DNA from: Liolophura sinensis
Lineage: Eukaryota > Mollusca > Polyplacophora > Chitonida > Chitonidae
Assembly (NCBI RefSeq): GCF_032854445.1
Contig: NC_088296.1
Coordinates: 436,001-500,000, forward strand
Direction of reading: 5' to 3'
DNA: 64,000 nucleotides
The notes beneath the pieces are model-generated. The model worked only from the letters and a program-made list of their open reading frames with translations, had not been told where the DNA came from and ran no database searches. The position numbers were made by a program, and so were the translations under genes. Below, piece by piece: positions 1-64,000 of this stretch. How positions within the stretch are numbered: position 1 is the stretch's first letter; the number at the start of each line of letters is the position of its first letter.

Positions 1-833
1 GAAAAGTAAGTCTGAAACTAGGGTATACCCATAGTACATAGAGTGCTCAAAACTTATGAAAAGTAAGTCTGAAACTGCGTTGTACCCATAGTACATAGAG
101 TGCTCAAAACTTATGAAAAGTAAGTCTGAAACTAAGATATACCCATAGTACATAGAGTGCTCAAAACTTATGAAAAGTAAGTCTGAAACTAGGGTATACC
201 CATAGTACATAGAGTGCTCAAAACTTATGAAAAGTAAGTCTGAAACTGCGTTGTACCCATAGTACATAGAGTGCTCAAAACTTATGAAAAGTAAGTCTGA
301 AACTGCGTTGTACCCATAGTACATAGAGTGCTCAAAACTTATGAAAAGTAAGTCTGAAACTAAGATATACCCATAGTACATAGAGTGCTCAAAACTTATG
401 AAAAGTAAGTCTGAAACTAGGGTATACCCATAGTACATAGAGTGCTCAAAACTTATGAAAAGTAAGTCTGAAACTGCGTTGTACCCATAGTACATAGAGT
501 GCTCAAAACTTATGAAAAGTAAGTCTGAAACTAAGATATACCCATAGTACATAGAGTGCTCAAAACTTATGAAAAGTAAGTCTGAAACTAGGGTATACCC
601 ATAGTACATAGAGTGCTCAAAACTTATGAAAAGTAAGCCTGAAACTGCGTTGTACCCATAGTACATAGAGTGCTCAAAACTTATGAAAAGTAAGTCTGAA
701 ACTGGGATATACCCATAGTACATAGAGTGCTCAAAACTTATGAAAAGTAAGTCTGAAACTAGGATATACCCATAGTACATAGAGTGCTCAAAACTTATGA
801 AAAGTAAGCCTGAAATTGGGTTATATGGGAAAT
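1..833. repeat. 57 bp tandem array with ABC higher-order pattern
   Basis: About 14 head-to-tail copies of a 57 bp unit. Most of the unit is invariant. A short variable block after 'tctgaaact' has three main forms (agggtata, gcgttgta, aagatata). Their order is A B C A B B C A B C A B followed by two further variants, so much of the array is a 171 bp trimer. The last unit decays into unique sequence near 815-833. The array continues off the left edge and probably lies in an upstream SEC11 intron. The open frames here have no coding value. Confidence 0.95.
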
Positions 834-1033
834 GACCTTAAATTTCAGCCATTACTAAGTTGCACGTTGTTCTTGATTGTAAAAGTTTTATTGTTCTAAT
901 GCTCTTTCTAGATCAAGTAGGTTTGTATCCCATTGAAAAAAATGTGACTTTCAGCTCTTAAGTACATGTAATATTTCAAGACATTTATAAATCTCTCAAA
1001 AAAAGCAATTTTAGGCAATTTTCCATACTGGGA

Positions 1034-1299
1034 GGGGCCTCCGTGGTTCAGTTGGTTAGTGCTCTAGCGCAGCGTAATGACCCAGGAGCCTCTCACCAAT
1101 GCGGTTGTTGCGAGTTCAAGTCCAACTCATGCTGGCTTCCTCTCCGGCCGTACGTGGGAAGGTCTGTCAACAACCTGCGGATGGTCGTGGGTTTCAACCG
1201 GGCTCTGCCCGGTTTCCTCTCACCATAATGCTGGCCGCCATCGCATAAGCGAAATATTCTTGAGTATGGCGTAAAACACCCATCAAATAAATAAATAAA
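1034..1299 (+). mobile_element. SINE family 1, full-length copy with target duplication
   Basis: Starts with a tRNA-like head (ggggcctccgtggttcag, then box-B-like gttgcgagttcaagtcc). The conserved body follows (catgctggcttcctctcc, acgtgggaaggtctgtcaac, gcataagcgaaatattcttgag) and it ends in AAATAAATAAATAAA. It is flanked by a 10 bp near-perfect target duplication, ccatactggg at 1023-1032 and ccatactcgg at 1300-1309. The short open frames inside are not genes. This copy serves as the type for family 1 in this window. Confidence 0.93.
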
Positions 1300-1738
1300 C
1301 CATACTCGGTACAGATTGTGCTGAGAATTTATGAAAATGAAATCAGAAACATGTATGTGCCCACCCACAACTCAAAATTCACAGAAGGTTTTAAACTTAG
1401 TCCGAATTTACTGACAAATACTTACAGCAGATATTGTGATAAGCTTGATGGCATGCCGCAGTTGTAGTCAATAGTCGCTCCATCTAAAAACAGTTTCATG
1501 CAGGAGTTTCCAAACAACGTTGGTAATGATAATTTAACCACCTTATCTTCTTGTTTCACCTACATCCAAGCATAGTCATTCTCTCCTTGTCCTCAGAGGG
1601 CATTTTTTGCCTGGTAAGTTCATTTTGAACAATCTGTTGAAGAAGAACGTCTTCAATGCCTCTTCTCTGTTCAAGCTTTCACCTATACTGGCCATTGTGT
1701 ACATGTACGCATGGGCAGGGCTGCTCAAGTCACACCCC
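1300..1738. other. SEC11 intron, no feature seen
   Basis: Apparently unique AT-rich intron sequence between two SINEs, with no splice-bordered exon or tandem structure visible. An open frame at 1607-1918 runs from here into the next SINE and is not supported as coding. Confidence 0.5.
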
Positions 1739-1752
1739 TCCATACACACTGA

Positions 1753-1998
1753 GGGGCCCTCCGTGGCTAGCGCAGAGCCTCTCACCAATGCGGTTGCTGT
1801 GTGTTCAAGTCCAGCTCATGCTGCCTTCCTTTCCGGCTGTACGTGGGAAGGTCTGTCACCAACCTGCAGGTTGTCGTGGGTTTCCCTCCGGGCTCTGCCC
1901 GGTTTCTACCCACCATAATGCTGGCCGCCATTGTATAAATAAAATATTCTTGACTACGGCGTAAAGCACCAATCAGATAAATAAATAAATTAAATAAA
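1753..1998 (+). mobile_element. SINE family 1, 14 bp target duplication
   Basis: A copy with the head shortened internally (ccgtggctagcgcagagcc) and the usual body and AAATAAAT tail. A perfect 14 bp duplication, tccatacacactga, flanks it at 1739-1752 and 1999-2012. The perfect duplication implies a fairly recent insertion by target-primed reverse transcription. Confidence 0.94.
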
Positions 1999-2238
1999 TC
2001 CATACACACTGAAACTCATAATCACTCCTGACAACCGGTCAGCCTCGTCACCATATCTGCTGCAAGCTCTAGTCAGAAAATTTGGACTGTTTAAAACCAG
2101 GATTTGTTCATAATTCATAAAGTCTAGGATCTATGTCATTTTACAGGCAGTTTTATATTCCATCAACAGTCAAATGTAGTGGCTTTATTTTACAATGTAC
2201 AATGTATACAATGCTGTATCATCCCTTCTCTTCTGCAG

Positions 2239-2358
2239 GGAAGACGGATCTGTGAAATTTTTAACAAAGGGAGATAACAACTCTGTGGATGACCGAGGGT
2301 TATACGCCCCTGGTCAGCTCTGGCTGCAGAAAAAGGATGTAGTGGGCAGAGCAAGAGG
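2239..2358 (+). CDS. SEC11: SEC11 exon (GDNN/VDDR block)
   Basis: 120 bp exon between a pyrimidine-rich acceptor (cttctcttctgcag) and the donor gtaggt. It begins with one base finishing an upstream codon, reads 39 full codons ([14 protein letters not shown] through VVGRAR) and ends with GG of a split Gly codon. It carries the conserved catalytic-Asp region of type I signal peptidases. Donor +3/+4 are A and G, close to consensus. Confidence 0.95.
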
Positions 2359-5300
2359 GTAGGTTTTACATATGTCTAACATCTTGGGACAACGGAATGA
2401 TGTTTGAGGGCTTTTGTGGGTTTTTAGTCAGAAGGAGAGGAAAACAGAAACAAGCATTATCAGAAAGACTATTAAAAACAGTGTCCGAAAATATAATGTG
2501 TGTATGCAAACTGAACTAGATTGATTTAAATGTTAGATTTTAAAAGGGAGGGGAAAATGGGAAGTAAAATGTTTCTTGTCAAAATGACATGAAGCCATAA
2601 GCATTCATTCATTCTAAAGTAGGTTTTGTGAACTGCATGCAGTTTTAATGATTTTATTCCAGGGATCATTCTGGTAAATCAGATAGGGTAGGAGAGCTTT
2701 CACACTAGTGGAAAATGGTTAATTTTCTACAGTAGGGGTAAAAGGCAGCCGGTTGGCTGGAGTTGATGTACATGTATGGTGCAAGTAGCATGCATTGGTT
2801 TGTACACAACTGTATATTTGTCAAGTCTGTATTTACGTTGTCTTAAATAAAAGGTTTATTGGTGTTATTTATCTATTTTCCCTGCATTAATATGTGTTGT
2901 AGCAAGGTTCAAATACTATTGTAGCAAGCTTACTATTGTAGCATTCTTTAAATGATATTGTAGCAAGATTTAAATAGTATTGTAGCAATTTTTTAATAAT
3001 ATTGTAGCAAGTAGGAAGTTTTAAATACTATTGTAGCAAGCTTCAAATACTATTGTGGCATTTTTTAAATACTATTGTGGCAAGCTTTAAATACTTGTGT
3101 AGCAAGCTTTAAATACTTGTGTAGCAAGCTTTAAATACTATTGTAGCATGAGTTAAATACTATTGTAGCATGAGTTGAATACTATTTTTATTGTACAAAA
3201 GTACAGGCATACATGTAGCTTATGTTCTTCCCCCATCTGCAAGGTATGTCAAAGTAAATATTAGGGGTGGTATGAAACAATGCACATATTCAGCTCAGGT
3301 TTTGAATATATGTAAAGCACAGTAACATGAGGAGGGTGTTCCTGCGCTGCTACTCTGTGTGCATATTGGTTACCCAAAATTACAAAATTCATGAGTTCAG
3401 TACTTTGTGTATTGAGCTGAAATTTTGCATTCATGTGTCTTCTACAGGCTAGCTCTGAGGTAGACTTGCTACCATGTCTGAGTTTTTCTAGGGAAATCAG
3501 ATAATGACTGACTTGGCTGATGTTTGATTTGAGGATACACCTATGAAATTGAACAGTGAAATTGCAATTTCAAACATAGAAATCATTGCTTTTGGTGTGG
3601 TTTTTATTCCAGAGGTATGTCAGCTTCCAGGCAAATATATGTGGTTTAATTGTGGCCTTGGGGCCTCTGTGGCCGAGCGGATTTATAGCACACCAGCGTG
3701 GCGCAATGACCCATGAGTCTCTCACCAGTGCTGTTGCTGTGAGTTCAAGTTCAGCTCATGCTGTCTTCCTCTTCCATACATGGGAAGGTCTGTCAGCAAT
3801 CTGTGGGTGGTCGTGGGTTTCTCCCGGGCTCTGCTTGGTTTCCTACCCGCCATACTCCCACCCCACACCTCCAAAATGCCGCCTTCGTTTATGTGAAATA
3901 TTCTTGAATACAGCATAAAACGCCAGTCAAATAAATTAATAAATTCTGTCCCTCTGCTTTCTTAAAGCTGTAAGCTTGACTGCGGAATTAAATAAATAGA
4001 TAATTAGCATTGTGACAGTTAACTCTTTTTGTGTGGGTGTTTTGTTGTAAGTGTGTATTTTCAGGAAACTGTTTCAGATTTATTCATGCACTTAAGTGAG
4101 CTGCTTTCATTCGTCTGTTTCAGATTTATTCTTTCACTTAAGTGAAATGCTTTCATCTGTCTGTTTCAGATTTATTCTTTCACTTAAGTGAGATGCTTGC
4201 ATCTGTCTGTTTCAGATTTATTCTTTCACTTAAGTGAAATGCTTTCATCTGTCTGTTGCAGATTTATTCTTTCACTTAAGTGAGATGCTTTGATCCGTCT
4301 GTTTCAGATTTATTCTTCCACTTAAGTGAAATGCTTTCATCTGTCTGTTTCATATTTGTTCTTTCACTTAAGTGAGATGCTTTCATCCGTCTGTTTCAGA
4401 TTTGTTCTGTCACTTAAGTGAGATGCTTTCATCCGTCTGTTTCAGATTTGTTCCATATGTCGGTATAGTGACGATATTGATGAATGATTACCCTAAGTTT
4501 AAGGTGAGTATGAAGTCTCTTAACTATAATCAGATGTATTTGTAACGTTGCCTTGATCAAACAAAATGCCTTAAATGACCTAAAATTGATCTTTTGATTA
4601 AGTTTTAGACTTTGCCTAATCCTGAGAGTGTTATTGATCTCAGAAAGGTGTTTTGAGGTTTGTTTGGAAGATAGAATGCTACTCTACATCTACAGGGATA
4701 ATGTGTCTGTAGGCTCCAAAAGTCATTTTTCTGACACATATAAAAATGTACTTTTTGGATCAAAATTTTAGGTCGTCTACTGCAGTTTGTTAAATGAATT
4801 ACATTTTTAGCTCAGCTCGCCCGTACAAAGTAAGGGGAGGTATTGTGAGATGGGTGAGGGGAGTTTCGTATTGGGTGTCCGGTTTAGCTTTTGTTGTTTT
4901 TTTTTTTAGCTCCTATATAATGGGCTCCCATAGATGGATTGAAGGCTAAGCTTTTTCTTTTATCTCCCGAACACGTATAATGGGCTCTCATTTGTTGATT
5001 GAAGGTTAAGTTGTTTTTTTTTTCTTGTTAACCTTTTGTATCACACATGGATTGAAGGTTAGGCTTTTTTTTTTTTGCTCCCTAGTTCAAGGTATAGTGT
5101 ATAAATGGACATTCTCAGATGTCAGGTTAAGCTTCTTTTTTTTATAGCTCCTGTTTCATGGCAATCATATTTACCTCGGTGTATACCAGTTTACCTGGTA
5201 TACACAGGATCTGTAGAAAGCTTCCTAGGCTCCTAATACTAATACAGATGTGGTGCTGTATTAGTATTAGGAGCCTAGGACATAGGGCGATGCCATCCAA

Positions 5301-6373
5301 GCAGACAGTGACTGCTGTCAGCTGAGTATTTCCTCAACCAATCAGAGGGTTGCAGTGGCCACCCATAGTACAGGGATAGCCAATCATGCGAAGCGATTTG
5401 CATATCAAAGACCACTCCAGCGAGTTGGTTCTCAAACATCCCCACAGTGAAGTTTTTTTAATACCATAGCTCAATATTTGCTAAGACATTCACAGCGTTG
5501 GAATTCACAGTTCACAGATTGCCCTTTGCAGTTCACAATTTGCACATCAAAGACCACTGCCTCAGTTTTGTGCACAAACTCCCCCCACAATGCCGCCTTT
5601 ACCAACACAACACTTTACAACTTTTATCTTTATGCTGATTCCATTCTTTAGTTGACTGCTATAGCAGGTGAACTGCTGGCATTCTCTGAATGTTTTGTTT
5701 CTCTTTTGTTTTTTATGAAAAAAAAAATATGCTCTCTTTACACACTCTCACCTCATCACAAGAAAGACTTAAATCAGAATGTACATGTCAGAGTATTTCT
5801 TGCCACATCCGCTCTGTTTAATGAAGTCTAGCTCATGCTAGTTTTCTCTCCAGCCATGCGCGGGAAAGTCTTCCAGCAACCTGTGGATGATCGTGGGTTC
5901 TCCCCCCGCTCTGCCCGCTTTCCTCCCACCTTAATGCTGGCCACCGTAGTATAAGTGGAATATTGTATTTAAAAGAAATTTATGAATTGAGTTAATGTTT
6001 AATCTTCTTCAACCCATAATTCCGACAGCCATCATATTTGCTGAAAAATGTTATTGAGTACTGCTTAAAACACTAACCGGAGAAATAAGCAAAACTTAAT
6101 TTATATCCATATATAACTTTTGGGTCACTGACTCCTCCAGACGTAAGCGGGAAGATCTGCCAGCAACCTGCGGAAGTTTGTGGGTTTCCTCCGAGCCCGG
6201 TTTTCTCCCACCATAATGCTGTCTGCCGTTGTATAAGTGAAATATTCTTGATTATGGCGTAAAACACCAGTCAAATAAATAAATGTGTCACTGAGAATTG
6301 TTTAATGTGTTTTTCTTTTCAGTATCTGATCTTAGCATGTTTAGGTCTATTCGTACTCATCCATAGAGAGTAG
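2239..6373 (+). CDS. SEC11: Signal peptidase complex catalytic subunit SEC11, 3' part of gene (three terminal coding exons)
   Basis: SEC11 is the catalytic subunit of the ER signal peptidase, which cuts signal peptides from secretory and membrane proteins in the ER lumen. Three spliced exons (2239-2358, 4446-4503, 6323-6373) encode the C-terminal 76 residues. They match animal SEC11 almost residue for residue: a [12 protein letters not shown] block, then [29 protein letters not shown], and the terminal hydrophobic segment ending VLIHRE-stop. The acidic member of the Ser-His-Asp catalytic set lies in the GDNN/VDDR block. The Ser and His, and the N-terminal membrane helix, are in exons upstream of the window. 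Intron phases agree (2 then 0), so the frame is intact. The introns hold three SINEs of various ages, several tandem arrays and a perfect hairpin. Animals may have SEC11A and SEC11C paralogues; the C-terminus alone does not separate them. Confidence 0.95.
2359..2890 (+). other. SEC11 intron, apparently unique part
   Basis: Intron sequence after the 2239-2358 exon. No SINE, tandem array or further exon is seen. Confidence 0.5.
2893..3190. repeat. Diverged ~22 bp minisatellite in SEC11 intron
   Basis: About a dozen irregular copies of a unit resembling attgtagcaagctttaaatact, with many substitutions and length changes. The degeneration suggests an old array. Confidence 0.85.
3660..3944 (+). 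mobile_element. SINE family 1 in SEC11 intron
   Basis: tRNA-like head (ggggcctctgtggccgagcg), box-B-like gttcaagttcagc, body with catgggaaggtctgtcagc, and tail aataaattaataaa. Substitutions and a small insertion (cacccccacacctcc type) mark it as older than the copies at 1034 and 1753. No clear target duplication was found. Confidence 0.9.
4067..4445 (+). repeat. 46 bp tandem array carrying copied splice acceptors
   Basis: Eight complete 46 bp units (gtctgtttcagatttattc, then tttcacttaagtgaaatgctttcatct) end at the authentic acceptor of the next SEC11 exon. The motif tttcag or its equivalent recurs at 4072, 4118, 4164, 4210, 4256, 4302, 4348, 4394 and 4440, exactly 46 bp apart. The last is the real splice site. 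Seven of the eight upstream copies keep CAG (4348 has CAT), and each is followed by bases like the true exon start. Confidence 0.95.
4446..4503 (+). CDS. SEC11: SEC11 exon ([19 protein letters not shown])
   Basis: 58 bp exon after ctgtttcag and before gtgagta. Its first base completes the split Gly codon, then 19 codons follow that match the conserved SEC11 segment between the catalytic domain and the C-terminal hydrophobic stretch. Its first ~9 bases are shared with every unit of the upstream 46 bp array. Confidence 0.95.
4880..5150. repeat. Degenerate poly-T/GC-poor repeats in SEC11 intron
   Basis: Four loose copies of a ~60 bp module: a T-run, 'agctcc', a variable part like 'tataatgggctc', then 'ggattgaaggttaagct'. 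They are too diverged to fix a period. Confidence 0.6.
5179..5205. repeat. Short perfect inverted repeat (11 bp arms)
   Basis: gtgtataccag at 5179-5189 and its reverse complement at 5195-5205, with a 5 bp loop. It lies just before the larger hairpin at 5223-5280. Confidence 0.85.
5223..5280. repeat. Perfect 25 bp hairpin with 8 bp loop
   Basis: The left arm 5223-5247 is the exact reverse complement of the right arm 5256-5280; the loop is atgtggtg. It would fold strongly in the SEC11 pre-mRNA. It could be a palindrome left by a foldback element or a small-RNA-like hairpin. Perfect arms favour recent origin or gene conversion. Confidence 0.95.
5281..5815. other. SEC11 intron, mostly unique
   Basis: No exon or clear repeat family. 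A weak internal duplication of 'tttgcatatcaaagaccact' and 'ttgcacatcaaagaccact' is seen near 5397 and 5540. Confidence 0.5.
5823..5970 (+). mobile_element. SINE family 1, old 5'-truncated copy
   Basis: Starts within the body (agctcatgctagttttctctcc), continues through gcgggaaagtcttccagcaacctg and the cctcccaccttaatgctggcc block, and ends after ataagtggaatattg. The head and A-rich tail are lost. Confidence 0.8.
6129..6285 (+). mobile_element. SINE family 1, 5'-truncated copy
   Basis: Begins near acgtaagcgggaagatctgcc, contains the ccataatgctg and gtataagtgaaatattcttga blocks, and ends in AAATAAATAAA. It lies 38 bp upstream of the last SEC11 exon. Confidence 0.85.
6323..6373 (+). CDS. SEC11: SEC11 terminal coding exon
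   Basis: 51 bp after the acceptor tttttcttttcag: [16 protein letters not shown] and stop TAG. This is the conserved C-terminal hydrophobic tail of SEC11, at the position where animal homologues end. Confidence 0.95.
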   Translation, partial: YLILACLGLFVLIHRE

Positions 6374-6582
6374 ACAGGGTATAATTGGTCAGTAAACATC
6401 AGGTGCTTAAGGTGTGTAAGGTGTTGGGAAGAAGGTGTGCTCCACCTAGTGGCAGACAGAGGATTCAACGGAAGGCAACACGTACCCTGCAGGTGGAAAT
6501 TCAGCATTCACTTTTGGAGAGGTAGACAGGTTCAGAAATTGAGATAATATATGTAAGAATTGAACGTCAAGGATGTAAAAGG

Positions 6583-6588
6583 AATAAA
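6583..6588 (+). terminator. Candidate SEC11 poly(A) signal
   Basis: AATAAA 210 bp after the SEC11 stop. A second AATAAA at 6805-6810 is followed by T/GT-rich sequence and is an alternative. Transcript data would decide between them. Confidence 0.4.
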
Positions 6589-6949
6589 TCGAAATTATGT
6601 TAATTTGGATTTTGGGTGATGAGAGATTTTATTAATATTTTGGGAAAAAACGAATAACTTTAAACTTTGGGTGGTCCACAATTTGGATGCAGGAAACTTC
6701 ATTGCCCCGTTTGTTGTTCGGTTGTTGTTGTTGTGAGAATTGTAGCACACAAATCAAAATCATGTCATGTTCACATTTCGTCTACTCTCTGCTCTTTTTG
6801 TCGTAATAAAATTATTCTTGTCATTGTAGAAGAACTTTGTCTGTTTTATGTTCATGTAATTTTACTTTTCATTGAGAATATGCTACAACCAGAGGTCAGA
6901 TGTGAGACAAGAGGTCAATCCTGGCCTCGGGCAGGCAGTTTGTATATTA

Positions 6950-7835
6950 TCGTGCTCAGTGTTCGTAAAACCTTGGTTACGAGAAGATGTCGACAAACAG
7001 ATTCCTTCCTCCATCTCACTGTTGGTAAGACCTTGGTTGTAAGAAGGGATCGCAACCAATGCCTTCCTCCATCTCACTGTTGGTAAGACCCTGGCTGCAA
7101 GAAGGGATCGCAAACAGATGCCTTCGTCGATCTCTGTTGGTAAGACCATGGCTACAAGGTGGCCTCCGTGGCTCAGTTGGTAAGCGCATTAGCGTAGAGC
7201 AATGGCCCAGGAGCCTTCCACCAATGCGGTCGTTGTGAGTTCAAGTCCAGGTTAGACTGGCTTTATTTCCGGCCCTATGTGGGAAGGTCTGTTAGCAACC
7301 TGCGCATGGTCGTGGGTTTTCACCCGACTCTGCCCGGTTTCCTCCCACCATAATGCTGGCCGTCGTCGTATAAGTGAAATATTCTTGAGTACGGCGTAAA
7401 ATACCAATGAAATATATAAATCAAATAAATAACCATGGTTACAAGAAGAGGTCGACTGACAGATGTCTTCCTCGATCTCACTGTTGATAAGATCTTGCTT
7501 ACAAGAAAGCATACACACACAGATGCCTTCCTCGATCTCACTGTTGATAAGATCTTGCTTACAAGAAAGCATACACACACAGTTGCCTTCCTCGATCTCA
7601 CTGTTGATAAGATCTTGGTTACAAGAAAGCACACAGTTGCATTCCTCGATCTCACTGTTGATAAGATCTTGGTTACAAGAATGATCCACAGAGAGATGCC
7701 TCCCTTGATCTCACTGTTGATAAGATCTTGGTTACAGGAAGGCATACACAGACAGATGGCTTCCTCGATCTCACTGTTGATAAGACCTTGGTTGCAAGAA
7801 GGATCCACAGACAGACGCCTTCCTCGGTGGAGTAA
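6950..7835. repeat. ~58-60 bp tandem array interrupted by a SINE
   Basis: Units of the type gttgataagatcttggttac, then aagaaagcacacacagatgccttcctcgatctcact, in two blocks (about 6960-7158 and 7432-7835). The first block is more diverged ('gttggtaagacc' form). The 139-176 residue open frames on both strands here are array products, not genes. Confidence 0.93.
7159..7431 (+). mobile_element. SINE family 1 inserted in a tandem array
   Basis: A full-length copy with head gtggcctccgtggctcagttgg and a tail of interrupted AAAT repeats. The 14 bp flanks accatggctacaag (7145-7158) and accatggttacaag (7432-7445) are target duplications that are themselves parts of the host array. Confidence 0.93.
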
Positions 7836-7845
7836 ATCTGATTTG

Positions 7846-8330
7846 AGCAACGTGGACAGTTGCGAGAGTTACAGTGTGAAATAGGAATATTTACCGCTAT
7901 TCACACGCGCATTATGTGGCGTCCACTATTCAAGGGGAATAATTCTTACTATACTCAGTGGCGCTGCTATCAGGTAAGGGAGCTGCCTCCATGTTGTTGA
8001 TACAAAATACACATCTTGTCTCTCTCCTACTTTAGGGCATTGTTCTCTCCAGCAAACCACCATATATTAAAACTTTCTTACTGGCATCCGTGGTCACCTG
8101 AATGTTTCTCCAAATTAACTAACGTGCCTTTAGGCTGGCCTAACGAAAGCCGATCCATCAAAATCACACAAATTCACTAAAAGCACATTTTCATAATCTA
8201 ACCTGTTTTTTTCTGTCATCTAGATCTGCTTTGTTGTAGTCAGTTGATCCATGTGACCACTTTAAAGGTCAAGAGAGATAGTCTTATTGTATATCTGCGT
8301 CCATATACATTTAGTAGAGACTCACTAATG
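7846..8330. other. No feature seen
   Basis: Apparently unique non-coding sequence with no splice-bordered exon or repeat period visible. Confidence 0.4.
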
Positions 8331-8334
8331 TCAT

Positions 8335-8515
8335 CATCGTGAAATACGGCCTCTTGTCAGTTTACCTCAGTCAGGGTTTTATTCTAACTGTTGATTGTAA
8401 ATGCATAAATAGTAGCAATGCATAAATAACACCATGGCTTAAACAGAATTAGGTTAAAAAAAATATGCAGCGATGTTAATTGCAATTCATTAGACGTCAC
8501 TAGTGTAGAATCGCT
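8335..8515 (+). mobile_element. Dispersed repeat family 4
   Basis: Contains gtgaaatacggcctcttgtc, tttacctcagtcagggtttt and gttaattgcaattcattagacg. The same blocks occur in the same order at 56277-56430, and parts occur at 20330-20400, 35080-35260 and, inverted, at 38640-38730. Its class is unknown; it is probably a non-autonomous element. Confidence 0.65.
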
Positions 8516-8820
8516 CAAAATGCTGTGTTGTCATCACACTTAACATACAATCACATCTGAAAATAGCCACCCCTTCTCAGCACAGATTCCCCTCTTCATA
8601 TTGTGTTCTTCCTGGATACTTCTATATCTATGTAATATCTATCCATCGATGTCTATGTGTCTATGTGATATGTTTCCATCAGCACCTACAATGTATGTTA
8701 ATCATGAGACAAACCTAGACTCATAATGTGTACAAACAAAGGGTAAGGTCTTTTTCTCTCGCTATTTTCTTATACGGAATTAAATACGATTACTTCATTG
8801 TGTTCATTCCATTGTTCTAA

Positions 8821-8957
8821 GGATGTTCTGTGCACATCCCAGGCCCACTCCAAGCCTCACGTGTCTAATATTAGGCTGGTTCACAGACACTGTGCACATC
8901 CCAGGCCCACTCCAAGTCTCACGTGTCTAATATTAGGCTGGTTCACAGACACTGTGC
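8821..8957. repeat. 63 bp tandem duplication
   Basis: Two near-identical copies of 'tgtgcacatcccaggcccac' followed by 'tccaagcctcacgtgtctaat' and 'attaggctggttcacagacac', plus a partial third. Confidence 0.9.
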
Positions 8958-9084
8958 ACATCGTGTGTAACCTACATCTAACGTGATGCAGACACAGGAA
9001 ACGCCTGGCTGCACGATTTACTGGCATGCTATGGCACGAAATGTTACTTGAAACCAGTGCCACCCGAAAATATGTGCTCCATCA

Positions 9085-9180
9085 GCCACCACCACCTCCC
9101 ACCCCTCTTCACACAGACACACAGGCACGCACACACACTCACACGCACACACACGCGCACCCACGCACGCACGCACACAA
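9085..9180. repeat. CA-rich low-complexity tract
   Basis: CCACCACC and ACACAC/GCACGC simple sequence. Open frames through it are not genes. Confidence 0.9.
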
Positions 9181-9251
9181 CCTGCATGGAATTAAAGTCA
9201 GTATAATGAAACTCTTATTAAATGTTGCTTAAGCCCGAGACTTAAGCCCAG

Positions 9252-9838
9252 ACTATCCAAAATCACTCAACTTTTGTTGACTCAACAAGAATCAACAGAA
9301 AGCTGAATGTCCCGTCCACTCTACAAATCAGATAGGTCAACACTGTGCAACACTGCTGTTGTGTGTTTAACCCTGACGAGCCCTGTTGGGCTGTGTGTGT
9401 GGTTTTTTTATTTTGTTTTGTTTGTTTGTTTTTTGTTTCTCCTTCTTTCTCTCCAATGCACGAGACACAATGACGAGAAACCGGAAGAACTGTGTCGTGG
9501 ATTTACGATAGTCTTGTACAGGCAAGGGTATTTTTCATACTCCTGTATCAACGAAGCTGTCTCATTGTGAGACCAGTTTTTCTCTTTTGCCTTTGGCGCC
9601 GCCATGTAAGACGGTCACGTTGTTTCTACACGCGCGCTGATTGCTTACTTTTATTCAACTTGACTCAACTTTTTGACAAAAAATACACATGAACATTTCC
9701 GATTCAACAGTGTTTGATGGTGTTGAGTGTTGCTGAACCAAGTTGAAGAACCTGTCCTGACTACTCAGTACGATTCAACTTGTTCACTCAACTTCAAGTT
9801 GACTCATGTTGTGAACGAAAATTGAGTGATGCTGGATT
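9252..9838. mobile_element. Probable non-autonomous DNA transposon (terminal inverted repeats)
   Basis: The left end reads atccaaaatcactcaacttttgttgactcaac. The right end, reverse-complemented, begins atccagcatcactcaattttcgttcacaac. Repeated TTGA/TCAA-rich subterminal motifs (ttgactcaac, cttcaagttgactcatg) occur at both ends. No transposase is seen inside its ~590 bp, so a MITE-like element is inferred. The exact ends and target duplication are unresolved. Confidence 0.55.
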
Positions 9839-9980
9839 ACCTGGGGGTTGGTTTTAATTAATATCACGAGTCCCGGACTTGAGGTTAGCCTCGGTCAAGC
9901 TGGCTTGACTGGGACCACATACACACATACAGTGTACACACATGCATCGATATGCGAAGTACACGTGTTTGCGCGTATGT

Positions 9981-10190
9981 TTTTATTTATTTATTTTGAT
10001 TGCATAGTTTTTTACGCCTTGCTCAACAATAATTCAATATTATAGGACGGCCTGGTGTGGTAAGAGCAAACCGGGTGGAGGCCAGAGGAAAGCGATGGTC
10101 ATCCGCAGGCTGATGACAGATCTTCCCACGTACGACTGGAGAGGACGCCAGCATGAGCTGAAATTCTACTCATAGCGACCGCGTCGGTCT
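9981..10190 (-). mobile_element. SINE family 1, inverted and degenerate
   Basis: Reads from a tttatttattttgattg tail through an altered gttttttacgcc block, atggtcatccgcaggctg and cttcccacgtac to ccagcatgagctg and cagcgaccgcgt. The central part is rearranged relative to the consensus. Confidence 0.8.
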
Positions 10191-10930
10191 GAGGGCGTAT
10201 CAGTTATCTTCTTCTTGTAAGTTGAAATCACACTTTAGTGCGAGATTTACGGGTTATCGTATAGACTCGTGTTCACGTGTCCGTCCTATCATTTTGAATT
10301 AAATTCACACCGAAAAGCGGGATTGGCATCATATGAAATATATACCTGACTGCATGAGTCATTGTGCCGAGCTGGCACGTTCATACTCGGCTTGTATCAT
10401 CGAGCACAATATTGATGTATCGTGACGATAAAATCTGCGAGTATATTTGGATATAGACGAAAAATTCAGAGAAAAAGGACATGAATTAGAATCTTTTGTT
10501 TAACTAATATAAATGCAGTCCTCTGATCAAATTGATACATTTGGCGGATTTAATGAAGGAATTATATTAAATATATTGTTATTGAGCGAGCTATATAAAT
10601 TTCTTACTCTTCAGAAGATTGGTCACTTCAGTGACCAAAATTGTACCATGCTGGTGGCAATGGCGAAAAAAACATTCTGCTAGAGTTATTTTAAATTCTT
10701 GGTAAATTCTTGATTGCTCTATTTCAATAGGGTTCCTTCCCCGCATAATATGTGGAAAAGAATGAGTTACTTCAGCTGGTTGTTCCTCTTGGAATCTTGC
10801 TCGTGGTTTGTTGTTCTGATCTGGTGCGTGTTATGCTGAGAAGTTGATGGTGTTAGTTTATTTTCAAATACATTGCTTGACGCATCATTGATGTGATTTG
10901 ACATGAATAGCAGGCGACGTACATGTATGT
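10191..10930. other. No feature seen
   Basis: AT-rich sequence without a convincing exon. 'attggtcacttcagtgacca' near 10619 is a short palindrome and nothing more. Confidence 0.4.
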
Positions 10931-10936
10931 CGTGTC

Positions 10937-11160
10937 TTATGCGCTTTTCTTTATGAAACTTGATCCCTCGTACAGTAGGTTAAAAACAAGGCTTTTAGCC
11001 AGACCAGTGAAAACCCGCAGAGCCTCCTTTTGGATATTCTCTATGGTATTTATCTGACCCTCACTGATATTGTTCCTAGCTATATCTGTACATTCATTAG
11101 ATGATGTTGGAAGCATTTTACACATAGTTTCTAAGCATTTTCTACTCAGGCGATATTTAA
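10937..11160 (-). pseudogene. Degenerate non-LTR retrotransposon fragment
   Basis: The reverse strand reads a short open stretch with INTIENIQKEALRVFTGL and a following NLLYE. This resembles the region after the reverse transcriptase of LINE ORF2 proteins (a 'leriQrkAaRivtg' type motif). Only ~60 residues are open. A fragment of a decayed LINE is likely but not proven. Confidence 0.5.
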
Positions 11161-11820
11161 GAACTCTGTTGATGTAAATTTTTATTGATAGTCTCTACAA
11201 GTCTGTCCATTTGATAAGCCTAGTGCAAAGTTTAAGAATGGCCCAGACGAACACGTCAATTTCTGTCAGCGGGCTGAGCTCCAGATAACTGCTAAAGAAC
11301 TATTGCACGCAGGCCTTCATTGCGTGGTTCGGGGTCAAGGGCGACGGTGAGGGCAAAGAGGAGGACATCAACAACAACAACAAAAACTGTCAATCTAAAA
11401 ACAGGTAAAATGTTTTTGCCATCAGAGAATGGGGATCCAGGTAAACACTTTATGTCTAAGGAATTGTTGGAGATGTGATAATAGCCACAAATTTAACTGA
11501 ACTCAAGAAATAAAGCGTGACACAAAGTCACTGAAATATTAGCGCCCCTGCTTTGGGTGGGGGAGAGGGTCGTGGCGGAGTGATTAATCTGCACAGGTGT
11601 GTTGCCTTACAGGTGTTGACTCAGGTGAGGTCTTCCGCTTCTTCCAGCCTGCTTCGTGGATATTTGGATGAGTTTTTAGCAATGGTAGAGCTCAAGCCGA
11701 GAGAGGAGAAGAGCACAGATAGAGTCCTCTTTAATAATAATGCTTTAATGATATTATATATTAAATGTAACGATAATACACCAGTGGCATCTAATGAATT
11801 AAACCTGATATCTCTGCATA
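11161..11820. other. No gene seen
   Basis: Non-coding. An open frame at 11553-11906 has no recognisable features and runs into the 114 bp array. Confidence 0.4.
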
Positions 11821-12272
11821 GTTTGACCCTATTCGGATTAAGACATGGCGCTAGAGGGCGTGTAATTTGCTACTATCTAAGTATTTACATGAACAGTCCC
11901 AAATGACACTTGGGGCATTCCGGATGTTGGGATAGTTTGACCCCATTCGGATTAAGCCATGGCGCTAGAGGGCGTGTAATTTGCTACTATCTAAGTATTT
12001 ACATGAACAGTCCCAAATGACACTTGGGGCATTCCGGATGTTGGGATAGTTTGACCCCATTCGGATTAAGCCATGGCGCTAGAGGGCGTGTAATTTGCTA
12101 CTATCTAAGTATTTACATGAACAGTCCCAAATGACACTTGGGGCATTCCGGATGTTGGGATAGTTTGACCCCATTCGGATTAAGTCATGGCGCTAGGGGG
12201 CGTGTAATTTGCTACTATCTAAGTATTTACATGAACAGTCCCAAATGACACTTGGGGCATTCCGGATGTTGG
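11815..12272. repeat. 114 bp tandem array, four copies
   Basis: The motif gtttgaccc recurs at 11821, 11935, 12049 and 12163, exactly 114 bp apart. The copies are nearly identical, with changes such as gctagagg to gctagggg, so the expansion is recent. Confidence 0.95.
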
Positions 12273-12845
12273 GTGCACTCCTAACACACATAACATTGTT
12301 GCTGCCATGACAGAAGTGAAATGAATTCTGTTGTTGGAAAGTGTCTGTTTTATGTTGAAAATGTTAGCCAAACTCAGCAGGCAGTACAATTGTTCACTGC
12401 CAAACAGCAGGAGATTTAGTTCATATTTAATATACTGTAACGCAAACAAAGTACAAACTTGAATACTTGGCTGAAGGATAAATCTGGTGTCTGAAAACAG
12501 TTTTAACAGCCGGACCCAGGAGTGTGGCGCTGAACAACAATCAAATTAATTCATGCTTTTGGAGACGCCGACTTATTCAGAACGTTAATGCCACCAGTAT
12601 AGGAATATTGTTGTACTTCCAACATGGAGTAGAATGCGCTCAAATCATATTTACTATTGTTCTGTACAGACAGTAAAACAAACAGGTATTTTGAAGAAAG
12701 AAAGTGCTTTTAAAATTTGGATGTTCCTCAAGTTGGGAGCAGAAATGTTCATCCCATAACAATTCGGGTCCAAGCCGAATAGGCCATTGTTCTCTTCCAA
12801 TGCATGATCGGAACTTTGTCACCTTACATACATGACGTCATATAG
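12273..12845. other. No feature seen
   Basis: Apparently unique sequence; the two short reverse-strand open frames here lack any recognisable motif. Confidence 0.4.
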
Positions 12846-12846
12846 G

Positions 12847-13080
12847 CCCCGATGCCTCAGTTGGTAGAGCATCCGCTTAATTCGGGGACGGTAGATTCAG
12901 GGTCAATCCTGGGTCGGGTCACACCTAAGACCGCAAAAGAGGAAGTTGTGGCTTCCTCGCTTGGCGTTCAGCCTTAAGGGGATAGTACAACTACTGGTTG
13001 ACCCGTATCAGTATAATGGTTCAGGCGGGGCAGCTTACTTGCCTTCGGTAAGGCGTTTCAGTGAAGCAGCACTAGATAGA
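12847..13080 (+). mobile_element. SINE family 2 (tRNA-headed)
   Basis: Head ggccccgatgcctcagttgg followed by tagagcatccgctt (box-A-like) and a box-B-like region (agggtcaatcctgg). The body contains gaggaagttgtggcttcctcg, gttgacccgtatcagtataa and gcggggcagcttacttgcct. Other copies are at 34687, 41893 and, inverted, 42087. The 3' end is lost here and the 58 bp array follows at once. Confidence 0.85.
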
Positions 13081-13089
13081 ACAGCGGTG

Positions 13090-14230
13090 GAAATACTGTA
13101 AAGCTACATCATGAAGAGTTTACATCATGATGAAATCTCATGACGAATTTATTCTGTAAGGCTACATCATGAAGAATTTACATCATGGTGAAATGACATG
13201 ACAAATTTATACTGTAAAGCTATATCATGGAAAATTTACATCATGATGAAATCTCATGGCGAATTTTTACTGTAAAGCTACATCATGAAGAATTTACACC
13301 ATGATGAAATCTCATGACGAATTTATACTGTAAAGCTACATCATGAAAAATTTACATCATGATGAAATCTCATGATGAATTTATATTGTAAAGCTATATC
13401 ATGAAGAATTTACATCACGGTGAAATGACATGACAAATTTTTACTGTAAATCTACATCATGAAAAATTTACATCATGATGAAATCTCATGATGAATTTAT
13501 ATTGTAAAGCTATATCATGAAGAATTTACATCACGGTGAAATGACATGACAAATTTATACTGTAAAGCTATATCATGGAAAATTTACATCATGATGAAAT
13601 CTCATGGCGAATTTATACTGTAAAGCTATATCATGGAAAATTTACACCATAATGAAATCTCATGACGAATTTATACTGTAAAGGTATATCATGGAAAATT
13701 TACACCATGATGAAATCTCATGATGAATTTATACTGTAGAGCTACATCATGAAAAATGTACATCATGATGAAATCTAATGATGAATTTATATTGTAAAGC
13801 TACATCATGAAGAATTTACATCACGGTGAAATGACATGACAAATTTATACTGTAAAGCTATATCATGAAAAATTTACACCATAATGAAATCTCATGACGA
13901 ATTTATACTGTAAAGCTACATCATGAAGAATTTACATCACGGTGAAATAACATGACAAATTTATACTGTAAAGCTATATCATAAAAAATTTACTCCATGA
14001 TGAAATCTCATGACGAATTTATACTGTAGAGCTACATCATGAAGAGTTTACATCATGGTGAAATGACATGACAAATTTATACTGTAAAGCTATATCATGA
14101 AAAATTTACACCATGATGAAATCTCATGACGAATTTATACTGTAGAGCTACATCATGAAGAATTTACATCACGGTGAAATGACATGACAAATTTATACTG
14201 TAGAGTTACATCATGAAGAATTTACATCAT
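13090..14230. repeat. 58 bp tandem array, about 19-20 copies
   Basis: Unit: tactgtaaagctacatcatg, then aagaatttacatcatgatga, aatctcatgacgaattta. Two variant classes alternate irregularly: one with 'atcacggtgaaatgacatgacaaa' and one with 'atgatgaaatctcatgacgaa'. The right edge breaks into shorter pieces at 14215-14310. Confidence 0.95.
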
Positions 14231-14427
14231 GTAGAAGTTACATCATGAATTTGCATATTAAAGAATTTACATCACGACAAAGTTACATTATAAAGAATTT
14301 AACCATATAAAGTACTTATTTCCACATGACTCGATAACTCTCGACCTTCCTGTCTTATTAATACAGCTTTGGGTCAGTGTCTTCCTGGAAAGTAGATAAA
14401 AGACATTTACCTGTGCATTTCTTGCAG

Positions 14428-14590
14428 TTTGCATTACACTGAGACTACACTACAACTACACACCGCCTACTTCAGCACATATATTACAACTACACACCGC
14501 CTACATCAGCACATATATTACAACTACACACCGCCTACATCAGCACATATATTACAACTATACAACGTCAACATCACCTCCTATACTACA
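14428..14590. repeat. 34 bp tandem array
   Basis: Four to five copies of ttacaactacacaccgccta followed by catcagcacatata; the last copies are diverged. Confidence 0.9.
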
Positions 14591-14599
14591 ACCATACAG

Positions 14600-15270
14600 C
14601 GCCTACATCACCACATGTCCTTGAACTCCGCACACATGCCTTGAACTCCGCACACATGACGAGGAAACCGATGTGCATCCGTGTTATTGGGGGAATGCTG
14701 TATATGTTCTCTGCCAGCAAGTCATTTCCAGTAATAGAGTTTTCACGAAAGCTAGTTTGGTATGTTTAAAGCAAAAAAAAAGTTTGGATTCAAACTTCGT
14801 GGTGGTAAATGCGCCTGTTTTAATGAAGGGATAGTTGAAACCTTGAGAATCGCTTGATTCTATCCATTGAGACGAACGTAGATAAATAATTCATTTTAAT
14901 ATTACTGCCATTAGTGTAGTTACTCTTCAATGAACCGGGATTGGCCAAATGGTTAAGCTACTTGCCGTTCTAGGACCAAGACACAAGAGGTCTTCGTTCA
15001 AAAGTGGCGCCACCGCTGTAACCGTCTTTAATGTCAACGTATAAGTCATGACTTTTATTTACTTTTCTCAGAAGGTATGAACAAGCTCAATAACAATGAA
15101 CATCAGCCGTTGATTTTTTTTTTATTTATCCAATATTTTCGAACTGAGTACATAAGAACCCTTGGGTCAGATAAGGCTTAAATGATTAAGGGAACAACAA
15201 CCCTGTAGCAAACCTTATATACCTCGGACACGTTGCTGTCTGGTTAATATAAGTCCATAATTCCGTAGCA
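14600..15270. other. No gene; possible tRNA-like SINE fragment
   Basis: Mostly unique. Around 14938-15015 a tRNA-like stretch (accgggattggccaaatggt, then a gttcaaa block) may be a degenerate SINE head. This is the region downstream of inhibitor gene A. Confidence 0.35.
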
Positions 15271-15276
15271 GTTTTT

Positions 15277-15282
15277 TTTATT
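15277..15282 (-). terminator. Candidate poly(A) signal of gene A
   Basis: AATAAA on the reverse strand 16 bp beyond the gene A stop codon. Short 3' UTRs are plausible for such small genes, but this is inference. Confidence 0.4.
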
Positions 15283-15297
15283 GTTTAAGTCACGCCG

Positions 15298-15407
15298 TCA
15301 ATAACCAAGTTCCAGCAGATTGTATTTACACATACAAATCTCACAACCTTGTTTGTCTCGTACAAGCCCGAGTGGACACGCGAGAAGACATGATAACGGA
15401 GGGCAAT
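15298..15407 (-). CDS. Gene A exon 3 (antistasin-type domain and stop)
   Basis: 110 bp exon after a ttttacag acceptor. It starts with two bases finishing an Asp codon, reads 35 codons and ends in TGA. Six cysteines follow the antistasin pattern. The residue after the second cysteine, the P1 site in hirustasin, is Leu. It ends LLELGY, where B and C end with similar tails. It is too short to stand out as an open frame. Confidence 0.87.
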
Positions 15408-18400
15408 CTGTAAAATGTAGAAAACATGTGCCTTACTAAAATACGTAAAATAAAATTAGAGGTACATCATCGGCCACAAGTAGGTAGGTACAGGAATGTA
15501 GGCACAGGAAGCTGGGCACATGAATCTAGGCACATGAATGTAGGCACAGAAATGTAAGTACAGGAAGGTAGGCACAGGAAGCTGGGCACTGGAAGATAGA
15601 CACAGGAATGTAAGCACAGGAAGGTAGGCACAGGGATGTAGGCACAGGGATGTAGACAAAGGGTGGTAGACAGGAATGTAGGCACTGGAAAGTAGGTACA
15701 GGAATGAAGGCACAGGAATGTGGGCACAGGAAGGTAGGCACAGGAAGGTACGCACATGAAGGAAGACACAGGAAGGAAGGCATAGGATGGTAGACTCAGG
15801 AATGTAGGCACAGTAAGGTAGGCACAGGAATGTAGGCACTGGAAAGTAGGTTCAGAAATGAAGGCACAGGAATGTGGGCACAGGAAGGTAGGCACAGGAA
15901 GGTACGCACATGAAGGTAGACACAGGAATGTAGGCACAGGATGGTAGACACAGAAATGTAGGCAGAGTAAGGTAGGCACAGGTATGTAGGCAAAGGAATA
16001 TAGGCACAGAGAGGTAGGCACGGGAAAGTAGGCACAGGAAGGTAGACACAGGAATGTAGGCACAGGATGGAGACAGGAATGTAGGCACAGGAAGGTAGGC
16101 ACATGAATCTATGCACATGAATGTAGGTACAGGAATGAAGGCACAGGAAGGTAGGCACAGGAATGTAGGCACAGGATGGTAGACACAGGGATGTAGGCAC
16201 AGTGAGGTAGGCACAGGAATGTAGATATAGAAATGTAGACACAGGAAGGTAGGCACAAGAAGGTAGGTACAGGAATGTAGACACTGGAATGTAGGCGCAA
16301 GAATGTAGGCAGAGGAAGGTAGGCACAGAAATATAGACACAGCAACGTAGGCACAGGAAAGTATACACCCGAATCTAAGCAAAGAATTTATTTATTTATT
16401 TGATTGGTGTTTTACGCCGTACTCAAGAATATTTCACTTATACGACGGCGGCCAGCATTATGGTGGGTGGAAACCGGGCACAGCCGGGGGGGAACCCACG
16501 ACCATCCGCAGGTTGCTGGCAGACCTTCCTACATACGGCCGGAAAGGAAGCCAGCATGAGCTGGAGTTGACTAAGCAAAGGAAGGTAGGCACAGGAATGT
16601 AGGTACAGGGAGGTAGGCACAGGAATGTAGGCACAGGAAGGTAGGTACATGAAGGCGGGCACAGGAAGGTAAACACAGAAATGTAGGCACTGGAATGTAG
16701 GCACAGGAAAGTAGGCACAGAAATGTAGACACAGTAAGGTAGGCAGAGCAATGTTGGCACAGGATGGTAGGCACAGCAATGTAGGCACAGGAAGGTAGGC
16801 ACTGGAATGTAGGCACAGGAAGGTCGGCACAGCAATGTAGACACAGGAAGGTAGGCACAGGAAGGTAGACACAGGAATGTAGGCACAGGAATGTAGATCT
16901 AAATCTAAACGACTCCATATTCCTGATATATTCTCAAAATATTTTCATTAAAGACAAATGTTATATTAATCAAAACTGCTTTTCCAATGTATTTAAAATT
17001 CCGTTTCGATTTCTCTACTTGCTCTAGAACCTTGGCAATTGGAGCCTTAGGCGACACAAATAGGCTTGTTTAGACCCGCCTCACTACTGATGTCCTCGTG
17101 CGGATAAGATTTAATCAACAGTCAACTAAATTATTTCAGGCGTTGACTCCTGCCGAGTGACATCAGTGTTGTTGAAAGTATTAAAGTATTAAAGTATTAA
17201 TCATTAATATTACCGTCTAGGACTGACAAAGCCTCAAGCACGCGTCTTGATATTTAACTGAGTCTGTACATGCCCACCTTGTTGGGTTGTATCACCCAAA
17301 ATTGGAACACACTCCGATCTGCAGCCGTTTTTCTGGCATTCCCATCCTTTTGCGCACGTCCTGTCCTTCAAGTCACATTCCACCCGGCACTCTCCTCTAG
17401 ACCGCGGTAACGACCAGGCACCTTCGTGATTGGTGCAAAAAAGATTTGTTTGTATATTTGGCAATCGCTTTAAGCGATTTTATTACAACGGGTGTCGTGC
17501 TGTAAAATCATGACATTTCTCTCAAATTTATGTATTTATTTATTTAACCGACTGGTGTTTTACGCCATACTCAAGAATATTTGACTTATACGACGGCGGC
17601 CAGCGTTATAGTGGGAGGAAACCGGGCAAAGCAGGGGGAAAATCCACGACCATCCGCAGGTTGTTGGAGACCTTCCCACGTATGGCCGGAGAGGAAGCCA
17701 GCATGAGCTGGACTTCAACTCACAGCGACCGCGTTGGTGAGAGGCGCCTGGGACATCGCGCCGCGCTGGCGCGTTAAACATCGCGGCCACGGAGGCCCCT
17801 TATTCCTCTAAAAAAAATAATATATTAGAACTTTTCCTACAAACACACGACAATTTGAAGAATGTTCGTATATTTCTTCAAACGGGTTTTCGCCACGTTA
17901 TGTCTATGTCTATAATGGTTAAATCGTAGACCTACCATTAACTGTCTTCGGCTTTAAGGCTATTCATCCTGCATATCGAACGCATTGTCTCGGATGTGAT
18001 GTGAACATACTGCTACACTGTCAGGTACTAGAAACCTTTCTACATGTAATTGAAATGCCAACAATAAATCGAGTGGCTGCAGTAGAACTCTAGGCCAAAA
18101 ACCAACAGCAGAACAGTAAACGAAGGGGCAAAAATTCACCACATTACAACAGTAGACAGAATGACTAAGATATACCAATTGGCAACAATAGAACAGCAGA
18201 CGAAGTGAAACGAGATACCAAGTGGCAACAATAGAACAGCAGACTAAGTGAAGCGAGATGCTAAGTGGCAACAATAGAACAGAAGACGAAGTAAAACGAG
18301 ATAACAAGTGGCCACACTAGAACAGAAGACGAAGTGAAAAGGAGATACCAAGCGGTAACAATAGAACAGAAGACGAAGTGAAACGAGATACTAAGTGGCA

Positions 18401-19189
18401 ACAATAGAACAAAAGACAAAGACGGTATCAATAGAATAGAAGACAAAGTGAAAACAAGATACCAAGCGGTAACAATAGAACAGAAGACGAAGTGAAAACG
18501 AGATACCAAGTGGCAACAATAGAACAGTAGACGATGTAAAAACGAGATACCAAGTGACCACAATAGAACAGTAGACGAAGTGAAAACGAGATACCAAGTG
18601 GTTACAATAGAGCAGAAGACGAAGTAAAAACGAGATACTAAGTGGCAACAATAGAACAGTAGACGAAGTGAAAACGAGATACCAAGTGGCCTCAATAGAA
18701 CAGTAGGCGATGTAAATCGAGATACCAAGCGGTTACAATAGAGCAGTTGACGAAGTGAAAACAAGATACCAAGTGGCAACAACAGAACAGAAGATGAAGT
18801 GAAAAGGAGATACCAAGTGGCAACAACAGAACAGAAGACGATGTGTAAACGCGATACCAAGTGACCACAATAGAACAGTAGGCGAAGTGAAAACGAGATA
18901 CCAAGCGGTTACAATAGAGCAGAAGACGAAGTAAAAACGAGATACTAAGTGGCAACAATAGAACAGTAGACGAAGTGAAAACGAGATACCAAGTGGCCAC
19001 AATAGAACAGAAGACGAAGTGAAAACGAGATACCATGCGGTAACAATAGAACAGAAGACGAAAACGAGATACTAAGCGGTAACAATAGAACAAAAGACGA
19101 AGTGAAAACGAGATACCAAGCGGTAACAATAGAAGAGCCGACTTACCTAGCGTTGCCAGGCAGAGTAGAACATAAATTTTGAACACCAT
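15298..19189 (-). CDS. Gene A: secreted WAP-like plus antistasin-type protein, probable protease inhibitor
   Basis: Three exons on the - strand (19147-19189, 17278-17421, 15298-15407) join in frame with phase 1 introns to give a predicted 98-residue protein. Residues 1-14 are a hydrophobic signal peptide (MVFKIYVLLCLATL). Residues ~16-60 form a WAP-like module with cysteine spacing C-x3-C-x6-C-x5-C-x4-C-x3-C. Residues ~64-90 form an antistasin-type module, C-x4-C-x3-C-x10-C-x2-C-x-C, with the typical PLG...D..GC core. Both families inhibit extracellular serine proteases, so a secreted inhibitor is inferred; no target is known. Two paralogues (B, C) follow in tandem on the same strand. Both introns of gene A contain large minisatellites, and the second also contains two SINEs. 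Confidence 0.85.
15470..16905. repeat. ~14-15 bp minisatellite in gene A intron 2
   Basis: About 90 short units of the type ggcacaggaatgta or ggcacaggaaggta, with variants such as gacacagg, ggtacagg and a few 'ctgggcac' units. On the reverse strand all three frames stay open, giving spurious 81-211 residue proteins rich in PTFLC/SCAYIPV repeats. These are products of the array, not genes. A SINE splits it at 16385-16570. Confidence 0.95.
16385..16570 (-). mobile_element. 5'-truncated SINE family 1 inserted in the minisatellite
   Basis: Runs in reverse from tail aatttatttatttatttgat through gttttacgccgtactcaag, ggccagcattatggtggg and the accttcctacatacggccgg block to ccagcatgagctgg. It is flanked by perfect 10 bp duplications ctaagcaaag at 16375-16384 and 16571-16580. 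The tRNA head is absent, as in 5'-truncated target-primed insertions. Confidence 0.95.
16906..17265 (-). other. Gene A intron 2, unique part
   Basis: No repeat array except a short triple of 'aaagtatt' near 17180. No exon is seen. Confidence 0.5.
17278..17421 (-). CDS. Gene A exon 2 (WAP-like domain)
   Basis: 144 bp exon between the acceptor ...atcacgaag and the donor gtgggc, symmetric phase 1-1. It encodes AWSLPRSRGEC, then six cysteines in all. Aligned to WAP domains, the positions of classical cysteines 1 and 6 are empty (Gln stands at position 6), while the KNGC...C end is WAP-typical. The acceptor is less pyrimidine-rich than those of genes B and C. Confidence 0.85.
17530..17799 (-). 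mobile_element. SINE family 1, full-length inverted copy in gene A intron 1
   Basis: Tail tgtatttatttatttaaccg, gttttacgccatactcaag, ggccagcgttatagtgggag, ccagcatgagctggacttc, cagcgaccgcgttggtgaga, head ending ggccacggaggcccc. It lies 109 bp upstream of exon 2 of gene A, close to the branch-point region. The 76-residue reverse frame here is SINE sequence. Confidence 0.93.
17800..18100 (-). other. Gene A intron 1, unique part
   Basis: AT-rich intron sequence without visible features between the SINE and the minisatellite. Confidence 0.5.
18105..19135. repeat. ~43-44 bp minisatellite in gene A intron 1
   Basis: More than 20 units of aacaatagaacagaagacga, then agtgaaaacgagataccaag, tggc, with many point variants and occasional short units. 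It reaches within about 12 bp of the 5' splice site of exon 1. The reverse-strand frames of 86-199 residues (VSRFHFVFCSIV type) are array artefacts. Confidence 0.95.
19147..19189 (-). CDS. Gene A exon 1 (signal peptide)
   Basis: 43 bp from ATG (19189) to the donor GTAAGT: 14 codons and one base. The start is the first ATG before a run of hydrophobic residues. The open frame would extend upstream to 19246, but the predicted signal peptide supports this ATG, and the paralogues have the same exon length within one codon. Confidence 0.8.
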
Positions 19190-19249
19190 GTTTGGTTTGT
19201 GGTCCAGTCTTTGATCTAAGCTAACAGAACCAGATAACCATGCCATCTG

Positions 19250-20280
19250 TGCGTTTCCGACACCTGGCAGCTAACAGAATCGCTGTATGTGTCTTCAGCA
19301 CGGCATTAACAAATGCATGAATCTACTCTCTTTTGGTTGGTATCGGCCTTAAACACACAGGAGTCGAAATTTACTAGCTTAGATGACGGTATAGTGTGAT
19401 TTGGTCGTGTCATACCGAACTCTTTTTTAAAAATCGCACCTCGCTTGGCGCTCATCGGCAAGAGGTAAGAGGAAGAAAACGGGACTGATTTGCCCGGTGT
19501 CAGTAAAATGTCACTGGGTAGAGTGTCATATCTGGTGTCTTCAGCATAATTCTTGGACTCGCCCAGCCACCAGTAGACACAGTATAACCGCTAAATATGT
19601 GCACACAATACAGGTTTACATATTTAATGATATACCGTTTGGAATCATCGTGGTTCAAATCCGGCCTTGGACAAGAAATTTGTACATTCCCTCGCTCTCA
19701 CTGTTTGTAGGTGAACAGTATTATTTCAGTAATCTTTCCCTCATGGATACATATGGAGACATAAGGCCCACCTTAGAATTCTAATGTTTGAACGCCTTGA
19801 ACTCTTTTCACACAAATCTAAAAAATGTAAATGAAAATTTCAAATATATTTTGCATAGTTTTTAGTGATCTATATAGTGATGCCTGCTTTCATATTTAGA
19901 GGTCTTTTCCTTTAACCCGGTTAAGTTTGTTAAAGACCTCTTGCCTTCCACTAATATGGTGAGATAATCTCCACCGAATATTGTTTAAGTTTTCCCGGCC
20001 TATAAACTTACCTCCATTGTATGAGTGAAAATGTCTTGAGTGCAACACTAAAACAAGAAACGAATCATTTGGCTGTCATGAGGACATTACACCATGATGA
20101 CAAAAACAGCCATGCCTCGTTTTATACACAGGTTCAGGTTTTTGTCAATGAAGTCCATTTCCGCATCGGATCTTGGTTAAATTGACTTCAACTGGCAGAA
20201 CTCCCCTCTGAGACTGACTTAATTTTTTGTCATCATTTGGCTTTAATTTGCACGGAACTTAGTTAATTGTTAATGTAAAA
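19250..20280. other. Spacer between genes A and B
   Basis: Contains the upstream region of gene A. No confident exon. A short SINE-like trace (attgtatgagtgaaaatgtc, then ttgag) lies near 20015-20040. The open frame at 19497-19784 has no recognisable motif. Confidence 0.4.
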
Positions 20281-20329
20281 AAGGGACTACAGCATGGCGA
20301 GCAAAACCAGAACAGCGGCGTCATTGTCC

Positions 20330-20400
20330 TATTTGGTAAAGGGTCACACGAAACCGGTGAACACGGCTTCCTGTCAATTTACCTTAGGGCTTTGAACCGG
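20330..20400 (+). mobile_element. Fragment of dispersed repeat family 4
   Basis: gtcacacgaaaccggtgaac, then acggcttcctgtcaatttacc and ttagggcttt, matching blocks at 35090-35220 and 8340-8380. Confidence 0.5.
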
Positions 20401-20479
20401 GAATTTATAGACCAATCCGGCTTGCGGGTTCTTGGTAAGAATAACTGTAGCCATCAGTACAGTCTTAGAGTCGGTGAAG

Positions 20480-20662
20480 GCCACTTATATTTCACCAGTA
20501 TACATGTGGCCATATCACACGCGCACGGGAAAGTTTGTTAGAAAGTTGCCAAAGATCGGTGGTTTTCACCAGCGAAAAAACCTACTTACCTATTGAGCTA
20601 TCTTGGTTCTCACTGCTAGTAATACATAACAAATGAATAAATGCTAGTTAAATAAATCCCCG
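20480..20662 (+). mobile_element. Dispersed repeat family 3 fragment
   Basis: Contains gggaaagtttgttagaaagt, then ttgccaaagatcggtggttttcacc and a 'gaataaatgctagttaaataaat' tail. Similar blocks occur at 27645-27780 and, inverted, at 25690-25805. A SINE-like family is inferred from the tail. Confidence 0.5.
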
Positions 20663-20771
20663 CTGACATCGCCAAAGTATAATCATAATTTCTTTTGTTC
20701 GTTGACACTATTGGAAGAAAACTCCTGTGAGTTTTAAGAAAGAAAACCAATTCATGCATACTCTACATGTA

Positions 20772-20777
20772 TTTATT
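20772..20777 (-). terminator. Candidate poly(A) signal of gene B
   Basis: AATAAA on the reverse strand about 42 bp beyond the gene B stop codon. Confidence 0.4.
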
Positions 20778-20818
20778 CTGGACATGCTGATTGGACCTAT
20801 TCTTGTCACATGATCTGA

Positions 20819-20928
20819 CTAGTGTCCCAGCTCTAACAGGTGGTAGTCACACTCGCACGTGTCACAGCCGTGATGGTCACGCACAAACCCAAGAGGGCAA
20901 CGCAGGTCGCACGTCACGGTTGGGCAGC
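20819..20928 (-). CDS. Gene B exon 3 (antistasin-type domain and stop)
   Basis: 110 bp after the acceptor cttccaaacag, ending in TAG. Two leading bases complete a Gly codon, and 35 codons follow. Core: C-x4-C-DLR-C-PLGFVRDHHGC-x2-C-x-C. The residue at the hirustasin P1 position is Asp, unlike the basic or hydrophobic residues of known antistasin inhibitors. Confidence 0.87.
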
Positions 20929-23084
20929 CTGTTTGGAAGCAGATATACACATAAGCAGTTATATACCTTAAATGACAGTGCAAAAGCCATAGTCTCAAAT
21001 GTAAGAAGCTTTAAATGCAATTTCCCTAAATTAAGAATCTGCAAGGCTCAAAAGAAATCATGGCCCCGCACATAAACTAGAGCGACATTATACAAGGCGA
21101 ATGTGGGAAGGTCTGCTAGCAAACTGTGGATGATCATGGACCCGCCCATGAACTAGAGCCACATCATACAAGGCGAATGTGGGAAGGTCTGCAGCAAACT
21201 GTGGATCATCATGGCTCCGCCCATAAACTAGAGCCACATTATACAAGGCGAATGTGGGAAGGTCTGCAGCAAACTGTGGGTGATCATGGACCCGCCCATG
21301 AACTAGAGCCACATTATAAAAGGCGAATGTGAGAAGGTCTGTCAGCAAACTGTGGATGATCATGGCTCTGCTCATAAACTAGAGCCACATCATACAAGGC
21401 GAATGTGGGAAGGTCTGTCAGCAAACTGTGGGTGATCATGGACCCGCCCATGAACTAGAGCCACATTTTACAAGGCGAATGTGGGAAGGTCTGTCAGCAA
21501 ACTGTCGATGATCATGGCTCTGCTCATAAACTAGAGCCACATCATACAAGGCGAATGTGGGAAGGTCTGTCAGCAAACTGTGGGTGATCATGGACCCGCC
21601 CATGAACTAGAGCCACATTTTACAAGGCGAATGTGGGAAGGTCTGCCAGCAAACTGTGGATGATCATGGCTCTGCCCATAAAATAGAGCCACATTATACA
21701 AGGCGAATGTGGGAAGGTCTGCCAGCAAACTGTGGATGATCATGGACCCGCGCATAAACGAGAGCAACACTATACAAGGCGAATGTGGGAAGGTCTGCCA
21801 GCAAACTGTGGATGATCATGGCTCCACCTATAAACTAGAGCGACATTATACAAGGCGAACGTGGGAATGTCTGCCAGCAAACTGTGGATGACCTTGGCTT
21901 TGCCCGTTTACCTCCCATCATAATGCTGACCCTGTCGTATAAGTGAAATATTCTTGAGTACGACACCAACCAAGTAAATAAATAAATACAAGCGAAATAT
22001 ATTATCAACTTACATTATAGAACTAAAAGGCGAATAATTCAGTAAATAACTGAATGATACTCAACTTAATTTCCATGCATTCAGGTGAACCGTTACCTTT
22101 TTGTGTCAGTTTGTAGTCACTCTTTTGGAAACATTCCGAGCCACAGCCATTACTCTTACATTCGTATCCATCCATGCACGTGACACCATTCCCACCACAT
22201 AGCAACAGGCAACTTCCTCTAGGCCGAGGTGCCGACCAGACTGCAATGTGATTGGCGGAGAAACGACACATCCGTCACTGGCAGATTCATGTAGAAACTT
22301 TTATATTAAAACATTTTGCTGCAACATGAACTAAAGTCACGTTCATTCCGAGGGAAAGGTTGCACTCGTCCGTCAAATATGTATTGTAGAATAAAAACAG
22401 AAGTCTATTTCATACGATTTGAACATTTCAACTAAAACTGATTAACAGTTGACACCTTTCGATTCCGTCCAAACTGACAAATGGTACAACAAATCGCAGG
22501 GTGTGAACGCGACTTGGTGCAAATCTGATTTCCATTTATGTCCTGTTCATAAAAAGTTAACTAATAAGTTTTCGGACGTACGGAAAAAATGGACCGGCGT
22601 GGAGATAAACATGCGAACTGACAGAACAACGGATGGACGAACAGACAAATGGACCCTATAGAATAACGGACGCTTGTATGGACAAGCAGAGGGATGTACA
22701 AAAAAAACAGGCTAACGAACAGACCTGCGGATAAGGGACAGGGAAACGGAAAAACGTACAAAGAGGTTAACAAACGGATAAGGGACAAACAAACGCATAC
22801 ATTTACAGACAAACATGCAAACGTACAGACTAACGGATGAGGGGAAGACAAACAGGCTAACGTAACATAACAACGGATAAGGGGCAGACAAACAGGCTAA
22901 CGTACAGACCAACGGATAAAGGCAGATAAACGTACAGACAAACTTAAAGACAAACGTACAGAAAATGGACAGGCATGTGGACAGATGAATAAAAGCGCAG
23001 ATTAGCGGATTGGCATACAAAGACATACACAGCAGCTGACTCACCGCAGGCACACACGCCAAGCAATAAACACAGCTTCAACAT
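20819..23084 (-). CDS. Gene B: secreted WAP-like plus antistasin-type protein, probable protease inhibitor
   Basis: Exons 23045-23084, 22097-22240 and 20819-20928 join in frame, both introns in phase 1, to give a predicted 97-residue protein. It has a 13-residue signal peptide (MLKLCLLLGVCAC), a WAP-like module preceded by WSAPRPRG, and a C-terminal antistasin-type module. The cysteine spacing is identical to genes A and C in both domains. Exon 2 is very close to gene C exon 2, so B and C are the younger pair. Intron 1 holds a 'cgtacagacaaac' minisatellite. Intron 2 holds an 11-copy 76 bp array derived from a SINE. Function as an extracellular protease inhibitor is inferred from both domain families. 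Confidence 0.86.
21070..21897 (+). repeat. 76 bp tandem array derived from the SINE body, gene B intron 2
   Basis: Eleven units 76 bp apart (gcgaatgtgggaaggtctgc at 21097, 21173 and so on). About 40 bp of each unit (atgtgggaaggtctgccagc, aaactgtggatgatcatgg) matches the SINE family 1 core acgtgggaaggtctgtcagc...tggtcgtgg. The rest (acccgcccataaactagagc...) is unlike the SINE. The array runs straight into the 3' half of a SINE. Confidence 0.93.
21880..21990 (+). mobile_element. 3' part of SINE family 1, parent of the 76 bp array
   Basis: tttgcccgtttacctcccatc, ataatgctgaccctgtcgta, taagtgaaatattcttgagt, then aaataaataaata. It continues the last array unit in SINE order. Confidence 0.88.
22097..22240 (-). 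CDS. Gene B exon 2 (WAP-like domain)
   Basis: 144 bp exon between the acceptor aatcacattgcag and the donor gtaacg, phase 1-1. It reads WSAPRPRGSC, LLLC, then GGNGVTCMDGYEC and KSNGCGSEC. The SNGCG..C end is typical of WAP domains, but classical cysteines 1 and 6 are missing (Lys replaces Cys6). The residue after the first Cys of the domain is Leu, as at the SLPI domain 2 reactive site. Confidence 0.87.
22600..22990. repeat. Imperfect 'aaacgtacagacaaacgg' minisatellite, gene B intron 1
   Basis: Irregular 16-33 bp units built from cgtacagacaaac, ggataaggg and acaaacag. Closely related arrays lie at 26505-26600 (gene C intron 1) and 27010-27180 (next to the decayed copy), so the array pre-dates the gene duplications. 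Reverse-strand 96-116 residue frames with CLFVC repeats are artefacts. Confidence 0.88.
23045..23084 (-). CDS. Gene B exon 1 (signal peptide)
   Basis: 40 bp, ATG at 23084, donor GTGAGT. It encodes 13 residues plus the first base of a Val codon finished by exon 2. The sequence differs from gene C exon 1 by only a few bases. Confidence 0.85.
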
Positions 23085-23100
23085 CACAGAAGGAACTTTA

Positions 23101-23190
23101 AATTGGGACACACCTTGTTAGACTGAGAGCGCAGGACGCCAGCTCTTTAAGTTAGATAAGGAGGTTAAGTTACTTACACATAATGATAGA
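23101..23190 (-). promoter_or_regulatory. Conserved upstream region of gene B
   Basis: Upstream of the gene B ATG, shared blocks acacaccttgt and cttatctaa (read on the reverse strand as acaaggtgtgt and ttagataag) occur in the same order and spacing as upstream of gene C (26742-26822). They are either a proximal promoter or simply recent duplication. No clear TATA box is recognised. Confidence 0.45.
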
Positions 23191-23199
23191 TAAGAACTG

Positions 23200-23925
23200 T
23201 GAATACGGGAGACCGAACCGGTTAAAACGATACTGAAGTAGAAACACCATTACATGCTTTATATAATGCAGTATCAATAGAATGTAAAGGAAGTCACGAA
23301 CAACCCTGTCCTCGTGCTTTCTTCATTTGTGCAGCGACGTACAAAGTAGTAGTATGTTACTAATGTGACGTTTATTTTACGTGATTTTCATTGGCAAAAA
23401 TTTTCTATCGATAGCCTGGTGTGAAATGTTTCTTAGTCCGACACTAATGCGCCAATCCCCCCCCCTCAACCAAAAAAAAAAAAAACAAACAAACAAACGT
23501 GAGATCCGCCATCTGCCTGAAGATACTGTCGGGGTCAGAGGTCACGTCTGAATCCCAGGAAATATTCAGAATGTACGTTCTGGAAATCCATTCCCCAAAA
23601 TATGGCAGCCCAGAAGCACTTTACCGAAAGCTAAGTAGCTTTGGCTGAAAGTAAACGTTACAACGACAACCACATACACTCACTTCAGCTTCAATGGCTC
23701 GTCGTTGTCATGCTCTACGTAGTAAGGCGACAATACCTGGCAATCAATCAATCAGTCAGAATTTACGTAATTCATTTTTTTTAGTTAAACGTTTTCATTA
23801 CCAGACTGCATCCACGTGGGTGCCAAGAAACGCGAGATAGTTCGAAATTGTACGAGACTGGTTACAAGGTTACTTTGTACTTGGAGATACACGTGTAGTA
23901 ACAACGCCATCATGATAACACACCC
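23200..23925. other. Spacer between genes B and C, no gene seen
   Basis: Includes an A-rich/C-rich tract at 23455-23492. No exon or SINE is recognised. Confidence 0.4.
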
Positions 23926-23927
23926 TT

Positions 23928-24326
23928 TTAAAGCAAATGTGTACAAAACTCAGACAGGATGTGTAGGTACATATTTCCTTTAAAACTTTGCATATGGACA
24001 CTGTAAATTGCATTCACACCTCTGTACTGTAAGCAGTGTAGTTTCTCTTTCAGTGTGTACCAAATTGTATACTCCTTGTTTAAATCACCGCACAAAGCGG
24101 TACACATCTTTACATTAGATAAATTAAAGCCACATGTTTGTAGCTTCCCTTTTTCCGGTTTTCCCACTATAGCTTGCATTTGTATCAGAGCTGCTAAGAA
24201 CTGATCAAAGAATTGTCTTTTTAGCCAGGCCCTATAGGGGGACTTTCGAGTTTGAACTCTTCTATCGATAAAGGTAAAAAAAAAAAAACCTACTGTGTCA
24301 TGTGACTTCTCAAAAATGTTAGGCAA
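23928..24326 (-). other. Unidentified 132-codon open frame ending in an inverted-repeat arm
   Basis: A reverse-strand frame whose first ~35 codons lie in the left arm of a large inverted repeat. The right arm encodes a related stretch on the + strand (TFIDRRVQTRKS versus TFNDKRVRTRNF). Composition is protein-like, but no family is recognised. It is probably a fragment of a mobile-element gene; the start is arbitrary because a poly-A run lies in the frame. Confidence 0.3.
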
Positions 24327-24628
24327 CTATAGCGGGATCACATTTACTATAACACTGGAGTCTGAAAAATATTTCCCAAACAGTTATTTATAAAAGAAAA
24401 AAGATGGCGAAAATTGAGGAGCTGAACGTTTGTGAACTTGAGAAGTTTCTGATAGAAAAATTTGTCTGTCATGTGTGCCTTTAGATCACCGTGAGATAAG
24501 CGATCGGTAATTTAATGTCTGCATAGGTTGCCTAACATTTTCCTCAAGTCATGTGATACATGAGGACTGTTTTTACCTTCAACGACAAAAGAGTTCGAAC
24601 TCGAAACTTCTCTATTCCTGCCTGGTGC
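24222..24628. repeat. Large inverted repeat, ~100 bp arms, ~200 bp spacer
   Basis: The left arm 24222-24327 (ctttcgagtttgaactcttc, ggtaaaaaa, atgtgacttc, atgttaggcaac) matches the reverse complement of 24526-24628 (gttgcctaacat, aagtcatgtga, ggactgtttttacc, aagagttcgaactcg) at roughly 80 percent by eye. The spacer has a short open frame beginning MAKIEELNVCELEKFLIEKF. A foldback element or a head-to-head duplication of an element end is inferred. Confidence 0.75.
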
Positions 24629-24634
24629 TCAAAT

Positions 24635-24636
<2 letters not shown>

Positions 24637-24678
<42 letters not shown>

Positions 24679-24893
24679 TTTTATTGGTGTCTTAAGCCAT
24701 CCTCAAGAATATTTCACTTACGGCGGCCAACATTATGGTGGGAGGAAACCAGACGGAACCCAGTGAAAACCAACATGATGCTGAAGGACGTTAGCTCGTT
24801 TGAACGTAGAGGAAGTCAGTATGAGTTGGTGTTGAGAACACAGGTACCACATTGGTGGGAGCCTACCGCACAATTCATTGTGCCGAGCTAACA
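24637..24893 (-). mobile_element. SINE family 1, inverted, degenerate
   Basis: A long ATTT tail (tatttatttattt run), ttggtgtcttaagccatcct, caagaatatttcacttacgg, attatggtgggaggaaacc, then a diverged body ending near cattgtgccgagctaac. Confidence 0.88.
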
Positions 24894-25490
24894 GGCCAAC
24901 AGGGGCCATGTGGTGCTTTGTTCACTCTGTCGCTGAGATTTGTTGACAAACAGACCAGTTACGTAGTCATCACATATTACCAAGGAAATGTGGCCATTCC
25001 AGCTTGGATTAGCCATTGCATGGGAAAAGACACCCCAATGGTACCCGGTTAATTTTCATCCGTAAACAATTTTGTCGGCTGGTATAATTCCGTTAATTTA
25101 TTTTATTTTGACTTGGTTTAACTTCAACCTGTTTGATATTCCATTCGGAAGTTTCATACGGCACATGGCTACACCCCTCATTTGGACTCCATGCGGTCTT
25201 ATTGCTTCATGTTTTATTTCTACACTGGAACTTAGTGTATGCATATGGCACGTAGACAGGACACAAAGAAACAGCATGATATCTTAGAAGGACACGACGA
25301 TCGATCCTAGCCTTGTCACGTGGGCAGAATTTCTGTGGAATAATAATATACCCTTGTTATAAATAGTACAAGGACATGTGTAGCCTATCTCAAGAAGAAA
25401 AAACGCAGTGTTTTTCTAGACACAAAAATACTCGGCTGCTGTATTCATTTTAAGCTCGCTGATTGGCCCCAATCCTGTCACGTGATCTGA

Positions 25491-25600
25491 CTAGCGTCCC
25501 AGCTCTATCATGTGGTTGTCACAGTGGCACGTGCGGCAGCCATGATGGTCTCGCACAACCCCAAAGGGACATAGGTGGTCACACATCAGGGGCGGGCAAT
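25491..25600 (-). CDS. Gene C exon 3 (antistasin-type domain and stop)
   Basis: 110 bp after the acceptor ttcccccccctgacag, ending in TAG. The core is C-PPLM-C-DHL-C-PFGVVRDHHGC-x2-C-x-C. The residue at the hirustasin P1 position is Asp, as in gene B. About 30 bp of 3' flank (agatcacgtgacagga) is also shared with gene B. Confidence 0.88.
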
Positions 25601-26716
25601 CTGTCAGGGGGGGGAAAGACATAGACATAGGCATGTAAAAGCTCACACGGTTCGTCAAGTTTATTTGTTTATTTGTTTGTTTATTTGACCCTGTTCAACG
25701 CTGTTTTAACCAATATGATGGCGGTCTTTTCTACAGGTGGAGGGAACCTGAGAACCCGGTGTAAACCACCGGCCTTTGAGAAGTTACTTATAAACTTTCC
25801 AACATGTGACGAAGACGTGACGTTATACAAGGCATATTGGTGAAATACACGTCGCCTTCAACGAGCTTTAAGCTACAAAAAAACAGCCACAAGAGCATCG
25901 TCGACCACTTATTCTCACCAAGGCCCTATTTGGAGTCAGAGCTAGGGAAAACTACAAATTCCCTGACCATGGCCATGTTTGAAGCAAAATGGTTCAAAAA
26001 AGTACACGTATTCATTAAGTGCTTGTTTGTCTGAATTAATATTGTCTGATTTGTAAAGCGTCCAGACTTGTACCTTTGTGAGTCAGTTTGTCGTCCTTCA
26101 GCATACATTGTAAACCACAGCCATTGCTCCTACAATCGTATCCTTCCGGGCACCTCACACCATTCCATCCGCATTGTAACGGGCAACTTCCTCTAGGCCG
26201 AGGTGCCGACCAAACTGCAATGCGATTGGTGGAAAAATATCAAAGGTATGGTTTCCATATAGAAAAGTAGAATTGGTAAACGTACGTTATAAACGTTTAA
26301 TTACAACTTTTTGTGGCTGGAGAGGAAAAGGAATTCTCTTTATCTAATGTAATGGACCGATTATACCTCATGCTGACATACATGTCAGTGCGTTATTATA
26401 GGGCATGGAAACTCTGGGTTGATTTAAGGCTTTGAAATTTCGAAAAACGCTCTAGTGCCGTCATTTGGGAAGGGGACGTGCAGAGGAGTATATATAGACT
26501 AGTGGAATGTACACACAAACGTACAGACAAACGTACAGACAAAGGTACAGAGATTCGGACATTCGATTAATCAAAAGGGAGAACGTATAGACGAACTGAT
26601 GGACCAGAAGTCAATTGGACACACGTACAAATAAACGGATGAACGTAAAGACAAATAGACATTGCAAATGACTCACCGAAGGCACACAGACCCAACAACA
26701 AACACAGCTTCAGCAT
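25491..26716 (-). CDS. Gene C: secreted WAP-like plus antistasin-type protein, probable protease inhibitor
   Basis: The most compact of the three paralogues. Exons 26677-26716, 26074-26214 and 25491-25600 join in frame with phase 1 introns, giving a predicted 96-residue protein. It has a 13-residue signal peptide (MLKLCLLLGLCAF), WSAPRPRG, a six-cysteine WAP-like module and a six-cysteine antistasin-type module ending MIELGR-stop. All splice borders are GT/AG. Compared with gene B it has one codon fewer in the linker after the WAP-like module. It is the first of the cluster in the direction of transcription. The secreted inhibitor role is inferred; the partner protease is unknown. Confidence 0.87.
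25662..25805 (-). mobile_element. Dispersed repeat family 3, inverted, gene C intron 2
   Basis: A TTTG/TTTA-rich tail (tttatttgtttatttgttt) then gatggcggtct and aaccaccggcctttgagaag, then ttacttataaactttcc, the reverse complement of blocks at 27680-27770 and 20520-20570. Confidence 0.6.
26074..26214 (-). CDS. Gene C exon 2 (WAP-like domain)
   Basis: 141 bp exon, acceptor aatcgcattgcag, donor gtacaa, phase 1-1. It encodes WSAPRPRGSC, PLQC, GWNGVRCPEGYDC, RSNGCGLQC and a linker with KLTHK. Cysteine spacing matches A and B. Arg replaces classical Cys6, and Pro follows the first domain Cys. Confidence 0.88.
26505..26610. repeat. 'cgtacagacaaac' minisatellite, gene C intron 1
   Basis: A few copies of aaacgtacagacaaa and related units, homologous to the gene B intron 1 array. 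Confidence 0.8.
26677..26716 (-). CDS. Gene C exon 1 (signal peptide)
   Basis: 40 bp from ATG at 26716 to the donor GTGAGT. The open frame extends upstream to 26755, but the internal ATG (MLKLC...) is chosen because it begins the hydrophobic signal and aligns with gene B. Confidence 0.86.
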
Positions 26717-26741
26717 TATGATAGAGACTTTACAGGCCTGT

Positions 26742-26822
26742 GAAATTAAACACACCTTGTCACAATATTAAAGCGCATGAAGCGGAATCTTAGATAAGAA
26801 GGAAAAGTTACACATATAATAA
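26742..26822 (-). promoter_or_regulatory. Conserved upstream region of gene C
   Basis: Carries the acaaggtgtgt and cttatctaa blocks found upstream of gene B. No functional site is proven. Confidence 0.45.
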
Positions 26823-26999
26823 TAAATACGGAAGCCCAAAAGGAATGTAACTAAAAAAGTATGAATATGTGATTTATTTAATGGAATACCGGTAATGTGC
26901 ACCACGTATATAGACCTTGTTGAGAATCTTTAAATAATGTGACATCCTGACTAAAAATTCTCCCTGCGTTATGAAAACCTATCCCAAGAACTAAGCTAC

Positions 27000-27290
27000 G
27001 GACCAACGGTTAGCAATACGGAAAAGTGTACATACAAACAGACATGCGTACAGACAAACAGACAAGCGCGGGGACAAACAGACAAGCGTACAGACAAACA
27101 GACAAGCGCACAGACAAACAAACAAGCGTGCAGACAAACGGGCAAGCGTATAGACAATCAGACGAACGGATGGACCAACAATCAGTTGGATCTACGTACC
27201 AATAAACGAATAAACATACAGAGAAATACACATTGCAACTGACTCACCGAAGACTTTCCTCCGACTTAACCAACCAACCAAAATGCTGAT
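27000..27290 (-). pseudogene. Probable decayed fourth exon 1 / intron 1 segment of the inhibitor cluster
   Basis: The reverse strand reads tcttcggtgagtcagttgca, then atgtgtatttctctgtatg. This aligns with the gene C exon 1 end, donor and start of intron 1 (ccttcggtgagtcatttgca, atgtctatttgtctttacg), followed by the same kind of minisatellite. The signal-peptide codons upstream are not recognisable and no ATG is in frame. No exon 2 or 3 partner is seen, so this is a partial duplication or remnant. Confidence 0.6.
27010..27180. repeat. 'gcgtacagacaaacagacaa' minisatellite beside the decayed copy
   Basis: About eight 16-20 bp units related to the arrays in intron 1 of genes B and C. The 73-residue reverse frame here is an artefact. 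Confidence 0.88.
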
Positions 27291-27600
27291 ATTTGAAATA
27301 ATACTTCCTCATTGACTGTCGAGTCGGGAAAATCACTTTACCGCGAGTTAGCTGATTTAGTTACATTAATGCAAAATATAAGTTGAATTAATTTGGTAAG
27401 GCAGCCTAATACTATTTCTCTCTATGTTTTTCAGTATGCATATATGTAATTTACATTAGAGAGGGATGAATACGCGTAAATGATAACGAGTTTTTTCAAC
27501 CTATTAGTACACAAAGTTTATGTAAAATCGTCTTTAGATTGCACTTGATATATTGCATGCCATCAGGCCTCGCTGATTTAGATAGTTAAAGTGCATACTG
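27291..27600. other. No feature seen
   Basis: AT-rich, non-coding as far as can be read. Confidence 0.4.
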
Positions 27601-27606
27601 TTCAGC

Positions 27607-27785
27607 AGCTTTTAGGCTCTTGACCAAAGAGGTCGCGAGTACGATCCCAGCTGTTGTTACTTCTACTGCGGCTTTAAGTTAGGGAGTTTATCAGTTACCT
27701 AGCGGAGGTCGGTGGTTTACTCAGGACACTCCACTCATAAACTTGACCGATGTCGAACAAGTGAACAAAAAATAATGAAGTGCAG
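27607..27785 (+). mobile_element. Dispersed repeat family 3
   Basis: Contains gaccaaagaggtcgcgagta, then cgatcccagctgttgttac (box-B-like), gggagtttatcagttaccta and gcggaggtcggtggtttact. It shares blocks with 20480-20660 and with the inverse of 25690-25805. A tRNA-derived origin is suggested. Confidence 0.55.
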
Positions 27786-27789
27786 TGAT

Positions 27790-29810
27790 GTTATAATGAA
27801 AATAAGATAACAGAAATGTTATCTAAACACGACCGTTTTTAGATCAAAATGTAACTCGTTAGGACTGACTTAACCTTGGTTAACTGGAAGACTGCTTCGG
27901 ACAACACAGTTAACCTAAATGTAAAATTTAACCTTCATGGTTAGCACACCCCTTAAAGCGCTTGTGCCCCTCTCTACGTTTGCTTTCCATCACTACCACC
28001 GCCAGATGGTAATGGTGTTAAGGTGCCTGGTGGCCTCGGCGTTGTTTAAAACTTCTATACAAAATTTGCCAGTGGTGGCAGTGTTATAAAGCGAATGTTA
28101 CAGAGCGGCGCATGCGCTATAAGGAGTACGTATGGTTAGAGGCCATCACGTAGCTGCACGCTTCTAAACACCCGTGACCATGGGATTTGAGTATGAACAC
28201 TGTTACAACCAGTCTCTGTGTTGTCTTTGATAACAACACAATGCATATCCGCTGGCTACATTGGCTGGTCGACAGATATCCGACAGGATAGAAGTTAATT
28301 AAACCAGTGAGTAACGGGCCTGTTAAGTCAGCGTTAAGCTGGGAACATCTGTGTGAAGAGACAATTGTGGATTCTGTACCTCTCTGAGTGAGGCTAGATA
28401 GAATTGGTACGTTGCTGCTACAGAATATTATATGGCTCGTTACTTCATTAAAAGTATTTCTTTTGGAATACCACAATAAATCCGTTATATGTGGCATAAT
28501 GATTTGTAGCAATAGCATACACCTAATCTATCCCCCATCGCTCAGAAAACATAGTAGGTCTATTCTGTTAATTTAACAAATTACATCTCTAGAGGAGTTT
28601 CCCCCTATCCCCTCAACCCCACCCTCTCTGCTGGCGGTTACATTCGTCTGTATAGATAAACACTTGTACCCGGGGCCTCATTCCATCCCCGGTACATCTT
28701 TTTGTTCTCTTTTTGTTGTGGGCGCGTTACCCGGAGCATTTGCACAGTTCGGGATGTATTTAATTACCGTCATCTATCTGGCCAAGTCTGGTCACGTCAT
28801 ACGTTATCACATAGCCGACAGAATACGATCGGCTAATACCCTTATCACGTTTATCACGTGTCCGTGATCCTAGCGCGCGCCTCAAGGCTGTGGCGCCCTC
28901 TAGTGGAGCTTAATTATGGCAGCCTTCTAGCCTGGATGACGGTATGGATTAGAGTTGTTAACATACATATCAATAACATATAGATTCAGATAAAAGCTGA
29001 CCCTTGTAAAGTACGTCCGGTTCTTTACGAAAAGATGGCTTTGCTAAGAAAACAAAAACGACGTCTGGTGGAGATTTGATAAACTTAATGGTGTTTCCCA
29101 ATGACCTACAGAAGAAGAAAGATACCAATCCAATGAATGTAGGTGCGGTGTTACAAATGACGACTTTGCCATGCGGTTACTCTTTAAATTGTAATAAATC
29201 TGTTGAAAATCTTCATGTGTCTGAAATTTGGTGGCATACATGTATTTTTTTGGTATTTTGTGTATTTTATTACATTACTGTATTCTACACAGCAAAACTT
29301 CCATCTTAACATTTTTCACATTTCTATGTTCATAACTGATCAACTACTTGGCTTTTTTTTAAAGTTTAGTATGAAAGCATAAGTGATTTTATAAAAAACA
29401 TTTGCTTGCCAGGATGTCGTTTTTGACCAAATGTCAACTCAAAACCGCCTTTCAATTGTATTACAATAGTTTCTCAATTATCCAATATATTTATTTACAG
29501 GTCTGCTCTGAGAGTCATTGCTTTGATCCGAACAGAACTGTTGCGACACCTGAATCAACTGACTTTTTAACACTTTCCAGAATTCGGCCACTAATTAACA
29601 CATCTCTGAGCAAATTTATATGTTACTCAGCAGAGAAATTTTTATTTGCGTGATGGGACTGGAACACACCGGTTGGAAATAACGGTTGGTTTTGACAACT
29701 TCCGAGTACCCCCTACAGCAAGACGTGTTTTTTTTTCATCCCACGCCCACACATTGTCTTTTAATGAGGTACAAAAGTACTGTCTTTGGTGGTCAAAACC
29801 TCCAGGGATT
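27790..29810. other. No gene identified
   Basis: About 2 kb with several open frames of 60-133 codons but no convincing splice-bordered exon, SINE or array. A stretch at 28737-28800 reads AQFGMYLITVIYLA, which recalls a transporter helix, but it is too short to call (see rejected items). Confidence 0.35.
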
Positions 29811-29814
29811 TTCC

Positions 29815-31300
29815 TTAGTTTTCGATTAACTTTAAGTGTTTAATTGTATTGACGAGCAATATACCGGAAATAACCGAAGGGGTGGCATTATAATGGTTAT
29901 ATCTATGCGTCGAAACAGACATTTGTATACCAGCCGTCAACCAATAAGGACGTTTCGGGTCAATAATCACAAGGCCAATTCCCAAAACGACGTTTAACGC
30001 AAATTGCCAAAGAACTAAGAAATGATATAAAGTAAGAAAATAGGATGGAAAACGAAGAGAAGAGGTCAACAGTTTTCAATGATGTAGGAAAGACGCAAGG
30101 TGTGTTCTAGGCGACTAAGTGAAATTAGTATTCAACTCGTGTATTGTGCTAGAATATCAGTTGCCTAATATACTACCCCTAGCCCAGTGTTACGCGAAAT
30201 TAAAAGCGGTGAGGAAACAGAGCGACAGAGGTTTTGAACACTCTGTCTATATTTACTTACAACAGAATTGTATTCACTGTAAAACTTAAGAAACCTGGAG
30301 TGAAGGCGGATGATGGAATAACCTTGACACTCTAGTTTTTGCAGTAATAACTTTGATGTGACGTTGATTGAAATCATACAACACGCAGGATCTAACAATT
30401 GCTACAAGGCGAGACATGTACACGCCATATGCAGGACCCATCGGTATATTGCTGTCCAAGTAGGGATAATTTACAATTTCAAAATTGAAACTCTATCCCT
30501 CTTGTAAAGTCTGCGAAAGAGGAAAAGAGGAAAATGTCTTGGTCTTTCCTGGGTTCCTGGAAATCCAGCAAAGGTGGGTAAATATCTTTCACGGCTATTG
30601 CTATATATGAATTGTTGAAAGCCAGCAGACTAACAATATACCGTTTGGTGAATGAAAAATATCGGGCTTGGTGAAGATTACTCCTTAATAATTTTGTTTC
30701 TGCATATAGTCGTTTTCATATCAGAACAGGTATAGGTCGACTAAATGGAGGGGGTGATACAATTTGTACCCACTGGAATACCTATACACTGTTGATATGT
30801 GGTTTCCCCGAATTTCACATCGATTTTATTAATGAGGAATTCAAGCAACTCAATGAATATAGAAACATCGTATGATTGGTAACCGCTGTATGTAGTGGAA
30901 CTGAAGACGGCTTTGTTGCCTTTACCGTCAATACAGCAGTGACCTGTTTCATTATACATCGAGCCAATTAGTGATGAAATTCTATCAATTAAATCTATGT
31001 AGGGAATTGCAATACAGAGTGTGGAGAAATCCCAAGTATGTATGTCCTTATACTGTACTCCAATCTGAGCGCCTAGTTCTTCAGTGAGACGTTTCGAGTT
31101 TTAAGGATCCACATATAGTTATCGCCTGAATTTCTTTCAATTGCACAATAGTACTTTTTTTTAAAATGACTCTGCTCCTTTTCGTGTCTTCGTTAAGAGA
31201 GTAGATACAAGTTTAGTGGTACAGCTTCTCGATCCCACAATAAAGCATACTTTGTCTAATTCCGCATAACCCGTTTCTAGCGTCCATATATTCATCGTGT
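29815..31300 (-). pseudogene. Degenerate reverse-transcriptase retroelement
   Basis: Reading the reverse strand from high to low coordinate: TWDFSTL.IAIPYIDLIDRI at about 31060-30990; then the palm region FGETTYQQCIGIPVGTNC at about 30750-30810; then LLQKLECQGYSIIRLHSRFL with FYSEYNSVVSKYRQS at about 30240-30360; then FALNVVLGIGLVIIDPKR with PYWLTAGIQM at about 29920-30010. This order matches a reverse-transcriptase gene family abundant in mollusc genomes, whose GIPxGTNC motif recalls Penelope-like enzymes. Frames are broken and the YxDD-type motif is not found, so it is dead. Related fragments lie at 31490-32450, 42270-42830, 52700-53430 and 62590-62960. Confidence 0.75.
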
Positions 31301-31310
31301 TAAATTAGAT

Positions 31311-31489
31311 TTCTTTATTTATTTAATTGGTGTTTTAAACCGTGTTGAAGAATATTTCACGTTTACGACGGCGACCAGCGCTATGGTGGGAGAAAACCGG
31401 GCAGAGCTGAACTCACCGCGACGGTGTTGATGGGAGGTTCCTGAATCACTGTGCCGAGCTAGCCTACCCTCTCGGTCGCAGTGGCCCTC
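31311..31489 (-). mobile_element. SINE family 1, inverted, internally deleted
   Basis: Tail tctttatttatttaattggt, gttttaaaccgtgttgaaga, cgaccagcgctatggtggga, gccgggcagag equivalent, then a jump to actcaccgcgacggtgttga and the head end. Confidence 0.85.
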
Positions 31490-31780
31490 ACTTGAAGTAG
31501 ATCGTCACACTGCATATATGCACAGTTGCAATCAAAACACACCTGAAACACATAAGATTATCAACAACTTAAATACTAGATTACCTCAGGGCTGGGATAC
31601 TGATTTTATTCATTCTCCTTGAACATACCCTGCGTCTTCCCAACATCATTTAAAGCTGTTGACTGCTTCTCTTTGCTTGATTCCGCCCTAATTTCGTACT
31701 TATTATATTTTCTTAGTTCTTTGGTGGCTTGTGTTGAACTTAGTTTTTGGAATTTGCCGTGCGATTATTGACCTGGAACG
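31490..31780 (+). mobile_element. 3' region of the reverse-transcriptase element, + strand fragment
   Basis: Shares blocks with 53100-53340: aaagctgttgactgcttctc, cctaatttcgtacttat, tttcttagttctttg, aacttag..tttggaatt and tgcgattattgac. It encodes the same C-terminal part as 29920-30010 in the other orientation. Confidence 0.65.
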
Positions 31781-32440
31781 TCCATTTTGGCTGACAGATG
31801 GTATACGAATGTCTGATTGACGTCTAGATGCTATCTTTCAACGTCCATTTTGGTGGACAGCTGGTAAACGAATGACTGACTGACGCCTACATGCTGTCTC
31901 TCAACGTCCGTTTGGTTGACAGCTGGTAAACGAATGTCTGATTGACGCCTACATGCTGTCTCTCAACGTCCGTTTGGTTGACAGCTGGTAAACGAATGTC
32001 TGATTGACGTCTAGATGATGTCTCTCAACGTCCGTTTGGTTGATAGCTGGTAAACGAATGTCTGATTGAGGTCTAGATGAGGTCTCTCAACGTCCGTTTG
32101 GTTGACGGCTGGTAAACGAATGTCTGATTGACGCCTAGATGCTGTCCCTGAGCGTCCATTTTGGTTGACGGCTGGTATACGAATGTCTGGTTGACCTCTA
32201 GACACTGTCTCCGATCGTCCATTTTGGTTGACGGCTGGTATACGAATGTCTGATTGACGTCTAGATGCTGTCTCTCAACGTCCATTTTGGTTGACGGCTG
32301 GTATACGAATGTCTGATTGACGTCTACCTGCTGTCTCTGGACGTCCATTTGGTTGACAGCTGGTAAACGAAGGTCTGATTGACCTTTAGATGCTGTCTCT
32401 CAACGTCCATTTTGGTTGACGGCTGCTATAGGAGCATCTG
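31778..32440 (+). repeat. 63 bp tandem array grown from the element's coding 3' end
   Basis: About ten units of cgtccattttggttgacggc, tggtatacgaatgtctgatt, gacgtctagatgctgtctct, caa. The first unit follows directly on gattattgacctggaa, so together they read DLERPFWLTDGIRMSD, the counterpart of DPKRPYWLTAGIQMSV in the other copies. Reverse-strand frames (QTFVYQPSTKMD repeats) are artefacts. Confidence 0.93.
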
Positions 32441-32499
32441 ATTCCACGCATAGCTCTGTTAAACTCAGACCGTCATATAACTGGAATAATTTTTCGGAA

Positions 32500-33550
32500 G
32501 GGCACTATGAAAATAAGCAAGTAAATTACTGTCCTTTGGTACCCTGACATATGATGTGCATTAATATTTCAAATACAGTAATAATTTTGACAGTATAGTT
32601 ATTGCACTTTGAATATATGGCTGGACCAATTTTGCGCCACCTTTTTTTCTTCATTTGTTGAGTTTCTCATCTTATTACCACAATTTCGTTATTATGTCTC
32701 CACACCAAGCAACAATGCGATTCGGACCGTTGGGAGCCAACCGGGAGCTCAGCTTTTGTATTTTGCAGGTTATGTGGATTGGGTAATGGTTTGAGCTGAT
32801 AATCAGCTCCTTATCAATGTCCACGGGGAACCCAAGAGTATCGTGGTGAGAGGCCTGCAGAAATCTGTTCCACACTTCATATCAGCAAAGGCCGTTCAAT
32901 GGTTTAGGTATTCCACCAGTGTCCCGCAAGTCATGCGCCACGTGAACTATATCAAAGCTTCATAGCTCTAAATGTAGATGCATTTTGAGTGATGAAATTT
33001 AGCAATCTATGTGTATCAAGTGGCAAAATACAGTTGTCACGTCACTGGTTCCATTACAGTCTGAAAAGGTCGACACAGAATCCAAAATTTCAAATACATT
33101 TTTACCAGATTGACAAGTGATCTGATAGAATAAATCAAACAATTTTCATGGACAATATTTAATGGACTTTTCTCTGACATATAATTTCATGCTGGAGTTT
33201 TCTTTGGCTTTAAAGTGAAGTAGAAAGTTGCTCCCTTAAAGCTATAATGAGAAGAGGTTAAATCAGGTCAGATGCTCGGAGAAAAAAGGACTTCCCTGGC
33301 GGCGTTGGTATATTATCGAATCATCATTACAACATTACTTAAGAATGCATCAATCATACCGTTACAATGCATCCGCTAAGGGACAATTACCTTTGACAGG
33401 TTTGCAAAATGCTTTTGCTGGCATCGGAGGCGCTTTTCATTTCTTGCAAATATAACTCTTCCCTGTAAAAGGAGACACTTCGGGAAGTGACTTTACATAC
33501 TTCGAGTTCCGGCAAATCTTACTTTGTGGAAATGTCGAGCTCTGTTTTAG
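32500..33550. other. No gene identified
   Basis: AT-rich, without arrays or SINEs. Two short overlapping frames on opposite strands near 32609-32875 lack family motifs. Confidence 0.4.
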
Positions 33551-33554
33551 GCTA

Positions 33555-34459
33555 ACTTTTATACTGGTTGTTGTATTACAAACATGATTATAGCACTGCT
33601 GTGATGTTTATTACTGCGCCTTACTACTTTACTCTAGACCTGTTTACAGCACATGTACAATCACAGTGATGCGTCACCACAACTTTACATGGTCGTTATG
33701 CTACAAACACGGTTATAACACTGCTGTGGTGTTTATTACTGCGCCTTGATGGGTACTTTACTCTAGACCTGTTTACAGCACATGTACAATCACAGTGATG
33801 CGTCACCACAACTTTACATGGTCGTTATGCTACAAACATGGTTATAACACTGCTGTAATGTTTATTACTGCGCCTTGATGGGTACTTTACTCTAGATATG
33901 TTTACAGCACATGTACAATCACAGTGATGCGTCACCACAACTTTACATGGTCGTTATGCTACAGACATGGTTATAGCACGGCTGTGATGTTAATTACTGC
34001 GCCTTGATGGGTACTTTACTCTATACCTGTTTACAGCACATGTACAATCACAGTGATGTGTCACCACAACTTTACATGGTCGCTATGCTACAAACACGGT
34101 TATAACACTGCTGTGATGTTTATTACTGCGCCTTGATGGGTACTTTTACTATAGACCTGTTTACAGCACATGTACAATCACAGTGATACGTCACCACAAC
34201 TTTACATGGTCGTTATGCTACAGACATGGCTATAGCACGGCTGTGATGTTTATTACTGCGCCTTGATGGGTACTTTACTCTAGACCTGTTTACAGCACAT
34301 GTACAACCACAGTGATGCGTCACCACAACTTTACATGGTCGTTATGCTACAAACACGGTTATAACACTGCTGTGATGTTTATTACTGCGCCTTGATGGGT
34401 ACTTTACTCTAGACCTGTTTACAGCACATGTACAATCACAGTGATGCGTCACCACAACT
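33555..34459. repeat. 129 bp tandem array, about seven copies
   Basis: Unit marked by tacaatcacagtgatgcgtc, accacaactttacatggtcg, ttatgctacaaacacggtta and tttattactgcgccttgatg. The tcacagtgat motif recurs at 33661, 33790 and 33919 and onward, 129 bp apart. The last unit is cut by a SINE. Confidence 0.95.
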
Positions 34460-34614
34460 AAGTTGCTGGAAGACCTTTCCACGTTCAGCAGGAGAGGAAG
34501 TCAGTATGAGCTGGACGTGAACTCACAGCGACTGCATTGGTGAGAGGCTCCTGTGTCATTGCGCTGCACTAGCGCGCTAATCATGGTTATAATCAACGGA
34601 GCCAGGGAGGCCCC
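34460..34614 (-). mobile_element. SINE family 1, inverted 5' half
   Basis: agttgctggaagacctttcc, gaggaagtcagtatgagctg, ctcacagcgactgcattggt, then the head to ccagggaggccccc. The 3' half is missing, so the array and SINE junction is a recombination or deletion point. Confidence 0.88.
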
Positions 34615-34686
34615 CACTACTATTACATATGTATATATCCGTGCCAGAGCGGAGCAATGGCCAACGTGTCTCTCACCAAGCTGGCA

Positions 34687-35030
34687 CCGGCCCCGATAGC
34701 ACAGATGGTAGAGCGACCGCTTCGGGAGAGATAGATCCAGGGTTAATCCTGGTTATACTTTCAAAGTTGTGATTTCCTCGCTTTGGCGTTCAGCATGAAA
34801 GGGGTAGTGCAACGAATGGTTGACCCGTATCATTATAATGGCTCGGGCAGAGCAGCTTATTTGCTTTCGGTACGGCGTCTCAATGAAGCAGTACTAGATA
34901 AAAGATCGATGGAAATCCGTCCTGCAAGAAGGAGGCACATTACATGCACTGTAAAGATTCCTTCGTCATCATATGACCGAAAAATTAAGCACGACGTTAA
35001 ACCCCATGCACTCACACCTTCAATATAATA
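34687..35030 (+). mobile_element. SINE family 2, near full length
   Basis: Head ggccccgatagcacagatgg, tagagcgaccgcttcggg, box-B-like ccagggttaatcctgg, body gtgatttcctcgctttggcg, gttgacccgtatcattataa, and the 3' end catatgaccgaaaaattaag, then cacgacgttaaacccc. It shows the 3' end of family 2, which is missing from the other copies. The 81-residue frame inside is not a gene. Confidence 0.88.
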
Positions 35031-35079
35031 AAACACTCACACCATAGAGCGTAACACCAGAGCAGTGAGAGCATAGCTG

Positions 35080-35262
35080 GCAAATGGCCACGCGTAACCG
35101 GTGAAATCGGCTACAGTGAGGGGATTAAAACCAAAGCAGCGAGGACATTGTGATAGCTGGTAAATTGTAACACATAATTGGTGAAATACGGTCTCTTGTT
35201 AATTTACCTCAGTTTAGGGTTTTATTCTAACTGTCCACGTGATATTTATGTAGTAAGAAATT
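35080..35262 (+). mobile_element. Dispersed repeat family 4
   Basis: Two partial repeats of 'ggtgaaat.cgg' blocks, then gtgaaatacggtctcttgtt, aatttacctcagtttagggt and tttattctaactgtcc, collinear with 8335-8395. Confidence 0.65.
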
Positions 35263-35264
35263 AG

Positions 35265-37440
35265 ACGCCCCCTTTTAAATCACAGAGCACGTCAAATGAT
35301 AATTCCTGCACGTGTCACGTGGCGCCTAAATGTCACTCAGAAATGACATTTATGGTCTACGTGAACCGGTCAAGAGGAAACTATTATAGACACACCTTCG
35401 ATTTTTAAATTTTTGTTAGGTAGAACAGGCATTTAGCGGGGGTCGTTCATATTTTTGGTTAAGGTAAAAAACCGAAATGAAAAACCCACTAATGTGAAAT
35501 AAATGTCTGTAGAAAGACCATGAAACTGTCCATAAAAATAGCTCGATTTATTTCTTTAGAAATATTTCAACCTAATAAATTGGTCTTTAAACATTGTTCT
35601 CGACGGTGGCCTTTTTTACCACATTGGTACCAGTGATGTTACATCAGGCCACTGAAAAGACTAAGAACATTTTACTCAAACGAATTATTTTCCTTGACAA
35701 TTTTACATGGTTTTTCATATGATGTACACTTTGTTTTAATGTTCACCTTTAAGCCTCGGCCAATGCATGTGGCAAATGGGGTTATAGGTAAACTGTTGCG
35801 CCCATATATACATCAGAGAGTTGTAGAAGTGTAGCCCCGGGTTAAGCGGAGTTAGAGGCAACAGATCTCACCAGAGGTCTGGGACATTCTGTTCATATTT
35901 CCGAACAATAGTGTTATACTCGATACAGAATTTATCAACTTAGAGTGAGGCTGTTTGATGAGGAATAGTCGACAATTTTTTTTTTAATAAAAAAACTTGT
36001 GACGTTTCCTCTTAACCCGGGGACGTATAAACATTCATTTTATGAACAGTTGCAAACAAAGCATGACTGAGATACCTATTGTTTACAGATTGTGCGAGTT
36101 TTGTATTAGATTTCATGTATAGAATATCGACTGTGTTGCTTGGATCGCTTATGACTGCTTTTCTCTTACATAACGCCCTTTTTATTTAACATTTATTTAT
36201 TTTTTGCTTATATGTTCTTTACAGAAGGAATAGTCTAGGTTATTTTGGGTCTTCCGATTATATTGGAACGCCTTGGAACGCCTTGGAACGCCCCTTCTTA
36301 GTTCACGAGTGGTATGCGAAAGTCGAACTTAAATTTAGCGTATTATCCCGAGAGATCTACGTTTCGCCGCCATCGTTTTGGTCGTGGCTAGCCTCGACCG
36401 ATTCACACCGACTGAAACCTAAGATATTGTTTGCAGGCACACCTAAACCGCCCCATCAAATCTCGCAGGACTACTGTTGCGTGAAATCAAAGGCAATCTG
36501 TGACAAAATAGTGCATACGACTGTACTGAAGATCATTTGCGATTCCAGTGCGTAAGTCGTAAGATATTCATTCTAAAATTTGTGAGTAGGTCATGCCCAT
36601 ATTTTTGGCTCAAAGTTAGTTACCGAGACACTTTTATACACAAGGATGGCCGATATATGCACTGAATGTATTGCAAACTGCTTACTAAGACAGCAAATAG
36701 GGTTAAATTGAACAGTGTCTATTGTACATGTACAGTTACTGCTAAAAGTACATATGTTTGCGTTGTCGGCGGAGGGGGAGGCGTGGGCGGGGGAGAGGGG
36801 ATAAAATATGCTTCCAGACTCTTGAAAGTGCACCGGCACCCAGAACCCCAAACCCTCCAACACCAGGGCTTCCCATGCCACTGATAATGTTTCGCTGCAC
36901 GAACTTTTACCCCTTTTCTAGCCCTATGCACCTTAAGTGCCTTATCTTTTCCGTATCAACCAGCATTCTGTAACACATCCATCACCGACATACATAATCA
37001 TTCTACTTCAAGCCGACACTCCTGAAGGTCTTCTTCTACCCATTCCCTTCCCACCATGCCTCAGTGTAGGCCTACTTTGTGAGACCGGCTTTGCTGTGAT
37101 TGTGAGACCGGATTCGTTGTGGTTCTGCTCAGTTTCGTTTTAGCTTCTCTTGACGGTGTTCACCAACCTTCAGTGAGCTTGACCGTAGCTTAACCTCACG
37201 ATTCACCGGGATGCTGACGTTAATTGTACTTATTCCTCCCCTGCTAGAGGCGTTATTGGTGAACGGGGAAACGCGAATTGTTGACCTAACCCACGTATTG
37301 GACACGCACTCAATATTCTGGCCCGGAAGCCCAAGTTTCCGATTTAACATTTTGAAACGTGGAAAAATGAAGCACTTCTGGTGAGTTCAGTGATAAAATC
37401 GGATACTTTTGCTTGTGAATGTCGTATAATACATACGTCC
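35265..37440. other. No gene identified
   Basis: Mostly unique. 36266-36290 has three copies of 'ccttggaacg'. A G-rich/C-rich tract at 36760-36800 (gagggggaggcgtgggcggg) creates overlapping frames on both strands. No splice-supported exon was found. The 90-codon frame at 36283-36555 has no recognisable family. Confidence 0.35.
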
Positions 37441-37455
37441 ATTTAATCTAAACTG

Positions 37456-37607
37456 GTACATGGGAAGGTCTGTCAGCAACCTGCACATGGTCGTGGGTTT
37501 TTCCCCGGTTACCTCCCACCACAATGCTGGCCGCCGTCGTATAAGTGAAATATCCTTGAATACGGCGTAAAACAGCAATCAAATAAATAAATAAATTAAT
37601 TAATTAG
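37456..37607 (+). mobile_element. 5'-truncated SINE family 1 nested beside an older copy
   Basis: From gtacatgggaaggtctgtca to the AAATAAAT/TTAATTAATT tail. It is flanked by 9 bp tctaaactg at 37447-37455 and 37608-37616. The right flank continues into the next SINE. Confidence 0.88.
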
Positions 37608-37616
37608 TCTAAACTG

Positions 37617-37801
37617 TGAGTTTAAGTTGATCTCATGTTTGCTTCCTCTCTGGCCGTTCGTGAGAAGGTCTGCCAGCGATCTGCTGCGAATGATGGTGGG
37701 TTTTATCTCCTCCCACCATAATGTTGACCACCGTCGTATTAGTGAAATATTCTTGAGTACGACGTAAAACACCAATCAAATAAATAAATAAATGAATAAA
37801 T
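37617..37801 (+). mobile_element. SINE family 1, older copy
   Basis: gtgagtttaagttgatctca, ctctctggccgttcgtgaga, ccataatgttgaccaccgtc, tattagtgaaatattcttga, then aaataaataaataaatga. Its 5' part is cut off at or before the insertion at 37456. Confidence 0.88.
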
Positions 37802-38039
37802 TTAACCTAATTTCGATCAAAACATTTCCGATATGAATATAGTGCACATGTACTTGCAAAAATCCTCCTAAAGTGTCTGCAACTATGCTGCGAATATCGT
37901 CAGCGTATTTCGCCGGCGATTAAGTTCGCCCCTACTAGAGAAAAAAATGCACCAAGTGTTTCCCCGGTTTAACCTACCTACTAGTACTTGCTTTTCTCTC
38001 GTGTCCAGTGTCCAGCTGTACCGAGTCATACGTAGCAGC

Positions 38040-38452
38040 TACACATAACATATGACCCGCAACACGTGACAGTAAGGTACATAAGACCCGCAACACGTGA
38101 CAGTAAGGTACATATGACCCGCAAAACGTGACAGAAAGGTACATATGACCGCAAAACGTGACAGTAAGGTACATATGACCCGCAACACGTGACAGTAAGG
38201 TACATATGACCAGCAACACGTGACAGTAAGGTACATATGACCCGCAAAACGTGACAGAAAGGTACATATGACCCGCAACACGTGACAGTAAGGTACATAT
38301 AACCCGCAAAACGTGACAGTAAAGTACATATGACCCGCAAAACGTGACAGTAAGGTACATATGACCCGCAACACGTGACAATAAGGTACATATGACCCGC
38401 AAAACGTGACAGTAAAGTACATATGACCCGCAACACGTGACAGTAAGGCTTC
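38040..38452. repeat. 31 bp tandem array with repeated CACGTG
   Basis: Thirteen units of gtacatatgacccgcaacac then gtgacagtaag. Units alternate between 'aacacgtgac', which contains the palindrome CACGTG, and 'aaaacgtgac', which does not. Reverse-strand frames of 127-164 residues are artefacts. Confidence 0.95.
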
Positions 38453-38639
38453 TTTGCAGTGTTCTCATTTTATTATTCTTTAAATGTGAGGAGTACGCAG
38501 CATTCTGCGTAATTCTGGACTACTGAAGTCCAACAAAATTCTACTGTCATCTCTTTTTCAAACCAAATTCCATTTATTCTATGGTGAAGGCTTTAATGTT
38601 GTTATTTTTTACGAATATACATGAAAAATTAGAACAAAA

Positions 38640-38735
38640 CTCTAACTGGGGTAAACTGACAAGAGACAAGATTTCACCTCTTAAGTGTGGCCATGTGCTG
38701 GCTATCTAACGTGGATGCTCTGGTTTTGCTCTGTA
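38640..38735 (-). mobile_element. Inverted fragment of dispersed repeat family 4
   Basis: gtaaactgacaagagacaag, then atttcaccttt-like and gtggccatgtgctggctatc, the reverse complement of parts of 35080-35220. Confidence 0.5.
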
Positions 38736-39039
38736 TGCTGTTGTTACATAGCCTATATCGTAATCATGCTTCAATCCATGCAGGGAGGTTAAACTAGAGG
38801 TTACAACCAGTATTACATATGGCCTCCAAAACGTGCCAGTAATGGTTTCTTATGAGCGATGTGTTCATTTCCCATTTTATGCCTATTCTATGTATAGCTG
38901 GTGAAACCTAAGCTATTCTTAGAACGTGCAAGTGAAGATTTTCTTATCGACAGAATGTTCCATTCCAGCATGGTTTATGCCGATTCTAAATTTAGCCTAT
39001 GAACTGTATATGTAAGGTACATTTGCTTCAGAATTTAAC

Positions 39040-39140
39040 ATCAACAGAATCAGGCAGCAACCTGCTGGTGATCGTGGGTTTCCCCGGGCCCTGTCTGGTT
39101 TTCTCCAGTCATTTTGTGTAAGTGAAATATTCTGGAGCCA
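39040..39140 (+). mobile_element. Short old SINE family 1 fragment
   Basis: ggcagcaacctgctggtgat, cgtgggtttccccgggccct, tgtgtaagtgaaatattctg. The head and tail are missing. Confidence 0.75.
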
Positions 39141-39344
39141 CACGCATTCGAGTTGTGAAGGTGGACAAGTAAAAATTGGAAAATATTTGAAAAAACTGAA
39201 TACTTTACGTTGCAAATCATTTAAAAGGAATGCTCCTCTTGCCTGCAGTATTATAGGCCGAGTTAGCAGACTGTAAATTGAGAGTATCTCTAAACGAATT
39301 TATTTGAACTCTTTAACACATTAAACGGCGCATTCATAACACCT

Positions 39345-39500
39345 CTTACCGCAAATGGATTACCGATACATAAAATGTAGCACTGAGTGCGCCTCCTGTG
39401 GATTACCGGATACATAAAATGTAGCACTGAGTGCGCCTCCTATGGATTACCGATACAAAAAATGTAGCACTGAGTGCGCCTCCTATGGATTTATCCTGCC
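39345..39500. repeat. ~43-45 bp tandem repeat
   Basis: Three to four copies of ggattaccgatacataaaat then gtagcactgagtgcgcctcctat, decaying rightwards into 'gatacctaaaaaatagca'. Confidence 0.9.
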
Positions 39501-39753
39501 AATAGCGATACTTTATGTAGCAGTCACTACACCTCTTAGGCGAGCCTTTACATTTTTTGTCAACCTGTTTCTAGCGATACCTAAAAAATAGCAATTCGTC
39601 TCTCTTCAGGCGAGGAAATTTATTCCAGCTGTACTTCTCTGTACTTAAACGTTAGCATTTCATACACATCACAAGATTAATAACTGCGGCAATGTGACAC
39701 TAAAAGTAAGACAAGGTCGTCTGCATGTCGTCTTGTATACATAGGCTTTCCAT

Positions 39754-39986
39754 TTTATTTATTTATTTATTTGGTAGGTGTTTTACGCCGTGCTCAAGAA
39801 TATTGCACTTATACAACGTCTGGGTAAACCCACGACCTTCTGCAGGCTGCTGGCAGACCTTTCCACGTACGGCCAGAGAGGTAGCCAGCATGAGCTGGAC
39901 TCGAACTCGCAGCCACCGCACTGGGAAGAGGCCTCTGGGTCATTGCGCCGCGCTGGTGTGCTAAACCGCTGAGCCACGGAGGCCCC
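39754..39986 (-). mobile_element. SINE family 1, inverted, central deletion
   Basis: Tail attttatttatttatttatt, ttttacgccgtgctcaagaa, then a shortened centre (aacgtctgggtaaacccac), ccagcatgagctggactcga and the head ending gagccacggaggccccg. The ggccagcattatggtggg block is missing. Confidence 0.92.
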
Positions 39987-39989
39987 GTT

Positions 39990-41570
39990 TATCATTTTAA
40001 AAATTGATTTTGACTTTATTACTGTCTGGTAACATAACAGTACAGTTTTGAACAAACAGGAAACAAAATGTTATCTCCGCTGGTATATAGGCGAAACGCA
40101 ATAGACACGTACAGCAGCTTATGGTATTGAAAACGAATCCGACCAGAGATATATTGATGCATCAGTTGTGATTTGAGAAGTTTCGGTCCTTTGAAGACTA
40201 ATTATCTGTGTAAAAATAACAGTTCTTCGTAAAAGAGAATTCCTTACGTGACATAAAAATATTACTGAGTTTGCAAAAAGAAAAATTATTGAGAGAAAAA
40301 TATTGAGAGAATTTTTTTATTTCAAAAAATTATTTCTTTGTTAAAAATAGATTTTAAAAAAATTAATAACTGACAAATATAAGCAGAAAACATCACCCCC
40401 TCCGCAAAAAAAGAAAAAAAACAATGACATTGCACGACTCTATAAATCCAATATACGTTGTAACGCGTCGTCTGATGCCACATAGTAACTGCAAAGCTCT
40501 TCACTCAGTGACTAGCCAGTTCTGTATGGTATGCGTTTAATAAAAGCTGATAACAGTTCAGTTCTGCTTTTGGAAGTGTGCAGAAAAGAAGGAATTGGTC
40601 AGCTGTTTCTAACGGTGTTTTGTAATAACATCTGAACAGGAGGCTTGCCAGCGGTCTATAACATGACACATTAACAAGAAAAGAGTAGCTTAAAGGCGAC
40701 AGATTGTCAGCTTTATCGGTGAGGCCACGGAATGTCTTGCAACTTTTTGTATGGTGCCGGAGGAGTACACGCGTTCTCGTGCCATTCTCGTGCCGCGGGA
40801 CGAGATGTCCTCAACAGGCTTCCATACAGTTACAAAGGTGGCTTTTCTCGTCAGTATAGATTTTCATGGTAGATGCCCTAGGGTTGCGACTACTTCGTGA
40901 AACGGACCCCAGACCAGAGAACACAAGTCTACCTGATAACATGCAAATCTTGCGCTATAGCTTGAGTTTGGCCTACAGGAAGTTTATGCCAAATACATTT
41001 AGCCGTCCGCGGACAAGGCCTCTTCAGAAACTAGCCGACCGTCCTGTTGGAGAACAGTAGTTAGCTATGAGCACAGGACTGACCGTCAACAGTGTGGCTT
41101 CTACTTGAAGTCTACCAGTGTGGTCGCAGGTTCAAATCCATTTTTCGCACATTTGTCACATTTATCACAGTTGTTTCACTTGTTTCCATGGATCCCTAGG
41201 TTCGTGAAAAAAGTGAAACTTCTGAGTGCGGAGCAAATATATAAATGAACCAAGCGTAATTGGTTACTAAAGTAACTAGTCAACCTCAATTCAAACCCTC
41301 CAAATGCTCCATCTACCCTGTCACACCGCCTCCCTCGCACACAACTATCACCCCTCCTGATCTTCCCTGTACTTTAGTGGTTATTGCATGCTCTCGCGTA
41401 ACATTGTGCAAAATGTGATCTCGTGTGGGAAACCTCGTTCTTGTGTGGGGAAAGCGATTCAAAGAAGCACCCATAATCTGGTGTGGAACATCCCAAACAT
41501 AATTCGGCTTGGAGGTTTCCAGTTTACGAAAGTTCTACAACTCGGTTTATTTGTCGGTTTACGAACCGTG
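39990..41570. other. No gene identified
   Basis: Mostly unique AT-rich DNA. A good box-B-like motif (gcaggttcaaatccat) near 41125 may mark a degenerate tRNA-derived repeat. The 64-codon frame at 40866-41060 has no recognised family. Confidence 0.35.
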
Positions 41571-41574
41571 CTTA

Positions 41575-41731
41575 CAAACTGGAGGGACTGCCAGTAACCT
41601 GTGGATGTTCGTTGGTTTCCGCCGGGCTCTGCCCACTTTCCTCCCACCATAACGCTGTCGCCGTCGTATAAGTGAAATATTCTTGAGTACGGCGTAAAAC
41701 ACTAATCACGTAAATAAATAAATACGAAATG
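41575..41731 (+). mobile_element. SINE family 1, 5'-truncated
   Basis: gagggactgccagtaacctg, ggatgttcgttggtttccgc, ccataacgctgtcgccgtcg, taagtgaaatattcttgagt, aaataaataaata. Confidence 0.88.
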
Positions 41732-41892
41732 GAGTCTGCTTGCCAACTGAAAAGTAGTTGTCCCATAGTATATACATGCACGTGTTGTCCTCAAACAATT
41801 AGGATTTTCTTCTGAATGCATCCTGCAAGAAGTTCGTGTAATCAAGCAAATACAAGAGCAGCTTCAAAACTGAATGAATGATTATAGCTTAA

Positions 41893-42082
41893 CGTCACTC
41901 CGAGCCAGTTGGTAGAGCGTCCGCTTCGGTGGGCGGTAGACCCAGGGTCAATCCTGAGTCGGGTCACACCTAAGGCCTTGAAAGAGGAAGTTGTAGCTCT
42001 CTCACTTGCCGTTCAGCATTAAGGGGACTGGTTGGCCCGTTTCAGTATAATGGCTCGTGTGGGGCGGCTTACTTGCCTTCTA
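41893..42082 (+). mobile_element. SINE family 2, + copy of an inverted pair
   Basis: ctccgagccagttggtagag, cgtccgcttcggtgggcggt, box-B-like cagggtcaatcctgag, gaggaagttgtagctctctc, gtttcagtataatggctcgt, ggcggcttacttgccttcta. Confidence 0.85.
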
Positions 42083-42086
42083 TAAC

Positions 42087-42215
42087 TACCAGTCGTTGCA
42101 CTATCCCCTATCCATGCAAGGAAGCTACAGCTTCCCCTTTTAAGGTCTTAGGTCTGACCCAACCCAGGATTGATCCTGGGTTGGCAAGAGGACCTCTACC
42201 AACTGAGCCATCGGT
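42087..42215 (-). mobile_element. SINE family 2, inverted partner
   Basis: Reverse complement shows ccaacccaggatt/gatcctggg box-B-like and the tggctcagttggtagagg head (read at ctctaccaactgagcca, 42194-42210). With 41893-42082 it forms a tail-to-tail pair a few bases apart. Confidence 0.85.
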
Positions 42216-42269
42216 CGTAAGTATTTCGAACAAAACCCTATCGGAGGTAAATTGACAAGTGTGATGTCT

Positions 42270-42830
42270 TTGTGATGACCTGGGATGTCCATTTTGGTTG
42301 ACGACTGGTATACGGATGTCTGCTTTGACGCATTTGACGCAGGTTACATCGAATTCTCTGAGGTCGTCTAACCGTCCATCAGTATGACGTTCACCTGGAT
42401 AATCCCATAATGCCCGTCTCCATCACCGCCCTTAAAATTGACGACTACTCAATAAGTGGAAAATAAACTAAATAAACAAACAAATAAGTTCACAGTCTTT
42501 AAATGTTTACAGCCATAAAACTGACAAATTTGAAAACGGCGTTGAAATTTTCTGTAATCATTCATCATAACTCTGTCAAATTCGGTTTAACCAGGGGTGT
42601 TGGGTTAGATCGCCACGTTGCAATCAAAGCGCAGCTAAAATATATATTGTAAACTAGCATGATGCACGCTCTGAATACTGATTTCACTCATTCGCCTAGA
42701 ACATAAGATTCTTAGTCTTAAACCAGTATTAAACCAGAACATAAGAAGACTTAGTCTTGCGATTATTGACTTGAAACATCCATTTTGACTGACGGTTAGT
42801 ATACACATGTCTGTTTTGACAAATAGATTT
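42270..42830 (+). mobile_element. Fragments of the reverse-transcriptase element 3' end
   Basis: tccattttggttgacgactg with gtatacggatgtctg at 42288; then gttagatcgccacgttgcaa at 42605; then cttgcgattattgacttgaa and catccattttgactgacgg at 42756-42800. These are blocks of the element seen at 31490-31860 and 53080-53430. Confidence 0.65.
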
Positions 42831-43020
42831 AAACTTAATTAAGCATTAATCAAACAAAAGTGAATGAAGTGAGTCTTTCTTTTTCCAGTACAACACATTC
42901 TTTGAGAATCTGAATGTTGGTTTTATTTGCTGACTGCATCTTTTCATGCTTACTTCCGAAGTTGCGTTTTATTGTCATTTTTGGCTTAAAGTTTAAAATA
43001 AATATGGTTGACATTTTCAG

Positions 43021-43690
43021 GTACGAGTCTAACAGCTTCTCCATGGCAGAACACGGCGGAACACACCTTGATGCGCCTGCGCACTTCTGGAAAGGCGGCT
43101 GGCGTGTGCACGACATCCCGCTGACACGTTTCATTGGTCCAGGGGTCGTTATCGATATCTCAGCGCGTGCCCAGCAGAACCCGGATGCACAGGTGGAAGT
43201 GGCAGATCTTCTAAAGTGGGAAGAGGATCACGGGAAAATCCCTGAGCGAGCAATGGTTCTTATGAACTCGGGCTGGAGCCAGCGCTGGCCGAACAAAACA
43301 CTGGTGTTCGGATCTCGAACGCCCGACGATTCTTCGACCTTCCACTTTCCCGGCTTCAGCCCGAAGGCCTCTCAATGGCTGGTTGACAATAGGAAACATA
43401 TCAACGCCATCGGCGTAGACACGCCCTCTGTAGATTATGGCCAATCACGCGATTTCGAGACTCATGTGATCACTGCAGGCGCCAGCCTCGTTTGTCTGGA
43501 AAACATAGCTCACTTAGACAAGATACCAGTCAAGGGAGCCACAATAAACGCGATCCCCATGAAAATCCGCGACGGAAGTGGAGCTCCAGTGAGAATGTTC
43601 GCCATTATGAATAACGTCAACGCGGCGCAGGACGTCCACTTCGCAAAAATATCATTCCTGGTTATATTAGTCGCCATTACCTTCACATAG
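43021..43690 (+). CDS. Kynurenine formamidase/isatin hydrolase-type cyclase, terminal coding exon
   Basis: This is a metal-dependent hydrolase of the cyclase family (PF04199), which opens amide bonds in compounds such as N-formylkynurenine or isatin. The exon starts after the acceptor gacattttcag, with one base completing a codon, and runs 222 codons to TAG. At residues ~11-22 it has EHGGTHLDAPAHF, the HxGTHxDxPxH metal-site signature. Later blocks GVDTPSVDYG, CLENIAHLDKIP and IRDGSGAPVRMFAI match the family C-terminal half. About 40-60 N-terminal residues must come from upstream exons that were not found. The last ~13 residues (ISFLVILVAITFT) are strongly hydrophobic, after an NNVNAAQD stretch, which suggests a GPI-anchor signal or a C-terminal membrane segment. 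The ORF extends 5' to 42914, but that part is intron. The true substrate is unknown. Confidence 0.92.
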
Positions 43691-44875
43691 AAATCTAAAT
43701 GTGTTTTAAACCATCCACCGACCAACTACCGACCAACCACCGACCATACACCGACCACATGCAGATTGTGGAAAATGTTACCAAATGTAACTTGGACAAG
43801 GTACAAGTCAAACGTGCCACAATATACACAGTGCTATTCTAACGCCCTCTCAGCTGTAGATTCTCTTTGAAAATGTGCGCTTTGAAACTTATCATGAAAT
43901 ACGTCAAAGCGAGGAACGACATCTGCTTTACAAAAAAAAAATTATCTTTTTTGCTCATACTGTGCCTTAATCGTCTTCACTAAAAATTCCCCACAAGATT
44001 TCATTACAATTAAATATATCGCCAACACAAAAATATAATTATTTCTCATATTACTTACAAATTAATAGCACCCCCTGAGGCAGAGCCTCACGAGATTAGG
44101 TGGTTTAGGAGAAATTTGAGTCATCAGCCGAAGTATATCTCCTGCATTAATTTGTGTACATGTATTTCTTAAACTGCTTATCGCCTTACTCCAGTCTTTT
44201 GTGTTCATGCGATGACGACAGGGAGAGGGTTGTGCCCAGGAGTTTAAAGTGCTTGCCTTAACATCGCCGCTGGACACTCGTGATCCGGATTTAAATACGG
44301 CCTTGGACTTGGTATTTTTAGATTTCACCGCGCTAACTTTCGTGAGGGCAATAAGCAATCAATGCCTTTCCACAGTCGAGAGAATGGTGTCCGTAGCTGG
44401 GATAGACGTGGGAAAGTTCGTTTATAATAGTAACTTGGAAAAGATTAAATTAAATAAAAACGTTCACTTTCTTTAAACCCTTACGGCTCTAAAGTTGCCC
44501 CCCCCCCCCTCCCTTTGTTTTTTTTTTTTTTTTTGGAGAACAACGTTCAAGCCTACTGCCTCATTACTGTCTATTTCGGTTCATCCCGGGGCTCGGGACC
44601 TCATATTTGCCGTGCTGAGACGTGGGAGAGTTCATTTATAATAGTATCTTGAAAAAAGGTCTATGATTTACATCGACTATAAGACTGACCGCCTATGTGG
44701 AAACTTTCTGAATATGACGTTAAGTACCGATGTCGATGTTGAGACTATGACCGGGAAGGCAGCTCATTTGTACATACTTTATACAGTTACCCACTCCCCA
44801 AACCGCCACGCCTTATCCCTGTTGAGTTTTAGTAGGCACAAGCCAGTCTATAGACCAGTGGTGTCTAATAAATTG
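43691..44875. other. 3' flank of the cyclase gene, no further exon
   Basis: Begins with a short tandem of 'ccaccgacca' (43720-43760). A segment is duplicated imperfectly: gacgtgggaaagttcgttta at 44406 and gacgtgggagagttcattta at 44619. Homopolymer C and T runs lie at 44499-44535. AATAAA at 44453-44458 is a possible but distant poly(A) signal. Several short frames lack support. Confidence 0.4.
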
Positions 44876-44877
44876 CA

Positions 44878-45113
44878 ATAAACATCACTGCCTCCATATG
44901 TCTCTTACCAATGTGATCGGTGTAAGTTCGGGTTCAGCTCATAGTGGCTTCCTCTCCGGTCGTACGTGGGAAGGTTTGTCAGCAGCCTCTGGTTTGTCGT
45001 CGGTTTCCCAGGGGAGCTCTGCTCGGTTTCCTCTCACCATAGTGCTGGCTGCTGTTGTGTAAGTGAAATATTTTTGAGGACGGCCCAAAACACCAAATAA
45101 TTAAATAAATAAA
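44878..45113 (+). mobile_element. SINE family 1, head degraded
   Basis: actgcctccatatgtctctt, accaatgtgatcggtgtaag, ctcatagtggcttcctctcc, acgtgggaaggtttgtcagc, ccatagtgctggctgctgtt, aattaaataaataaataa. Confidence 0.88.
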
Positions 45114-45549
45114 TAATGACCTTTCACATCGTTAGGTTACCGTCATGGTTATCCTCAGAAACCCGTGCTATGAATCTCGCCAGGAATTCCAAGCTGTCCT
45201 CAGCTGTACAAAGAGTAAACAGTTTCCATTATTTTCATACGAAGCAGATGAACGCTAACACTGGCCGCCTGAACCCCAACCCTACACCCCTCCCCCCCAC
45301 CCGCCCCACCCCCAACAAAAAAAAAAACAATCCGTAGCTGTAATAGGGTCTTGAGTCCGGTAGTACGCTCGTGGAGACGAATGTTCTGATTGGTGACATC
45401 ATGCTCTTTGCTCTGGCAGTTCATTGGTTGAAACGGACTGTCCCTATGAATTTCCTAGTATTTTCAAGGTACAGCTGTCGTTAGCTTAGCTGACTGAAAT
45501 ACCATGATAACGTATATCTCTAAAATGTGTGGTTATGACAAATCCAGTG

Positions 45550-45662
45550 AGGTACGGGAACCTCTGCCCAATTTTCTCTCACTACCATGCTGGTCGCCAT
45601 GGTATAAGTTAAGTATTCTTGAGTACCGTGTAAAACACCAATCAAATCAATCAGTCAACTAA
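45550..45662 (+). mobile_element. SINE family 1, 3' fragment
   Basis: cctctgcccaattttctctc, accatgctggtcgccatggt, ataagttaagtattcttgag, then aaatcaatcagtcaact. Confidence 0.8.
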
Positions 45663-45714
45663 TCAGTACGATGAGATACAATTTTCCGTGACTGCTGCCC
45701 AATCCACTTGATTG

Positions 45715-46040
45715 GTTTATTGATTTAAGAATATTTCACTTATACGACGAAGGCCAGCATCCTAATGGGAGGAAGCAATCACATAATACCGCAAGCATAC
45801 ACACATCCAAATCAGAAAGGCAGAAATAAACAGCAGAGTACACAGCTTGGACCTGAATTATGGCGGGCGGGTAAGGCGGGTAAGGTTATTTAAGAATATT
45901 TCACTTATACGACGAAGGCCAGCATCCTGATGGGAGGAAGCAATCACATAATACCGCAAGCATACACACATCCAAATCAGAAGGGCAGAAATAAACAGCA
46001 GAGTACACAGCTTGGACCTGAATTATGGCGGGCGGGTAAG
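45715..46040 (-). repeat. ~162 bp tandem duplication starting in a SINE fragment
   Basis: Segment 45727-45880 (aagaatatttcacttatacg, gaaggccagcatcctaatgg, ataccgcaagcatacacaca, ttatggcgggcgggtaag) is repeated almost exactly at 45889-46040. The first ~60 bp of each is the SINE family 1 3' end in reverse. The two copies differ at few positions (ctaatgg/ctgatgg, aaggcag/agggcag). Confidence 0.93.
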
Positions 46041-46360
46041 TTTCCCCGTGATCTGAGAGTGCATAAGCTGTGTGAAGCACTTAACCTGATGCCATTTTTA
46101 GAACTTTCTGATGACGTTCTTGAGGTTGTAGTGTCATGAAACGCCAGGATGTTCGAGGAAAGTTACGAATACGTGACTGACTCGACTGTTTTGTTACACT
46201 TGTAACTGGTCGATTGTTAATGTAACAAGCATGGCAACATATACCTCATGTGTTACCATGGTAGTTATAGTCAATAGCCTACGATTTTTTTTCTTGGGTG
46301 TTTCCCAGGAAGGAAACTAAATAAGCTTGTATAAGCCAGAAGGCATAAACGCGGATTTAT
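46041..46360. other. No feature seen
   Basis: Short unique stretch between the 162 bp duplication and the 72 bp array. Confidence 0.4.
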
Positions 46361-46361
46361 T

Positions 46362-47458
46362 CACTTCAGATTGTGTTGTAATTTGCCATACACGTATCAT
46401 GGATATGCCCTAACGTAATTGTGCTGATTTATTCACTTCAGATTGTGTTGTAATTTGCCATACACGTATCATGGATATGCCCTAACGTAATTGTGCTGAT
46501 TTATTCACTTCTGATTGTGTTATAATTTGCCATACACGTAACATGGATATGCCCTAACGTAATTGCGCTGATTATTCACTTCTGATTGTGTTATAATTTG
46601 CCATACACGTAACATGGATATGTCCTAACGTAATTGCGCCGATTTATTCACTTCTGATTGTGTTATAATTTGCCATACACGTAGCATGGATATGCCCTAA
46701 CGTAATTGCGCTGATTTATTCACTTCAGATTGTGTTATAATTTGCCATACACGTAACATGGATATGCCCTAACGTAATTGCGCTGATTTATTCACTTCTG
46801 ATTGTGTTATAATTTGCCATACACGTAACATGGATATGCCCTAACGTAATTGCGCTGATTTATTCACTTCCGATTGTGTTATAATTTGCCATACACGTAG
46901 CATGGATATGCCCTAACGTAATTGTGCTGATTTATTCACTTCCGATTGTGTTATAATTTGCCATACACGTAGCATGGATATGCCCTAACGTAATTGTGCT
47001 GATTTATTCACTTCTGATTGTGTTATAATTTGCCATACACGTAACATGGATATGCCCTAACGTAATTGTGCTGATTTATTCACTTCCGATTGTGTTATAA
47101 TTTGCCATACACGTATCATGGATATGCCCTAACGTAATTGTGCTGATTTATTCACTTCCGATTGTGTTATAATTTGCCATACACGTATCATGGATATGCC
47201 CTAAGTGTATCAGATTGTGTTGTAATTTGCCATGCACGTATCATGGATATGCCCTAACGTAATTGTGCTGATTTATTCACTTCCGATTGTGTTATAATTT
47301 GCCATACACGTATCATGGATATGCCCTAAGTGTATCAGATTGTGTTATAATTTGCCATACACGTATCATGGATATGCCCTAAGTGTATCAGATTGTATTG
47401 TAATTTGCCATACACGTATCATGTATGCCCTAACGTAGATGTGCTGATTTATCCACTT
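46362..47458. repeat. 72 bp tandem array, about 14-15 copies
   Basis: Unit: gatttattcacttcagattg, tgttgtaatttgccatacac, gtatcatggatatgccctaa, cgtaattgtgct. Variants at a few fixed sites (cttca/cttct/cttcc; gtatc/gtaac/gtagc) form blocks. At the right end units shorten to ~52 bp by joining ccctaa directly to gtgtatcagattg. A SINE replaces the last unit. Confidence 0.95.
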
Positions 47459-47462
47459 CGCA

Positions 47463-47650
47463 CTGACTTCAGATCCAGCTCATGCTGGCTTCCATCCCGG
47501 CAGTGCGTGGAAAGGTCTTTCAGCAACATGCGGATCGCTGTGGATTCCCCCCGGATTCTACCTAGTTTCCTCCCACCATAGTGCTGGCTGTCATCGTGTA
47601 AGTGACATATTCTTGAGTACAGCGTAAAGCACTAATAAACAAATAAACTT
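47463..47650 (+). mobile_element. SINE family 1, 5'-truncated, at array edge
   Basis: cttcagatccagctcatgct, cggcagtgcgtggaaaggtc, ccatagtgctggctgtcatc, taagtgacatattcttgagt, tail aaacaaataaa. Confidence 0.88.
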
Positions 47651-47726
47651 AATCATATCTTGTCTTGTATATACACCCTATACATTCCACGTGGAAATAT
47701 CAAATCATACTTACATTACGTTGGAG

Positions 47727-47890
47727 CCGGGCATGGCTGAGCGGTTGTCTTTCAATCGCTAGAAAATACGGACTGTCAGTTCAATCCTGGCCTGAAACAG
47801 GGAATTTCATCAACCTTCCCTCTTTCTGTTAGTGTATGGGGTTTGGTGACGACGCGTTGTTAATTAGCAGTAAGCTCGCCCTAACGTGAG
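47727..47890 (+). mobile_element. tRNA-like repeat head, unassigned family
   Basis: gccgggcatggctgagcggt (box-A-like), then ggactgtcagttcaatcctg (box-B-like), followed by a non-tRNA body. A SINE head is inferred; no second copy was found in the window. Confidence 0.45.
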
Positions 47891-48181
47891 GGCCATTTAT
47901 CTTCTGCCAGTAGCATGTGTCTATCTGTCAGTCACACGTGACTGGGAAGTTAATTATTAGCTAAATAATTATATCAATTAATTAATATTACGTACCATAC
48001 GAACGGGCATCGCCTATTATTGTTCATTTCCGGTTTTCCCTCGATATACATACCCGAGTGTGTAGAACAATCCCAGCCTCTTTCAGGAAACCAATCATAT
48101 CCTCAGATTTCCATTGTGAAAGCCAAATCCAAGCCTGTGTCAGGAAACCATCAAAATTCTCCGGTTACCCTTGGTATCGTG

Positions 48182-48432
48182 TATTTATTTATTTATTTAT
48201 TTATTTATTTATTTTATTGGTGTTTTACGCCGTACTGCGTATATGTCACTTATACAACGGCGACCAGCATAATGGTGAAAAGAGAGCGGGTAGAGCTCAG
48301 GGGAAACCCTCGCCCATCCGCAGGCTGCAGACAGACCTTCTCCTGTACGGCCGGAGAGGAAACCAGTATGACCTGGGTTTGAGCTTACAGTAACCGCATT
48401 GGTGCGGGTCATTGCGGCGCGTTGGCGAGCGA
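48182..48432 (-). mobile_element. SINE family 1, inverted
   Basis: A long ATTT tail, ttggtgttttacgccgtact, cgaccagcataatggtg, ccctcgcccatccgcaggct, gtacggccggagaggaaacc, head remnants to gttggcgagcgaacc. Confidence 0.92.
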
Positions 48433-48779
48433 ACCACTACGAAATGTTAAAGGTAACTGCGTAGTACAAAAAAAAATCAATACACGTGAGGCAATTTGGG
48501 AACAAAGAGACGTGTAAATATCAAATTCACGTTTTACTCGGCTGAAGAGAACTCTGGAGGACGCTAGCCGTTTTCTGACAAGAGTTGCTTTGTAGTGTTA
48601 ACGCGATATTGACGGCATTTAGAACATAGTGTCCACACAAAGACTGACAGCATTTTCGGGACACTATGTAAGTGGAACACATTTTTTCGCATAGCTTAGA
48701 CCATCCGTGCTATTGCTTAATCAGGGTAGATTGATTGACTGACTGATAAGCTGGTTAGTAATTATGCAGTAACTTTAAT

Positions 48780-49790
48780 TTAGCCACTGAAAACAGTTGG
48801 TATATCATTTCTTTAACTTTACGAATAAAACAGTTATATACCATAGCTTTAACTTTACCACTGAAACATATATTATCGCTTTGCCTCTACCACTAAACAG
48901 TTGGTATATCAACAGTGTAATTTTACCCCTAAAACATTTGACATATCGTCGCTTTGTCTCTACCTCTAGAACAGTTGGTATCTCATCCCTTTGTCTCTAC
49001 CTCTAGAACAGTTGGTATATCATCCCTTTGTCTCTACCTCTAAAACAGTTGGTATATCATCGCTTTGATTTTACCTCTGTGTATCACTCCTTTGGCTTTT
49101 ACCACTGAAAACAGTTGGTACATCATTTTGGATCCACCCCTAAAAACGGCTTTCACATCATCGCTTTGGCTTTACCACTAAAAATTTTGGTACATCGTTG
49201 TTTTTACATTGCCACTACAAACAGATGGTACATTGTCCCTTCGACTTTACCATTAACACAGTTGGTTATCATCACTTTGATTTTGTCACTAAAAACTGAT
49301 GATTTGTCTCTACCACAAAAACGGTTTGTACATCATCTCTTTGACTTTACAACCGAAAACAGTGTGTACATCATCGATTGATCTCTGCCACTAAAACCAG
49401 CTCGTATGTCATCGTTGAACTTTACCACTAAAACAGTTGGTATGTAATCTGTTTGACTTTACCACTAAAACAGTTATATGTCATCACTTGGACTTCACAA
49501 CTAAAAACAGTTGGTACATCATCGCTTTGCGTCTACCCTTAAAACAGTTGGTACGTCATCGTTTGGCATCTGCCACGAAAGCAGTTGGTATGTCATCGCT
49601 TTGCCTTTACCACAAAAACAGTTGGTACATCAACGTTTTAACTTTACTACAAAAAACAGTTGATATGTCATCACTTTGGTAATACCTATTAAACAATTGG
49701 TATATCATCGTTTTGGCTTTACCACGGAAAACAATTGCCATATCATAGATTTGACTGTACCACTAAAGCAGTTGGTATATTATCCCCTTG
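48780..49790. repeat. Diverged ~37-38 bp repeats flanking the 44 bp satellite
   Basis: About 26 loose copies of ctttaccactaaaacagttg then gtatatcatcgctttga. They grade into the homogeneous 44 bp units, which share 'ttaccgctaacaacaattgg' and 'tatatcatcgctttta'. The open frames are artefacts. Confidence 0.9.
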
Positions 49791-52560
49791 GCTTTACCGC
49801 TAACAACAATTGGCACATGTATATCATCGCTTTTACTTTACCGCTAACAACAACTGGCACATGTATATCATCGCTTTTACTTTACCGCTAACAGCAATTG
49901 GCACATGTATATCATCGCTTTTACTTTACCGCTAACAACAATTGGCACATGTATATCATCGCTTTTACTTTACCGCTAACAACAATTGGCACATGTATAT
50001 CATCGCTTTTACTTTACCGCTAACAACAATTGTCACATGTATATCATCGCTTTTACATTACCGCTAACAACAATTGGCACATGTATATCATCGCTTTTAC
50101 TTTACCGCTAACAACAATTGGCACATGTATATCATCGCTTTTACTTTACCGCTAACAACAATTGGCACATGTATATCATCGCTTTTACTTTGCCGCTAAC
50201 AACAATTGGCACATGTATATCATCGCTTTTACTTTACCGCTAACAACAATTGGCACATGTATATCATCGCTTTTACTTTACCGCTAACAGCAATTGGCAC
50301 ATGTATATCATCGCTTTTATTTTACCGCTAACAACAATTGGCACATGTATATCATCGCTTTTACTTTACCGCTAACAACAATTGGCACATGTATATCATC
50401 GCTTTTATTTTACCGCTAACAACAATTGGCACATGTTTATCATCGCTTTTATTTTACCGCTAACAACAATTGGCACATGTATATCATCGCTTTTACTTTA
50501 CCGCTAACAACAATTGGCACATGTATATCATCGCTTTTACTTTACCGCTAACAACAATTGGCACATGTATATCATCGCTTTTACTTTACCGCTAACAACA
50601 ATTGTCACATGTATATCATCGCTTTTACATTACCGCTAACAACAATTGGCACATGTATATCATCGCTTTTACTTTACCGCTAACAACAATTGGCACATGT
50701 ATATCATCGCTTTTACTTTACCGCTAACAACAATTGGCACATGTATATCATCGCTTTTACTTTGCCGCTAACAACAATTGGCACATGTATATCATCGCTT
50801 TTACTTTACCGCTAACAACAATTGGCACATGTATATCATCGCTTTTACTTTACCGCTAACAGCAATTGGCACATGTATATCATCGCTTTTATTTTACCGC
50901 TAACAACAATTGGCACATGTATATCATCGCTTTTACTTTACCGCTAACAACAATTGGCACATGTATATCATCGATTTTATTTTACCGCTAACAACAATTG
51001 GCACATGTTTATCATCGCTTTTATTTTACGGCTAACAACAATTGGCACATGTATATCATCGCTTTTACTTTACCGCTAACAACAATTGGCACATATATAT
51101 CATCGCTTTTATTTTACCGCTAACAACAATTGGCACATGTATATCATCGCTTTTACTTTACCGCTAACAACAATTGGCACATATATATCATCGCTTTTAC
51201 TTTACCGCTAACAACATTTGGCACATGTATATCATCGCTTTTATTTTACCGCTAACAACAATTGGCACATGTATATCATCGCTTTTACTTTACCGCTAAC
51301 AACAATTGACACATGTATATCATCGCTTTTACTTTACCGCTAACAACAATTGGCACATGTATATCATCGCTTTTACTTTACCGCTAACAGCAATTGGCAC
51401 ATGTATATCATCGCTTTTACTTTACCGCTAACAACAATTGGCACATGTATATCATCGCTTTTATTTTACCGCTAACAACAATTGGCACATGTATATCATC
51501 GCTTTTACTTTACCGCTAACAACAATTGGCACATGTATATCATCGCTTTTACTTTACCGCTAACAACAATTGTCACATGTATATCATCGCTTTTTACATT
51601 ACCGCTAACAACAATTGGCACATGTATATCATCGCTTTTACTTTACCGCTAACAACAATTGGCACATGTATATCATCGCTTTTACTTTACCGCTAACAAC
51701 AATTGGCACATGTATATCATCGCTTTTACTTTGCCGCTAACAACAATTGGCACATGTATATCATCGCTTTTACTTTACCGCTAACAACAATTGGCACATG
51801 TATATCATCGCTTTTACTTTACCGCTAACAGCAATTGGCACATGTATATCATCGCTTTTATTTTACCGCTAACAACAATTGGCACATGTATATCATCGCT
51901 TTTACTTTACCGCTAACAACAATTGGCACATGTATATCATCGCTTTTATTTTACCGCTAACAACAATTGGCACATGTTTATCATCGCTTTTATTTTACCG
52001 CTAACAACAATTGGCACATGTATATCATCGCTTTTACTTTACCGCTAACAACAATTGGCACATGTATATCATCGCTTTTACTTTACCGCTAACAACAATT
52101 GGCACATGTATATCATCGCTTTTACTTTACCGCTAACAGCAATTGGCACATGTATATCATCGCTTTTACTTTACCGCTAACAACAATTGGCACATGTATA
52201 TCATCGCTTTTATTTTACCGCTAACAACAATTGGCACATGTATATCATCGCTTTTACTTTACCGCTAACAACAATTGGCACATGTATATCATCGCTTTTA
52301 CTTTACCGCTAACAACAATTGGCACATGTATATCATCGCTTTTACTTTACCGCTAACAACAATTGGCACATGTATATCATCGCCTTTACTTTACCGCTAA
52401 CAACAATTGGCACATGTATATCATCGCTTTTACTTTACCGCTAACAACAATTGGCACATGTATATCATCGCTTTTACATTACCGCTAACAACAATTGACA
52501 CATGTATATCATCGCTTTTACTTTACCGCTAAAAACAGTTAGCATATCATCGCTTTTATC
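49790..52560. repeat. Homogeneous 44 bp satellite, about 62 units
   Basis: Unit: ttggcacatgtatatcatcg, cttttactttaccgctaaca, acaa. Rare marker variants recur in the same order: tgtcacatgt at 50031, 50603 and 51571, spaced 572 (13 x 44) and 968 (22 x 44) bp, each followed by a cattacc unit, then a tttgccgc unit, agcaatt and ttatttt units, and 'atgtttatc'. Blocks of units were therefore duplicated together. The right end decays at 52520-52580. Confidence 0.97.
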
Positions 52561-52699
52561 ATTGATAACAGTAGGTATTATCACTTCAAGGAAATTGTCG
52601 TACAAACGGACACCGGAAACACATTTATTACGCAGTTGTTGTTTTACACCGTACTCATATGGAGAGAGATCCCAAAATCTCTGGCACCCTGCTTCGTAA

Positions 52700-53435
52700 T
52701 TGTGTATAGACCCGTATAACCTGGAGCTAGGGGCTGTATACGCATCGTGTCGAATTACATGTAAATCCCCACGTTAGATAGATCAACAATTGCAATCAAA
52801 GGGGTTACCACTATCACAGACCATATTTCAAGATGGATAGTTTTAAATTTAACGTTGTAAATGATCCTTACTTCGACACCAATATACGGAAGGGTCCTAC
52901 AGATGACGTGTATTCCACCAAACGCCTTCACTCTAAGTTTCTTAATTTTTACAGTGTATGCAATTCTCTTGTAAGTAAATATGGACAGATTGTCCGGATA
53001 TTTCTTCTTCATGGCTGTGTCTAATTCCGCTTTACCCGGGACTATGGACAGTGTATCCATCGTGTTGAATAACATCGTCACGTTGGTATAATGATCAGTT
53101 GTAATCAAGTTTCATATAATGTAATAAGATATATATTTTATGTTTGACAATTTATATACTTTAGTCTTACCTTGTACGCGATTTAAACACTGATTTCCTG
53201 GAATATTCCTTACGTCATTACGTCATTCCAACATCAATGAAAACTGTTGACTGCTTCTGTTTGCACGTTTCCCTCCTAAATTCGTACTTAATGTACATAC
53301 ACTTTTCTTTGTTCTTTGTTACTTTGCGCTAAACCTTCGTCTTGGGAATTGGTCTTGCGATTACAGACTGGAAATGTCTACTTTGGTTGACTGCTGGTAT
53401 ACAAATGTCTCTTTGGACGCATGGACTAAAAAATT
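52700..53435 (+). pseudogene. Reverse-transcriptase element remnant, C-terminal part
   Basis: The + strand reads FNVVNDPYFDTNIRKGP (about 52842-52900), then STKRLHSKFLNFYSVCNSLV with SKYGQ (to ~52990), then the 3' region shared with 31490-31780, and GIGLAITDW...LLWLTAGIQM at 53342-53410. The central part is deleted compared with 62590-62830. Confidence 0.75.
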
Positions 53436-53439
53436 ATTC

Positions 53440-54860
53440 GATTTTTAATTCTTTTATTATTATTTGGTGGGGGGCGGGGTGCGATGGAGCAAACCGGGTG
53501 GCCCGGGGTACAACTTTCAACTTATAAAGGTTTTTACATATAATGTAATGGAGGAGAGATCTCCAGTTAACTAGCTATACTGGAGCCGTGGATTGTTTAT
53601 TGCCAGCAATGTTTATGGGACAAGGCAGCCGGGACAATGCCTGTGTTCTGATCGCTGTCATACAACCGGAATACCTCTAATGGCTTTAGGTAGATTTGAT
53701 GGAAGCCGGAATTCATTCTTGCTTTGAAAAACTGGTGACAATGGTGACAGCTATTGCTGTTCAATTTGTATCCACGTTTTTCTTTCTTCCTGTAATGATC
53801 TCACCCCCCCCCCCCCCCCCCCCCCCCCCACTCTTCCCCACGCCACCACCACCATTACACAAACACCCGTTTTTCCGGCCTCTTGTTCATTTACTGTCTT
53901 CTTGGTGGGGTGATGCTGGAACAAGTTTGAGACTCGTTTCAATGTGACTACCTATATGTAGTTGACTCTATTTTAGACAGACTTCGCCAGTATTTCACTG
54001 CAGTGTAAATGGCCCATGTGTGTTACGGCTTTCAGCAATGGCCATTGTTCTGATCAAAGCGTCACTGAGATTCCTGTATATGTATTCGACGAGAAAAATA
54101 CTTCACGGAGTACGAGTGTGAAATTTGGACTTCATGCCAAGAATATGGGCTCTCTTCCGATCATCACTGAAGACTCATGACTACTTCTCTCTTACATGTT
54201 GCCAGCGTTATTTACTACATATACTAGTATATTATGTCGGATACTCTCGTTTTGGAAAGTAGTGTTTTGGGTTGTTTTGGAAATAGGTCAGGCGAATATC
54301 GATTTGGAACGATATTCGATAACAGAAGATGAAAGGATTAATGGGGAAGAGGGGAGGGGGGCAGGGGAGAGAGCTTGGGCACAAGTGGTGAATTTCACTT
54401 GTTAATGTATCTGCCAGTTTCCTAAAAGCACATTAAGCCCCGGGGATAGTCAGCTTTTTTAACGTTTGTTCCGTTGACTTTTGACACTGATTCCTGAATT
54501 GGATTTCAAATACTGACTGCATCCTGTCAGGATTTTTAGAAAGCTGCGCGTGGCCTTCTGGTTTTGTCCGAAGCTTGGAACTTATAAACACTCCACCACG
54601 GGCTTTATAAAACCAATATCGCTGGCCATAAGTTGTGTATCTTATACATTGACAATTTCCTGTAAGCTATTATATTATGATCAATATATTGTTTATTTAC
54701 ATATTTATTTCATTTTGAAACGGGGTAAAGTAATTCAATCACGTTGGATAAAATTCATGAGCTAATTTGCTTGGGGCCAAATCTATGAAGGTAAAGTGTG
54801 CACCGGGAGCTGAAGATGTGCCCTGTTTATCTGGTTGACATGAGTGTGAAGTTGACAAAA
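53440..54860. other. No gene identified
   Basis: Contains a poly-C tract (53803-53829) followed by caccaccacc. Frames across it are not supported. The rest appears unique. Confidence 0.4.
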
Positions 54861-54865
54861 TGGTG

Positions 54866-54945
54866 TATTTATTTATTTATTCATTTATGTATTTGACACT
54901 TGTTTAAAGGATGCTCAAGAATATTTCCCTTATACACGTATAAAT
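54866..54945 (-). mobile_element. SINE family 1 3'-end fragment, inverted
   Basis: tatttatttatttattcatt, then gtttaaaggatgctcaagaa and tatttcccttatac; the remainder is missing. Confidence 0.65.
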
Positions 54946-54949
54946 ACAC

Positions 54950-56270
54950 TTATTTTCACTTAATAAGTATACACTTATTCACTTTTTCACGTGTCTGGGT
55001 GGAGGATAGAGGAGTTATCGGGGGATCTTTGACCAGAGGTCAGCTAGATTTGTTGTACTTTGGTTACTTCCACTAAGAAACAGTTGTTGTACTGCTATTG
55101 TACAAGCGAGAAATTCTTGCTTGAAGGAAGCCGAAAAGCCATGAGTTAATTTATGTCCTTCGCAATATGTTTAACTAACCGCCAGAAAAAAGGTCGAACC
55201 TGGACCAGCGAGAGCTGGATTCGAACCTGGTACCACGCTGAGGCAACCACAGAGTAAACGGTGTCTTTGAAATTAAATGGGTACGGCGTGTTCAGAAATA
55301 GACAGGTTGATTCACGTCGAAGTTCAAATGTACAGCTTAGTTAAACAGAGATAATCGTGTGTTTATGCATGAAGTTGGCTCCTTGCTCTAAGCTGAATGC
55401 CCGTCAGTTTTTGTTCGACTCTACGGGTGAAAACATATGGGTTAAACGTGGAAAGATTCGTCATTTACTTGCCCAAGGGCAAAAGGTTTTATCCGTGCAT
55501 CCCTAAATTCTCCATTTTCGAACATCAGTGTAATAAACATGTACGGCGTTAAAAACCACCCAACTAAAACCACCAAATTGAATATAGAATATACAAAGAT
55601 AGTTGCACGATTGCTTAACCTGTTATACACGTTTGGCATTTTCGGGAGATCTCAGGAGACTGGACTGAGTGACAGGTTTGTGGGTGTAAAGATTCAGAGC
55701 GGTTAATGTGCAAGTTAAGGCGTTATGCTACAATAATGCACATGAAGGGCATATCAGAGCTGTTAATTGCCACGAAGACCCCGAGACAAGAGGCGGTAGG
55801 CATTGCATTTATTGGTTGAAATTGGTTTTATTCATACATGGCTTGAACTCTGCATACAGATTCAAGACAATCCAATGGTTTCTCTTTTTTCTCTTCTATG
55901 AATTTGGTGTGGGATTAGCTCGGATTATGTCAGCTTATCTCGGATTAATACATCTCAGAATCACGAATGACGCGATAATGGTGGCCTCTCATATGGTGAT
56001 TGGATATTGATTAGATATTGATCCAATATTGCCTACAGGATCTCACTTGTCCACGTTTTACCTATAAATGCTTTGTGTGAAATGACAACGCGGCCATTGA
56101 CTTATAGTTCAGTTTAGCTGAGATATCCCCTTGTCAACGTCGAACATCTGCTGGAGAGACAACAACGCGATTTCAACATCAACATGTCGTTGTACAGAGG
56201 ACTACAACACGGAGAGTGAAATCAGAGCAGAGACGACAGTATGGAAGTGTGCAAATTGTCACGCGGGACA
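54950..56270. other. No gene identified
   Basis: A reverse box-B-like stretch (gctggattcgaacctgg, 55212-55228) suggests a degenerate tRNA-derived repeat. Reverse frame 55442-55639 has a hydrophobic helix-like stretch but no recognised family. Frame 55708-56010 is likewise unsupported. Confidence 0.35.
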
Positions 56271-56276
56271 ACTGAA

Positions 56277-56430
56277 ATACGGTCTTTTATCAATTTTACC
56301 CCGTGAGGGTTTTATTTTGTAATAAATTATAAAAGTTTAAATACTACAAGAGTCCCCTTTTACTATGACTTAAGCAGAATTGGAAGAAAAAAGTGCAGTG
56401 ATGTTTATTGCAATTTATTAGACGTTAAGT
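56277..56430 (+). mobile_element. Dispersed repeat family 4
   Basis: aatacggtcttttatcaatt, ttaccccgtgagggttttat, gacttaagcagaattggaag, gcagtgatgtttattgcaat, ttattagacgtt; collinear with 8335-8515. Confidence 0.7.
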
Positions 56431-56434
56431 ATCT

Positions 56435-56915
56435 ATCTCTTTTAATCTATGTCCTTGAAGTTTCCCAATGTATCCCCAGTGACTACTTGTAGAAAAGTCA
56501 AACAGTCAACAGTCAGGCAGAATGGACAGAGCCTTTTTAACACCGAGTCCCGTCGTTACGCCTGTGCGCCTCTGTACATTTGGCTACGAGAAAGATGTAT
56601 AATTCAAAATCACATTTTCTGTGTTGAAGACTGGTGCCATCTGGTAGATGGAGGGGGCGAAAAGGCGAACTGACGGAGCTCAGTATTTGAAAGGCTCAGG
56701 TCTGGTGTGTTGGTAACTTGAAAATTAAAACATCGGAATAACAAATTCATGAGTATGGCGATAAGCCACAATAAATAACCAAATGCATGTATGTGTGTAT
56801 GTTTTGGCAGGGGGGGTGGGTGGGTAAGGGGGTCTCCGTAATTAAGAATTTTTCAGTCCAATGACGGCTAGGAGTCATTATGTGTATAAACATATAATTT
56901 GTCCTCTTGTAACAG
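56435..56915. other. No feature identified
   Basis: A 74-codon frame (56449-56673) has no recognised motif. A G-rich tract at 56808-56832 precedes the exon at 56916. Confidence 0.35.
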
Positions 56916-57025
56916 GGTGAGTACATGCCCCCCAGAGTGCTGCCGCCACTGAAGTATCATACCGAAGACACCAGACATGACACCTCACCCAGTGACATTA
57001 TTCTAACACCGCGCCAATTTGTTCT
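56916..57025 (+). CDS. Internal exon of an unidentified gene
   Basis: 110 bp bounded by a good acceptor (ttgtcctcttgtaacag) and a consensus donor (gtaagt). One frame is open throughout: GEYMPPRVLPPLKYHTEDTR, then HDTSPSDIILTPRQFV plus two bases. It is rich in Pro, Thr and Asp, as in a disordered linker. The base composition is more GC-rich than its surroundings. The family is not recognised. It may belong to a gene ending before 58.1 kb or spanning the next exon. Confidence 0.6.
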
Positions 57026-57365
57026 GTAAGTACTGAGCGCGAAAGCGATGCAGTAACAAGTACCATTTTTAAAGTCTTTGGTACAACCCTATCAGGGTTT
57101 GGTCGCGGTCTCCCGACTTCGAGTCGGATGCTGTAATCATTTGTAAAAAATTTTAACTCATTTTGCATTTTTTCCCCATTTGGTTTGTGATATTGATTTT
57201 AAACTTAGTACATTTTAAGAGTTTTCGCGTTGTTTCGTTTTGCATTTTTAACGAAATTGATACGGTTTTCGCTTTGTTGTAGACTCTGACATAAGCTCCA
57301 TTATTCTGTCGGTTTAAATCGGTATAGGTAACATGTACTGAGGAAGCAGTCCTTCCTCAAATTTG

Positions 57366-57632
57366 TTTTATTATTTTATCTGATTGGTGTTTTACGCCTT
57401 CCTCAAAGATATTTAACTTATACGACGACAGCCAGCATTATAGTGGGAGGAGACGGGGCAGAGCCAGGGGTAAACCCACGAGCATCCGCGGGCTGGTGAC
57501 AGACATTCTCACGTACTGTCGAAGGGGAAGCCAACATGAACTGGACTTGAACTTACAGCGACCACATTGGTGGGATGCTGGTGGTCCTTTGCGCCGTTCA
57601 GGCGTGGTAACCACCTCGGCCACTGAGGCCCC
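57366..57632 (-). mobile_element. SINE family 1, full-length inverted copy
   Basis: ttgttttattattttatctg tail, gtgttttacgccttcctcaa, cagccagcattatagtggga, gccaacatgaactggacttg, cagcgaccacattggtggga, head ending ccactgaggcccc. Confidence 0.93.
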
Positions 57633-57639
57633 TCCATTT

Positions 57640-58138
57640 TTTTTTAACTAATTAGCATAATGTCGTTGACTGAGTTGAACGCTATCCGTGTTTCATTCGT
57701 TAGCATGATACGTTCCCTTTATTCAGGCGTTAATCGATTTTACATAACTATTTGTGATTGGCCTATGTACAACCAGTCTTCGAACGATCAGTCGCATTCA
57801 GTTACAGGCACAGTTCACTGTTGACAGTCGCCTGTTGACAACGCTAAAGTTTAAAAGCTTCCATCGCTAAAAAGTGTTAAGAGCGTACAATCGGCCGTGA
57901 GTGGAACGGGGGCTCTAGCAAAAGTCACCAATAGAGCCAATCCCGGAGGACGTCTCAGCTATAACATGGTAGCCCGGGGATCGATCAGTCGTGGACAAGA
58001 CGGTAGTGAAGCGACCGGTTAAGCCAGTACATTGGTGATCTCTCTGACTGGTCGGTTGCCCGTCGCAGCACTACAGCTGGCTGCTGCGCTCGTCTTCGGT
58101 GTCCATCTCCGAGGAGAACAGCAGCTTTGTCCGTCGCC
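57640..58138 (+). other. Possible upstream region and 5' UTR of the 58139 gene
   Basis: GC content rises from about 57,880 towards the ATG at 58139. No TATA box is recognised, and the transcription start cannot be placed. Confidence 0.35.
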
Positions 58139-58203
58139 ATGGACCCCGTCAATGAATCCGAGTGGACGGGCTCGCAGGCCGACCCTCTATACAAACATAT
58201 CAG
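58139..58203 (+). CDS. Probable first coding exon of an unidentified gene
   Basis: ATG in a strong Kozak context (gtcgccATGG), 21 codons (MDPVNESEWTGSQADPLYKH, then I) and two bases, ending at the donor GTAAGG. The acidic N-terminus has no signal peptide, so a cytosolic or nuclear protein is suggested. Surrounding GC-rich sequence fits a 5' end. The gene is not recognised. The next exon may lie in or beyond the N gap, or past the window. Confidence 0.55.
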
Positions 58204-58425
58204 GTAAGGAAAATCAACTTCTCAGTTTATCTCTTTTTTCTTGATGGTGTTAAACAACAATCAATATTTTTTTTGTTTTGAAATAGGGGAGGTGTAGAAG
58301 GGTTTGGGGTGGGGGAGGGGGGGTTTTGTGCTGGTTGGGTAGAGTGACAGTTTTGTTTTTTCTTGTAAGGAAACGTATTCGTCCATGATTTTAACAGACA
58401 CATTATCCAGAACTCCGTTAGAAGT

Positions 58426-58625
58426 NNNNNNNNNNNNNNNNNNNNNNNNNNNNNNNNNNNNNNNNNNNNNNNNNNNNNNNNNNNNNNNNNNNNNNNNNNN
58501 NNNNNNNNNNNNNNNNNNNNNNNNNNNNNNNNNNNNNNNNNNNNNNNNNNNNNNNNNNNNNNNNNNNNNNNNNNNNNNNNNNNNNNNNNNNNNNNNNNNN
58601 NNNNNNNNNNNNNNNNNNNNNNNNN
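58426..58625. other. Assembly gap, 200 N
   Basis: Exactly 200 undetermined bases, probably a scaffold gap of nominal size. Open frames across it are meaningless. Confidence 0.99.
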
Positions 58626-59092
58626 TACTCGATAGCAATCGAAAACGTCGGAATCAGTCGTACCATGTTTTAGCAAAATACTTGAAAAATTGCTACTACG
58701 TTAGACTCTGCCTACTTTGAGACAAACAGTATAACTGACCCTCATCACTATGGTTTTAGATCTAATCAAGCCACCATATATGTCAATTGCTCTCTTTACC
58801 AAAAAGTAATTACTGCCAAGGAAAGCAAAAAGTATAGAAAAATAGAACACAAACAAAAACGCATAAAGTGAAAAAGAAAACCCAGTAACGCATGCTGTGA
58901 GCGATGGTGTACAGATGAAAAACTAAAATGTTACTCTTTCTGGTGATGGGTAGATGATTACGGTCAAGTTTTCGACAAGCTTCTATTCCTATCCTGGCTA
59001 AAACGACACGTCTTTTGACTAAATATTTTGAATTCAATACCTAATAAAGGAAACAAAAGTGCGGTAAACTTTCGCAAACCAGAAGCACGTAC
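58626..59092. other. No feature identified
   Basis: A/T-rich sequence with A-rich runs on the + strand. It lies downstream of the ankyrin exons on the - strand, so it is probably intron of that gene. Confidence 0.4.
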
Positions 59093-59191
59093 CTGATCTT
59101 GTACGTTTATATCAGCCTTCTTCTCTATCAGAAGACGGAGGAGATCCATGTCATCACCTGACACTGCCTGGTGTAGTGCTGTTTGTCCGCT
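59093..59191 (-). CDS. Ankyrin repeat exon
   Basis: Acceptor tatgtttacacag, donor gtacgt, 99 bp. It reads SGQTALHQAVSGDD, MDLLRLLIEKKADINVQDQ. The TALH and ADIN motifs are canonical. Confidence 0.88.
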
Positions 59192-62100
59192 CTGTGTAAA
59201 CATAGATGAATCGGTAGATATATACATGGAAATGTCTCATCAACAGGTAGGGTTTAGGTAGCAACTCTTAACTGAGCCTTTGTAATTTTGAACAATTTTT
59301 CTGCACAGTTACTTTGTGACCAAGTCCGGTTTAATGATGTAGATTTTAAATTACTTAAAACAGTTTCTTTAGTGAACGGGTATTCGATAAAATATCCAAA
59401 ACAAACTTTTTGTCATAGCTGCGCATTAAAAAACAGGTGGTAAAATTGTTTCCTGCGAAAGGCGGGGGCGGAGTCTTGAACCACGTACCTGATCCTGTAC
59501 GTTTACATCAGCGCTCGTCTCTACCAGAAGACGAAGAAGGCCTAGATGACCATCGGACAGGTTTAAAGCTGTTTGTCTATTTTGCAGCTGCCAATCCTGT
59601 TAAAGTTAAACAACAATAAAACTCATGAAAATGCTGTATCAGTATGTAATACTGCGCGGGTACATAAGTCATAAGATGTGCTGAAGCATCCCTAAGGCCT
59701 CTCCATCGGTACTGTGTTAATGTGATTGATTATTAAAAGAAATAACATCACAGCATATTGAGTAATTCTAAATCAGCAACCAATAATAAAATAAAAACGG
59801 CATGTTTGCCTACTTCTGCTAAGCCATTTTCTTGTGTGCTTCTAAGTTACTACTTTGTTAACATGTACAGTTACAATGAAACCTTGATGGAATGTACAAG
59901 AAACTATATCTCACTGATTACGTGTGACAATATGTTAGGTATCACACTGCCAATTATGATGAATTGTCCCGTTTCTTCAACTCATAAACTGACCGTCATT
60001 ATATAAGTTAAATCTGTTCCAGTATGGCTTTAAAATGCAGCAATCTATATGTATAATGTAGTAACTTGCACTGATTTACACACACAAAATAATAATAATA
60101 TTACATCATACAATGACGACAATGTGATGACACGTAACCTGTAAAGTGAGGGAATTGATTGCAATGCCTTGTTTATTGTTTTTTTTTTAACTGTTTAACT
60201 TGTAAAAAATTATTAGACCTCACCTATAAAAACACTGCGTTTCCTCTGGGAATGTTATCGTAAGCCATGGTGTTTGATAAAATTTGGCAGTACACTAGTT
60301 TACGCTGCGGCTATACAAGATCAGAGACAGTGTGTAGGACGAAAAATTAATTGCAAACGGTACCCTTAGTCTCTTTTAATCACCTGTTTTACAGAACAAC
60401 GGCATATCTGCAGTTTTATCATTGCATGTTTTTTTGAACTGACAGCAAACTGCAGGAACCTAGTCATATCTTATCTTTGTTTTGCTTTGCCTTGTTTGGC
60501 ATACATTCTACGTTGTGTACATAGCTCAAGAGATTGGAATACTTAAAAGTTTATTAAGTAATCCGTCACAGATAGTTCAATGAACGTCAACGATAGGGAA
60601 TATACATGAGGTCTTGCACAAATTACAAACTCGTGGACCGTGCATAGTTTGCATGTAGAATGGAAACAAGTGTATATAAATTAAAACTGATTAGAGCTGT
60701 TAATAGGAGCTTGATGTTAATTTTATAAATGTCACAAAAGTGATTTTTCATGCATCTATTTGCCACGGTTAATGTCCTTAACGCCTGTATCAAATTCTAT
60801 TTTAACATTATCCGTTTATGTATATATAACATAGATGAACATATGGAATTACAGCAAGTCTGATACACATAAACATGTTAAAGTAAGAGATGATTTAAAT
60901 TGTTATCGATACGGAAATCCAATGTTTACCCTTCCTAAAGATCCACTTTCCTGCCAGAGACGACTAAACGGATCCTTCTCACCACGAGACAACGCCTGGC
61001 ACAAAGGTGTTTTTCTTCTCTGCGTGAACACAGATAAAATTGGTGAAAATGACTAAATGTTTATAGTAAGAATCACGTAAACATCGGTACATAACATGTC
61101 AGGGTTACGTGCGTTTTCCACACTCGCCACACTCATGCACAATCACCAATCCCGGTTCCGAGCGAAGAATATTTAGAATATCCAGCTCTGGGAAAACACA
61201 CCCATCATCCGGAGCCCGTGGCGCTTGGCTTCCACATACTTCCCATTGTGAAGAAACGTTAGACCTTCACTAACATGGCAGTCAAGTATATGCGTCATAT
61301 AGTTTGCCAAAGCGTGTTCTGGGTAGATAATATGTTTCATCTGTAGAACTAACTGACATGAAACAAATTACACTTTCGTGAGTGGGGTGTCAAGCAAATA
61401 ATAAATGATTATGGAAATGCAACAGTGAATCGTTCACCTGGGCATGTACCAATTACCAATACTTGAGCACAGTGTACACAAGTTAGAAAACGCGAACATT
61501 AACATTCTCTTGCTAGCTATCTAAATGACACACACATATAAATGCATCAATTATTTGTTTGGTGTACTATACTAAACCCCTTTAAAACTGGTTAAAGAAA
61601 GAAATTGTGCAATAAAATTTCCCGAAAACAAGCATGTTGAACGAATATAATTATAAAAGTGCAACCGACATCAGAATATGGAGTGTCGTGAAGACTCAGG
61701 CCTTGTACGAAGGGTGTGAACCACGTCACCCTTTTGCCTCGCGGTGATCATTTGTAGTATGATCTTGTTACTGTGACCCACCAGGTCTGTCTCGTTAGAA
61801 CTAGTTAACTTATTAAAGTAATCAAGCCTTTAGAATGCTCGCTGCAAGATTAACGAAACAGGAAGTGCATGCATCTTTACTCATATGATTGCAGCACTTT
61901 CCCAACATCAGAGATATTTCAGGACGTCAGGATGGTCTGTGTTCTGGACTCCGGCTGGCAAGGTATACATACTTTCCCGAACTTTCAGTTTCACTTTTGT
62001 TCAGGTATTGAACATTTCGCGTTGTCAGAGATGGGATATCTCCAGTCTTCAGTGGTCTTTTGACTAAAAAAATATTTCAGACGAAAACTAGCACACGTAA

Positions 62101-62403
62101 AAACGTAAAAATGATATACGTTTATATCAAAGCACAGTTTCTTTGTTGAGTTAGAGAATACAAATACAGTGTTTATACCCAAGCGAAAGGAAAGTCTTTT
62201 AGAGTCTTTAACATACTAATGCTAAGGACAAGATATATCGATGTAGTTGCCATTGTGCTTCCACCGATAACTACTTTTCAGTGAAACAACAAGAAGTGTA
62301 TTACCCGATCCTGTACGTTGACGTCAGCGCCCTGCTCCACCAGAATACGGACAACGTCCACGTTATCACGAGACACAGCCACATGTAGAGGAGTCTCCTC
62401 ATC
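59093..62403 (-). CDS. Ankyrin-repeat gene, three repeat exons (partial gene)
   Basis: Three 99 bp exons on the - strand (62305-62403, 59489-59587, 59093-59191) each encode one 33-residue ankyrin repeat, with phase 0 borders and GT/AG splice sites. Consensus elements include T-A/P-L-H, D-x-x-x-V/L-L-R-I/L-L-V/I-E and A-D-V/I-N-V-Q-D, all ending at the same residue (NVQDQ or NVQDR). Ankyrin repeats mediate protein binding. With no other domain in view, neither the protein nor its partners can be named. Both ends of the gene lie elsewhere; a degenerate repeat exon is at the right window edge. Confidence 0.87.
59192..59488 (-). other. Intron between ankyrin exons
   Basis: 297 bp with standard GT/AG ends on the - strand. 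No inserted repeat. Confidence 0.75.
59489..59587 (-). CDS. Ankyrin repeat exon, diverged
   Basis: Acceptor aggattggcag, donor gtacgt, 99 bp. It reads LQNRQTALNLSDGHLGL, LRLLVETSADVNVQDQ. TALN replaces TALH, and the repeat lacks two residues in the first helix but has two more at its start, so the length is still 33. Confidence 0.83.
59588..62304 (-). other. Large ankyrin-gene intron, no feature identified
   Basis: About 2.7 kb without a SINE or array, which is unusual for this window. The short frames on both strands lack splice-site and domain support. Confidence 0.5.
62305..62403 (-). CDS. Ankyrin repeat exon
   Basis: Acceptor tgtgtaattttag, donor gtaata, 99 bp. It reads DEETPLHVAVSRDNVD, VVRILVEQGADVNVQDR. 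This is the closest of the three to the ankyrin consensus (TPLHVAV, GADVN). Confidence 0.9.
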
Positions 62404-62589
62404 CTAAAATTACACATAATACAAAGTATGGGTTTATAGAATGTTTCTTCAGCTTTATAAAACGCTTATTACGCGCGCAGCAGAAGCAGTCAGAAGTTCT
62501 AGTAAATTGCCATCTCCATGTGGCACATCTTATCTGGACCTATATTTGTTCGAAGGCAAAAACAGTTCCCCCTATCACAAACCTGTTCG

Positions 62590-62960
62590 GCGAGAGGAAT
62601 GGAGTCAATTCTGGCACTGTAAATTATCATTACTTAGGCAGCAATGCACCGAAGGGTCCTGCATATGGCCTTGTAGCATTTGTTAGATCCTGTGTGTTGT
62701 GTGACCATTTCAATAAACGCCAAAAGCTATTACAAAAACTAGCGTGTCAAGGTTATTCCATCAAACGTCTCCATTTCAAGTCTCTTAAGTTTTACAATGA
62801 GTATATTTCTCTTGCAAGTAAATATGGATAGAGCGTCCAGAATCCCTAGCACTCTGCTTCATGATTGTGTCTAATTCCGCTTAACCTGGTGCTAGGGGCT
62901 GTATATTCATTGTGTTAAATTAGATCGACACGTTGGATATATGAACAGTGTTTCAATATT
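62590..62960 (+). pseudogene. Reverse-transcriptase element remnant inside the ankyrin gene
   Basis: The + strand reads APKGPAYGL.AFVRSC, FNKRQKLLQKLACQGYSIKR and FYNEYISLASKYG, the post-palm region also seen at 30165-30400. The shared 3' part follows (attgtgtctaattccgctta, gtgttaaattagatcgacac). It is antisense to the ankyrin gene. Confidence 0.75.
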
Positions 62961-63940
62961 ATAAATGTTTTGAATATTGACAACTTACAAATTGAAATGA
63001 TACACGACAACTGATTTAATTCATTCTTATCCTGCCGTATGTGAGATTGTCTGTCAGCAGCCTGCAGATGTTCGTGGGTACGTGCCAAAAGAGGCAGCAG
63101 AGGTAAAATTGACATAGGTAAAGCCTAATGAAAGACTACCTTGAGCAGAAGCCCACCATGACACGGCGACATTATCAACAGATATTTTCACTCGAGATTC
63201 CCAGCAATATACGGGTATTGACGTCATGGTGTCAATCGAAGTAACATCACCTCAGTCCCACTGAACAGATATGGGATGCTCTTGGAAAAGTCTTCTTGCC
63301 TTGAGGCGTTAACCCCAAGATGTTCAAGAGTTGGGCGCCATATTGGTACAGTAATGGCTCGGGCTGCATAATGTTGTCTTGATCGGTGTTAGGCAGTCAT
63401 TGAGACAACGTTGCCTTACTGTTGTGAATGCGATATGGGAGCATAATGAGCACTGAGCAATCTTCTGTATGAAGACAAACTAAGCAAAATGACGCCCTGT
63501 CCTTTCTTTCAACATTTTCTCAGTTTTCTTTCCTCTATATTTTTAGAAATGTTGAAAATGGAGGGGGGTATTTCGGACATTCAGATTCCTGTTGTGTATG
63601 TGTATGTTTTGAACATAAAGTAACACGTGCAGTTTCATTTTTTGTTTCAGTATATTTTTCTTGACGACTGGTTGACAAATACGTATCTTGATGCCTAGAT
63701 GAAATGTTCTACTGTGTATAAAACAGACACGGTTCAAACTCCTGAGGTAAACAGCCACAGAACTCAACACATCGAACGAAAATAGCAAACAAACTATCAC
63801 ACATTAGTACAGAAAGACAGTGAGTGAAGGTTAATAAACAATATCTGTTTTTTCTTACAGTTAACACCACAGTGTATAACGACACAGTATGCACTGTGTT
63901 TGCGTAAAGAATATAAAGATAAATAGTGTTAAAACATTTC
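62961..63940. other. No gene identified; short SINE trace
   Basis: 63030-63080 contains a SINE family 1 core trace (gccgtatgtgagattgtctg, tcagcagcctgcagatgttc, gtggg). A possible scrap of the retroelement lies at 63655-63705. The rest is unassigned intron sequence of the ankyrin gene. Confidence 0.45.
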
Positions 63941-63960
63941 GGACCACGCAAACTACGAAG

Positions 63961-64000
63961 CTGATCCTGTACGTTTGTATCAGTGTAAACACAATCCGGA
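63961..64000 (-). pseudogene. Degenerate or unusual ankyrin repeat exon at window edge
   Basis: The - strand reads a TDTNVQDQ end, matching the NVQDQ ends of the other repeat exons. The next bases are CTTCGT instead of a GT donor. Either the splice site has been lost or the repeat belongs to a different exon arrangement. Only 40 bp are in the window. Confidence 0.5.

What the first reader, a model, noticed from the sequence alone, without database searches (positions are those of the whole stretch)
15298..26716. Tandem cluster of three undescribed secreted WAP-like plus antistasin-type genes
Seen directly: three - strand genes with the same three-exon plan, a 40-43 bp signal-peptide exon, a 141-144 bp six-cysteine exon and a 110 bp six-cysteine exon. 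All introns are phase 1 and every splice border is GT/AG. The joined frames are open in all three, which would be very unlikely by chance. Known: WAP and antistasin domains are extracellular serine-protease inhibitor families. Inference: a lineage-expanded family of compact two-domain inhibitors of 96-98 residues. They are easily missed because no exon gives a long open frame and the introns are full of minisatellite frames.
Basis: partly seen in the sequence, partly recalled or inferred. Interest (0 to 1): 0.88.

Follow-up and report, generated by a model that had tools for sequence, protein, structure and literature searches.

The report
Three chiton secreted protease-inhibitor-like genes
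Three neighbouring genes in a chiton (a marine mollusc) encode tiny secreted proteins that join a reduced WAP-type module to an antistasin module, probably to block proteases in mucus or body fluid; the combination is known from limpets, but the reduced WAP half is unusual.

Summary
Copies B and C resemble each other mainly in the exons and short flanks, with dN/dS 0.33. The genome matches the published chiton assembly GCA_032854445.1 (Liolophura sinensis). Exon 3 is an antistasin domain over Pfam's cut-off. Exon 2 fails Pfam's WAP cut-off (14.7, 12.5, no hit; cut-off 20.8), but profile comparison makes it WAP-derived: its six cysteines align with WAP C2, C3, C4, C5, C7, C8. C1 and C6, disulfide partners in elafin (recalled), are missing. 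Two genes of the same plan lie on another chromosome, and a third locus pairs a canonical WAP exon with an antistasin exon. WAP plus antistasin proteins are already reported from limpet adhesive mucus and shell matrix, so the architecture is not new. Likeliest function: a secreted antistasin-type inhibitor on a three-disulfide WAP-derived scaffold. The putative P1 residue is acidic in 5 of 6 family antistasin exons, which leaves the target open. No expression data were examined.

The parts
19147..19189 (-). Gene A exon 1 (putative signal peptide)
   Evidence: 43 nt, ATG, GT donor, phase 1
17278..17421 (-). Gene A exon 2, six-Cys WAP-derived module
   Evidence: Pfam WAP 14.7 bits for the exon peptide, below cut-off 20.8; HMM alignment to C2,C3,C4,C5,C7,C8
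15298..15407 (-). Gene A exon 3, antistasin domain and stop
   Evidence: PF02822 34.9 bits; residue after 2nd Cys = Leu
23045..23084 (-). Gene B exon 1 (putative signal peptide)
   Evidence: 40 nt
22097..22240 (-). Gene B exon 2, six-Cys WAP-derived module
   Evidence: no Pfam WAP row
20819..20928 (-). Gene B exon 3, antistasin domain and stop
   Evidence: PF02822 40.5 bits; residue after 2nd Cys = Asp
26677..26716 (-). Gene C exon 1 (putative signal peptide)
   Evidence: 40 nt
26074..26214 (-). Gene C exon 2, six-Cys WAP-derived module
   Evidence: Pfam WAP 12.5 bits for the exon peptide, below cut-off
25491..25600 (-). Gene C exon 3, antistasin domain and stop
   Evidence: PF02822 32.9 bits; residue after 2nd Cys = Asp
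25440..25490 (-). 3' flank of gene C similar to that of gene B (20768-20818), probable 3' UTR
   Evidence: the exon 3 match continues about 50 nt past the stop
27078..27252 (-). Second copy of the gene C exon 1 end and start of intron 1: probable remnant of a further partial duplicate
   Evidence: 72.6% over 179 columns to 26511-26681, E 6e-25; no exon-2 or exon-3 pattern beside it; no signal sequence recognised by eye

Best explanation
Three tandem paralogues encode small secreted proteins of two cysteine-rich modules. SHOWN: gene structure, coding constraint between copies, antistasin domain in exon 3, related genes of the same plan on C10, a canonical WAP-antistasin exon pair on C1. SUPPORTED BY PROFILE COMPARISON: exon 2 descends from a WAP domain that lost C1 and C6. 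INFERRED: C1 and C6 are disulfide partners in canonical WAP, so the loss removes one whole disulfide and leaves C2-C7, C3-C5 and C4-C8. With 3 residues between C2 and C3, as in most WAP domains read from this genome, the module probably presents no elafin-type inhibitory loop and serves as a compact scaffold or binding module. The antistasin module offers a substrate-like loop to a serine protease with the residue after its second cysteine as P1 (Leu in A, Asp in B and C; Glu, Glu, Asp on C10). The proteins would be secreted into mucus or body fluid to curb the animal's own or microbial proteases. Different P1 residues in tandem copies suggest divergence of targets.
For: Gene models; chance control; B/C dN/dS 0.33 and similarity mainly on exons. 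Antistasin. WAP origin: an HMM of 26 canonical WAP domains of the same genome aligns all 5 exon-2 peptides with the same Cys register; 29 antistasin domains score at most 3.7 bits on it against 6.1-11.0 for the 5 exon-2 peptides; hhalign probability 90.5, score 27.2, against mean 12.2 and maximum 24.6 for 100 column-shuffled alignments with cysteines fixed. Same plan on C10; canonical WAP plus antistasin exons on C1. A review says WFDC domains with C2-C3 spacing of 3, 4 or 7 may lack room for an inhibition site (PMC11408880, passages). The limpet authors propose that P-vulgata_12 protects pedal mucus as a stable protease inhibitor (PMC7333891, passages).
Against: Exon 2 misses the Pfam WAP cut-off, and single-sequence scores are weak: 24, 73, 26, 7 and 60 of 400 Cys-fixed shuffles reach the scores of A, B, C, D1 and D2. 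One of the 100 column shuffles reached probability 84. For D1's exon 2 the best Pfam row was Lustrin_cystein (14.1 bits, cut-off 27), ahead of WAP (12.6). Exon 2 also shows some resemblance to the antistasin C-half (probability 26, 1 of 60 shuffles reaches its score). AlphaFold2 on exon 2 is poor (mean pLDDT 60.2) and the best Foldseek match has E 1.9, a factor Xa light chain. Acidic P1 is not reported for the leech inhibitors in the passages seen of PMC6265900. No expression or activity data.
Confidence: 0.6

Rival explanations
1. Exon 2 is not WAP-derived: it is a divergent antistasin module (an N-half or a duplicated C-half) or a lustrin-type cysteine repeat, so the protein is not a WAP-antistasin chimera.
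For: Exon 2 shares C-P-x-G-[YWF] and N-G-C with antistasin C-halves; hhalign probability 26, score 16.8, 1 of 60 shuffles reaches it. The antistasin N-half of 1skz has a similar C-PEGSA-C step. D1 exon 2 gave Lustrin_cystein 14.1 bits.
Against: The WAP match is stronger (probability 90.5, score 27.2). The fourth family cysteine (WAP C5) and the C-x3-C ending fit WAP and not antistasin's C-x2-C-x-C. Against two antistasin N-halves the score is 11.4 and 16 of 60 shuffles reach it, while 30 random pairs of WAP domains score 20.5 on average (10.7 to 43.5). None of 28 antistasin matches had an N-half pattern in frame directly upstream (separate exons not excluded). Lustrin_cystein stayed far below its cut-off, and the genome search for it gave 2 matches, both below cut-off and elsewhere; no profile comparison with lustrin repeats was possible.
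Confidence: 0.18
2. The proteins are structural or antimicrobial cysteine-rich secretions (mucus, adhesive, cuticle or shell matrix) in which neither module inhibits proteases.
For: Acidic putative P1 in 5 of 6 family antistasin exons; short WAP loop; WAP plus antistasin proteins are found in limpet adhesive and shell matrix.
Against: The full antistasin model is matched, positions 1-26, in A, B, C, D1 and D2; copy A has Leu at P1, usable for elastase- or chymotrypsin-type targets (inference).
Confidence: 0.3
3. One or more copies are pseudogenes or unexpressed duplicates.
For: No transcripts examined; several introns are full of minisatellites; a partial relic sits beside gene C.
Against: Frames, splice borders and the 12 domain cysteines are intact in all three; dN/dS 0.33 for B/C.
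Confidence: 0.06

Closest known systems
P-vulgata_12, secreted protein of limpet pedal adhesive mucus (PMC7333891, passages)
   Same: Small secreted mollusc protein with WAP and antistasin-like domains, 15.1% cysteine.
Lotgi1|201804 and Lotgi1|239125, Lottia shell-matrix proteins (PMC3374290, passages)
   Same: WAP and antistasin-like domains in one shell-matrix protein of a mollusc.
   Different: Large: about 85 and 103 kDa, with 8 and 11 WAP domains.
Antistasin-type inhibitors of leeches (hirustasin, antistasin, guamerin)
   Same: C-half frame of six cysteines with one substrate-like loop.
   Different: Canonical domain has ten cysteines including an N-half; here a six-Cys WAP-derived module stands in that place; P1 is Asp or Leu rather than Arg, Lys or Met.
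WAP / WFDC proteins (elafin, SLPI; disulfide pattern recalled)
   Same: Cys register C2,C3,C4,C5,C7,C8 and the C-x3-C ending; C2-C3 spacing of 3 as in 25 of the 26 domains of this genome used (that set was picked with spacing 2-4).
   Different: No C1, no C6, below the Pfam cut-off; elafin's C2-C3 spacing is 8.
C1:32.06 Mb gene of the same genome (L016)
   Same: Signal exon, WAP exon and antistasin exon, phase 1.
   Different: WAP has eight cysteines and passes the cut-off (26.0 bits); a donor site follows the antistasin exon, so the gene seems to continue.

Membership tests
Antistasin (PF02822) | Score above the curated cut-off of 21.2 bits over the 26-position model | tested here: met
   A 34.9, B 40.5, C 32.9 bits, positions 1-26 in all three
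Antistasin (PF02822) | Six-cysteine C-half frame C-x4-C-x3-C-x2-G-x6-GC-x2-C-x-C | tested here: met
   3 matches in the window, one per gene (places)
Antistasin-type inhibitor, leech type | Ten cysteines paired 1-3, 2-4, 5-8, 6-9, 7-10, with an N-half (PMC6265900, passages) | tested here: not met
   only the C-half frame is recognised; exon 2 does not match two N-halves better than shuffles (16 of 60 reach it)
Antistasin-type inhibitor, leech type | P1 Arg/Lys or Met, as reported for the leech inhibitors | tested here: not met
   residue after the second Cys is Leu (A), Asp (B), Asp (C); that this residue is P1 is recalled
Antistasin-type inhibitor, leech type | Inhibits serine proteases | not testable with these tools
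   needs recombinant protein
WAP four-disulfide core (PF00095) | Score above the curated cut-off of 20.8 bits | tested here: not met
   exon peptides: 14.7 (A), 12.5 (C), none (B); 12.6 (D1), none (D2); no WAP row for the whole proteins
WAP four-disulfide core (PF00095) | Eight cysteines including the adjacent C5-C6 pair | tested here: not met
   C1 unmatched and C6 replaced by K, R or Q in all 5 family copies
WAP four-disulfide core (PF00095) | Homology to WAP at profile level | tested here: met
   hhalign probability 90.5, score 27.2; best of 100 shuffles 24.6
WAP four-disulfide core (PF00095), inhibitory type | C1-C2 and C2-C3 spacing of 6 and 8 residues (PMC11408880, passages) | tested here: not met
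   C2-C3 is 3 residues in all 5, C1 absent
WAP four-disulfide core (PF00095) | WAP fold | tested here: inconclusive
   pLDDT 60.2; SLPI 4doq has the highest TMq (0.42) and elafin 2rel 0.36; all 40 matches have E 1.9 or more, most of them coagulation-factor light chains
Lustrin_cystein (PF14625) | Score above the curated cut-off of 27 bits | tested here: not met
   D1 exon 2 14.1 bits; no row for A, B or C

The most novel reading that the evidence does not exclude
Exon 2 is a distinct three-disulfide module derived from WAP by paired loss of C1 and C6, kept in this chiton as a phase-1 cassette and joined more than once to different antistasin exons, giving a family of acidic-P1 inhibitors aimed at Glu/Asp-specific serine proteases. 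C10 exon 3 groups with antistasin exons of C2:19.32 Mb (SH-aLRT 81; 89 with one C11 exon) rather than with the window's exon 3, although one clade for all six is not rejected (p-AU 0.10).
Probability: 0.12. Interest if true: 0.55.

Novelty: new variant of a known kind. Interest (0 to 1): 0.3.

Why it matters
It shows that a chiton carries compact WAP-antistasin genes comparable in domain content to limpet adhesive and shell-matrix proteins, and gives a case of a WAP domain losing the two cysteines that (as recalled from elafin) pair with each other. If the acidic P1 position is functional it would point to a target class not reported for the leech antistasin-type inhibitors cited here. The short phase-1 exons are easily missed by gene finders; whether the published annotation has these genes was not checked.

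Tried and rejected
Chance origin: rejected. A first version of that control (60 windows) used a wrong antistasin spacing and found no exon 3 even in the window; corrected.

Exon 2 as antistasin N-half: not supported, but that profile had only two sequences. Exon 2 as duplicated antistasin C-half: weaker than WAP, not excluded. Exon 2 as lustrin cysteine repeat: below cut-off; the genome search for PF14625 gave 2 matches, both below cut-off, too few for a profile comparison.

Other exon-2 relatives: four weak genome hits over the exon-2 part (C12:14.36 Mb, C1:77.54 Mb, C13:27.39 Mb; C13:8.39 Mb) were read and did not show the six-cysteine pattern; by eye they look like other cysteine repeats (one EGF-like, one laminin-EGF-like). 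Hits C6:80.89 Mb and C9:1.53 Mb, which touch the exon 2/3 border, were not read.

Structure: AlphaFold2 on the five exon-2 peptides, mean pLDDT 60.2; Foldseek uninformative.

NCBIfam gave no hit for B or D1. phmmer against the PDB with B gave antistasin (E 0.027), hirustasin (1.3) and a beta-1,3-glucanase (1.3), the first two aligned from late exon 2 through exon 3.

Tree of 26 antistasin exons over 26 columns: no starred branch; a hint only. Its rows are the window and C10 exons plus a part of the 60 PF02822 matches; near-copies and rows of other length were left out, and one row (C1:1.309 Mb) was entered one residue short to fit the columns.

WAP census: the HMM comes from 26 domains (17 of 22 loci read) chosen by a pattern that requires the CC pair and a C2-C3 spacing of 2-4, so neither can be counted there. 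A pattern that does not require CC gave 15 rows from 12 of 23 loci; all 15 keep CC, and two show no C1 in the printed frame (L036; third row of L076). Only part of the 80 PF00095 matches was read.

Literature on a chiton antistasin or a six-cysteine WAP variant: searches listed none by title or abstract start; all but one search were capped lists.
Full report
ORIGIN. The window is C2:436001-500000 of an assembly of 609,464,459 bases in 632 contigs. The published chiton assembly GCA_032854445.1 has 632 scaffolds, 609,495,693 bases (31,234 more than here, unexplained), a longest scaffold of 96,433,062 and a scaffold of 25,057,479 (PMC11068029, passages); C1 and C4 here have exactly those two lengths. 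A correction renames the species Liolophura sinensis (PMC12441733, whole text).

OBSERVATION. All nine exons, their borders and frames are as reported. The cysteine patterns of exon 2 and exon 3 occur three times each in the window and in none of 200 simulated windows. In blastn, C and B share exon 1 with about 30 nt of intron, exon 2, and exon 3 with about 50 nt of 3' flank; other rows are repeats and one 41-nt match upstream of exon 1. B and A share exon 2 and three repeat rows; C and A gave no row. dN/dS is 0.33 for B/C (0.12 for the signal part, 0.38 for the six-Cys part, 0.40 for the antistasin part). For A/B and A/C it is 0.26 and 0.23, and for D1/D2 0.11, with dS of 1.7 or more, near saturation; A/D1 and B/D2 gave 0.21 and 0.34 with dS above 2.5, and the other four pairs gave no usable dS. 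These look like coding genes under constraint. No transcripts were examined.

EXON 3. All three products pass the Pfam antistasin cut-off over the full model.

EXON 2. As exon peptides A and C reach Pfam WAP below cut-off and B not at all; the whole proteins gave no WAP row. D1's exon 2 gave Lustrin_cystein (14.1 bits, cut-off 27) ahead of WAP (12.6), D2's nothing. An HMM from 26 canonical WAP domains of the same genome places the six cysteines of all five family members on C2, C3, C4, C5, C7 and C8; the C6 position is K, R or Q, and C1 is missing. Single-sequence scores are not convincing alone (24, 73, 26, 7 and 60 of 400 shuffles reach them for A, B, C, D1, D2), though 29 antistasin domains score no higher than 3.7 on the same HMM. 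Profile against profile: probability 90.5, score 27.2; 100 column shuffles have mean 12.2, maximum 24.6, highest probability 84. That C1 pairs with C6, C2 with C7, C3 with C5 and C4 with C8 is recalled from elafin. On that pairing the loss is that of one whole disulfide. A review says that C2-C3 spacings other than that of elafin and the second SLPI domain may leave no room for an inhibition site (PMC11408880, passages). Here the spacing is 3; but so it is in 25 of the 26 canonical domains (a set picked with 2-4), so the short loop is ordinary for this genome, and only the missing C1 and C6 set exon 2 apart.

RELATIVES. Searches with the B, D1, A and C proteins gave six-cysteine exon-2 relatives only in the window cluster and at C10:14.459-14.465 Mb; four further weak hits over that part were read and lack the pattern. 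On C10, genes D1 (exons 46/129/116 nt, 96 aa) and D2 (46/129/95, 89 aa) have the same plan, phase and borders, and a further antistasin exon stands alone. At C1:32.06 Mb a signal exon, a canonical WAP exon (26.0 bits) and an antistasin exon (32.9 bits) follow one another in phase 1. So the pairing exists in ordinary form in the same genome. PF02822 gave 60 matches (58 over cut-off) and PF00095 80 (79 over cut-off), both lower bounds.

P1. The residue after the second antistasin cysteine is Arg in 1skz (first domain) and 1bx7 (alignments); P1 Arg/Lys or Met is reported for leech inhibitors (PMC6265900, passages). That this residue is P1 is recalled. It is L (A), D (B), D (C), E (D1), E (D2), D (lone C10 exon). 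In the other 26 distinct domains extracted it is acidic in 5 of 26, three of them near-identical neighbours. Copies are related by duplication, so these counts are not independent, and only part of the genome's antistasin exons was read.

KNOWN PRECEDENT. P-vulgata_12 in limpet pedal mucus is a secreted 219-residue protein with WAP and antistasin-like domains and 15.1% cysteine; its authors suggest it protects the mucus (PMC7333891, passages). Two Lottia shell-matrix proteins combine many WAP domains with antistasin-like ones (PMC3374290, passages). In a mussel, antistasins are noted in the digestive gland and WAP-like proteins in foot and mantle rim (PMC5549309, passages). The architecture is therefore known in molluscs; the WAP module without C1 and C6 and the compact form are what is left as new.

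VERDICT. Genes of a known kind with a variant WAP module. Confidence: real genes 0.95; antistasin domain 0.98; exon 2 from WAP 0.8; serine-protease inhibitor by the antistasin loop about 0.55-0.6. The most novel reading, a three-disulfide cassette joined repeatedly to antistasin exons, is not excluded but thinly supported.

Noticed in passing
window 15484-16896, 18172-19134, 21057-21898: Different minisatellites fill introns of these genes: 14-bp units in gene A intron 2, 43-44-bp units in gene A intron 1, 76-bp units in gene B intron 2.
   Followed up: no
window 27078-27252: Extra copy of the end of exon 1 and start of intron 1 upstream of gene C, probably a remnant of a partial duplication.
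   Followed up: partly
L013:8846-8955: A lone antistasin exon downstream of gene D2 on C10; no exon-2 pattern other than those of D1 and D2 in L013-L015: relic or alternative last exon.
   Followed up: partly
window 42914-43690: Plus-strand frame of 258 aa matching Putative cyclase PF04199 (141.6 bits), unrelated to the finding.
   Followed up: partly
G000:C6:35.495-35.605 Mb: Cluster of WAP matches, among them 8 partial ones (positions 14-41) with equal or nearly equal scores, most 3.7-4.7 kb apart, and antistasin matches at 35.592 and 35.604 Mb. Two of the 8 were fetched (L059, L060) and gave no row with the WAP pattern.
   Followed up: partly
G000:C2:16.25-16.28 and 19.32-19.48 Mb: Two further clusters of antistasin exons.
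   Followed up: partly
window 49792-52544: Very long 44-bp minisatellite, 62.5 copies at 97% match.
   Followed up: no
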